Position numbers and translations under genes: made by a program. This document shows, piece by piece, positions 1 to 35,055 of a DNA stretch of 35,055 nucleotides (positions are counted from its first letter, which is position 1; each line of letters starts with the position of its first letter). Origin of the DNA: a virus; the IMG/VR virus record IMGVR_UViG_3300029787_000154, positions 1,006-36,060 of that record; one strand, given 5' to 3'. The notes beneath the pieces were generated by a model, which was not told the DNA's origin, searched no databases, and saw only the letters and a list, made by a program, of their open reading frames with translations.

Positions 1-6
1 TCTACG

Positions 7-102
7 ATGTTTCGCATAAAACCTAAAATTGGGCGCAATGAGCCATGTTATTGTGGCTCAAATAAAAAATACAAAAAATGTTGTTTACATAAGGGGATAT
101 AA
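7..102 (+). CDS. SEC-C motif mini-protein (31 aa)
   Basis: A 31-residue frame whose second half is a SEC-C zinc-binding motif: [10 protein letters not shown], then Lys-Lys-Tyr-Lys-Lys-Cys-Cys. The CxC...CC ligand set is known from the C-terminus of SecA and from many small or fused proteins, where it binds zinc and mediates interactions. Here it stands almost alone. The frame is open to the left edge, so the protein may be longer and only its C-terminal tail visible. Its TAA overlaps the next ATG by one base, so the two are translationally coupled. The role in the phage is unknown. Confidence 0.75.
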
Positions 103-341
103 TGACAAAATTTTATTTAGAAACACTAGCAGACCACGCAATTGCAGCTGGAGTATGGACCACATGCTTTATCGTTTTGTTTGGCTTGATTTTTTACTAC
201 TTACATAAATGGTATATCTGGAAAAATTTTAGAAAGATAGTCATTATGCTTATGGCGCTTGATCATAAGCTAAATAAGTTATTAAAAGATACGAAATGGG
301 TGAGTCCACATGATCCCGGTGATGAGCATGTTTCTGATTAA
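102..341 (+). CDS. Small single-span membrane protein (79 aa)
   Basis: Not recognised by family. One hydrophobic segment runs over about residues 13-36, followed by a basic cytoplasmic-looking stretch (Lys-Trp...Lys-Asn-Phe-Arg-Lys) and a polar C-terminus. An AAGGGG ribosome site precedes the ATG, which overlaps the stop of the SEC-C gene. The next frame overlaps its 3' end by 32 bases. Two small membrane proteins ahead of replication genes are common in phage early operons, but the sequence gives no function. Confidence 0.7.
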   Translation: MTKFYLETLADHAIAAGVWTTCFIVLFGLIFYYLHKWYIWKNFRKIVIMLMALDHKLNKLLKDTKWVSPHDPGDEHVSD

Positions 342-501
342 CATTGCGGAATGGTGCGTGAATGCACTGGTACTATCACTAGCGTTATTTTTTAGCGCTT
401 TAGCCGCATTTATCTTTGCAATCCTAACCAGCTTGATAAAAGATATGTGCGTAAAAAAATATAACAACATAACACAGAGGACAACAACATGGGAAAACTA
501 G
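310..501 (+). CDS. Small membrane protein (63 aa)
   Basis: A short frame dominated by a long hydrophobic stretch at about residues 6-44, enough for one long or two tight membrane segments, then a basic polar tail. Several in-frame ATGs lie near the start (310, 322, 328) and the true one cannot be fixed. It overlaps the preceding gene by 32 bases and the nuclease gene by 13, as expected in a packed early operon. No family recognised. Confidence 0.55.
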   Translation: MIPVMSMFLINIAEWCVNALVLSLALFFSALAAFIFAILTSLIKDMCVKKYNNITQRTTTWEN

Positions 502-1142
502 ACTTACATGGGTCAAAATACATCTTACAAGATGGTACAAAAGCACCTAGCGTAACTACGATTATTGGCCAGAATCTTGGCTGGAATAAAAATGTATTAA
601 TGAACTGGGCAAAACGTCAAACGATGATTGGTAAAGATGCAGATGCAGTATTACAAGAAGCAGCAGATATAGGCACGTTACTGCATTTATTAATTGAAGG
701 TCATCAAAGAGGTTTTGACGTGGATACAGGCGATTTTACGCGCAACCAGACCGAAAAAGCACTGGTATGCTTTGGTGGGTATCTGGAATGGGCAAACAAG
801 GTAAAGTTTAAGGCGCTGGCTAGTGAAATGGTTGTTATTGATGAGGAACAGCGTGTGGCGGGGACCATTGATTGCGTGGGGAAAGTTGGGGACGACTTAG
901 TGGTAATTGATTGGAAAACGAGCCGTTATTTGTATAAAGAGCATAAAATTCAAATTTCTAAGTACATTGATTTATTAGAAAGAGCAAAAAAGGGGAGACA
1001 CTTTGCGTATGGCATGGTGTTGCGTTTTGATAAGGAAGAGGTAAAGTTTCACCAGCATAAAGTGGGTAGGGATAAGATTGAAGCTGGTGTAAAAATATTT
1101 GATGCATTATTAGCTCTCCAGAATCTAAAAAATAAAGTTTGA
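489..1142 (+). CDS. PD-(D/E)XK nuclease (RecB/Cas4-like exonuclease)
   Basis: A 217-aa protein with the RecB/Cas4-type nuclease core: His66 in a Gly-Thr-Leu-Leu-His motif, Glu113, Asp128 in Gly-Thr-Ile-Asp, Asp141-Trp-Lys143 (the D-x-K signature) and Gln155 in a Gln-x-x-x-Tyr motif. These residues coordinate the metal and catalyse DNA cleavage in the family. In phages such proteins act in recombination, replication or host DNA degradation. The length fits a stand-alone nuclease domain. AGAGGA precedes the ATG by 8 bases. It directly precedes and overlaps the primase-helicase, which supports a replication or recombination role. Confidence 0.88.
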   Translation: MGKLDLHGSKYILQDGTKAPSVTTIIGQNLGWNKNVLMNWAKRQTMIGKDADAVLQEAADIGTLLHLLIEGHQRGFDVDTGDFTRNQTEKALVCFGGYLEWANKVKFKALASEMVVIDEEQRVAGTIDCVGKVGDDLVVIDWKTSRYLYKEHKIQISKYIDLLERAKKGRHFAYGMVLRFDKEEVKFHQHKVGRDKIEAGVKIFDALLALQNLKNKV

Positions 1143-3022
1143 AACCGCAGTTTCCGCGTACTAATTCCGCTGGGAATCGTGCGCGTTGCCCTATTTGCGA
1201 AACCAAGGATTTCTCGGTTGCGATTTATGAGGATCATGCTTTTTGCCATCGATGCAAAAAGGATTGGCAGTTTGGGGAGAAAAAAGCCAATGGAATTGCT
1301 GCTCCTGTAGAATTACTAAACACGCGGACACCGTTGTTTGTAAAAGTAGATAAGCTTATTAAGGATGCGCGGTATGAAGAAGCAAGGGAGAATTTTGTAG
1401 AGCATTTTGATGTTGTAGTAAAACACTTGCAGCTGCCATGGCCAGAAAGTGCGAAAGATGAACTGTATGGTCTGGGTGCTTTGAATAAGAAAGATAATAA
1501 TAAAGATACGGTGCAGCTGGTGTTCCAGATCGATGAGGATCACTATAAGCATCACAAAGGACCACAGTATGGGAATGCAGATTGTAGTATTTATCCTAAG
1601 AGCGTACTTCCGCAACTACAAAAAACTAGTACGCTCCTCCTCTGTGAAGGCGAAAAAGACGCAATCACAGCCAACGCAAACGGTGCGCCAGCCATATCAT
1701 TTACCTCGGGTGCTGGCGCACTACCCCGCGATATATCTAGTCTAAAAGAGTTTACAAATATTGTTATTTGTTTTGATAACGATAAGGTGGGGAAGGAAGG
1801 AGCGCAAAAGGTTGCGAAGGCATTGTTTAAGCAGACTAAATCCCGGCGTATTAAAATATTAAACTGGAGTGGTAAGGCCGATAAATACGACATAACCGAC
1901 TACTTTGTAGATGGATATACGGCCAATGACTTATATAGTTTAATTGATACGATGCCAGTATATGGGAGCAGCTCGCAAGATTTTGGGGGTCTGGTGGAGT
2001 ATGATCCAGAGACATTTGTGAATACCTTGCAGCGGGAAGTAGTGCAGATATGTGATGAAATTTTACTAGAGAATGGCACGTCTAGCATCTCTGGCCAATC
2101 CAACGTAGGCAAATCAATATTGGCGTTGCAGTTTGCCATGTGCGTGGCCATGGGCGTGCCGTTTCTTACCTTTAACGTACCACGGCCACGGCGTGTGCTG
2201 TTGGTCCAGTTTGAAATGATGGACGCTCATATGTCAAACAGGATCGAGAAAACAGCCAAGGCTATGTTAGGTCAATACCCGCAGCACTTCGAGCGATATA
2301 AGAACAATTTGCGGATTACATCGGTAGAACAGATCAAAATCTTTACCGATCAGTACCAAGCGATTGAGGGGAACTTGATGGCAGCCGATCCACCGTATGA
2401 TGTAGTGGTGGTGGATAACTTATATTCTTCTGGGGCAGCGAATATTGCGAAGAATGATGAGCTTACGCAGTTAATGAGTCGCATTGACCAGCTGCGGAAA
2501 GAGTATAAGTGTGCGTTTATGATGGTGAGTCACCATAAGAAGTTGGAAGAGAAACGGCCGCTAGAACATTCTATGGTGTATGGGGGGTCGTACTTTGTGA
2601 ACTTCTTGGATAACTTAATACAAGTAGCGAATACTGGACGGCATAACCAGTTGAAGGTGTTTAAGATCACGAAGATACGCACAGAGAACGAATTCCATGA
2701 GATACCCCTAGGTATTTTCTTGCAAACGGAAGATGACGAACTCTACTTTCAGTACAAGAAACCGCTGCCAAAAAACGAAGCGTACTGGTACACCGATCCA
2801 GAAGAAAATACGGAAGAAAGAATCTTAAAAGAGTTGGAAACAGAGGGTGACAATTTTACATACAAGCAGATGCAAGATGCGCTAAAAGAAGTGCTGAATA
2901 TTACTAGTACTAGGAGTGTTTATAAGTGGTTGGATAAGCTTACGAATATGGGGTATATCGCTAAGATTGAAAAGGGTCACTACGTAAAATGTGCAAACGA
3001 ATTAGAAAGTTTTTTGGATTAG
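1139..3022 (+). CDS. Primase-helicase (zinc ribbon, Toprim, RepA-like ATPase)
   Basis: A 627-aa replication protein in three parts. A zinc ribbon (Cys17, Cys20, Cys36, Cys39) resembles phage T7 primase. A Toprim domain follows, with Glu170 in Cys-Glu-Gly-Glu and Asp213-Asn-Asp215. A RecA-fold ATPase comes next, with Walker A Gly319-Gln-Ser-Asn-Val-Gly-Lys-Ser326 and Walker B ending at Asp426. The tail from about residue 560 looks like a winged helix. The combination matches phage primase-helicases that prime and unwind the fork, with a RepA/AAA_25-type rather than gp4-type motor. The start is TTG, overlapping the nuclease stop (TTGA), so expression is probably coupled. It is the main replication gene of the window. 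Confidence 0.88.
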   Translation: MKPQFPRTNSAGNRARCPICETKDFSVAIYEDHAFCHRCKKDWQFGEKKANGIAAPVELLNTRTPLFVKVDKLIKDARYEEARENFVEHFDVVVKHLQLPWPESAKDELYGLGALNKKDNNKDTVQLVFQIDEDHYKHHKGPQYGNADCSIYPKSVLPQLQKTSTLLLCEGEKDAITANANGAPAISFTSGAGALPRDISSLKEFTNIVICFDNDKVGKEGAQKVAKALFKQTKSRRIKILNWSGKADKYDITDYFVDGYTANDLYSLIDTMPVYGSSSQDFGGLVEYDPETFVNTLQREVVQICDEILLENGTSSISGQSNVGKSILALQFAMCVAMGVPFLTFNVPRPRRVLLVQFEMMDAHMSNRIEKTAKAMLGQYPQHFERYKNNLRITSVEQIKIFTDQYQAIEGNLMAADPPYDVVVVDNLYSSGAANIAKNDELTQLMSRIDQLRKEYKCAFMMVSHHKKLEEKRPLEHSMVYGGSYFVNFLDNLIQVANTGRHNQLKVFKITKIRTENEFHEIPLGIFLQTEDDELYFQYKKPLPKNEAYWYTDPEENTEERILKELETEGDNFTYKQMQDALKEVLNITSTRSVYKWLDKLTNMGYIAKIEKGHYVKCANELESFLD

Positions 3023-3025
3023 CGC

Positions 3026-3169
3026 ATGGAGCGGAGAGGTAAAAAAGGTAAAAAAGGTAAAAAACCATTTTACCTACCTACGCTAATTACGGTAAGTCTT
3101 CACGTCAATCTTTTTTACATTTTTTACATTTTTTACATTCTGGGGGTGTGCGGTGTTTTTTTACACTAA
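3026..3169 (+). CDS. Possible 47-aa basic/hydrophobic peptide
   Basis: An ATG four bases after the primase-helicase stop opens a 47-codon frame. It has a striking tripled Gly-Lys-Lys near the N-terminus and a tripled Phe-Tyr-Ile in the second half, which is hydrophobic enough to span a membrane. Both repeats are encoded by the two arms of the inverted tandem-repeat structure in this interval, so the frame may be a by-product of a DNA or RNA signal. There is no clear ribosome site of its own and no family was recognised. Confidence 0.3.
   Translation: MERRGKKGKKGKKPFYLPTLITVSLHVNLFYIFYIFYILGVCGVFLH
3039..3136. repeat. Inverted array of 9-bp repeats (origin candidate)
   Basis: Three head-to-tail copies of GGTAAAAAA (3038-3064) face three copies of TTTTTTACA (3111-3137), each at exactly 9-bp pitch. 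The arms are reverse complements over 26 positions with two mismatches, separated by 46 bases. The DNA or its transcript could fold into a long A/T hairpin. A/T-rich iterated sites just downstream of a phage helicase-primase gene are typical of replication origins. The U-rich right arm could also act in termination. Confidence 0.6.
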
Positions 3170-3371
3170 ATGCCCATTATCGCATTATGCGGATAAACAC
3201 TGCAAATTTGCAATGGAAGATGAAACTGGTATAAAATGTAAGTATATATTCGGCTGGTATCATAAGCTAAATATCAAACACTTAACCCGGTGTTTTTTTA
3301 AAATGAAAAACCGTGACAGATTGGCTTGGCGCAACGAAATGATAAAAAAATTCGGGCAACCAGAAATATAA
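3153..3371 (+). CDS. Small Cys-rich protein (72 aa)
   Basis: A GTG-initiated 72-aa frame, basic, with Cys and His residues spread through it (Cys7, Cys17, Cys29, Cys47 with nearby His) that could form a small zinc site. The C-terminal half is Lys/Arg rich and might contact nucleic acid. It follows the primase-helicase and lies within the last repeat-like T tract. No family recognised; coding is supported mainly by composition and the protein-like hydrophobic pattern. Confidence 0.5.
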   Translation: MFFYTKCPLSHYADKHCKFAMEDETGIKCKYIFGWYHKLNIKHLTRCFFKMKNRDRLAWRNEMIKKFGQPEI

Positions 3372-3399
3372 AAATCCTACAGCTGAAATATTAAAATGC

Positions 3400-3573
3400 G
3401 TGGCTGGAAAAGGTTTTGGACCAAAAATTTGGAAAAAAAGCAAAAGTCCAAACATCCGTAGTAACATTTTGTTACGTGATTTTTTAGCGATATTCGCAGC
3501 AATCCAAGCGCAAAAAAACCCGCAAAAAAGCCGCAAAAAAGCGCAATCAAAACAACATTCAAACCAGCGCTAA
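3400..3573 (+). CDS. Possible small basic protein (57 aa)
   Basis: A frame from a GTG at 3400 encodes 57 residues. A basic, Gly/Lys-rich N-terminus is followed by a short amphipathic helix (Leu-Leu-Arg-Asp-Phe-Leu-Ala-Ile-Phe-Ala-Ala-Ile) and a Lys/Gln/Ser-rich tail. The frame is open some 50 bases further upstream but has no better start codon there. A 21-codon ATG frame at 3395 overlaps it. There is no convincing ribosome site. DNA-binding would fit the charge, but this is speculative. Confidence 0.3.
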   Translation: MAGKGFGPKIWKKSKSPNIRSNILLRDFLAIFAAIQAQKNPQKSRKKAQSKQHSNQR

Positions 3574-3651
3574 AACATGCGATATTTTGCAAGCTTGCAA
3601 GCAATCCAAAGCGCATTTAATGCGAGCTAGTCAAAACAGCGCAAACAATCC

Positions 3652-3666
3652 TAGTACCTGGTACTA
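3652..3666. promoter_or_regulatory. 15-bp perfect palindrome, possible operator
   Basis: TAGTACC-T-GGTACTA is a perfect inverted repeat with 7-bp arms and a one-base centre, in a gene-free stretch. Its size and symmetry suit a dimeric repressor site. No recognisable promoter overlaps it and no second copy was noticed. Confidence 0.4.
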
Positions 3667-3755
3667 AACAGCACCAAAAAACGCGTATTTTATCGACGGG
3701 CGGCGCATGTACCGCCGGCGGGAATTCATGTAAAAAAACGGCGTTTTATAGCCAT

Positions 3756-3787
3756 TTTACGGAATGTTTACGGAATATTTACGGAAA
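3756..3787. repeat. Three TTTACGGAA iterons at 11-bp pitch
   Basis: TTTACGGAAT occurs at 3756-3765 and 3767-3776, and TTTACGGAAA at 3778-3787. They are spaced 11 bp, one helical turn, so a bound protein would sit on a single DNA face. TTTTATAG boxes flank the array on both sides. Phased iterons in a non-coding stretch behind replication genes point to an origin or autoregulatory site. Confidence 0.55.
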
Positions 3788-3857
3788 ACAGCTTTTTATA
3801 GTGTTTTATTAAGTGAATACGGCGCGAACTATGGCCGCGGCGGGTGTATATGTGCAT

Positions 3858-3889
3858 AAAAAAAACCCGGCGCAAACCGGGTTCTTTTT
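3858..3889 (-). terminator. Rho-independent terminator (minus-strand operon)
   Basis: AACCCGG (3864-3870) and CCGGGTT (3877-3883) form a 7-bp G/C-rich stem with a CGCAAA loop. On the minus strand a run of eight T residues starts within the stem and continues past it, two bases after the stop of the 34-aa peptide gene. The plus-strand side has five T residues, so it may work both ways. Confidence 0.88.
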
Positions 3890-3890
3890 G

Positions 3891-3995
3891 CTAGTCTTCA
3901 ATTGGATATTTCTTATTCACGTACCAAAACAGCGCCGCAAAATACGCAATGTAGAATAGCCATTTAAGTTCTATTAAAAAAAGAATGATTTTCAT
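3891..3995 (-). CDS. 34-aa membrane peptide
   Basis: A 34-residue peptide that is nearly all one membrane span: a short basic start, about 24 hydrophobic residues rich in Leu, Ile, Phe, Ala and Trp, then a polar end (Asn-Lys-Lys-Tyr-Pro-Ile-Glu-Asp). Its ATG follows the stop of the GP88-like gene with no gap (TAA-ATG), so it is the third cistron of the operon. The terminator begins one base after its stop. The tight placement between stop codon and terminator is the main evidence that it is real. Function unknown. Confidence 0.6.
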   Translation of the reverse strand: MKIILFLIELKWLFYIAYFAALFWYVNKKYPIED

Positions 3996-4946
3996 TTAAT
4001 GAATTGGAATCAATATTTTAACGTCTTTAAATCGCTCTATATTACCGCATGCGTGCGGGTTTTCTTTGATTAGTGTACACTCGCCGCACTTACCCGGACA
4101 AATGAACGTTTTAGCGCTATTTACTTGTTGTTTAATATCGCGGCGCATTTGCGGCGTTAATGCGTTTTCTTTCCATGCTTTTAACGTCTCTTTTGTAGTA
4201 GTGACCGCGATAAACTCGCCGCGGGTAATGGCCATATTTTTAACATAATCAAAAACAGGCCCGTTTTGATACATTCCGCCGCTGCTTAAGTTGAGCGCGT
4301 AATTTGTTGGCCATGTATACCCGCTTTGATCTAACTCTTTAAATAGGTGCAAAGACTTACTATATCCGTACGCCTTAAGCTGCGGAAACTTCTTTAGTGT
4401 ATCCATCCAAAAACGCAAACCTTGCAAGCTGCTAAAATCACCATCAACGTACAACCTAAACGGTACGTTTTGGCCGCGAAATTTGCGCGAATTCAAGAGC
4501 TTTTTGAATTCTTGGTGTATTAGTCCGCGATACGCTGGCGAGCGCTCTATTAATGTATTTTGTAGCTGCCTAAAAAGCGGGGCGGGATAGCGCCACGCCT
4601 TAAGACTATAACAGAAACCTTTCGCAGCCAGCCAGCATTCTAACGCGCCGGGGCAATTGAAGCCGGGTAATGTGGACCAGCTTAAAAATGGGAGTTTTGC
4701 GTTTTTAAACGCGAACATACTAAACGGCGTTTTTATCGCGTCTTTTAATGGTGCGTTAATCCACGTTATCATTTTTGCCGCGCCGGTTTGCCATGCTTGC
4801 TTATTTAGCATGACAGCCCGCGCGATAATGTTTAATAATGGTTTAAGCAGCGCCGCGGGTTTGAAGTTATCGCGGGCGATTGTTGTTAATTGCGCGGTGA
4901 TAAATGCGCGATTCATTGTTTGTGGTGTTGTTTTCTGTGTTTTCAT
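3996..4946 (-). CDS. GP88-like family protein
   Basis: A 316-aa protein that I place in the phage GP88-like family from its layout. A central Cys motif (Cys98-Pro-Gly...Cys104...Cys112-Tyr-Ser) is followed by Lys-Ala-Trp-Arg-Tyr-Pro and Arg-Gln-x-x-Asn. Then come a Val-Asp-Gly-Asp-Phe block and a Tyr-Ser-Lys-Ser block, and a C-terminal Cys cluster (Cys283, Cys287, Cys290, Cys300). The Cys sets suggest a metal or cluster site. The family is seen in phages and plasmids, but its biochemical role is not established to my knowledge. It lies 15 bases behind the DUF2786-like gene on the same strand and is unusually G/C-biased in codon choice relative to the late genes. Confidence 0.7.
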   Translation of the reverse strand: MKTQKTTPQTMNRAFITAQLTTIARDNFKPAALLKPLLNIIARAVMLNKQAWQTGAAKMITWINAPLKDAIKTPFSMFAFKNAKLPFLSWSTLPGFNCPGALECWLAAKGFCYSLKAWRYPAPLFRQLQNTLIERSPAYRGLIHQEFKKLLNSRKFRGQNVPFRLYVDGDFSSLQGLRFWMDTLKKFPQLKAYGYSKSLHLFKELDQSGYTWPTNYALNLSSGGMYQNGPVFDYVKNMAITRGEFIAVTTTKETLKAWKENALTPQMRRDIKQQVNSAKTFICPGKCGECTLIKENPHACGNIERFKDVKILIPIH

Positions 4947-4961
4947 GGTGGTGTCTATCCT

Positions 4962-5729
4962 TTATTGGTTTAATTGTTTTATACTACTTCCATTAATAGC
5001 GCCGCCCGCCAAACTGCAATTGCTGCCGCTTTTATGGCCTGATCTTTCGCCGTATTCATTGCGCGATGAACTGCCGCGCATACTGCGAGCGCTGCCGCCG
5101 TAATTCGTAGATACATACTCATTAACAGCTATCAATTGATTAGTGGTAATAAGTGCGAATGTTTCCGGGTCTGTTGTTTTTTTAACTTCTTCGCGGCTTT
5201 CGTTTAGTCTATCTTGAATCGCTTTTATAAATCCAATTCTAAACGAATTGCGCCAGCCGCGCATCATTTCGGAACGCATACCAAGCCGCCGCGCGTTTGC
5301 GTCCGCTTTTCTGTATTCTGTAACGCAGTCTGTTAATAGTGTACGGTATGAAATCACAAACATATATGTGCATATTTCACGATCACTAGAGCGGCCAACA
5401 AACCAAATTTTATTGCTACCATTACGTACTAAAAAGCGGCAATTATTCGCTTTAGAGATTGCCCGCGCTAAGTCCCAAATATATCTAGCTGCGCGGCTTT
5501 GTACTGGTAAGCCGTGTTCGTAATAATCGACCTCAGAATCCGTTATGCTTTCATCTGTATTGTTTGGATCGTATGCGTTTACGCTTGCTAAACTTATTTT
5601 GTGTTCTAAAGTAAGCTTGTTTACCTTCTTCATAAATGCGGCGGCTTCCGCTTGGTTTCCTATTTGTTCCGCGCTTTCTGCGTGTTCTAATAGCTTTTTG
5701 ATTTTATCTAGTGTTTTATCTTCTATCAT
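4962..5729 (-). CDS. DUF2786-like protein
   Basis: A 255-aa protein whose first 50 residues fit the DUF2786 signature: Lys-Ile-Lys-Lys-Leu-Leu-Glu-His-Ala-Glu-Ser, an Ala-rich helix, then Leu-Glu-His-Lys-Ile. The middle (about 75-200) is a folded domain with aromatic and Arg residues as in proteins that carry DUF2786 at the N-terminus. The last 40 residues are Ser/Gly/Asn rich and probably disordered. It is the first gene of the minus-strand unit, with AAAGGA ahead of the ATG and a good promoter about 60 bases upstream. Function unknown; the family occurs in phages and bacteria. Confidence 0.72.
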   Translation of the reverse strand: MIEDKTLDKIKKLLEHAESAEQIGNQAEAAAFMKKVNKLTLEHKISLASVNAYDPNNTDESITDSEVDYYEHGLPVQSRAARYIWDLARAISKANNCRFLVRNGSNKIWFVGRSSDREICTYMFVISYRTLLTDCVTEYRKADANARRLGMRSEMMRGWRNSFRIGFIKAIQDRLNESREEVKKTTDPETFALITTNQLIAVNEYVSTNYGGSARSMRGSSSRNEYGERSGHKSGSNCSLAGGAINGSSIKQLNQ

Positions 5730-5764
5730 GTTTATCTATCCTTTATTTGTTTATTGTTTTAATT

Positions 5765-5780
5765 CTCATATATATATGAG
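5765..5780. promoter_or_regulatory. 16-bp palindrome at the minus-strand start site
   Basis: CTCATATATATATGAG is perfectly self-complementary. It lies just downstream of the -10 box of the leftward promoter, in the leader of the DUF2786-like gene, where a bound repressor would block transcription. Confidence 0.5.
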
Positions 5781-5789
5781 TGTTGCTTT

Positions 5790-5818
5790 AATGTAGCTTA
5801 GTGTTTGCGCCGTGTCAA
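5790..5818 (-). promoter_or_regulatory. Sigma-70-type promoter of the minus-strand operon
   Basis: Read on the minus strand, a perfect -35 TTGACA (5818-5813) is followed after exactly 17 bp by TACATT (5795-5790), four of six matches to the -10 consensus. Transcription would start near 5783 and run into the DUF2786-like gene. Confidence 0.65.
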
Positions 5819-5894
5819 CAGCCATTTAATAATATTTTTGACAGTGAGTGAGTCCAAAAGAATTGCGGCGGATCATGTGCCATTTATCGCAGCA

Positions 5895-5914
5895 TTTGCA
5901 ACAGTTTGCAACAG
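5895..5914. repeat. Tandem TTTGCAACAG pair
   Basis: Two perfect 10-bp direct repeats, TTTGCAACAG, lie at 5895-5904 and 5905-5914, between the leftward promoter and the late promoter. The reverse complement, TGTTGCAAA in tandem at 10-bp pitch, is the repeat that flanks the attachment site near 29.75-29.98 kb. The two loci probably bind the same protein. Confidence 0.6.
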
Positions 5915-5940
5915 CTTAATAATTTCACGTCGGGCGACCC

Positions 5941-5979
5941 TTGGATAAACTATCCACCGTCCTATAATGTTACAGTAAC
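5941..5979 (+). promoter_or_regulatory. Late promoter with two overlapping operators
   Basis: A perfect -10 TATAAT (5963-5968) has a weak -35 TTGGAT (5941-5946) at 16 bp. Two inverted repeats overlay it: GGATA-AAC-TATCC (5943-5955) between the boxes and GTTAC-A-GTAAC (5969-5979) at the start point. Such a layout indicates a tightly regulated rightward promoter driving the regulator and terminase genes, with a leader of about 110 nt. Confidence 0.6.
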
Positions 5980-6084
5980 TTATCGGTACACCAAGGCAAA
6001 ACGTTGCCCGGTCGTGCTAGTGTGTCTCTAAATTTTTTTTCCCTTTTTTGTCAACACTTGCCGTGTGTATTTTCTGTAGCTTGT

Positions 6085-6423
6085 ATGCATAAAGAATGGC
6101 ACAACTTATCCGATGCGGATGCCAACATACTAGAAGATGCTATAGTACAAAGCGAAGAATTCGCCGCCAAACTTGCGATTTTTCGCTCCGGCCTAATCCC
6201 ACCAGAAGAGCGCTGGTTACAAATCAACGCACACTCCATATATGACAAACTAAGCAAAAGAGAACGAGAAGTATTTAACATGCGAACACTCAAACACACA
6301 TTCCCGGTAATAGCAGACGCTTTAGACATTAGCGTATCCAGTGCGAAAACATACTGGCGGCGCTGCTTGGCAAAGTGTGAAAAGATGTTTGTGTCACCTA
6401 ATGATGGTAATAGTGATGGCTAG
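6085..6423 (+). CDS. Sigma-70 region 4/LuxR-like HTH regulator
   Basis: A 112-aa protein, counting from the ATG at 6085; the frame is open back to a TTG at 6004, which would add a Cys/Phe-rich, unlikely N-terminus. The C-terminal half carries a helix-turn-helix typical of sigma region 4 and LuxR proteins: Leu-Ser-Lys-Arg-Glu-Arg-Glu-Val-Phe, then Ile-Ala-Asp-Ala-Leu-Asp-Ile-Ser and Ala-Lys-Thr-Tyr. Its place, just behind a regulated promoter and just ahead of terS, suggests a late-gene activator or a second terminase-associated DNA-binding protein. The choice between these is inference. Confidence 0.68.
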   Translation: MHKEWHNLSDADANILEDAIVQSEEFAAKLAIFRSGLIPPEERWLQINAHSIYDKLSKREREVFNMRTLKHTFPVIADALDISVSSAKTYWRRCLAKCEKMFVSPNDGNSDG

Positions 6424-6823
6424 AAAAAAAATTGAAATTGATGGCGAAAAGGTTCGCATCCTTGCAAGCTTTGGCTGCACCTATCTGGACATAGGCAAAT
6501 ACTACCAATGCGGAGAAAGCACAATCCGCAGACGTTTCAAAGCGGAATTTGAATCTGGGCAAGAAGAATTAAAACTGAATTTGCGAAAAAATCTTTTGAA
6601 ATTAGCGCTCGAATTAGACAACACCGCTGCAAATATCTTCCTCGCCAAAAATTTTCTTGGCATGAGTGACAAGACTGCGATAGACCTAACTGGAAACATA
6701 GAAAGCGTACTCAAAGAGTGCGGTTTTGAGGACAATCCCATTGATCAAACAAATACTGAACAGAGAGAAGCTATGGAAGCTCTTGGGTTATCACCCGACT
6801 CCACACCAACAGGCCATACATAA
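6416..6823 (+). CDS. Terminase small subunit-like protein
   Basis: A 135-aa protein from the ATG at 6416, which overlaps the stop of the regulator gene by 8 bases; ATGs at 6401 and 6404 are alternatives. An N-terminal helix-turn-helix (Ile-Leu-Ala-Ser-Phe-Gly-Cys-Thr-Tyr-Leu-Asp-Ile, then Glu-Ser-Thr-Ile-Arg-Arg-Arg-Phe) is followed by a helical Lys/Leu-rich segment like the oligomerisation part of small terminases. Position immediately before terL, which it overlaps by about 80 bases, supports the call. It would recognise the packaging site and feed DNA to TerL. Confidence 0.72.
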   Translation: MARKKIEIDGEKVRILASFGCTYLDIGKYYQCGESTIRRRFKAEFESGQEELKLNLRKNLLKLALELDNTAANIFLAKNFLGMSDKTAIDLTGNIESVLKECGFEDNPIDQTNTEQREAMEALGLSPDSTPTGHT

Positions 6824-8082
6824 TTCCAAAGCAAGATTTCGCGTCTGCAACATGGGTAGACGCAGTGGAAAATCTTGGATGGCAGCACACGAAATCATCC
6901 CTTGGCTCTTAACACCCAACACACGCGGTTGGATCGTAGCACCTAACTACAACCTAGCGCAAAAAGTAGCTCGTGAAGTAAAGCGTATTATTATTCGCGA
7001 ACTCAAGCTACCCGTAGAAAGCAAAAAAGAGATTTCTGGTGATCTATATTTTATGCGCCTTTCTGGAATCAATTCAGAAATAGCAGTTCGCTCTGCGGAT
7101 TCTCCGGACTCGCTTATTGGTGAAGGTTGAATGGGTTTCCCATTCACTTTTTAAAACTGGCATAGATTACTTAGTTATAGATGAGATGGCCTTAATAAGC
7201 CGTCAGACATATGAAATGTTTTTACGTCCTACCCTTGCAGACAGGCAAGGCTGGGCGTTATTCTGCTCCACACCAAGATCCTATAATTATTTTTGGCAAC
7301 TCTACCAACGAGGTGACGACCCAAAGCATTCCGATTGGGAAAGCTGGCAAGTACCTAGCTGGAAGTCGCCATTTTTTAAAGACGACATAGAAGAACTAAA
7401 AAGGACATTAACTCGTGAAACATTTTTACAGGAAATCGGAAGTGAATTTTGCTCATTTACTGGCTCTGTTTTCAACTTCGATCGCTTTACCCAAGTCAAA
7501 AAGAACCTCAGATACGACCCACGCTTACCAACCTACGTGGGAATTGATTTTGGTTACCGCACAAGCTGTGCCGTGGTACTCCAGTGCCGAAACTACCCCG
7601 ACAGGCTATCAGATATATATCAAATAGACGAAATCTTCTTACAGGATAGCAAAACAGAAGAATTAGCAAAACTAGTCAAAGGTTTGCCATACAATATCAC
7701 CGCATATTTCGGCGACCCAGCTGGTGCGGGTTCTAATCTTCAGACGGGAATTTCAGATTTTCAGCTGTTTTCTCGCCAATACGGAATACGCATCCGCAGC
7801 AGAAAAGATAGACAAAGCCGGGACGTAGTGAACCGTATTAGTCACATGCGCCGTTGGTTTGAGGATGCAAACGGCGACACGCATTTCTGGGTAGCAGAGC
7901 GCTGCAAGAAATCCATTAGCAGTTACGAAAATTATCGCTACCCAACCCACAAACAAGATCAGCAGCTAAAAGAAGTTCCGCTAAAGGATGGTGTGAATGA
8001 CCACATTAACGATGCGCTGGGTTTCATACTTGTAAACTTATTTCCCATTAAGAGTAGAACAGCTGGCATAATCGAGTGGTAA
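6741..8082 (+). CDS. terL: Terminase large subunit, interrupted by a 34-nt element
   Basis: ATPase-nuclease that drives DNA packaging. The first segment (6741-7127) has Walker A Gly-Arg-Arg-Ser-Gly-Lys-Ser and ends Asp-Ser-Leu-Ile-Gly-Glu-Gly before an in-frame TGA. The second (7162-8082, another frame) begins Ile-Asp-Tyr-Leu-Val-Ile-Asp-Glu, the Walker B strand. It carries the nuclease domain with Gly-Ile-Asp-Phe-Gly, Gly-Asp-Pro-Ala-Gly and Asn-Asp-His-Ile-Asn-Asp-Ala. Joining them without the 34 bases between gives a normal 435-aa terminase with the canonical Gly-Glu-Gly to Walker B spacing. The start is taken as TTG 6741 because GAGGA lies 8 bases upstream. TTG 6726 is an alternative and no ATG is available. 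Either recoding joins the halves, or the gene is split or broken. Confidence 0.85.
7128..7161 (+). other. Candidate translational bypass element in terL
   Basis: The insertion opens with TGA directly after the Gly codon GGT (7125-7127). The TGA lies in a perfect hairpin, TGAATGGG-TTT-CCCATTCA (7128-7146), with an 8-bp stem. An A/T-rich linker follows, then GGC (7159-7161), also Gly, after which the terminase reading resumes. Take-off codon, immediate stop in a hairpin and a matching landing codon are the parts of the T4 gene 60 bypass. One tRNA-Gly with a GCC anticodon can read both GGT and GGC. A +1 shift at GGT-TGA also gives an open frame and would add 11 residues. Confidence 0.6.
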
Positions 8083-9419
8083 TAATACAAGACTTATCTG
8101 AAAGCGCAATCCAAGATGCATTAAATGAGCATCTAAATTATATTGAAGATGAACGCACAAAAGAGCGTGACTATATGCTGGATTGGTATGAAGGGATAAA
8201 CATTGATAGTTACGTCCGTAGTTACTTTTCCAATGAGACTCTACGACAAGTACCACCCATGCATCAAAACATTACCAAACGCGTAGCATCCCTTACTTCT
8301 CTAACCTACATGCGCGCACCAAAATTGCGCGTAAACGATACATATAAAGAATTGATAGATGCATCTAATCTACAAGCACAGCGCAGATTATTAGAGCGCT
8401 TAACTTTTTTACTAGGCACAATGGCGTTTCGCTCCTATTGGGATGAACGCTCTGGCCAGATTAAATATCAGACACTTAGTCATTTTACCCCGCTTTTTGT
8501 TGCGGGTGACAGCCGCGATGAGCCAGTTGGAGTAACGTACCCGATTGAATACCAAGGCGATGCACGGCTGAATCGTCCTATACATGCAGTGTGGACAGCG
8601 GATAGGCCCGGCCAACCCGGAAGACACTATTTATGTGATGAACATGGCAATAAAATTTCAGTAAATCCAGAGGATCGCAATCCATATGGAGTACTACCCA
8701 TAACCTTTTGCCATCGATACCCACCGATACGTGATTTCTGGGCGGGAAGTGGCGCAGTGGATGTCGTTTCCGTAGACCTTGCCGTAAATGTGGCCCAAAT
8801 TGAGTTGTCTCTGGCCGTAAGGTATGGTGCAATGGGAATAAAATACTTAACGTCGATCGATGATCCATCCAGAGTGGAAATTGGCGTAGATAAATTATTA
8901 TACTTACCAGAAGGTGCAGATTTAAAAGTAACGCAACCGGGTGGTAGTCTTACCGAAATTATTGATGCAACCAGATTTATGGTGGAGTCATGTTTAAATA
9001 ACAACCATATCCGCGCAAAATACGCACGTTCCGACTCGGGAAACGCACCGAGTGCTGCAAGTTTAGCAATCATCGAAATGGAAAATTTAAACAATCGCAC
9101 TGCAATGACAGAAGATACATGGCGACCATGGGAACACCGTAGATATGAAGTAGATCGCAGAATTTTACAAGTCGAAGCCAATGCCGACCCCGGCCCAGAC
9201 TATTCTGTGGATTTCTTAGAACCAAATTATGCACTTACACCAGAATCAGAGATCGCATTGTGGGAATGGCGTTTTTCACGACAGCTTGCAACGCCTCTCG
9301 ATTGGTTTGATATGAACAATCCCGATGCTCCAGAATCGGAGAGAATGGCATTTCAAAATCGACAAGAACAAGAAGAACAGACCCCACAAAACCGTTTATT
9401 AAATAGACTTCAGAGCTAA
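8076..9419 (+). CDS. Portal protein
   Basis: A 447-aa protein with the profile of SPP1/HK97-type portals: an N-terminal helical region, an Arg-rich core, a helical crown containing Asn-Val-Ala-Gln-Ile-Glu-Leu-Ser, and a Gln/Glu-rich C-terminus. Its position between terL and a minor head protein is the standard one. The portal forms the dodecameric DNA channel at the capsid vertex and docks TerL. The GTG start overlaps the terL stop by 7 bases. I rely on order, length and general features rather than a single diagnostic motif. Confidence 0.8.
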   Translation: MVIIQDLSESAIQDALNEHLNYIEDERTKERDYMLDWYEGINIDSYVRSYFSNETLRQVPPMHQNITKRVASLTSLTYMRAPKLRVNDTYKELIDASNLQAQRRLLERLTFLLGTMAFRSYWDERSGQIKYQTLSHFTPLFVAGDSRDEPVGVTYPIEYQGDARLNRPIHAVWTADRPGQPGRHYLCDEHGNKISVNPEDRNPYGVLPITFCHRYPPIRDFWAGSGAVDVVSVDLAVNVAQIELSLAVRYGAMGIKYLTSIDDPSRVEIGVDKLLYLPEGADLKVTQPGGSLTEIIDATRFMVESCLNNNHIRAKYARSDSGNAPSAASLAIIEMENLNNRTAMTEDTWRPWEHRRYEVDRRILQVEANADPGPDYSVDFLEPNYALTPESEIALWEWRFSRQLATPLDWFDMNNPDAPESERMAFQNRQEQEEQTPQNRLLNRLQS

Positions 9420-9421
9420 CC

Positions 9422-10204
9422 ATGGCAGTAACAGATGACGCTATTTCTAGCTATCTGAAATCATTAGGAGTTGCAGAAGATGAATTTATCCAAGACGTAC
9501 AAGACTTGGAAGCGAGCGGTTTATCTGGAGAAGAAGTTTTGGCTGCTATCGCTGCGCTTAATGTTGCGTCCTATTTTATTGAAGATTTGGGTATGTCTGC
9601 CGCAATCAACACCCAAATGGGTTTCACGGAACAGCTTCTTGATGATTTGCCGTTTTTTGGGTCTATCACCGAAAACCAACTCGTGGCTCTCCAAAATATC
9701 CAAAGATCGTCCATAATAAAATACACAGAACATCTTGGCGAATTGGTACGTCAAGAAATTATCACAGGCACGCAGCTGGGTCTATCTGCGGATGATATAA
9801 AAGACCGATTAACACGGTCCATTAATTTAGATCGAGTAGATAATGTGATTGAAACTGCGATGACAAATTATCAGCAGCAAGTCATCTATACCATGGCCAG
9901 TGAACTGCCAGAAAATCAGCAATATACCTACCAAGGACCCTTAGACAAAAAAACACGCCCTTTATGTCGAGAAATCATTGCCATGCAACCCTTCACTAGG
10001 CAAGAGCTAGAATCGCGCTTTTCGGGCGCATTTACCGACAGAGGCGGAATAAACTGCCGACACTTGATTATCCCAGTGTCATCTTCTCGCGAATATACTG
10101 AAGACCGTGCAAGGGCGCGCAACGAAATCAAAAATCGTAAACGCTCTGGTAAATATAAAAAACCGCAAACATTGAAAGAATATTATGAGCGTGTTCAAAC
10201 TTAA
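9422..10204 (+). CDS. Minor head protein (Mu gpF / SPP1 gp7-like)
   Basis: A 260-aa protein, mostly helical, whose last third carries the diagnostic region of the phage Mu F/SPP1 gp7 family: Asp-Lys-Lys-Thr-Arg-Pro-Leu-Cys-Arg, Phe-Thr-Arg-Gln-Glu-Leu, then Arg-Gly-Gly-Ile-Asn-Cys-Arg-His. The two Cys with the terminal His may bind a metal. Family members are few-copy capsid-interior or portal-associated proteins acting in head assembly or DNA ejection. It begins two bases after the portal stop, and the next gene overlaps it by 20. Confidence 0.82.
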   Translation: MAVTDDAISSYLKSLGVAEDEFIQDVQDLEASGLSGEEVLAAIAALNVASYFIEDLGMSAAINTQMGFTEQLLDDLPFFGSITENQLVALQNIQRSSIIKYTEHLGELVRQEIITGTQLGLSADDIKDRLTRSINLDRVDNVIETAMTNYQQQVIYTMASELPENQQYTYQGPLDKKTRPLCREIIAMQPFTRQELESRFSGAFTDRGGINCRHLIIPVSSSREYTEDRARARNEIKNRKRSGKYKKPQTLKEYYERVQT

Positions 10205-10709
10205 AGAAATAATGAAGTTTACTTCATCGGACCTAAAGAGGTTTGGTAAAGACTTAACGCTCACTCACATATCCCAAGCAAAAGACGGAATAGGTGCAGA
10301 TGGAGAAGAGTTTAAAGGATATACCAAAAGATACGCAGATCGTAAAGGCGCACGCAAAGCTGCAAAAGGTCAGTTTAGTACTAAGACATCCCCACCAGAT
10401 TTAACACTTACGAACTCTATGTTTCGTGAGTTCAAGCTAATTAAAACAACCGTATCAAACGAATTATCTATTGACTACGGTATCACCAATCCAGAACAAG
10501 CAAAGAAAATGATCGCTCACTCTAAAGGAAGGTTTGGCAGACCCAGCAAAAAAAGTCGCGTTACCATTCGCAAAGACAAGGCAAGGGTCGTAGCAAAGCG
10601 TCAAAAAGTAGGGCCAGAAGTCGAAAAAAGAATTGCGTTCAACTTTGCTGAAAACATTGGAAAAAATTTAAAAAGACTTACAAACCGACCAACGATCATA
10701 CGAATGTAA
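10185..10709 (+). CDS. Head morphogenesis protein, function unassigned
   Basis: A 174-aa very basic protein. The first 10 codons may be untranslated, since a second ATG lies at 10212 (Met-Lys-Phe-Thr-Ser-Ser). The middle contains Arg-Tyr-Ala-Asp-Arg-Lys-Gly and a Leu-Thr-Asn-Ser-Met-Phe-Arg-Glu pattern resembling virion-morphogenesis/head-tail joining proteins of Mu-like and other phages. The C-terminus is rich in Lys and Arg. Its position between the minor head and scaffold genes supports a structural or assembly role. Confidence 0.6.
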   Translation: MSVFKLKEIMKFTSSDLKRFGKDLTLTHISQAKDGIGADGEEFKGYTKRYADRKGARKAAKGQFSTKTSPPDLTLTNSMFREFKLIKTTVSNELSIDYGITNPEQAKKMIAHSKGRFGRPSKKSRVTIRKDKARVVAKRQKVGPEVEKRIAFNFAENIGKNLKRLTNRPTIIRM

Positions 10710-10724
10710 AAAAGGAGGACTATT

Positions 10725-11297
10725 TTGTCCGAAGAAGCAACCACATTGGAAGCACCGCAGCCAGCGGAAGGCACTAGATCGCCTGTTGAACCCAAAGTAT
10801 CTACAGAGGTGACTCCTATTAGTCAAGAACCAGCTGAAGAGCAAAGCTCGGAAGTGAATCAGTTGATCGCAGATGCGAAAAAGATGAGAAAAAGAGCGCA
10901 AAAGTCTGAAGCAGAACTTGCTACGTTGCAAAAACAGATTGCCGGTGATCGTGAAAAGCAACTGGAAAAACAACAGCAATGGCAGACCTTGGCAGAAGAG
11001 CGTGCAGCTCGACTTGCTGAGTTAGAACCCATTGTAGAGCGAGCGAAGAGTGATGAAGCTCAAATCCGTGAGCAGATTCTATCTGAATTCAGCGAAGAGG
11101 ACCGCGATACGTTTGGTGATTTACCGTTACCAAAACTTCGCGCCCTACGAAACAAACTCAACACAAATAATCCACGATTAGCCGTAGCAAACAATCCCGC
11201 GGTTGCTGCAAACGAAGTTCCACAAGATTGGACAAATATGAATCGGAACGATCGGGCAAAAAACTGGGATAAGATTGTTGCGCGGTATCGTAAATAA
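10725..11297 (+). CDS. Capsid scaffolding protein
   Basis: A 190-aa protein of classic scaffold type. It has an acidic, Pro/Glu-rich disordered N-terminus, a long Lys/Glu/Gln coiled coil (about 45-115), an acidic stretch with Ser-Glu-Glu-Asp-Arg-Asp-Thr-Phe-Gly, and a basic C-terminal helix that would contact the capsid protein. It starts with TTG, preceded by AAAGGAGG at good spacing, 15 bases after the previous stop, and ends 12 bases before the major capsid gene. Scaffolds direct procapsid assembly and leave before packaging. Confidence 0.85.
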   Translation: MSEEATTLEAPQPAEGTRSPVEPKVSTEVTPISQEPAEEQSSEVNQLIADAKKMRKRAQKSEAELATLQKQIAGDREKQLEKQQQWQTLAEERAARLAELEPIVERAKSDEAQIREQILSEFSEEDRDTFGDLPLPKLRALRNKLNTNNPRLAVANNPAVAANEVPQDWTNMNRNDRAKNWDKIVARYRK

Positions 11298-11309
11298 AAG
11301 GAGTCAGTA

Positions 11310-12997
11310 ATGGCTTATACCGCTTTTAGTGGTGATGCGACTCAAGGTTCTGCTGGTGGAGATTTATCTGGTGCTGGTCACGTAGATGTATTTATTCCAG
11401 AGCTGTGGGCCGATGGTAGAATAATGCCGTTAGTGTAAGTGATTACATTAATTATGAGCGCGAAATTAAGCGGGGAAGCTACAGCGAAAGCCATGCCAAC
11501 CCGAACTGAAGGCTGAATGTAAAAACGCAGTCAAGGGCAGAGCGTAGATTGTGATACTGCAATGCAGAATATAATCAATCCAAGAGTTCGCGTCATCTTA
11601 GTAAAGATGAAAAGGTACGCCGATACCCAGTGTAAACGCTGGGATGCAAGATAAAAAACTTGCTATAACATTTGATTTACCGCTATTTCGAGAAGAATTT
11701 GGTTTTCAAGCCTTTCTTCGATGATTACTCAAGTCTTGTAAAGGGAAAAGGTAAGTAATTGCCGTTTTTATAGGTGACTATAATTATGATTATTGCGGAA
11801 TTAACCGGGAAATCTAAGTGCAGCTGCATAAGACAACCCGAACTGAAGATCACACAAAGTGTGACCAAGGGCAGAGCATAGCTGGTGAAAAGATATAATC
11901 CAGCCACGAGTCCGCGACTACTCACGTTAGTAGAAAAGATATGCCGATACTCCATAGAAATGTGGAGAGTTAAGATAAAAAACTTAGCATAACATTTTGG
12001 ATACTTTACACATCCCAACCGTACAAGAAGTTGCTGTTTCAACCAAAACAGAGAATGCTGGTGTTGCATACTCAGTGAATACAGAAACATCAATTGACTT
12101 ACTTATCGATCAACACAAATATGCAGCAAAGCTATTTGAGGACATCGCTATGATACAGTCAAATGAAGTTCTGTTTGACAAGTATGCGCGTTCTATGGCT
12201 TATGGCCTTGCCAAAGCTGTGGATACGCACATCATGGAAGAAATGGACGCTATGGGTACTACCCAAGCATTAGCGGCTGATAACTCTATGAGTAACGCAG
12301 ATGTAGAAACTGCACTTGGAACTTTGATGTCTAATGACATTCCAAAGGAAGAGTGTGCATTCTTTGTGAACCCATTGATCTATGCTGATCTATTGAACTC
12401 GAAAGCATTCGTAGCTGCACCAAACAGTCCAGCGAATTATGCAACTTCTGGTGCATTAGGTAACATAGTTCAAACTGGTTTTGCATCCAATGATGTGATG
12501 GCAACTGGTGAGCTAGGCGCACTTTTTGGCATTCCAGTGTTTACTTCAAGTATCATGTCCACAACGGCAGATACTGGAACAGAAGTGGCATACTTGGTGC
12601 ATAAGAGCGCAATTGCTGTAGCAGTACAGCAAGAGATTAGGCTAAGTAAGTTGGCGTTAGCGTAGGCGACTATGTTAATTATGAGCGCGGAATTAAGCGG
12701 GAAAGCTAAGTTGGAAAATAAGCCAACCCGAACCGAAGGCTACACAAAGTGTAGTCAGGGGCAGAGCATAGGAGATGCAATAATTCTCCCACGAGGCCGC
12801 GCCTACTCACGTAGTAGAAAAGGTATGCCGATACTCCGTAGAAATGCGGAGATGCAAGATAAAAAGCTTGCTGGAACATTTGACAAAGCGAATACAGTGT
12901 CGATTATCTTGGCACAAAAGTAGTCGCAGACGTGATCTTTGGCGCAAAAGCAACAACGAGTAACCATGTAAAAGGTATCGAATTCTTGAATCCGTAA
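11310..12997 (+). CDS. Major capsid protein, four exons split by three group I introns
   Basis: The exons are 11310-11417, 11675-11752, 12000-12643 and 12883-12997, joined to 945 nt encoding 314 aa. Phases agree exactly: exon 1 ends on a codon (Trp-Ala-Asp-Gly), exon 2 supplies Ile-Tyr-Arg-Tyr-Phe-Glu...Lys-Gly-Lys-Gly, and exon 3 resumes Asp-Thr-Leu-His-Ile-Pro. Exon 3 ends two bases into a Leu codon that exon 4 completes before Gln-Ser-Glu-Tyr-Ser-Val-Asp-Tyr. The product reads as an HK97-fold capsid protein, with the Phe-Ile-Pro-Glu-Leu-Trp start and the Gly-Asp-Thr-x-His-Ile-Pro block typical of this group. AAGGAG precedes the ATG, and the scaffold gene lies just upstream. Without splicing only a truncated 42-residue product could be made. 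Confidence 0.92.
11418..11674 (+). ncRNA. Group I intron 1 of the capsid gene (257 nt)
   Basis: A self-splicing ribozyme with no internal ORF. P1 pairs exon GATGGT with GCCGTT (11426-11431), leaving U-G at the splice site. P3 is GCGCGAA (11458) with TTCGCGT (11587). P7 is GCGTA (11542) with TACGC (11616). P7.1 is GATTG (11547) with CAATC (11576), enclosing a CTGC/GCAG hairpin. P8 is CATCTT/AAGATG (11594-11609) and P9 is CCCAG/CTGGG (11626-11643). A 3' helix GCAAG/CTTGC leads to the terminal G. The P7.1/P7.2 insertion and the ending resemble IA introns such as T4 td. Confidence 0.92.
11753..11999 (+). ncRNA. Group I intron 2 of the capsid gene (247 nt)
   Basis: Same family as intron 1. P1 pairs exon AAAAGGT with GCCGTTTT (11761-11768), with one bulged G and U-G at the splice site. 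P3 is TGCGGA (11794) with TCCGCG (11911). P6 is TCACAC/GTGTGA (11850-11864). P7 is GCATA (11876) with TATGC (11940), a compensatory change from intron 1. P7.1 is GCTGG (11881) with CCAGC (11900), P8 CTACT/AGTAG (11918-11933) and P9 CTCCA/TGGAG (11950-11967). It ends ACATTTTG. No ORF. Confidence 0.92.
12644..12882 (+). ncRNA. Group I intron 3 of the capsid gene (239 nt)
   Basis: Third copy of the family. P1 pairs exon ATTAGGCT with GGCGTTAG (12653-12660), with a bulged G and U-G at the splice site. P3 is GCGCGG (12685) with CCGCGC (12797). P6 is CTACAC/GTGTAG (12740-12754). P7 is GCATA (12766) with TATGC (12824). P7.1 is GGAGA (12771) with TCTCC (12785), P8 CTACT/AGTAG (12803-12817) and P9 CTCCG/CGGAG (12834-12851). 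It ends ACATTTG. The 83-codon frame crossing it is incidental. Confidence 0.92.
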
Positions 12998-13014
12998 ACC
13001 TTAGTTACACTACG

Positions 13015-13043
13015 CAATGGGCGGTGTTTGTCATCGCCCATTG
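13015..13043 (+). terminator. Hairpin behind the capsid gene
   Basis: CAATGGGCG (13015-13023) and CGCCCATTG (13035-13043) form a perfect 9-bp stem with an 11-nt loop, 18 bases after the capsid stop. There is no T tract, so it may stabilise or process the abundant capsid mRNA or terminate only partially. Confidence 0.55.
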
Positions 13044-13062
13044 TACTATATAGGAGATATTT

Positions 13063-13242
13063 ATGATTATTTTAAAAAAAGAAAACCATTATTGCCACAG
13101 TAACTCACGCGAAGAAGCGCAGAAGCTTGTGAATGATGGATATGAAGTCGTAAAAAATTCATTTGGCGGTGACAAAATCGTCAAGCAAGAAGCAAAAAAA
13201 GCAGAACCAAAAAAGAAAATGTTCGCTAAAAAGAAAAAGTAA
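13063..13242 (+). CDS. Small Lys-rich protein (59 aa)
   Basis: A 59-aa frame with AGGAGA at good spacing before the ATG. The first 40 residues look folded (an Asn-His-Tyr-Cys-His motif, then Glu-Glu-Ala-Gln-Lys-Leu-Val-Asn-Asp-Gly-Tyr-Glu-Val-Val). The last 20 are almost only Lys with Ala, Glu and Pro. Small proteins with this shape often follow capsid genes in marine and related phages. No function is assigned; a role on the head or in DNA contact is possible given the tail charge. Confidence 0.7.
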   Translation: MIILKKENHYCHSNSREEAQKLVNDGYEVVKNSFGGDKIVKQEAKKAEPKKKMFAKKKK

Positions 13243-13300
13243 CGCTTTTTAGCTGGACTCGTTCACGGTCTGCCAACACCTTAGAGAGATAGGAGAAGTA

Positions 13301-13585
13301 ATGGCAACATCAAACCTACATAGGTACACCGAGCAAGAAGCATCCAACCGAATGGGTGGCGGTGGATACGATTACGTCACAAACGCCACAGTGAATTCCC
13401 ACGTTTACGTTGCAATACAAGCACTTTCAGTTGATTGTGTGATTTCTGCAACCAGTAAAGACACAGACATCTGGGATAGTTTATCATCTGTAACACTTTT
13501 AGCTGGACAAACTATTTATGGTGAGTGGTCAGCAGTAACCGTAGCAGATGGCGATTTTGCAATAGTTTACAGGAGATCAAGCTGA
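13301..13585 (+). CDS. Putative head decoration or small structural protein (94 aa)
   Basis: A 94-aa predicted beta-rich protein with AGGAGA before the ATG. After a polar, Gly-rich start it has alternating hydrophobic strands ending in Gly-Glu-Trp-Ser-Ala-Val-Thr-Val-Ala-Asp-Gly-Asp-Phe. It follows the capsid gene and is coupled (TGATG) to a second beta-rich protein, so both are probably virion surface or tail-fibre-associated components. No family recognised. Confidence 0.6.
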   Translation: MATSNLHRYTEQEASNRMGGGGYDYVTNATVNSHVYVAIQALSVDCVISATSKDTDIWDSLSSVTLLAGQTIYGEWSAVTVADGDFAIVYRRSS

Positions 13586-13929
13586 TGAGCAAATTACATA
13601 AAAGAAGTGTACAAGAAGCATTAAACGCAACCGTAGGTGGCGAATGGACGGTGAATTCTGCTGGAACGGCTGGATCAAGCGCAAATGTTAACAATTCTAT
13701 TCACTTAGAATTGGCAACTATGACATCAACGCTTGGAGTGTACAGCGCAGTAGAGATTTATTTTAATTTTACAACTTCAGCAACAGATGTCAATTCATCT
13801 AACGATATGGTCCTTCCAAAAAATACAATGTTGTTTTTGACCGTACCACGCGGACTTGGTAATACTGTGTACTTTAATTATAACAGTACTAGTACAACAA
13901 CTGGTGCAGTAAGAACGGTGGAGATTTAA
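13585..13929 (+). CDS. Putative small beta-rich structural protein (114 aa)
   Basis: Read from the ATG at 13585, overlapping the previous stop, with AGGAG at 13571. The N-terminal 15 residues are basic. The rest is Ser/Thr/Asn-rich with regular hydrophobic strands (Val-Glu-Ile-Tyr-Phe-Asn-Phe; Met-Leu-Phe-Leu-Thr-Val-Pro-Arg-Gly) and suggests a jelly-roll or sandwich. It ends one base before the giant fibre gene, so it may belong to the same appendage. Confidence 0.6.
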   Translation: MSKLHKRSVQEALNATVGGEWTVNSAGTAGSSANVNNSIHLELATMTSTLGVYSAVEIYFNFTTSATDVNSSNDMVLPKNTMLFLTVPRGLGNTVYFNYNSTSTTTGAVRTVEI

Positions 13930-13930
13930 G

Positions 13931-16900
13931 ATGTTTAGTCCAATGGGCAATAGCAACCCGCAAGACCTTGGCAATGGTGGTGAGATTTCTGGTGATTTAG
14001 TTGTAACTGGAGATTTACAAGTATCTGGTGGTGGTTCACTTAGCTTTGATGAGATAATAGAAGGTACATCGCAAGTAAAAGTAACCAACACATCTGCTTT
14101 TTTAGTGGAGAAAGCTGATGGAACAGATGTATTTATAGTAGATACCACTAATTCTAGGGTGGGTGTGGGTATAACACCAACAGACGGAACTCTTCATGTG
14201 CATACTGCTACTGCTGGAAGTGTAACTGCTTCTTCAATATCAGCTGATTTAATTGTAGAAAATAACGACAATGCTGGTATATCAATATTGACTCCAGATG
14301 ATAAAATGGGAACAATCGGTTTTGGTAGTCCTTCAGATGCTATAGCTGGTATGGTTAGATATGATGAAACCAATAAAACTATGATTCTTGGTACAGTTGA
14401 AGGTACAAGTGCTGGTAATATAAAATTTATTACAGCAAATGAAGTTACTGCATTGGTTATAGATTCAAGTCAAAATGTCTTAATTGGGACTACCAACTCA
14501 TACGGAAGATTTTACGTTCAAAATAATGTAGTAGATCAAACTGGTTTGTTAATAAAACACGCTCCAGCAAGTACATCAACTGCAAGTGTAGGCAACATTT
14601 CAGCAGACAATTCAAATGCTACTGCTACGAATGGAGTGTTAAGAGTACACCATGAAGACCCACCAGCAAATGTAAAAATGATTCAAGTAGATACTACAGC
14701 AAGTAATACAGTTAAGTTTTCTGTGGATGAAGATGGAGATGGTTTTTTTGCTGGATCGCTTGGTATTGGAGTTTCTAATCCCGATACTAAATTAAAAGTT
14801 GAAGAGTCCACTAATGGAGCTGATTGTGCTATTTCTATTAGAGCTTTAAATGATGGTGGTGCTGGTAGAACTGCTACGCTTAAGTTAGACCCCGATGCTC
14901 AAACCTATACATTTGGGGGAACTAATAATCTTATTGCAGATATTTCTAATGAGAGAATAGGTATTGGAGGTACGCCAGATTCTAATACTCCTTTACACAT
15001 TCAAGATGCAACCTATGGAAGAGTAAGAATTGAATCTACTGGTGCTAATTCTTTTGCTATTCTTTATTTAAAAAATGATGCAATAGAATATGCTGTAAGA
15101 ACAAATGGAAGTGATGCATTTGAAGTTCGTGATGATACTGCTGGAGCAGTTCGCTTATCTCTTGATGCCAACTCCAGAATCTCACTTTCTAATAATGATA
15201 GTGGTACTTCTAATACAATTTTTGGATACCAAACTGCTAATCTTATTGGTGCTGGAGATAACTACAATGTTTTTATAGGCCACCAAGTTGCAGATGCAGA
15301 TATGACAGATGCAACTCAAAATGTAGGAATAGGATACCAAGCTCTTACATCTCTTACAGAAGCAGATTCAAATACAGCAGTTGGTTCTGGTTCTTTGTAC
15401 AATGTAACTACAGGAAGTTTTAACGTTGCTATGGGGCATACTGCTGGTGACGCTATCAATACGGGTTCTGCAAATACCGCCATAGGAACAAATGCTCTGA
15501 GTGCTACAGATGACGGAGTAAGCAATACAGCCGTAGGTGCTTACGCAATGGAATTAGGTAATTGTGGTACTTCTAATACCGCTGTAGGTGCTCAATCAAT
15601 GATTGATGTTACAGGAAGTTATAATACTGCTGTGGGTATGCAATCTTTATTTGACATTACTAGTGGAGTAAGTAATGTTGCGATAGGTGCTTTATCTTTA
15701 AAATTTGCTAATGCTGGAGAGTCCAACAATTTGGCTATTGGTGTTGAGGCTATGAGAGATGTTAAAGAAAATGGTAATACGGCAGATAGTAACATAGCTT
15801 TAGGTTCTCTTGCAATGATGGGTGGTACTTTAAGTGGAGACTTTATAGGTAACATAGCTATTGGAGATAGAGCTATGGATGCAACCAATACAAATGCTCA
15901 GACAGGAACGATAGCTCTTGGACACCATTCATTGACAGCATTGACATCGGGAAATGGGAATATATCTATAGGCTATACTTCTTCGGATGCTTTAACAACA
16001 GGCCAATATAATACTGTTTTAGGCTATAATGCTTTAGGTGCAGAAGTTACAAGAGGAACTGCCGTAGCTATTGGTTGGGGGGCATTGCAAGACCAAACTC
16101 ATGCGAGTGATGGTGCAAATAGTGAAAATGTAGGAATTGGATTTTTAGCTGGAGCAGAAAATGTAGAAGGAACTGGCAACACCTCAGTTGGATTTGAAGC
16201 TTTAAAGGGAGCATCTGGGCAAAGCAATTCTAACAATACTGCGATTGGTAAACAAGCCTTATTGAGTGTCACTACAGGTAGTAATAATACTGTAATGGGC
16301 AGATTAACAGCAGATGCACTTACCTCTGGTAACAGTAATGTGGTTATAGGAGATTCGGCATTAGGTACTGCCACAACTGCAACTTTAAATGTAGTAATTG
16401 GTGGCGATTCTATGTCGCTTGTTCCAGCAAGTGTTGCTATTCAAGATGTTGTTGCAATAGGTCATAACGCTTTTAAAGGTGCAAGTGGTACAACTACAGG
16501 AGCAAATGGAGCCGTTGCTGTTGGTAGAGATTCTCTTAAAGCAGTTACTTCTGCACAAAGAATGACTGCTATTGGGTTTGAGGCTTTGGCGTTAGAAGAT
16601 GCTGGTAGCTATCAAACTGCTGTAGGTTATCAAGCATTATCACAAGTAAATAATGATAATGGTCATAATGTAGCATTAGGGCAAAGGGCTGGCTATGCCT
16701 TAACTACAGGATATAGTTGTACTCTTATAGGCTCTGGTGCAGATGCAAGTGGTGATAATGGAATAAATCAAATTGTAATAGGTCAAGGTACAACAGGAGT
16801 AGGAGACAATTCAGTCACACTTGGTAATGATTCTGTAACTGATGTGTATATGGCACAAGATAGTGGCGCTACAGTTCATGCTGGTGGGATGCACATAGAA

Positions 16901-17632
16901 AAACCTAACGCTCAACCAGTATTATTAATAGGAAGAGCAGAGAGCGATTTTAGCCCGGGAATTGTAGATAATGATATACTTGGAGAGTTGCAGTTTGCTG
17001 GACATGAAGGTAGCAATGCACCAAATGTAGTAGCTAAAGTGCTTGGTGTAGCAGATGAAACTTTTGGTTCAACTTCAGGAAGAGGCGAACTGCAATTTCA
17101 AACTGGAGATGAATCTTCAACCACAACTAAAATGACAATAACTTCAAGTGGAGTTGTTGATTTACCTTTTGGGCAGTTAAAATTCCCAGCTAGTCAAAAT
17201 GCAAGTGCAGATGCAAATACTCTGGATGACTACGAAGAAGGCGAAATTGTAACTACAGTAACTTGTGGAACAAGTGGTACTGTTACTCTTCATAATGATT
17301 ACAATACACTTGCTTATACTAAAATTGGAAATCAAGTTACTGTAACTGGTTTAATCTTGGTTTCCTCTGTAAGTAGTCCAGTTGGGTTTTTTCAAGTTGA
17401 ATTACCTTTTGCAACAGGAGATGGAACAGAAATTTCTAAAAGGTTTGCTGGTTCTATATACCCATACGAACACGCTTCAGGTAGTAATATATCTGATTTT
17501 GTTATCTTAGGAATAGAAGGAAGCTTGTTTGTAAGAGTGTACTTAGGAGATAGCAACCTACTGCAGTCAGATAGTGCAAATACTTTGCAAAGCAATACAA
17601 GTATAGTAGTTGGAATTACATATTTTGTTTAA
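13931..17632 (+). CDS. Giant fibre/adhesin with YadA-head-like repeats
   Basis: A 1233-aa protein. Residues about 10-430 are beta-rich with recurrent Arg-Val/Ile-Gly-Ile-Gly segments. About 430-1010 is a long run of degenerate repeats of the form Asn-Thr-Ala-Val/Ile-Gly...Ala-Leu...Gly, the Hep_Hag/YadA-head motif that builds trimeric left-handed beta-rolls. The C-terminus has Asn-Thr-Leu-Asp-Asp-Tyr-Glu-Glu-Gly and Tyr-Thr-Lys-Ile-Gly-Asn-Gln-Val-Thr-Val, a module common in environmental phage structural proteins. It likely forms a trimeric fibre for receptor binding. Its place beside the capsid genes, not at the tail end, also allows a head fibre. I see no intramolecular chaperone domain. 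Confidence 0.75.
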   Translation: MFSPMGNSNPQDLGNGGEISGDLVVTGDLQVSGGGSLSFDEIIEGTSQVKVTNTSAFLVEKADGTDVFIVDTTNSRVGVGITPTDGTLHVHTATAGSVTASSISADLIVENNDNAGISILTPDDKMGTIGFGSPSDAIAGMVRYDETNKTMILGTVEGTSAGNIKFITANEVTALVIDSSQNVLIGTTNSYGRFYVQNNVVDQTGLLIKHAPASTSTASVGNISADNSNATATNGVLRVHHEDPPANVKMIQVDTTASNTVKFSVDEDGDGFFAGSLGIGVSNPDTKLKVEESTNGADCAISIRALNDGGAGRTATLKLDPDAQTYTFGGTNNLIADISNERIGIGGTPDSNTPLHIQDATYGRVRIESTGANSFAILYLKNDAIEYAVRTNGSDAFEVRDDTAGAVRLSLDANSRISLSNNDSGTSNTIFGYQTANLIGAGDNYNVFIGHQVADADMTDATQNVGIGYQALTSLTEADSNTAVGSGSLYNVTTGSFNVAMGHTAGDAINTGSANTAIGTNALSATDDGVSNTAVGAYAMELGNCGTSNTAVGAQSMIDVTGSYNTAVGMQSLFDITSGVSNVAIGALSLKFANAGESNNLAIGVEAMRDVKENGNTADSNIALGSLAMMGGTLSGDFIGNIAIGDRAMDATNTNAQTGTIALGHHSLTALTSGNGNISIGYTSSDALTTGQYNTVLGYNALGAEVTRGTAVAIGWGALQDQTHASDGANSENVGIGFLAGAENVEGTGNTSVGFEALKGASGQSNSNNTAIGKQALLSVTTGSNNTVMGRLTADALTSGNSNVVIGDSALGTATTATLNVVIGGDSMSLVPASVAIQDVVAIGHNAFKGASGTTTGANGAVAVGRDSLKAVTSAQRMTAIGFEALALEDAGSYQTAVGYQALSQVNNDNGHNVALGQRAGYALTTGYSCTLIGSGADASGDNGINQIVIGQGTTGVGDNSVTLGNDSVTDVYMAQDSGATVHAGGMHIEKPNAQPVLLIGRAESDFSPGIVDNDILGELQFAGHEGSNAPNVVAKVLGVADETFGSTSGRGELQFQTGDESSTTTKMTITSSGVVDLPFGQLKFPASQNASADANTLDDYEEGEIVTTVTCGTSGTVTLHNDYNTLAYTKIGNQVTVTGLILVSSVSSPVGFFQVELPFATGDGTEISKRFAGSIYPYEHASGSNISDFVILGIEGSLFVRVYLGDSNLLQSDSANTLQSNTSIVVGITYFV

Positions 17633-17658
17633 TTGGATAATTAAAAAGGAAAGATAAT

Positions 17659-17904
17659 ATGGCTTTATCAAAAGTAGAAAAAGATGATTATGAAATTCGT
17701 ACTAAGTACAAACATATACAAATTCGTACTAAAGTTTCTATAATGGAAGATGGTAAACAAATTTCATATAAATATGTTAGAAGAGTATTAAGTCCAGATA
17801 TGGATGTATCTGGAGAGTCAGCAGAAATACAAGCTTTAGCTAATGCTTTGTGGACAGATGAAGTAAAGAAAGCATGGGCAGATAAGCAAAAAGAAACAAT
17901 TTAA
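17659..17904 (+). CDS. Hypothetical protein (81 aa)
   Basis: An 81-aa frame with AAAAGGAAAG before the ATG. It is charged, with two near-identical Ile-Arg-Thr-Lys segments and predicted strands followed by a C-terminal helix ending Trp-Thr-Asp-Glu-Val-Lys-Lys-Ala-Trp. It stands alone between the fibre gene and the small-gene cluster. It may be an accessory or attachment protein for the fibre, but nothing in the sequence proves it. Confidence 0.6.
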   Translation: MALSKVEKDDYEIRTKYKHIQIRTKVSIMEDGKQISYKYVRRVLSPDMDVSGESAEIQALANALWTDEVKKAWADKQKETI

Positions 17905-17925
17905 TTAACAAACAAGGAGTCTAAC

Positions 17926-18159
17926 ATGGCTAAAAAAGATAAACAAAATGGCCCAGTACTCACAATAAACGATAAAGAGTATGACGTGAATAACGATCTC
18001 AACGATGAGCAAAAACAAATCTATATGCATTTGAAAAATATAGATGACAAGATAAACAATAATGCTTTTGTACAACAACAATTAATGGTGAGTAAAGATG
18101 GATTTGTTCGCATGATGGAAGAAAGTCTTGCAAAAGAAGAGGCTGAAACAAAAGAATGA
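17926..18159 (+). CDS. DUF6447-like small coiled-coil protein (77 aa)
   Basis: A 77-aa protein with AAGGAG before the ATG. Leu-Thr-Ile-Asn-Asp-Lys-Glu-Tyr-Asp-Val opens it, then a long helix with Ile-Asp-Asp-Lys-Ile-Asn-Asn and a Glu/Lys-rich end. This arrangement matches what I recall of DUF6447, small proteins common near fibre genes in marine phages; the match is by eye. Its stop overlaps the next start (ATGA). Confidence 0.6.
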   Translation: MAKKDKQNGPVLTINDKEYDVNNDLNDEQKQIYMHLKNIDDKINNNAFVQQQLMVSKDGFVRMMEESLAKEEAETKE

Positions 18160-18446
18160 TTGTAAGACGATGCGCTCAAGACTATGACGTTGTTATACAT
18201 CTTAACAATAAACCAGGTATGACAAAGACTGTTGCTTTAAGTGATGGCTCTACAGCTACGCTTACATATCCAAATTCTAAAAAATACTTTTTGTTTGTCG
18301 ATGGCGAAATAGTAAAAAGATCAGATTCATTTGAAACGATTGAGACTAAATATGTTAGCGAGGTGGCAAAAAAAACAGAGAATGGTCATGGGCGCATCGA
18401 CATTGTAAAGCATAAACTTGTAGAAAACAAAGTAACGCTGCGATGA
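18156..18446 (+). CDS. Hypothetical protein (96 aa)
   Basis: A 96-aa protein with alternating strands (Asp-Val-Val-Ile-His-Leu, Thr-Ala-Thr-Leu-Thr-Tyr, Lys-Tyr-Phe-Leu-Phe-Val-Asp-Gly) and no membrane segment or motif I recognise. It overlaps both neighbours by four bases, so it is translated as part of the small-gene cluster between fibre and lysis genes. Confidence 0.6.
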   Translation: MIVRRCAQDYDVVIHLNNKPGMTKTVALSDGSTATLTYPNSKKYFLFVDGEIVKRSDSFETIETKYVSEVAKKTENGHGRIDIVKHKLVENKVTLR

Positions 18447-18736
18447 AAAATCCACTAGCAACATTAGTGTCATGGCAATATCGCACAGGACAATTAGATG
18501 GCTGGACTGCATATCACTTAGCAGCTGGTGCTTTCTTAGCAAAAATATTTATGTGGCTAGATTGGTCAAATTTTTGGGTAGTGATGGGAGTCTTTATAAT
18601 TGGCGTACTATGGGAAATTGTTGAGTGGCTAATAGAAGGCGATGAAGAAACATACGGCACAAAGAAAGCTTGGGCATACAATACGATGGCTGATATAGTG
18701 GTAGAAACTGGTATTGCATGGTGGATGGTCCTGTGA
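18443..18736 (+). CDS. Multi-span membrane protein, holin candidate (97 aa)
   Basis: A 97-aa protein with three hydrophobic stretches, at about residues 22-38, 44-63 and 80-97, and an acidic loop (Glu-Gly-Asp-Glu-Glu-Thr) between the last two. Gly-Trp-Thr-Ala-Tyr-His-Leu near the start and Trp-Glu-Ile-Val-Glu-Trp in the second span are distinctive. Small size, membrane nature and a position upstream of the putative endolysin make it a holin candidate, one of several in this cluster. Confidence 0.55.
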   Translation: MKNPLATLVSWQYRTGQLDGWTAYHLAAGAFLAKIFMWLDWSNFWVVMGVFIIGVLWEIVEWLIEGDEETYGTKKAWAYNTMADIVVETGIAWWMVL

Positions 18737-18870
18737 GTCAAGCGCAAGAAGCTAAGATTCAAGAACAGGCATTGCTTATGCTTGCTCGCAATATTGGTAA
18801 AATAAACATGAATACAAAAATTATAAAAAGAATGATAAAGTGCATTTATGGATACGACACAACTGATTGA
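18733..18870 (+). CDS. Small helical peptide (45 aa)
   Basis: A GTG overlapping the preceding stop (GTGA) opens a 45-aa frame. It starts with a Gln/Glu/Ala helix and becomes basic (Lys-Ile-Ile-Lys-Arg-Met-Ile-Lys-Cys). It fills the only gap in this tightly packed cluster and overlaps the next gene by 23 bases. Helical and amphipathic; function unknown. Confidence 0.45.
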   Translation: MSQAQEAKIQEQALLMLARNIGKINMNTKIIKRMIKCIYGYDTTD

Positions 18871-19174
18871 AGCATACGGCGAGTTAGGTGCGCTGGGTTT
18901 ACTTGCAATGTTGCTTTCACTAATGATTAATTCACTTATTAAGAGTCAAAAACATCAAGATGAAGAACTAGAGCAGATACGCGAAGAAATGGCTAGAATG
19001 AAAGAAATAGCAAGCAATACAAGCAACATAGTTATCAAACTTGTTGATAGGTGGAATGCTAGTGATGCTACACGCGATAGAAGGCACGAAAAGATGGTTG
19101 AGGAAATGAATGACTTATCAGATATACTTATGGAAATCAAAGGCAATTTGTCTAGAATAAATGGGAAGCACTAA
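18848..19174 (+). CDS. Membrane-anchored coiled-coil protein (108 aa)
   Basis: A 108-aa protein. One N-terminal membrane segment (about 13-32) is followed by a long charged coiled coil (Gln-Asp-Glu-Glu-Leu-Glu-Gln-Ile-Arg-Glu-Glu-Met). The topology resembles lysis accessory proteins of the spanin or XhlA kind. Its neighbours are a second coiled-coil/membrane protein with reversed topology and a lysozyme-like gene, so a lysis role is plausible. The start has no strong ribosome site. Confidence 0.6.
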   Translation: MDTTQLIEAYGELGALGLLAMLLSLMINSLIKSQKHQDEELEQIREEMARMKEIASNTSNIVIKLVDRWNASDATRDRRHEKMVEEMNDLSDILMEIKGNLSRINGKH

Positions 19175-19389
19175 TGCCAAATGAACAAGATACATACGCA
19201 ATGCTAGTGAAGCTTGATGAGCGTCAAAAAACATTATTTAATATGATGACTCGCGTAGAAAAACATTTAGAAAAATTAAACGGAAAGGTGAGCGAACACG
19301 ACCGCACACTTGCCAAAGTGCAAGTTTATGGCACAATTGCGCTAGTGACTTTTCCAGTAATTGTAAACGTAATAATGGAGATAATGTAA
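19174..19389 (+). CDS. XhlA-like coiled coil with C-terminal membrane anchor (71 aa)
   Basis: A 71-aa protein: a heptad-rich helix (about 10-47, Leu-Asp-Glu-Arg-Gln-Lys-Thr-Leu...Val-Glu-Lys-His-Leu-Glu-Lys-Leu) and then a C-terminal membrane span. This is the plan of XhlA-type holin partners. It overlaps both neighbours by one base. Together with the preceding protein it could form an antiparallel membrane pair. Confidence 0.62.
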   Translation: MPNEQDTYAMLVKLDERQKTLFNMMTRVEKHLEKLNGKVSEHDRTLAKVQVYGTIALVTFPVIVNVIMEIM

Positions 19390-19640
19390 TGGACATTAAA
19401 GCAATGATGGTTGCAAAAGCAACAGAGTTAGCGGAACAGCAAGCAGATGGTTTAAAAGAAGCATTTTTAGCATATGTAAAGAGCGATGAGTTTGAAACGA
19501 TTATCGCAGAAGGCATGGACAAAGCTATTAACATACCATTTGTTAGAGATGAAAAAGAAGCTCCAATTTTTCGAGATGTAGCTGATTTAATACAAAACTT
19601 ACTTGCAATGATTATTAGTGGCGCAACATTAAAAAAATAA
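19389..19640 (+). CDS. Hypothetical helical protein (83 aa)
   Basis: An 83-aa mostly helical protein with Ala/Glu-rich amphipathic helices and a moderately hydrophobic C-terminal segment (Leu-Leu-Ala-Met-Ile-Ile-Ser-Gly). It is coupled by TAATG to the gene before it. No family recognised; it sits in the lysis cluster. Confidence 0.6.
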   Translation: MDIKAMMVAKATELAEQQADGLKEAFLAYVKSDEFETIIAEGMDKAINIPFVRDEKEAPIFRDVADLIQNLLAMIISGATLKK

Positions 19641-19650
19641 AGGAGTTACT

Positions 19651-19734
19651 ATGCCAAGTAAAAAAGGTTACGGCAAAAAGATGGGCAAGAAAAAGCCAAT
19701 GAAAAAAACAAAAAAGATGAAACGTGGTAGATAA
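19651..19734 (+). CDS. 27-aa Lys/Gly/Met-rich peptide
   Basis: A 27-residue peptide, more than half Lys, beginning Met-Pro-Ser-Lys-Lys-Gly-Tyr-Gly. AAAGGAG precedes the ATG at ideal spacing, strong evidence of translation. Similar tiny basic peptides recur near structural genes in marine phages. It overlaps the start of the endolysin-like gene by 11 bases, so its translation may couple to that gene. Nucleic-acid binding would fit the charge. Confidence 0.7.
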   Translation: MPSKKGYGKKMGKKKPMKKTKKMKRGR

Positions 19735-20206
19735 AAAACAAATGCGTGGCATCATAAATGATGTCTTACAAAAGCTAGGCGAAAAATACGCTGATCCCAA
19801 AGCATTAGACTTAGTGTATAATACAGGCTTAGTGGAGTCTAAGTACGTGTACTTACAGCAAATAAAAGGCCCAGCACGCGGGTTTTTTCAGTGTGAACCA
19901 TGGGTAGCGGTAGACGTATGTACTAACTACTTAAAATATCGCGAATCACTAATGAAAAAAGTAGCAAAAGTTTGCATGTTGGATTGGAATGTATTTATGA
20001 CACCAGACGAAAATCAATGGCGATACATATTAACTACCAATGTAGCAGCACAAATTGTGTTATGCCGTTTACATTATAGACGTGTACCAAAACCATTACC
20101 GCGCACGCTAGAAGAACAAGCACATTACTGGAAAGATTATTTCAATACTGCCAAAGGCAAGGGTACACCAGAGCATTTTATGGAAATCGTAAGCAAGTAT
20201 GGATGA
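19724..20206 (+). CDS. Lysozyme-like endolysin
   Basis: A 160-aa protein (GTG start; an ATG lies six codons in). The region at about 33-55 reads Thr-Gly-Leu-Val-Glu-Ser, then Gln-Ile-Lys-Gly-Pro-Ala-Arg-Gly-Phe-Phe-Gln-Cys-Glu-Pro. This is the Glu-Ser...Gly-Pro-Ala-x-Gly-x-x-Gln pattern of lysozyme/transglycosylase-fold phage proteins, with the Glu as likely catalyst. The C-terminus has Tyr-Trp-Lys-Asp-Tyr-Phe-Asn-Thr and Gly-Lys-Gly-Thr, also typical. It would cut peptidoglycan for lysis or, less likely, act from the virion. No signal peptide, so export would need a holin. Confidence 0.75.
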   Translation: MVDKKQMRGIINDVLQKLGEKYADPKALDLVYNTGLVESKYVYLQQIKGPARGFFQCEPWVAVDVCTNYLKYRESLMKKVAKVCMLDWNVFMTPDENQWRYILTTNVAAQIVLCRLHYRRVPKPLPRTLEEQAHYWKDYFNTAKGKGTPEHFMEIVSKYG

Positions 20207-20387
20207 TTCAGCGCAAATAGATCATTTAATTGACGTAATGAAGCAGCTACAGCAATTAGAAAAAATGCTTGCGGAAAGTGGCGGTGAAGACCTTGTAATG
20301 CTGTCCATGATATTAGCGCTAATTAAAATAACGAAAGTACCCGATGTAACCATTTTGCCCAATAATAGAGGAATGGCACAAGCATGA
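20199..20387 (+). CDS. Small protein with hydrophobic helix (62 aa)
   Basis: A 62-aa frame overlapping the endolysin stop by 8 bases and the connector start by 4. It has an amphipathic helix (Leu-Ile-Asp-Val-Met-Lys-Gln-Leu-Gln-Gln-Leu) and a hydrophobic segment at about residues 30-46. It is coupled on both sides. Function unknown; it may be the last lysis-cluster gene. Confidence 0.6.
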   Translation: MDDSAQIDHLIDVMKQLQQLEKMLAESGGEDLVMLSMILALIKITKVPDVTILPNNRGMAQA

Positions 20388-21361
20388 GTAGATACGAAGC
20401 ATTTTGCAATATAACAACAGATTTGCAAGCGATTGCAGATGTAGACGCATACGACCGTAAACGCGCGTTACCGGGTAATTTCGTGGAGAGTGGTACAAGT
20501 AATTTATATTACTTACATAACGCTGGGTATGTTTCACAACTCTACATGGATGGTGCAGAGCAAACCTACGTTTCCGACACGCCCAACGCTATGAACGAAT
20601 GGACATATCAAGCTGCTAGCGATCGCTTAGATGTATATATTGGTGGCAGTAGTGTTGCGGATATGAATTCTCGCAACTGGGAAGAATCGCAAGATTTTGC
20701 CACATTAAAACAAACCGTAGTAAATGAATCAGCCAGTTTTATTTACAGTTATATCAATAGGCCAGTTTACAAAAGAAACAATGCAGACTTACAGGGCGCA
20801 GCTGCAAGGACCTACGATTTTATCTTAATTCGCATCAATGCTATCCTTGCTGTGGCAGATTTAATTCGCAAATATGATAATGAAAAAGCGGACGAAATAT
20901 ACGCTCAAGCGTTATCGGAAGATGGAAATGGATTATTAGATAAATTAAAACGTAATGAATTTTCATTATGGCACGAAACAACCAATAGAACAGAAGATGG
21001 AATTGTGCAGCTTGTAAGCGCACATGCAAACAGTACTGGCTCTCCTCGTGATATTAAGATGCATGGACCACCATCTGTTGATTATGACGAAGTTAGGCTT
21101 GTAATAAGTCAAGGCGGCAGTTTTACTCCTGGTACTACAAGTCCAGTGCAATACGATGTGTTTGTAAAAAACGATAATGGATTACGCATGGAGAAAGTAG
21201 TAGATGCAGAAACAGTGAATGGCTCCTATCAAGCACTTGCTTATGGCGCAAGGGTTGCTTGGCAATATGGTGTATATACATCTGGTGACGAATACGCCGT
21301 TATTTTTCAATCTAGTGATGTGGCTATTGGTAGTGTGAAATCTGGTCAATTGTATCGATAA
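20384..21361 (+). CDS. Head-tail connector/adaptor-like protein (325 aa)
   Basis: A 325-aa protein. The N-terminal 190 residues are helical, with patterns like head-tail adaptors (Asp-Arg-Lys-Arg-Ala-Leu-Pro; Tyr-Asp-Phe-Ile-Leu-Ile-Arg-Ile-Asn-Ala-Ile-Leu-Ala-Val-Ala-Asp). Residues from about 205 form a beta-rich C-terminal domain not usual in the small gp6/gp15 adaptors, perhaps a fused decoration. It comes directly before the putative tail terminator, the place expected for a connector. No diagnostic motif. Confidence 0.55.
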   Translation: MSRYEAFCNITTDLQAIADVDAYDRKRALPGNFVESGTSNLYYLHNAGYVSQLYMDGAEQTYVSDTPNAMNEWTYQAASDRLDVYIGGSSVADMNSRNWEESQDFATLKQTVVNESASFIYSYINRPVYKRNNADLQGAAARTYDFILIRINAILAVADLIRKYDNEKADEIYAQALSEDGNGLLDKLKRNEFSLWHETTNRTEDGIVQLVSAHANSTGSPRDIKMHGPPSVDYDEVRLVISQGGSFTPGTTSPVQYDVFVKNDNGLRMEKVVDAETVNGSYQALAYGARVAWQYGVYTSGDEYAVIFQSSDVAIGSVKSGQLYR

Positions 21362-21795
21362 TGGCCATTACGTTTACCAATCATTTAAAAACCAATATAC
21401 TAGACCCGCTAGAAGCGCTATTAAAAGCAGAGTTTACACAACCAGTGTCCTATGACATAGATTACGTACAGCGTGGGACCAACTGGTTTAACCTACGTCC
21501 TATTTCAGATACCGTAGAAGAAGAATTAGCTGCAAGTCATACTCGCGCATTTGAAGTGTTAATACAGTACTATCGTATTGTGTCGGGGCAACATCGTAAA
21601 GACACGCATATTGATACAGTGGCAGCTGTTATGGAGCGCGTAAAAAGATTAATTAGAAATAATACTTCCCATAGTACATACTTTTTTAATGGCAGCATTG
21701 AAAATATTAATTATCAGCCAGATACTGGCGATCTGTCGTCCGATGTGCTATTAGTAGAAGCAACATTTTCAGCAAATGTATTTGAGGTTGTTTAA
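21361..21795 (+). CDS. Tail terminator / neck protein (144 aa)
   Basis: A 144-aa alpha/beta protein. Length, fold pattern (N-terminal helix, strand Phe-Asn-Leu-Arg-Pro, strand Ala-Phe-Glu-Val-Leu-Ile-Gln-Tyr-Tyr, helix Val-Met-Glu-Arg-Val-Lys-Arg-Leu, closing strand) and position just before the tail tube gene match gpU-type tail terminators, which cap the tube and join it to the head. Confidence 0.65.
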   Translation: MAITFTNHLKTNILDPLEALLKAEFTQPVSYDIDYVQRGTNWFNLRPISDTVEEELAASHTRAFEVLIQYYRIVSGQHRKDTHIDTVAAVMERVKRLIRNNTSHSTYFFNGSIENINYQPDTGDLSSDVLLVEATFSANVFEVV

Positions 21796-21962
21796 TGAAA
21801 GTTAAAAAGAAAGATAAAGTAGACGCGATACCAAAATATAATAGCCATTCTGGCTTTTCGCGTGAAAACTGGCAAGATTTAAATAGTGGCAAAACTGTGG
21901 AGTTAGATGCTATCCCAGAAATGGGTAAACAGTTTGTCGAAGAAGTAAAAAAAGGTAAGTAA
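21795..21962 (+). CDS. Small protein before the tail tube gene (55 aa)
   Basis: A 55-aa frame starting on TAATG with the preceding stop and ending two bases before the tail tube ATG. It is basic at both ends, with a polar middle (Ser-Gly-Phe-Ser-Arg-Glu-Asn-Trp) and a Pro-Glu-Met-Gly-Lys segment. The seamless fit between two tail genes makes it very likely real. Function unknown. Confidence 0.7.
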   Translation: MKVKKKDKVDAIPKYNSHSGFSRENWQDLNSGKTVELDAIPEMGKQFVEEVKKGK

Positions 21963-21964
21963 TT

Positions 21965-22990
21965 ATGGCAAATAATTTAGTAGCGCATCAACCCAATGAT
22001 TTTGGTGTAGGTATTGTATTAGAATCAGATATAGGGACACCAGAAGACAACACAACGCAGCTATTTACAGATAGTGTAAGTCTGCCATCATTTGCTCCAG
22101 ATCAAGATTTATCTGCAAAGTCTGGCATGTTTGTAGCTGATGAAGCTCACATTCATTCTAGCCAAAAAAACACGCCATCGGAAATCACTATGAGTGGTTT
22201 ATTAAACGATACAGTACTTGGCTTGCTAGAGGGTATTTTTCATACAGCTGCTGGAACTAACGTAATTACCGTAGCAGATTCATATACTGCGCCAAACTTA
22301 TATCATGGATTATCAACAGCAGCTGCAACTAGAACATACACAGTAAAACTTTTATCACCTACATTAACAGATACAGAAAGTAGTCCCAATACAGCTCCGG
22401 GTTGTATTGAGCTTACAGGCTGTTGTCCAACTGCATTATCTATTAGTGGTGATGCGGGAAGCGATGGGGGGCGTTTGAAATACTCACTTACGATGAAAAC
22501 TGGCTACGCTCCAGTATTTGCACATGCTGCTGGAACAATAAGCGCACCAACGACTAATGGCTTACAAAACATACATGACCTTACATACAGAACAATAGCT
22601 GGTGTTGCTTCTCCTGTAATGCAAAGCTTTAGTGTTAATATTGAAAACCCAGTGGATTACGTTGGTTGGGACGCAGTAAATAGCAGACCATATACCATTA
22701 GTAGAAGTGTACCAGAAGGGCCAATTGTAACAATGTCAGCCGCAGTAAAGCTAGACTACGATACTAGAGGTTTACTTGCAAACTTTATGAATGATACTGC
22801 TCAAACAGGATTAATAAATAACTTAGGTAATCACAGTGGCCAAGCAGCTGCTAAAACCGCTGATACCAATTGGGCAATGCACTGCACCAAGGCCATCATA
22901 ACCGGGATGAGCTTAAACGAACAAGCCGCAATGATGTACAATGTGGAACAAAAGCTCTTATTCGGTTCTCTCACAATGCGTAATACATAA
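21965..22990 (+). CDS. Major tail (tube) protein
   Basis: A 341-aa beta-rich protein, Thr/Ala/Ser-rich, with the layout of siphovirus tube proteins: a flexible start, Gly-Ile-Val-Leu-Glu-Ser, Glu-Ile-Thr-Met-Ser-Gly, a central domain and a closing strand region. It lies between the terminator-type gene and the frameshifting chaperones, the canonical position. It would polymerise into the tail tube around the tape measure. Larger than many tube proteins, so it may carry an extra Ig-like domain. Confidence 0.78.
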   Translation: MANNLVAHQPNDFGVGIVLESDIGTPEDNTTQLFTDSVSLPSFAPDQDLSAKSGMFVADEAHIHSSQKNTPSEITMSGLLNDTVLGLLEGIFHTAAGTNVITVADSYTAPNLYHGLSTAAATRTYTVKLLSPTLTDTESSPNTAPGCIELTGCCPTALSISGDAGSDGGRLKYSLTMKTGYAPVFAHAAGTISAPTTNGLQNIHDLTYRTIAGVASPVMQSFSVNIENPVDYVGWDAVNSRPYTISRSVPEGPIVTMSAAVKLDYDTRGLLANFMNDTAQTGLINNLGNHSGQAAAKTADTNWAMHCTKAIITGMSLNEQAAMMYNVEQKLLFGSLTMRNT

Positions 22991-23263
22991 ATGAAACTAA
23001 AAACCGATCACGGAGAATTTGAAATCCGTGAGCTTACCTTTGCAGATCGGCGCAAACTCCATCGTATAGAAGTTGCTGCCGTTGATTTAAAATCTGGCGA
23101 AATGAACTCAAATAAATTCTACGATATGTTAGAATGGATTATGGACTTTGCTTTTGACAAACCCGAAGAGTTGTTTGCTAAAATGGATGACACGCAAATA
23201 GACGAAATTCTTATTGCTGCGTACAATCAATACAAGGCTGGCGTATCTAAAAAAAAGAGTTAA
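22991..23263 (+). CDS. Tail assembly chaperone, short form (gpG-like)
   Basis: A 90-aa protein, Met-Lys-Leu-Lys-Thr...Ile-Arg-Glu-Leu-Thr-Phe-Ala-Asp-Arg-Arg-Lys-Leu, typical of tail assembly chaperones that hold the tape measure during tail building. Its 3' end contains the AAAAAAG slippery site, so most ribosomes stop at 23263 and some shift into the overlapping frame. The start follows the tail tube stop with no gap, so it is coupled to it. Confidence 0.82.
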   Translation: MKLKTDHGEFEIRELTFADRRKLHRIEVAAVDLKSGEMNSNKFYDMLEWIMDFAFDKPEELFAKMDDTQIDEILIAAYNQYKAGVSKKKS

Positions 23264-23286
23264 CACACCGCATAGCTTTGTGGTGT
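23251..23286 (+). promoter_or_regulatory. -1 programmed ribosomal frameshift signal
   Basis: The slippery heptamer A-AAA-AAG (23251-23257) is in the zero frame of the chaperone gene. After a 7-nt spacer, ACACCGCA (23265-23272) and TGTGGTGT (23279-23286) form an 8-bp stem (one G-U) with a 6-nt loop. Site, spacing and hairpin match the known dnaX- and lambda G/GT-type signals. Confidence 0.88.
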
Positions 23287-23646
23287 AGTTTTAAAAACGC
23301 AAAGCCAAACAATTTGCACTTCCCATACCGCACCTCTAGTCCTACTTTAGGGCGCGAGGTGTTATATACTGAAAAAGAGCTATGGAACGAGATAGATCGC
23401 ATATTAGCTGAAGATTCAGAGGGGAAGTTTACGCCCGGTCAGCAGTGTTACTTTAACCTTATGCACTGTGCAAATCCCGCTTATTTTCTTACAGCTGAAG
23501 TGATACATACACTCGAAGAATATATGGCCATGAAGCGCTTTAAAATCCCATTAGCGCGTGATATAGATAGTGCAGAGTATGAGCGTTTAGTCATCTTTTC
23601 TAGTATAGATGATGAGTATAACGCAGCGAGTAAACTAGATGTCTAA
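23257..23646 (+). CDS. Tail assembly chaperone extension (gpT-like), made by frameshift
   Basis: The -1 frame continues open from the slippery site (Glu-Leu-Thr-His-Arg-Ile-Ala-Leu-Trp-Cys) through 129 codons. The fused G-T product would be 218 aa. A TTG at 23278 could start it alone, but it has no ribosome site, and the 21 bases of open frame before it argue for fusion. Residues such as Glu-Leu-Trp-Asn-Glu-Ile-Asp-Arg-Ile-Leu and the acidic helical nature suit a T domain that binds tape measure and tube. It overlaps the tape-measure start by 8 bases. Confidence 0.82.
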   Translation, partial: ELTHRIALWCSFKNAKPNNLHFPYRTSSPTLGREVLYTEKELWNEIDRILAEDSEGKFTPGQQCYFNLMHCANPAYFLTAEVIHTLEEYMAMKRFKIPLARDIDSAEYERLVIFSSIDDEYNAASKLDV

Positions 23647-25843
23647 ATTTATTATAGAAGTACGCACCAAGGGGTTTGGAAGAGCAGAACAAGAATTAAA
23701 AAAAGCAAGTGGTCAAACCCGCAAATTTGCACGTAACGCTAATGATGCAAAGGATGCTGGAGCAGTATTTAGAAAAGAAGTAAGTCAGCTTCGTAATAAT
23801 ATGCTGTTATATACATTTGCTATTGGTGGCACAATTGCAGCATTAGGCAAATTTGTTATGGCTGCATCCAATGCACGAGAGCAGCAAAGTAAGTTTAATG
23901 TTGTATTTGGTGAATTTGCGCCAGAAGCACAAAAATTTGCTAAAGGTATATCAGACTCATTTGGTATTGCAGAGTCAGAAATTGTCAAGTTATTGGCTGG
24001 GTTGCAAGATACATTTGTACCACTTGGATTTAGTCGCGAAGAAGCATCAAAATTATCACAATCTATTGCACAATTATCTTTAGATGTAGGTTCATTTAAT
24101 GATGTTGCTACTGGTGATGTAGCAAGACGCTTTACTAGCGCTATTGTTGGTAATCACGAAGCAGTACGAGAACTTGGTATTAACATGACGGAAGCTAGTT
24201 TAAAAGCAAAAGCACAACAGCTTGGCTTAATTGAACTAGGTGCAGAAATGACGACTACTGCAAAAATCTTATCCAGATTACAAATATTATACGATGACAC
24301 AACAGATGCACAAGGTGATCTTATTAAGACTCAAGATGAGTTTGCAAACCGACTACGTGGTGTCAGTGGGCAATTTAAAACACTGTCGATACAAATAGGT
24401 GAAACATTAATTCCAGTTGCAGAATTTGGCTTAGAACTTGCATCTATATTTGCAGATGGGGATCGTGCAGCAATTGTAATCGGTGGTGTTGCTGCTGCAT
24501 TTGGTTACTACGGCAGTTCTGTAGCGTTAGCAACAATACAGCAAATTCGATTTAATAAAGCAGTGAGTGCAAATGCCTACATTGCATTAGGAACAACATT
24601 TTTACTGGCCATAGATATGGCCGCAGATGCCATAAAAAATTATGCAAAAGAAACAGTAGCTGCATCATATGACGTAGAGTCTCTTGATGAATTAGTACAG
24701 TCTTATGCCGATAGCAATTTACAATTAAAAGGCGGATTAGAAGAGATTGCTAAAGCGGAAAAAGCCGCAGCGGAAGCAAGAGAAAAAGCAATTGCAGAAA
24801 CTGAAGCAAGTGAAACTGCATTGCGTGTTCGATTAGCAGTGATGCAAGAAAGCACTGAGTTAATGAAATTTGCCGCTACAAGAGAAGCAGAGGGGCGCAA
24901 TGCAATTACGGCAACTGAGTTTGCTTTATTAACACAAATAGATGCGTTAATAGCAAAAAACAAAGCGACAAAAGAAGCTATAAAACTTGCAAAAGAACAA
25001 GCGGATGCTGAATTAGCTTCTGGTGAAAAACAAATGCAGTTGCAAGATAGCTTAGCAAAAGTGCAATTAGAAAGTACAAGATTACAATTAGAAGCAGATG
25101 GAGCAAGTGAAAAGCAAATTGAAAGATTAAGTATTTTTGAAAGTGCGTTGCAAGACATTGCAAATACTACAGGAGATGGTGCTGGCGCGTTTGGTCAATT
25201 AGCAATGCATATAGATAAAAATACTGAAGCATTGTCTATGGCAGATTTAAACATACAAACCACGGATGTAACGCAAAGAGAATACATTCAAACTGTATTA
25301 GATAATGCAAATGCTCAAGTAGTATTACTAGAAAAAACCAACGCAGCATCCAAGTCTATTGAGTTTAATGCTAATACTGCTGCGGCTGCTGTAAACAGCA
25401 TAACGGGTGCTATTAAGATATTAAAATCAGAATCTGAAGATCCAAAGCAACAACTAAAATCACTGATACAAACTTTAGCTAGTTTTGCGGGTGTTTTTGG
25501 GCCAACAGGAGCAGCAGTTGGAGCCGGAGTAAGTTTATTTTCAGAGCTTGCAATAGGCCACACGGGTGGACTTATACATAATAACGGTATACAAAGATTT
25601 GCAACAGGCGGTATGGTCCAAGGTCAAGATAACGTACCTATTATGGCTCAAGCGGGTGAATTTATTATGCGTAGAGATGCGGTACAAAACATAGGCGTTC
25701 AAAATCTTGCAGAAATGAACCGCGGTGGATTAAGTGGTGGAGTTACGGTAAATATTAGTGGCAATATGATTGGCAATGATGAGTTTGTGCGAGACAATCT
25801 TATACCGCAGTTACAAAAAGTTTCTAAGCAACAATTAGCGTAA
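23639..25843 (+). CDS. Tape measure protein
   Basis: A 734-aa protein, mostly helical, that sets tail length. After a basic N-terminus there are hydrophobic helices (about 52-75 and 270-310), a long Ala/Glu/Lys coiled coil (about 365-480), an Ala/Gly-rich membrane-active region (about 610-640) and a C-terminus with His-Thr-Gly-Gly, Met-Ala-Gln-Ala-Gly-Glu-Phe and Met-Arg-Arg, common in tape measures. At the usual ~1.5 angstrom per residue this predicts a tail of around 100 nm. It follows the G/GT chaperones as expected. Confidence 0.88.
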   Translation: MSKFIIEVRTKGFGRAEQELKKASGQTRKFARNANDAKDAGAVFRKEVSQLRNNMLLYTFAIGGTIAALGKFVMAASNAREQQSKFNVVFGEFAPEAQKFAKGISDSFGIAESEIVKLLAGLQDTFVPLGFSREEASKLSQSIAQLSLDVGSFNDVATGDVARRFTSAIVGNHEAVRELGINMTEASLKAKAQQLGLIELGAEMTTTAKILSRLQILYDDTTDAQGDLIKTQDEFANRLRGVSGQFKTLSIQIGETLIPVAEFGLELASIFADGDRAAIVIGGVAAAFGYYGSSVALATIQQIRFNKAVSANAYIALGTTFLLAIDMAADAIKNYAKETVAASYDVESLDELVQSYADSNLQLKGGLEEIAKAEKAAAEAREKAIAETEASETALRVRLAVMQESTELMKFAATREAEGRNAITATEFALLTQIDALIAKNKATKEAIKLAKEQADAELASGEKQMQLQDSLAKVQLESTRLQLEADGASEKQIERLSIFESALQDIANTTGDGAGAFGQLAMHIDKNTEALSMADLNIQTTDVTQREYIQTVLDNANAQVVLLEKTNAASKSIEFNANTAAAAVNSITGAIKILKSESEDPKQQLKSLIQTLASFAGVFGPTGAAVGAGVSLFSELAIGHTGGLIHNNGIQRFATGGMVQGQDNVPIMAQAGEFIMRRDAVQNIGVQNLAEMNRGGLSGGVTVNISGNMIGNDEFVRDNLIPQLQKVSKQQLA

Positions 25844-28626
25844 TGGCCTTATCTAACGCGCCTACATCACCTAATGTACATGAAAACTGGCTGTTTCAGT
25901 TTACGGCTGATAATGATAATTGCATGGTGTTTAACAACGGAGATAATAACTATTTAAACTTTGGCGATATATTTGATTCGTTTGACACTAATACTGCTGG
26001 TTATACTATTGAATTTTGGTTTCAATTGTCTGCTACTGGTGCAAATCCTATTTTATCGTTTGGTCATAAAGATTCTCCAGAAGCAGAACCAACCAATGTT
26101 CAGTTTAATGTATCGGTTGCGTCTGGCGATACCATTAAGTTGAGTTGGGAACATAGCAGTGGAAGTGGAGAATCGGAACAATTTGATATAGATAGCGGAA
26201 CAAATACATGGACGCATCTTGCAATTAGTCGTAACAATTCTGATAACAAAACTAGATTTTATAAAAACGGAAGTCTAGTCCATACTACAGCAGCAGAAGC
26301 TTCTGATCCATCTGGTGGTGGATCTTCCGATATGGAATTTTTAGTAGGACGTAATCAGAATTATAGTTCTGAAGATTATTTTGAAGGTAAAATGGCGCAT
26401 TTACGTGTATGGTCTACGATTCGATCAGACATAGAAATTGCACGTTTTTATCAACGCACAGTTGACAATAGAGCCACTGGATTGTTAGGATATTGGAAAT
26501 TAGATGAGGGTAACGGTGATACTGTATACGATTCTAGCTCTAGCAGCAATACTGGTGCAGTAATGAATAATAATAAAGTATCTGGGCCGGGTAGCGCTAC
26601 TGTATGGGGAAATGGTGATTTTGATAAACATATACATTCTTTTGGTCTTGCTTTTACGCACACTAAAGCAGATTCAAACACATATTATGGTGCGGTGGTA
26701 AGTAAAAATATTACGTTGCGCGATAGTATAAAACTTGAAGATGGCACAGCTAGTACAGGCAATATTAGTGTAACTGCTGCAAACTTTATATTTGAAGAAC
26801 ACGATTTTTACAAATATTTTTTTAACCATGCAGAACGTAATTACCATAACAAAGAAGTTCGCGTGTACGCGCAATTTAACAATCAAAGCTCTTTAAGTAG
26901 TTGTCAGAGAATTTTTACTGGTAGATTAGTAGAGGTTACATTAAACCAAGATAAAACGGTAACGATGCAAATAAATACGCATAGGCCATGGGATGGTATT
27001 ACGTTTCCGCAAGATCAAGCTGCTTTAACAAGTATATATGTACCTACTGTTTATGGCGATTTTACTCCAAATCAAAGTTTTTATAATACACCAGCATTTT
27101 GCAGCGAAGAACTGTTTCCAGTACCAGTAATGCTTTCAAATAAAGACGAAATACAGACTTTGATGCCAAGGTCTTATGCTAATAATTCTTATTCTCATAT
27201 TAATATTTGGATGGGTGAAAAGATATTTTTACCGTTTGCTACATCTTCTGGTGCATATGCAGACACCACTACTACAATTGAAAATCAAAATGTTCTTAGA
27301 AATAAAACATCTCGTTTAGCAAGTGGATATGTTAGAGGTCAAGGAATTACTGATCCAGATGGCTCTGGTACATTTTTTAGTAATCAACATTTTGCACATG
27401 ATGGTCAATCAACTACATTTGCTACGGCTGCATTTACTAATGGTGGTAATAATTTAATTATTGGATTAGCAACGCCACCTAAGATTTTTGCAACACAAAG
27501 TGTTCGTATTCTTAAAATTACTCATAAATCATCAGTTGATTCGACATTTACGCTATATGCATTTCCAAGTCCATACAGTGTAAATCTTAGCACTTCTGTT
27601 AGCTTTACAGCAGATACCGAAATAACTACTACATTGGATATTAGTGGCATGGGTGGTGGGGTTGTAGATAGCGGAATACCAATATCATTAGTATATCAAG
27701 AAACTGGTTCTGTTGGCGGAACTGTTTCAATAAACGATATTCAATTTCATTTGCATTTAACATTATACAGTGGTGATGATGATTATGATGACAGAGAAGC
27801 GTCAAATTTAGCTAATAGAAAATACTTTTATTCTGGTGGTGCTGGTCTAACAGCGTCATGGGATAATGGCGCAATAGAGCATGGCCATGACGCGCATCGT
27901 GATTTATTACAGCGGTTTGCTGGGACACCTAGTGCTGATCCAACCAACTGGTCTGGATTCCATGCAGATCGCAATCAAAATGAGTGGAAGACACGATTTT
28001 GGCAATTAGAGCCAACATTACTTAAAGAAACTTTAGATAAACTAGCATACGAATTTGGATTTAATTGGAAAATGGATGCATCTGGTGCGCTAAAATATAT
28101 TAATGTAGTGCAAACTGGTGAATACAATACCTTGAGAACAGCGGGTAGCATATTAAATCTTACTGGCAATGATGTAAATAAAGTAAATATAAGCACTACT
28201 GGGTTAGACAATGTAGTGTCGCAGATGAAAATCAATTATAAAAAGCATGCAGCAGAAAACAGATATATTGAAAATATTACTATTACAAATGGAGCATCAA
28301 GAGCAAAATTTAATCATAGCGATAAAGAAGCAATACAAGAAGTAAACTTAGATTACAATGTTGGCACACCAGCTGCAAATAGCGATCCCAATAATAATTT
28401 TTACGCATACCAGAATAATCTAATTGGAGATATGAAAATTTTAGTGGATTGCGATGTTGTAAATCCCGCAAAAGGGTATCAGCTAGAAACTGGTGACGTA
28501 GTAACGTTTACAGATATGCCAGTAGAAATGTTTGGTACTGATTTTTCTACCAGTACGTACTTTATGATTGTAGAATTAAAACGCTCACTAGGCAAGGTGA
28601 GTATAACCGCAAGAGAGGTTGGATAA
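25843..28626 (+). CDS. LamG-domain distal tail/adsorption protein (927 aa)
   Basis: A 927-aa protein. Residues about 40-250 form a concanavalin A-like (LamG) sandwich: Thr-Ile-Glu-Phe-Trp-Phe, Trp-Thr-His-Leu-Ala-Ile-Ser, Phe-Tyr-Lys-Asn-Gly, Leu-Arg-Val-Trp and Gly-Tyr-Trp-Lys-Leu-Asp-Glu-Gly. Such domains bind carbohydrates. The middle is beta-rich and the C-terminal third resembles baseplate hub regions (Ser-Gly-Ala-Leu-Lys-Tyr-Ile-Asn-Val-Val). It begins on the tape measure stop (TAATG). A role at the tail tip in host surface binding is likely. Confidence 0.72.
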   Translation: MALSNAPTSPNVHENWLFQFTADNDNCMVFNNGDNNYLNFGDIFDSFDTNTAGYTIEFWFQLSATGANPILSFGHKDSPEAEPTNVQFNVSVASGDTIKLSWEHSSGSGESEQFDIDSGTNTWTHLAISRNNSDNKTRFYKNGSLVHTTAAEASDPSGGGSSDMEFLVGRNQNYSSEDYFEGKMAHLRVWSTIRSDIEIARFYQRTVDNRATGLLGYWKLDEGNGDTVYDSSSSSNTGAVMNNNKVSGPGSATVWGNGDFDKHIHSFGLAFTHTKADSNTYYGAVVSKNITLRDSIKLEDGTASTGNISVTAANFIFEEHDFYKYFFNHAERNYHNKEVRVYAQFNNQSSLSSCQRIFTGRLVEVTLNQDKTVTMQINTHRPWDGITFPQDQAALTSIYVPTVYGDFTPNQSFYNTPAFCSEELFPVPVMLSNKDEIQTLMPRSYANNSYSHINIWMGEKIFLPFATSSGAYADTTTTIENQNVLRNKTSRLASGYVRGQGITDPDGSGTFFSNQHFAHDGQSTTFATAAFTNGGNNLIIGLATPPKIFATQSVRILKITHKSSVDSTFTLYAFPSPYSVNLSTSVSFTADTEITTTLDISGMGGGVVDSGIPISLVYQETGSVGGTVSINDIQFHLHLTLYSGDDDYDDREASNLANRKYFYSGGAGLTASWDNGAIEHGHDAHRDLLQRFAGTPSADPTNWSGFHADRNQNEWKTRFWQLEPTLLKETLDKLAYEFGFNWKMDASGALKYINVVQTGEYNTLRTAGSILNLTGNDVNKVNISTTGLDNVVSQMKINYKKHAAENRYIENITITNGASRAKFNHSDKEAIQEVNLDYNVGTPAANSDPNNNFYAYQNNLIGDMKILVDCDVVNPAKGYQLETGDVVTFTDMPVEMFGTDFSTSTYFMIVELKRSLGKVSITAREVG

Positions 28627-29738
28627 TGGCCGGATATCAAAGATTTGCTACGCCCAGAGCTTATGTGTGTAGCATTAATTATAATCTAGCTACAAGCTGG
28701 AATAACGCATCTGGCGCAACTACTGTGTTAGGCGAAGTCGATGTAAAAGACGATGGTGGGTCAGATGTAACATTTACATCTGGATCAAAAGAAAATTTGT
28801 TTGACATGAAGCCACATAACCCAGTGCAGATAGAGGATGAAACGCAAGCATTTTACATACAATACGATACAGAACTTGGTTCCAATCTTTTAAACACAAA
28901 TAATTTTATAGCAATTTTAAATCATAACTTTTACAGCGCTGGGGTAGTATTTAAAGTAGAGGTATCTGATGAGGAAAACTTTAGTAGCGGTGTTACACAA
29001 GGAATTGATGGCGATGGTTCTGGAAGCGGTAGTGGTAACAATCATACGGCAGTAATTAACGCAGCTTCATATGCGGGAAATGACAATCATATTGATACTG
29101 CGTCAAATGGATGGTCGTTAATTACATTTCCATCTATTACAAGCGTAAATAATAGATACATAAGAATATCTTTTACGGCACATAACGGTAATACAATTGA
29201 TGGTAACAGAGACTTTGATACAGACGTGTATATAGGTGGATTGATGTTTGGAAAATATATAGATTGGCCTCATCCTATGGACGTTAATCTAACCACAGCA
29301 TATGACTACGATGGTACAACACTGCAAAACTCAGTGGGCGGCAGTACCTATGCAAATTCTACGTATTTTGGCCCACCAGCTTGGACGCTTACAAATCCAT
29401 GGGCAAATACAACAACATCAAATCAACAAAATTATGGATTTTCACGCAGATACGGTCGCCAAAAGCACAGTCTAAACTTTAGTCACATGGCAGACACAAA
29501 TGTTTTTAATGCAGATCAAACTGCCGATGCAATTGGTTTTTTTACAGGGTCTGATTTGCACTCACAGTTTTACAATAAAATCATAGGTCAGCACAATTCG
29601 TTTATGTGGACCTTAGATAAAGATAGCACTACACCGGGAGATTACGGATTGTATCGTTTAGCAGACTCTGCATTTCAAGCAAAGCAGATTGGTAGCAGAG
29701 TCTGGGATGTAAAGCTAGACTTAATTGAGAGCTGGTAG
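28626..29738 (+). CDS. Distal minor tail protein (370 aa)
   Basis: A 370-aa Asn/Ser/Thr/Gly-rich beta protein, starting on TAATG with the LamG gene. It has a Gly/Ser linker at about 138-146, a jelly-roll-like part with Tyr-Ile-Arg-Ile-Ser-Phe, and a C-terminal domain rich in aromatics (Arg-Arg-Tyr-Gly-Arg, Phe-Met-Trp-Thr-Leu-Asp-Lys-Asp). As the last gene of the late operon it should be a baseplate or tip component. I recognise no specific family. Confidence 0.65.
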   Translation: MAGYQRFATPRAYVCSINYNLATSWNNASGATTVLGEVDVKDDGGSDVTFTSGSKENLFDMKPHNPVQIEDETQAFYIQYDTELGSNLLNTNNFIAILNHNFYSAGVVFKVEVSDEENFSSGVTQGIDGDGSGSGSGNNHTAVINAASYAGNDNHIDTASNGWSLITFPSITSVNNRYIRISFTAHNGNTIDGNRDFDTDVYIGGLMFGKYIDWPHPMDVNLTTAYDYDGTTLQNSVGGSTYANSTYFGPPAWTLTNPWANTTTSNQQNYGFSRRYGRQKHSLNFSHMADTNVFNADQTADAIGFFTGSDLHSQFYNKIIGQHNSFMWTLDKDSTTPGDYGLYRLADSAFQAKQIGSRVWDVKLDLIESW

Positions 29739-29843
29739 TGTTTTGTTGCAAATTTCGTAAATAATTCCTGTTGCAAACTGTTGCAAATCCCATGCTTTTT
29801 TATGCCTTTTTGTGCATATTTGATATAAATTAGGTATAACAAA

Positions 29844-29867
29844 AAACCCCATAAAATCATGGGGTTT
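29844..29867. terminator. Bidirectional terminator between late and integrase operons
   Basis: AAACCCCAT (29844-29852) and ATGGGGTTT (29859-29867) form a perfect 9-bp stem with a 6-nt loop, about 105 bases behind the last tail gene. The minus-strand side ends in six T residues, the plus-strand side in three. It separates converging transcription of the tail and integrase operons. Confidence 0.82.
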
Positions 29868-29889
29868 CTCGTCAGTGACTTGCTAGTTT

Positions 29890-29933
29890 GCGCCCGTAGC
29901 TCAGCTGGATAGAGCGTTGGATTCCGGTTCCAA
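29890..29933 (+). other. attP core: 5' half of a tRNA-Arg(CCG) gene
   Basis: The sequence folds as the first 44 nt of a tRNA: 5' acceptor strand GCGCCCG, TA, D-arm GCTC...GAGC, and an anticodon arm TTGGA/TCCAA with loop TTCCGGT (anticodon CCG, Arg). After it the T-arm and 3' acceptor strand are missing, so it cannot be a functional tRNA. A partial tRNA beside a tyrosine integrase in a phage is the usual sign of the attachment core shared with the host. Confidence 0.78.
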
Positions 29934-29978
29934 CTGTTCTCCGTCAATAAAACGTATCTTTTGTTGCAAACTGTTGCA

Positions 29979-30009
29979 AATCACCACTCGTGTTTTCTGT
30001 GTGGTGATT
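29979..30009. terminator. Hairpin at the end of the integrase operon
   Basis: AATCACCAC (29979-29987) and GTGGTGATT (30001-30009) form a perfect 9-bp stem with a 13-nt loop, overlapping the stop of the last minus-strand gene and abutting the last TGTTGCAAA box. Without a T tract it is a weak terminator or an mRNA 3' end hairpin. Confidence 0.5.
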
Positions 30010-30388
30010 AATTATAAACAAATTCTTGACACCATTCTGTTGTGAATTTTCGATTCCAAACTACTTTGCGCTGCAATTGATCTTGATCTACTACACGTTT
30101 AACTAAGTGCAAAATATAGTCTTTATTTTCATCAGCGCATAGCTCCAGTATTTGATACCTTTTTGATATTCTACCATGTGTTTTCCATCCCCATCTTTCG
30201 CCAGAAGACGCATAAAATGAATTGCCGCCATCAATGTTTTCACGCACGTAAAATTCATTGTATTGATCAGAAAGACATTTTGTAATTTGACCATAAGCAG
30301 CGCCAATAGATTGACCCGCTCTTTTGCAGCTATCTGGACACCAGATTGCAGTTCCTAAAACCATAAAGCCATAATTCCACCACGTCAT
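30008..30388 (-). CDS. Hypothetical protein (126 aa)
   Basis: A 126-aa protein, aromatic-rich (several Trp and Tyr), with Cys17 and Cys21 near the start and a strand-rich middle (Glu-Phe-Tyr-Val-Arg-Glu, Ile-Leu-His-Leu-Val-Lys-Arg-Val-Val). It overlaps the XRE regulator by four bases and is the last gene of the integrase transcript. No family recognised; genes here are often superinfection or lysogenic-conversion functions, but that is only context. Confidence 0.6.
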   Translation of the reverse strand: MTWWNYGFMVLGTAIWCPDSCKRAGQSIGAAYGQITKCLSDQYNEFYVRENIDGGNSFYASSGERWGWKTHGRISKRYQILELCADENKDYILHLVKRVVDQDQLQRKVVWNRKFTTEWCQEFVYN

Positions 30389-30693
30389 AACTGTTCCAGC
30401 CTTTGTGCAATATCTTTTGCATACATGTCTTCATTTGTAATGGGGTTCTTAACCATCAATTGCTGCATCCAGATATGACTAAGCGTTCCAACTAAAGCAG
30501 CAGAAGGTTCATGTTCTAATAGTATATCAGTAGTAATATTGTATTGCGTAGCCAATGCCTTAATCTGCTTAATTGATGGCTCAGTTACTCCTTTTTCCCA
30601 TCTCGCTATTGTTTGTTGATTTACGCCTAATTTGCTTGCCAGCTGCGTTTGAGTATCGCCATGTATTTTACGTAGTACTTTGAGTGTTTTCAT
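30385..30693 (-). CDS. XRE-family regulator (102 aa)
   Basis: The first 60 residues are an HTH_3 domain: Thr-Gln-Thr-Gln-Leu-Ala-Ser-Lys-Leu-Gly-Val-Asn, then Ala-Arg-Trp-Glu-Lys-Gly and Pro-Ser-Ile. The C-terminal 40 residues are helical and may dimerise. It shares its start with the integrase stop, so the two are co-expressed. It may regulate integration or lysogeny alongside the separate repressor at 31862-32695. Confidence 0.82.
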   Translation of the reverse strand: MKTLKVLRKIHGDTQTQLASKLGVNQQTIARWEKGVTEPSIKQIKALATQYNITTDILLEHEPSAALVGTLSHIWMQQLMVKNPITNEDMYAKDIAQRLEQL

Positions 30694-31829
30694 TACGCTA
30701 CCCCCATCTTACGATTAAACGCGCTATCTACACTATCATTAATCTTATCCATAGTAGTGTGAGAAACTGGAGCATAGTGCTTACTTACTACTGATTGCGT
30801 AGTATCGCCAATAGCGTACCCAGCAAGCTGTATATCGCCGTTTTCTTCTTCAGCCAACTGTGCCTTCAGCCTACGTAAATCATGGCACGTAAACTTAATA
30901 CCAGTGACAGAATTAATATCATGGAAAATTCTGCATAATTTTTTATATGCAAATGGCAATGGCTTCTCATTTCCTTCGTTTTTCCACTTACGCAGTATGT
31001 CCATTACAATAGGATGTTGCTTTGCTAATTTGCGCGATTTCTTGCGCTTTGGAAGTAAGCTAATAGTACGCTCATTAAAATCAATATGATGCCACTGTAG
31101 CTCTTTTTTGCGGTTTCTATAATTAAAACCAAGTAGCTCTTTAGCGCGCGCTCCAGTATATAAATATACAGTAAGCAAATCATGCTGAAACTCAGATATA
31201 GATGGGTGATTAAATAGTGTCATAATTTCTTCATCTTGCCAGATTTTAATTTGTATATCCTCTACTTCCGATGGAGAATATTTATCGTTTTTCGTAACTA
31301 CTTCAAAATTAACCATGCCACGGCCTTGCGCGCCGCCATTGGTTAACGCCCACATAAATATGCAGCGTAAGTCACGTAAATAACTGTTAATGCCATTCCG
31401 GGTACAGAAGTGGTCCCGGTATGCTTTATAGATTTCCCAACCTTGCTTGCGACCCGTTTTCATATCCCTGTACATACCGCGAATACTTTCTACTGGTGTT
31501 TCTGGTGGGAATACTTTTAATGCGCTTTTCATTACGGATTTGTAACGAATGCATGTTAGCTCGTTTATTTTGTTCGCCAGTACATTATTCTCATATGCGT
31601 CAAAAACATGCTGTATAGTAATCACTTCATCTACTTGGTGATATAGTGATTTCCACTGGGGATTGCCGTTTTTGCGCCATGTTTCTATTAAGTTCCACTT
31701 TTGCTCTGCTTCGTCTGCTTTGCCTTGCGTAGAACATGCTTCACTTTTCCAAGTGTTGCTTACCGGGTCTTTATACCGCACTATAAATGGATTTTTTGCG
31801 GTGTCTTTTCTTTTGTATTGTGATGCCAT
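30693..31829 (-). CDS. int: Tyrosine recombinase (phage integrase)
   Basis: A 378-aa integrase. An arm-binding-like N-terminus (1-60) and a core-binding helical domain (about 70-190) precede the catalytic domain. That domain has Arg228 in Thr-Gly-Ala-Arg, a Lys cluster at 261-267, His316-Asp-Leu-Arg319 and the nucleophile Tyr352 in Lys-His-Tyr-Ala-Pro. The position usually held by His or Trp (before Ser/Thr-x) appears to be Asp342, a deviation worth noting. It would recombine the tRNA-Arg attP core with the host gene. A ribosome site AAAAGGAAAAC precedes the ATG. Confidence 0.88.
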   Translation of the reverse strand: MASQYKRKDTAKNPFIVRYKDPVSNTWKSEACSTQGKADEAEQKWNLIETWRKNGNPQWKSLYHQVDEVITIQHVFDAYENNVLANKINELTCIRYKSVMKSALKVFPPETPVESIRGMYRDMKTGRKQGWEIYKAYRDHFCTRNGINSYLRDLRCIFMWALTNGGAQGRGMVNFEVVTKNDKYSPSEVEDIQIKIWQDEEIMTLFNHPSISEFQHDLLTVYLYTGARAKELLGFNYRNRKKELQWHHIDFNERTISLLPKRKKSRKLAKQHPIVMDILRKWKNEGNEKPLPFAYKKLCRIFHDINSVTGIKFTCHDLRRLKAQLAEEENGDIQLAGYAIGDTTQSVVSKHYAPVSHTTMDKINDSVDSAFNRKMGVA

Positions 31830-31861
31830 GTTGTTTTCCTTTTTGTTTGTGGTGATTGGCT

Positions 31862-32695
31862 TTAGTCTTTTAATAATTCTATTTTATTTTGTATTGTAAG
31901 TGTATTGACCCCCTTTTTTATCATTTTACAATGTGTAATAGTTTTGCAAGTGTTACCGTTTAATTCGTAATCAACAAATAAAGTTACGTAATGATTGCCA
32001 AGAAAAAATTCTAATAACTCTGCCCCATTTTTTACTCCATTTTTAATAATATCTAAAAATGTATCTGTTAACCCATTCAATACTTTTAATTTTTCAGCGG
32101 TGATAATTTTGTTTATTGGATGTGAGTTCATCTTATAATAAACACTTGTGTCAAAGTATGGCAATAGTGTTTGTAAGTCTAGATGTAATGCCGATGCCAT
32201 CTTTTCAATATTCTTTAAATCGTAAATACGTCTTGTTACTCCTTTTGTTAAGCTAATCTTAACATCAACTGTAGTACTCCAATCCCATGCCAATTGATCA
32301 TATAAAACGCTTTCAACCGTATGCTTTTGAGAATTTTCTAGCATTTTATTTTGCTGTTCTAATTTCGTTATTTGCGTTTCGTATATATCAATTAACTTTT
32401 GTTGATTGTTAATCATTGTGTCTTTTTGTGTGTTCATAATATCCTCTGGTTCTTGTATGTGGTGAGTCACTTCAATGCCATCTTCCGCATGATTTATCAC
32501 ATATCCGAGGTTATGTGCTACAGCTTGAAATGATTTTTGTTGTATGTTTTTTGCATCACCGTTGATCCAGCGGTAAAGCTGCGATCTGGTAATGCCGGTT
32601 TTTTGTTCTAAATCGGTCATATTGTAGCCGTGGTTGTCTATGGCTTGTTTAAGCATCGCCACGACTGCACTATGTTTATTAGTGTAAGTTGTCAT
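31862..32695 (-). CDS. Lysogeny repressor-like HTH protein (277 aa)
   Basis: An N-terminal HTH (about 24-45: Met-Thr-Asp-Leu-Glu-Gln-Lys-Thr-Gly-Ile-Thr-Arg-Ser-Gln-Leu-Tyr-Arg-Trp) is followed by a linker, a coiled coil (about 95-125) and a C-terminal domain of unknown fold with no visible Ser/Lys autocleavage signature. It is divergent from the Cro-like gene over a 100-bp operator region, the classic repressor arrangement. AGGATAG precedes the ATG. Because it lacks a LexA/CI-type peptidase, induction may need an antirepressor. Confidence 0.75.
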   Translation of the reverse strand: MTTYTNKHSAVVAMLKQAIDNHGYNMTDLEQKTGITRSQLYRWINGDAKNIQQKSFQAVAHNLGYVINHAEDGIEVTHHIQEPEDIMNTQKDTMINNQQKLIDIYETQITKLEQQNKMLENSQKHTVESVLYDQLAWDWSTTVDVKISLTKGVTRRIYDLKNIEKMASALHLDLQTLLPYFDTSVYYKMNSHPINKIITAEKLKVLNGLTDTFLDIIKNGVKNGAELLEFFLGNHYVTLFVDYELNGNTCKTITHCKMIKKGVNTLTIQNKIELLKD

Positions 32696-32795
32696 GTCTA
32701 TCCTATTATTTGACTACACATATTATGCATAAATATGCAGAAAAGCAAATTTAATACTTGTAAAAACATTATAGGCTAATATAAGTTAGCTACAG
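32696..32795. promoter_or_regulatory. Divergent repressor/Cro control region
   Basis: Rightward, TTGTAA (32758-32763) and TATAAG (32780-32785) at 16 bp would start about five bases before the Cro-like ATG. Leftward, a perfect minus-strand TATAAT lies at 32773-32768 with a poor -35. GCTAA-TATAAG-TTAGC (32775-32790) overlaps both -10 areas. TTATGCATAA (32723-32732) is a perfect 10-bp palindrome followed by a half-copy ATATGCA. These are likely operators. Confidence 0.6.
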
Positions 32796-33029
32796 ATGGC
32801 ATACAAAAAAGCAACAAATAACCAGTGGACAATTCCACAACTAATGAATCAATTTGGATACAGTTTACGCGATTTAGCGCCGATGACAGGGTTGTCTGCA
32901 AGTATGTTATGTAGGTTATTTAAAGGCGAAAGAACATTCTTAACAAAACACAAATTATGTGTTGCTAAAGTATTTCAAATAGACGAGAAAAAAATTATAT
33001 GGCCAATCAAACAATATCACAAAAAATAG
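32796..33029 (+). CDS. Cro-like HTH protein (77 aa)
   Basis: A 77-aa protein with an XRE-type HTH: Phe-Gly-Tyr-Ser-Leu-Arg-Asp-Leu-Ala-Pro-Met-Thr-Gly-Leu-Ser, then Ser-Met-Leu-Cys-Arg-Leu-Phe-Lys-Gly-Glu-Arg. Opposite orientation to the repressor across a shared control region makes it the probable Cro/early regulator. No ribosome site precedes the ATG, and the predicted start point is about five bases upstream, so the mRNA may be leaderless. It overlaps the next gene by 31 bases. Confidence 0.75.
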   Translation: MAYKKATNNQWTIPQLMNQFGYSLRDLAPMTGLSASMLCRLFKGERTFLTKHKLCVAKVFQIDEKKIIWPIKQYHKK

Positions 33030-33223
33030 GCTGGATGACTATTCAGCAAGCCGCATTATACTTAGGTGTATCTGAGCGCGGTTTAAAATATGCAGTAGCT
33101 TTAAAAAAGCAAAATAAAGCGAATCATACGCTTATTTTAAAAAGCTACGGAAATCGGACATTGATTAATAAGCAAAGCTTAGATGAAACTGAAAAAATTA
33201 CAATTAAAGCTCCGTATGCCTAG
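32999..33223 (+). CDS. Excisionase-like HTH protein (74 aa)
   Basis: A 74-aa basic protein with a winged HTH of the excisionase/MerR type: Met-Thr-Ile-Gln-Gln-Ala-Ala-Leu-Tyr-Leu-Gly-Val-Ser-Glu-Arg-Gly-Leu-Lys, then a wing with Leu-Ile-Asn-Lys-Gln-Ser-Leu. Position right after the Cro-like gene suits an excisionase or replication regulator. Its TAG is the first triplet of a long hairpin. Confidence 0.68.
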   Translation: MANQTISQKIGWMTIQQAALYLGVSERGLKYAVALKKQNKANHTLILKSYGNRTLINKQSLDETEKITIKAPYA

Positions 33224-33280
33224 ACGGTACTCAACCTTCCAATTGTCTGTCTATCCTAACCCGACAATGAGTGCCGTCTA
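33221..33280 (+). promoter_or_regulatory. 60-nt two-part hairpin between genes
   Basis: TAGACGGTACTCA (33221-33233) pairs with TGAGTGCCGTCTA (33268-33280) over 13 positions with one T-G wobble. Inside, ATTGTC (33242-33247) can pair with GACAAT (33263-33268). The structure spans exactly from the stop of the excisionase-like gene to the GTG of the next. No T tract follows closely. It may control translation of the downstream gene or process the mRNA. Confidence 0.68.
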
Positions 33281-33562
33281 GTGCTTTTAACCATTGAAAT
33301 TCCAGACAAATTACAGCAAGTAGCATTTGCAGCAGATATTAAACACATTTTACGCGTAGCAAATATTGATACAAAAACATATATACCGGGAATGCGTGAT
33401 GGAAATAAAGCAGACATTGGTATACAAGCAGAAAATATTTCATTAAAGACTTTGGCTCAAATTGTGGGTCGAATTGAACGAAGTGGTTATAGCATTAAAA
33501 ACACGAAAGGTTCAGACGTTTCTACGCTGAACCTTTCGCTATCTGTGTTATCACCACAATAA
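33281..33562 (+). CDS. Hypothetical protein (93 aa)
   Basis: A 93-aa protein read from a GTG immediately after the hairpin. It has strands at the start (Leu-Leu-Thr-Ile-Glu-Ile-Pro), a helix, and a helix around Leu-Ala-Gln-Ile-Val-Gly-Arg-Ile-Glu. No ribosome site is visible, and the structure just upstream could govern its initiation. A second hairpin lies within its last 20 codons. It precedes the SSB-like gene and may be a replication accessory; no family recognised. Confidence 0.6.
   Translation: MLLTIEIPDKLQQVAFAADIKHILRVANIDTKTYIPGMRDGNKADIGIQAENISLKTLAQIVGRIERSGYSIKNTKGSDVSTLNLSLSVLSPQ
33504..33538 (+). promoter_or_regulatory. 12-bp perfect hairpin inside the 3' end of a gene
   Basis: CGAAAGGTTCAG (33504-33515) and CTGAACCTTTCG (33527-33538) form a perfect 12-bp stem with an 11-nt loop within the coding sequence, about 50 bases before the SSB-like gene. 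No T tract. It could act in mRNA processing or attenuate translation. Confidence 0.6.
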
Positions 33563-33591
33563 CAACAGAAAACAACAGAGGAAAGTTAAAT

Positions 33592-34110
33592 ATGGGTATC
33601 TTACCATCAAACTACGAAGTTCCACAATCTGGTAACGGTGATTTATACGTCAAGCTAGAACCGGGGGAAAATCGTTTTCGCATTCTAGAAGCACCTACTA
33701 CAGGATTTATCGTTTGGAAAGATCAAAAGCCAACACGATATAAAGATAAATCTGATGTGCCAGTTGGCAGTGAAGATGTAAAACACTTTTGGTTTGTTCC
33801 AGTATGGATGAACGATAAAGTATGCTTTTTAGAAATTGCACAAAAAACGGTTATTAGTGAATTAGCATTTCTAGATCAAAATGAAGATTGGGGAGACTTA
33901 CCCGATTATGATGTACTTGTACATCGTGAAGGCGAAGGTATGGAAACAAAATATCGGGTGCAGCCAATACCAAAGCGGAAACTTAAAAAAGACGCTACGG
34001 ATACTTGGGCAAAAATGAAAGAAAGCTACAAACCAGAAAATCTATTTACAGATAATGGCGTAGTATATGTTCCAGAATCAAAAGACGATGAAGATGGATT
34101 GCCGTTTTGA
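33592..34110 (+). CDS. Single-stranded DNA-binding protein (phage type)
   Basis: A 172-aa protein. Leu-Glu-Pro-Gly-Glu-Asn-Arg-Phe-Arg-Ile-Leu near residue 25, an aromatic-rich OB-like middle (His-Phe-Trp-Phe-Val-Pro-Val-Trp) and an acidic C-terminal tail (Asp-Asp-Glu-Asp-Gly-Leu-Pro-Phe) match phage gp2.5/gp32-like SSBs, whose tail recruits replication partners. GAGGAAAG lies before the ATG. It heads a run with a resolvase-like nuclease, and it would coat DNA during replication and recombination. Confidence 0.82.
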   Translation: MGILPSNYEVPQSGNGDLYVKLEPGENRFRILEAPTTGFIVWKDQKPTRYKDKSDVPVGSEDVKHFWFVPVWMNDKVCFLEIAQKTVISELAFLDQNEDWGDLPDYDVLVHREGEGMETKYRVQPIPKRKLKKDATDTWAKMKESYKPENLFTDNGVVYVPESKDDEDGLPF

Positions 34111-34421
34111 TTAATGTCGCAAAGAAAGGTTATCGCGGAGAGGTTGAGGTACTTCAATTATTTGAAGGTCTTGACATCTCCGCTATGCGGTCTTGGGGTA
34201 GTGACGGCAGAAGTATGCAGCAAGCAAGTGATGTAGATATTGTGGCGGATGTTGCAGAGGACCTACAATTAAAAATTCAAGTAAAGCGGCGCAAAAAGCT
34301 ACCCGCGTATTTACAGTTTAAAAATTGTGACTTAGTGGCCACACGTCAAGATCGTGGACATTGGGTATATATATTGCAAGAAAGCACATTTAAAAGATTA
34401 TTAGAAAAATGTGTTTCGTAA
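34107..34421 (+). CDS. Hjc-like PD-(D/E)XK resolvase (104 aa)
   Basis: A 104-aa nuclease of the archaeal-Hjc-like/VRR fold: Lys-Gly-Tyr-Arg-Gly-Glu-Val-Glu at the start, Arg-Ser-Trp-Gly-Ser-Asp-Gly-Arg-Ser, Asp-Val-Asp-Ile and Gln-Val-Lys-Arg-Arg. Glu12, Asp43 and the Gln-x-Lys set form the metal site. Such phage enzymes cut branched DNA before packaging or during recombination. The start is TTG overlapping the SSB stop. Confidence 0.8.
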   Translation: MINVAKKGYRGEVEVLQLFEGLDISAMRSWGSDGRSMQQASDVDIVADVAEDLQLKIQVKRRKKLPAYLQFKNCDLVATRQDRGHWVYILQESTFKRLLEKCVS

Positions 34422-34789
34422 TTAATAAAGATTATGCTGGGGACATAGAGATAAGAATAACAAATGTCTCTAATACTTTTGGTTTGGTTGAGTCTCCAGC
34501 AGAAATTGCCGATCTTGTCGCAGTGCAAGATAGCGGGGTCAGAAATGTAACAAACATCGGTCATGGGTCGGCAGTGGTGGAAACAGCCATGACCCCGCAA
34601 GCTTTAGGAGATACTATGAGTAATGCAAAATCAAACTTAGTACAGATTGTAAGTAAAAGTGTAGATACTGTACTAATTAAACACAAAGTAAAAAGCGAAA
34701 AGAAGCGCATAGAGATTTCTATGGATGTGTGCGATGAGATTATTCGTTTTCTTGACAACCCAAAAAACTATAAGAAAAAAGATGAATAG
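34409..34789 (+). CDS. Hypothetical protein (126 aa)
   Basis: A 126-aa protein with a strand-rich first half (Asp-Ile-Glu-Ile-Arg-Ile-Thr-Asn-Val; Gly-Leu-Val-Glu-Ser-Pro-Ala-Glu-Ile-Ala) and a Lys/Glu-rich helical C-terminus. It overlaps the resolvase-like gene by 13 bases and the last gene of the window by 8. No family recognised; it belongs to the replication/recombination operon. Confidence 0.6.
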   Translation: MCFVINKDYAGDIEIRITNVSNTFGLVESPAEIADLVAVQDSGVRNVTNIGHGSAVVETAMTPQALGDTMSNAKSNLVQIVSKSVDTVLIKHKVKSEKKRIEISMDVCDEIIRFLDNPKNYKKKDE

Positions 34790-35055
34790 TAAAGATTTCA
34801 AAAAACATAGAGAAGATTTCTTTGATCTTGCTATGTCTGTTAGTGACAAAAAGCGCGTTGAGTATACTATATCTAACCATGATATAGATGTTTTGTACAA
34901 TTTTAAACATGTTGCATCGCGTCTGGGTATTACTCCAGAGCAAGCATTAATGGTATACGTATTAAAACATGTGGATGCGATCTGCAATGATGCAAAAACC
35001 GGGGTGCAAGTAAGTGACGAAACCGTGCTTTCCAGAGCAATCGACGTATGCAATT
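34782..35055 (+). CDS. Hypothetical protein, cut by window end
   Basis: The frame from the ATG at 34782 is open to the last base and codes at least 91 residues. It is helical, with Phe-Lys-Lys-His-Arg-Glu-Asp-Phe-Phe-Asp-Leu and a helix-turn-helix-like Val-Ala-Ser-Arg-Leu-Gly-Ile-Thr-Pro-Glu-Gln-Ala segment at about residues 44-56. DNA binding is possible. The start overlaps the previous stop by 8 bases. The C-terminus is missing. Confidence 0.65.
   Translation, partial: MNSKDFKKHREDFFDLAMSVSDKKRVEYTISNHDIDVLYNFKHVASRLGITPEQALMVYVLKHVDAICNDAKTGVQVSDETVLSRAIDVCN

Follow-up and report, generated by a model that had tools for sequence, protein, structure and literature searches.

The locus considered here raises the question of how an ordinary large terminase subunit (TerL) could be made from a terL gene whose ATPase domain is interrupted by a stop codon and a change of reading frame. 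The gene lies in the window, that is, the whole stretch of DNA analysed (35,055 nucleotides of a 36.6-kb IMG/VR virus record). Its parts are the following:

6726..7127, + strand: 5' part of terL, N-terminal half of the ATPase domain (translation; PHROG phrog_2 terminase large subunit, E 6.9e-14); probable start TTG 6726, the first in-frame start
6855..6875, + strand: Walker A motif GRRSGKS (translation)
7125..7127, + strand: take-off codon GGT, Gly (sequence)
7128..7130, + strand: UGA stop right behind the take-off codon, forming the base of the stem as well (sequence)
7128..7161, + strand: the element, a 34-nt gap, putatively bypassed (missing from L002 and 132 other relatives; present in L068, L082 and L083/L120)
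7128..7146, + strand: 8-bp hairpin with a UUU loop, TGAATGGG-TTT-CCCATTCA (folding; covariation over 17 distinct hairpins)
7147..7158, + strand: A/T-rich spacer between hairpin and landing codon (sequence)
7159..7161, + strand: landing codon GGC, Gly (sequence)
7162..8082, + strand: 3' part of terL in the resume frame, remaining ATPase and nuclease domain, stop included (phrog_2, E 3.6e-25; relatives)
7171..7185, + strand: Walker B motif LVIDE, 3 codons past the resume point (translation)

Translation of the 5' frame ends in ...DSLIGEG*, and that of the 3' frame begins with IDYLVIDE. The original prediction had located the break at TGA 7128-7130 after Gly-Glu-Gly, with a restart at Ile-Asp-Tyr 34 nt on in another frame, and this was exact to the base, as were the perfect 8-bp stem with its 3-nt loop, the stop inside it and the gap ending in GGC. 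In full, the 34 nt read TGAATGGG-TTT-CCCATTCA-CTTTTTAAAACT-GGC and are followed by the resume codons ATA GAT TAC; the take-off codon stands outside the stem, unpaired. That skipping the 34 nt would restore the canonical junction was borne out by the nearest relative, L002 (94% at the amino acid level over the C-terminal part), which reads GAG GGT ATC GAT without any insert, and the joined window protein is predicted to contain the junction peptide ...SLIGEGIDYLVIDEMALISR. Taken alone, the hairpin is modestly unusual (z = -0.63 over 91 nt with dinucleotide shuffles, not significant; z about -2.5 for the element itself with mononucleotide shuffles). It rises above chance through comparison, since like inserts occur in about 50 other contigs and the same element in three further ones.

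For this comparison, terL loci were collected from viral contigs using the resume-frame protein and three relatives as queries, and one further locus was taken from a Candidatus Marinimicrobia single-cell assembly. Each locus was aligned to intact TerL proteins by protein-to-DNA alignment with free DNA gaps allowed; pattern scans contributed additional elements beyond this alignment set. The site was covered in 182 contigs: 133 had no insert, 48 had one hairpin insert and one (L207) had a 2-nt indel. With L207 set aside, 48 of the 181 sampled contigs carry an insert, a proportion that is no population frequency because sampling was by sequence similarity and partly by pattern. The original prediction had proposed a search for homologous terL genes lacking the 34 nt, and the 133 insert-free relatives are its result. 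About 50 contigs besides the window, mostly marine relatives, carry frame-breaking hairpin inserts, 35 of them distinct and 24-52 nt long; in the alignment of the insert-bearing contigs the joined proteins were free of any stop. The very element of the window was found again in L068, L082 and L083/L120, from three other metagenomes. A sequencing or assembly error in the window contig had been named as a rival, and a single read-level artefact could in principle break a frame in this way; but the same element in three other metagenomes, and related inserts in some 50 further contigs of many metagenomes and in the single-cell locus L213, exclude it down to a negligible probability. A second terL family, represented by L217 and L219 (99.4% alike), has its insert just ahead of Walker A (ETLFGG^SRGGGKT), and relatives within that family are intact at this site. 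For cultured phages, no frame-broken relative of this terL region was present among the matches listed, and blastn returned no similar element.

The 35 distinct inserts that form our tally are related to one another and do not count as independent observations. In 25 of them the gap is 24-34 nt long and UGA directly follows the take-off codon; their stem of 6-9 bp starts at the take-off codon or adjacent to it, is closed by a loop of three or four nt and is accompanied by an A/T-rich spacer. The other ten are longer (gap 45-52 nt, stem up to 19 bp), and their A site holds a sense codon (AGT, AGC, GGT, AGG or AGA) and no stop. Six insert sites are used, namely LFGG^SRGGGKT (Walker A region), SLIG^, GEG^, GEGI^, DYL^VIDE and TTPEG^YNW, all within conserved ATPase motifs. 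Inserts always start at a codon boundary; the UGA class uses five of the sites, and its UGA is in the take-off frame at each. Gap lengths of 0, 1 and 2 modulo 3 number 17, 10 and 8 (13, 7 and 5 for the UGA class alone); as gaps of 24-52 nt thus occur in all three phases, removal of the gap would not depend on its length. A stop in the resume frame lies inside the gap in 17 of the 35 elements; in L005-L010, for example, it is a TAA located three codons ahead of the landing site. Gaps end in C, T or A and never in G, with no conserved splice-boundary base among the 35.

Landing triplets follow the take-off codon closely. They encode the take-off amino acid in 26 of 35 elements, whereas the remaining triplets in those gaps would lead one to expect 3.4; a p-value for this excess would be no real probability, the elements being related. 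The pairs include GGT/GGC (window), GGT/GGT, GGC/GGC, GGT/GGA (L186), GGA/GGA (L018, L056), ATT/ATC (L005-L010, L026) and TTA/TTA (L152). Nine landing triplets are AGC, TGC or CGC after a GGY take-off, with the first position mismatched and the GC kept; these are predicted to retain pairs 2 and 3 with tRNA-Gly(GCC).

This anatomy bears on two further rivals that the original prediction had listed. A programmed +1 frameshift at GGT-TGA, as in prfB, would add 11 residues before Walker B, and the +1 frame of the window is open (EWVSHSLFKTG). However, the related elements of 24-34 nt fall into all phases, nearly half of the gaps contain the resume-frame stop described above, and no homolog has an in-frame insert at this place, L214 and the empty relatives being contiguous. 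The extra residues of a Rhizobium phage lie elsewhere, so that there is no precedent for an 11-residue insertion here, and we regard such a shift as highly improbable. More generally, gaps in every phase together with resume-frame stops make one frameshift or stop readthrough insufficient. A split terminase, made as two proteins with the second produced by reinitiation, could use the TTG and GTG that, in the window, precede the resume point by 15 and 14 codons in the right frame. In many elements, though, the resume frame opens 2-9 codons before the resume point with no ATG, GTG or TTG ahead of Walker B; as no start codon lies between the last stop and the motif in these cases, reinitiation would usually delete Walker B, and in L217 the break falls inside the Walker A region. 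We give this arrangement hardly any credence. With frameshifting, readthrough and reinitiation all faring badly, the gap would have to be removed as a unit.

A long-type terL element is present in the Candidatus Marinimicrobia single-cell contig CACLYL010000043.1 (L213 4946-4991), which provides independent sequencing support; the contig is a possible host lead for this phage group, and the Marinimicrobia genomes searched yielded a close relative only in this original single-cell contig. In L038, positions 1-177 hold an unrelated in-frame sequence directly 5' of IDYLVIDE that ends ...QDLQGD, perhaps a longer insertion at the GEG site that the end of the contig truncates. L261 has, near position 2000, a TGA at the Walker A Gly position (GARG*GKTD) in a terL that otherwise matches, and may come from a phage whose host decodes UGA as Gly. 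In the alignment of L262 (2001-2384 and surroundings), about 1 kb separates the Walker A Lys and Thr of terL, a position that is a classic intein site. The UGA-hairpin pattern matches L216 and L220, as well as L088 and L218, were rejected as lying outside coding junctions.

The hairpin itself bears marks of selection. Across 17 distinct UGA hairpins, both partners have changed in 5 of 8 pairs, and pairing holds in 92% of cells. The stem scored 0.311 for covariation against 0.137 for shuffled alignments (0/500 as high), and at most 0.087 with the partner slid, in an alignment that is small and trimmed to the stem, which favours structure somewhat. The loops are mostly UNCG or GNRA tetraloops. 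This comparative evidence indicates selection on the hairpin as RNA. A covariance model built from the terL hairpins ranked the window site first (15.7 bits), and no new terL elements appeared when it was run on the relatives without insert.

The interrupted genes are maintained. In comparisons of insert-bearing genes, dN/dS lies at about 0.02-0.17 both 5' and 3' of the insert, for example 0.139/0.039 for L126/L133 (27- and 30-nt inserts) and 0.124/0.042 for L016/L213 (83% identity, 46-nt inserts in both); the window compared with the empty L002 gives 0.062/0.072. By this measure, both halves of terL are under purifying selection. At the same time, the inserts come and go between close relatives: L146 and L148 are 99.7% identical over 2,347 nt with one 33 nt insert as their sole insert difference, and L020/L022 (98.2% over 1,834 nt) and L024/L019 (97.8% over 4,501 nt) each differ by one 52 nt insert. 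A codon tree of terL required at least 27 changes of presence or absence, 25 of them forced by well-supported branches. The window element with its take-off codon matches that of L068 at 34 of 37 positions (92%), while the two terL genes are 60.5% identical. Such occurrence of one element in unrelated contexts, the empty sites, and the recurrent gain and loss mark the elements, as far as sequence comparison goes, as portable, and the suggestion in the original prediction that the element may be mobile is thereby supported.

Mobility of this sort would also fit a MITE-like hairpin insertion at the DNA level that either destroys terL function or is cut from the DNA before the gene is expressed; the exact empty sites (L146/L148, L020/L022, L024/L019) and the high turnover speak for this. 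Yet the low dN/dS on both sides persists over long divergence, as in L016/L213, and the elements are confined to a few conserved terL sites, with a single clear copy in each element-bearing genome among 20 records. Inactivation is disfavoured by these long-lasting carriers with a conserved protein, and we consider a DNA-level element of this type very unlikely. The count of copies comes from a scan of the 20 whole records for the TGACC...GGTCA hairpin, which found one clear element per element-bearing genome, in terL. A second TGACC...GGTCA match was seen at G019:C1 2626-2639, in the record of L204, which also has a terL element. A de novo scan of 1.19 Mb of loci for stop-hairpin-landing signatures outside terL gave nothing convincing; it did return TGATGATG...CATCA hairpins at gene junctions (L019 2829 and L061 5289), which are probably gene overlaps or terminators. 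The HNH_3 and GIY-YIG homing endonuclease families were absent from the 25 records searched, and thus no mobilising enzyme was found there.

Removal could alternatively take place at the RNA level, if the hairpin is a miniature intron that some enzyme, or a ribozyme acting in trans, cuts out. Such removal would be length-independent and precise, as in splicing, and the same phage has matches to group I introns in its major head protein gene, where the following features were noted:

11310-13008: major head protein gene (PHROG_267), broken by three related ORF-less repeats of about 240 nt
about 11435-11688: first related, ORF-less repeat
about 11754-11999: second related, ORF-less repeat
about 12658-12890: third related, ORF-less repeat

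The Rfam group I intron matches lie at 12634-12851 (E 7.9e-5) and 11743-11967 (E 0.17), both below the gathering score, and the repeats are probably three group I introns. The terL elements, with 24-52 nt and one hairpin, are however far below the size of a self-splicing core, Rfam gave no match at 7128-7161 (no group I intron core), and the gap never ends in the G with which group I introns end. We therefore hold RNA-level removal to be unlikely. Elsewhere in the window (30693-32695), an integrase (phrog_1) adjoins a transcription regulator (phrog_8), and the window phage may be temperate.

We consider it likely that the 34 nt are a portable translational-bypass element. Ribosomes would translate terL as far as GGT; with Gly in the P site and UGA in the A site, they would stall. 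The hairpin, which starts at or overlaps the take-off and stop codons, would form in or beside the A site in place of a tRNA or release factor; the peptidyl-tRNA-Gly would then leave GGT, the mRNA would slide by 34 nt and the anticodon would re-pair with GGC. Decoding would resume at ATA and yield ordinary TerL (...LIGEG-IDYLVIDE...). A slowly read A-site codon seems plausible, because UGA ends only one of the 14 window genes checked. Bypass is preferred to splicing or excision as it would explain the codon phase, the A-site stop, the landing triplet that fits the tRNA and a gap shorter than 56 nt, the limit of processive sliding in gene 60 of phage T4 (PMC11194080); all gaps (24-52 nt) are below this limit. 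The reading of the locus as a bypass site, made in the original prediction, gains from the differing hairpins of the relatives, from the representation of every length class modulo 3 and from the canonical protein obtained once the gap is skipped. That removal occurs on the ribosome, and how efficiently, is what we infer from these features. Against bypass stand the nine landing triplets mismatched at the first position, the ten long elements without a stop in the A site and, in the window, the unpaired take-off codon. In addition, the matching of take-off and landing codons could stem partly from target duplication at insertion.

Neither a nascent-peptide signal nor a 5' stem-loop comparable to those of gene 60 was identified in the terL elements, which also counts against bypass. 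The protein upstream of the site is identical in L146 (insert) and L148 (empty); nothing special was thus acquired there, and the element would either bring its needs along or find them in ordinary TerL, where a native peptide may be permissive. The insert sites in terL are of the kind used by inteins and homing endonucleases. On balance, we favour the view that these are miniature mobile elements, each made of a take-off hairpin and a landing codon. They would home into conserved terminase motifs, bypass would render them harmless with no contribution from the peptide of the host gene, and they might serve to block inteins or homing endonucleases directed at those motifs. The blocking role is a reasonable guess and no more, based on the suitability of the sites and on the protection against a homing endonuclease proposed for the T4 gene 60 insert (PMC5009743).

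Among known systems, T4 gene 60 (L263) offers the closest design for comparison. Its site consists of GGA followed by TAGCC-TTCG-GGCTATCT. The 8-bp stem begins at the first base of the Gly codon, contains the stop in its 5' arm and is capped by a CC[UUCG]GG tip, which several marine elements also have; landing is again on a Gly codon. L102 (GGTTGACC-GAAA-GGTCAATC) and L186 (GGTTGACCC-TTCG-GGGTTAATC) are built alike, with UGA as the stop. Gene 60 and the terL elements share a Gly take-off with a stop right after it, a matched landing and a gap of tens of nt, and in both the insert is missing from relatives of the gene. They differ in the gap (24-34 or 45-52 nt in terL, 50 in gene 60) and in the stop (UGA and UAG, respectively). 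In contrast to the topoisomerase gene of T4, the terL elements occupy many sites and show high turnover and horizontal spread, and whereas gene 60 relies on a nascent-peptide signal (KKYK) and a 5' stem-loop, no dedicated counterpart was identified for terL. Covariance model R1 of the terL hairpins did not find the gene 60 site in 9 kb, and for this reason we claim a likeness in mode of working and not common descent. In the model for gene 60, a stem-loop in the A site mimics a tRNA and starts the sliding (PMC11194080); given the shared design, we propose that the same may hold for terL.

The byp elements of Magnusiomyces capitatus mitochondria (PMC5009743) are likewise short portable inserts that break the frame; byp elements are skipped, and terL elements putatively so. 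An unused or slow A-site codon is plausibly common to both, and in both some take-off/landing pairs match at two of three positions, as reported for the yeast mitochondrial bypasses (PMC5009743). However, 81 byp occur in 12 genes, compared with one element per genome, in terL only, and the terL elements belong to bacteriophage genes, with hosts presumably bacterial, rather than to mitochondria. As no dedicated peptide signal stands out, the terL elements appear to resemble the portable inserts of Magnusiomyces more than gene 60. A bypass has also been proposed in the terminase of Streptomyces phage Hau3 and prophage Strep C.1 (PMC5009743). The arrangement described there is different: the coding gap is far shorter and lies at a UUA codon, a Shine-Dalgarno sequence precedes it, and the bypass is possibly regulatory. 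Openly licensed PMC papers, preprints not included, contained no report of elements like those described here.

These results suggest that, in a sizeable fraction of the group (48/181 sampled), terL comes out split or truncated when genes are called with standard programs, and such splits matter since terL is a marker gene for finding and classifying viruses. A 2016 review presents efficient bypassing as essentially confined to gene 60 of T4 and the mitochondrial genome of one yeast, besides a handful of unproven candidates, and notes a long-standing presumption that counterparts exist (PMC5009743). With 35 natural variants and near-identical empty-site controls, the rules of bypass could be read from covariation and are directly testable, namely which take-off/landing pairs work, whether a stop is needed, and what is demanded of the stem, the gap length and the nascent peptide. 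Our data suggest that bypass elements can be mobile in phages. If this is true, a near-unique oddity of protein synthesis would become a widespread and apparently mobile genetic element.
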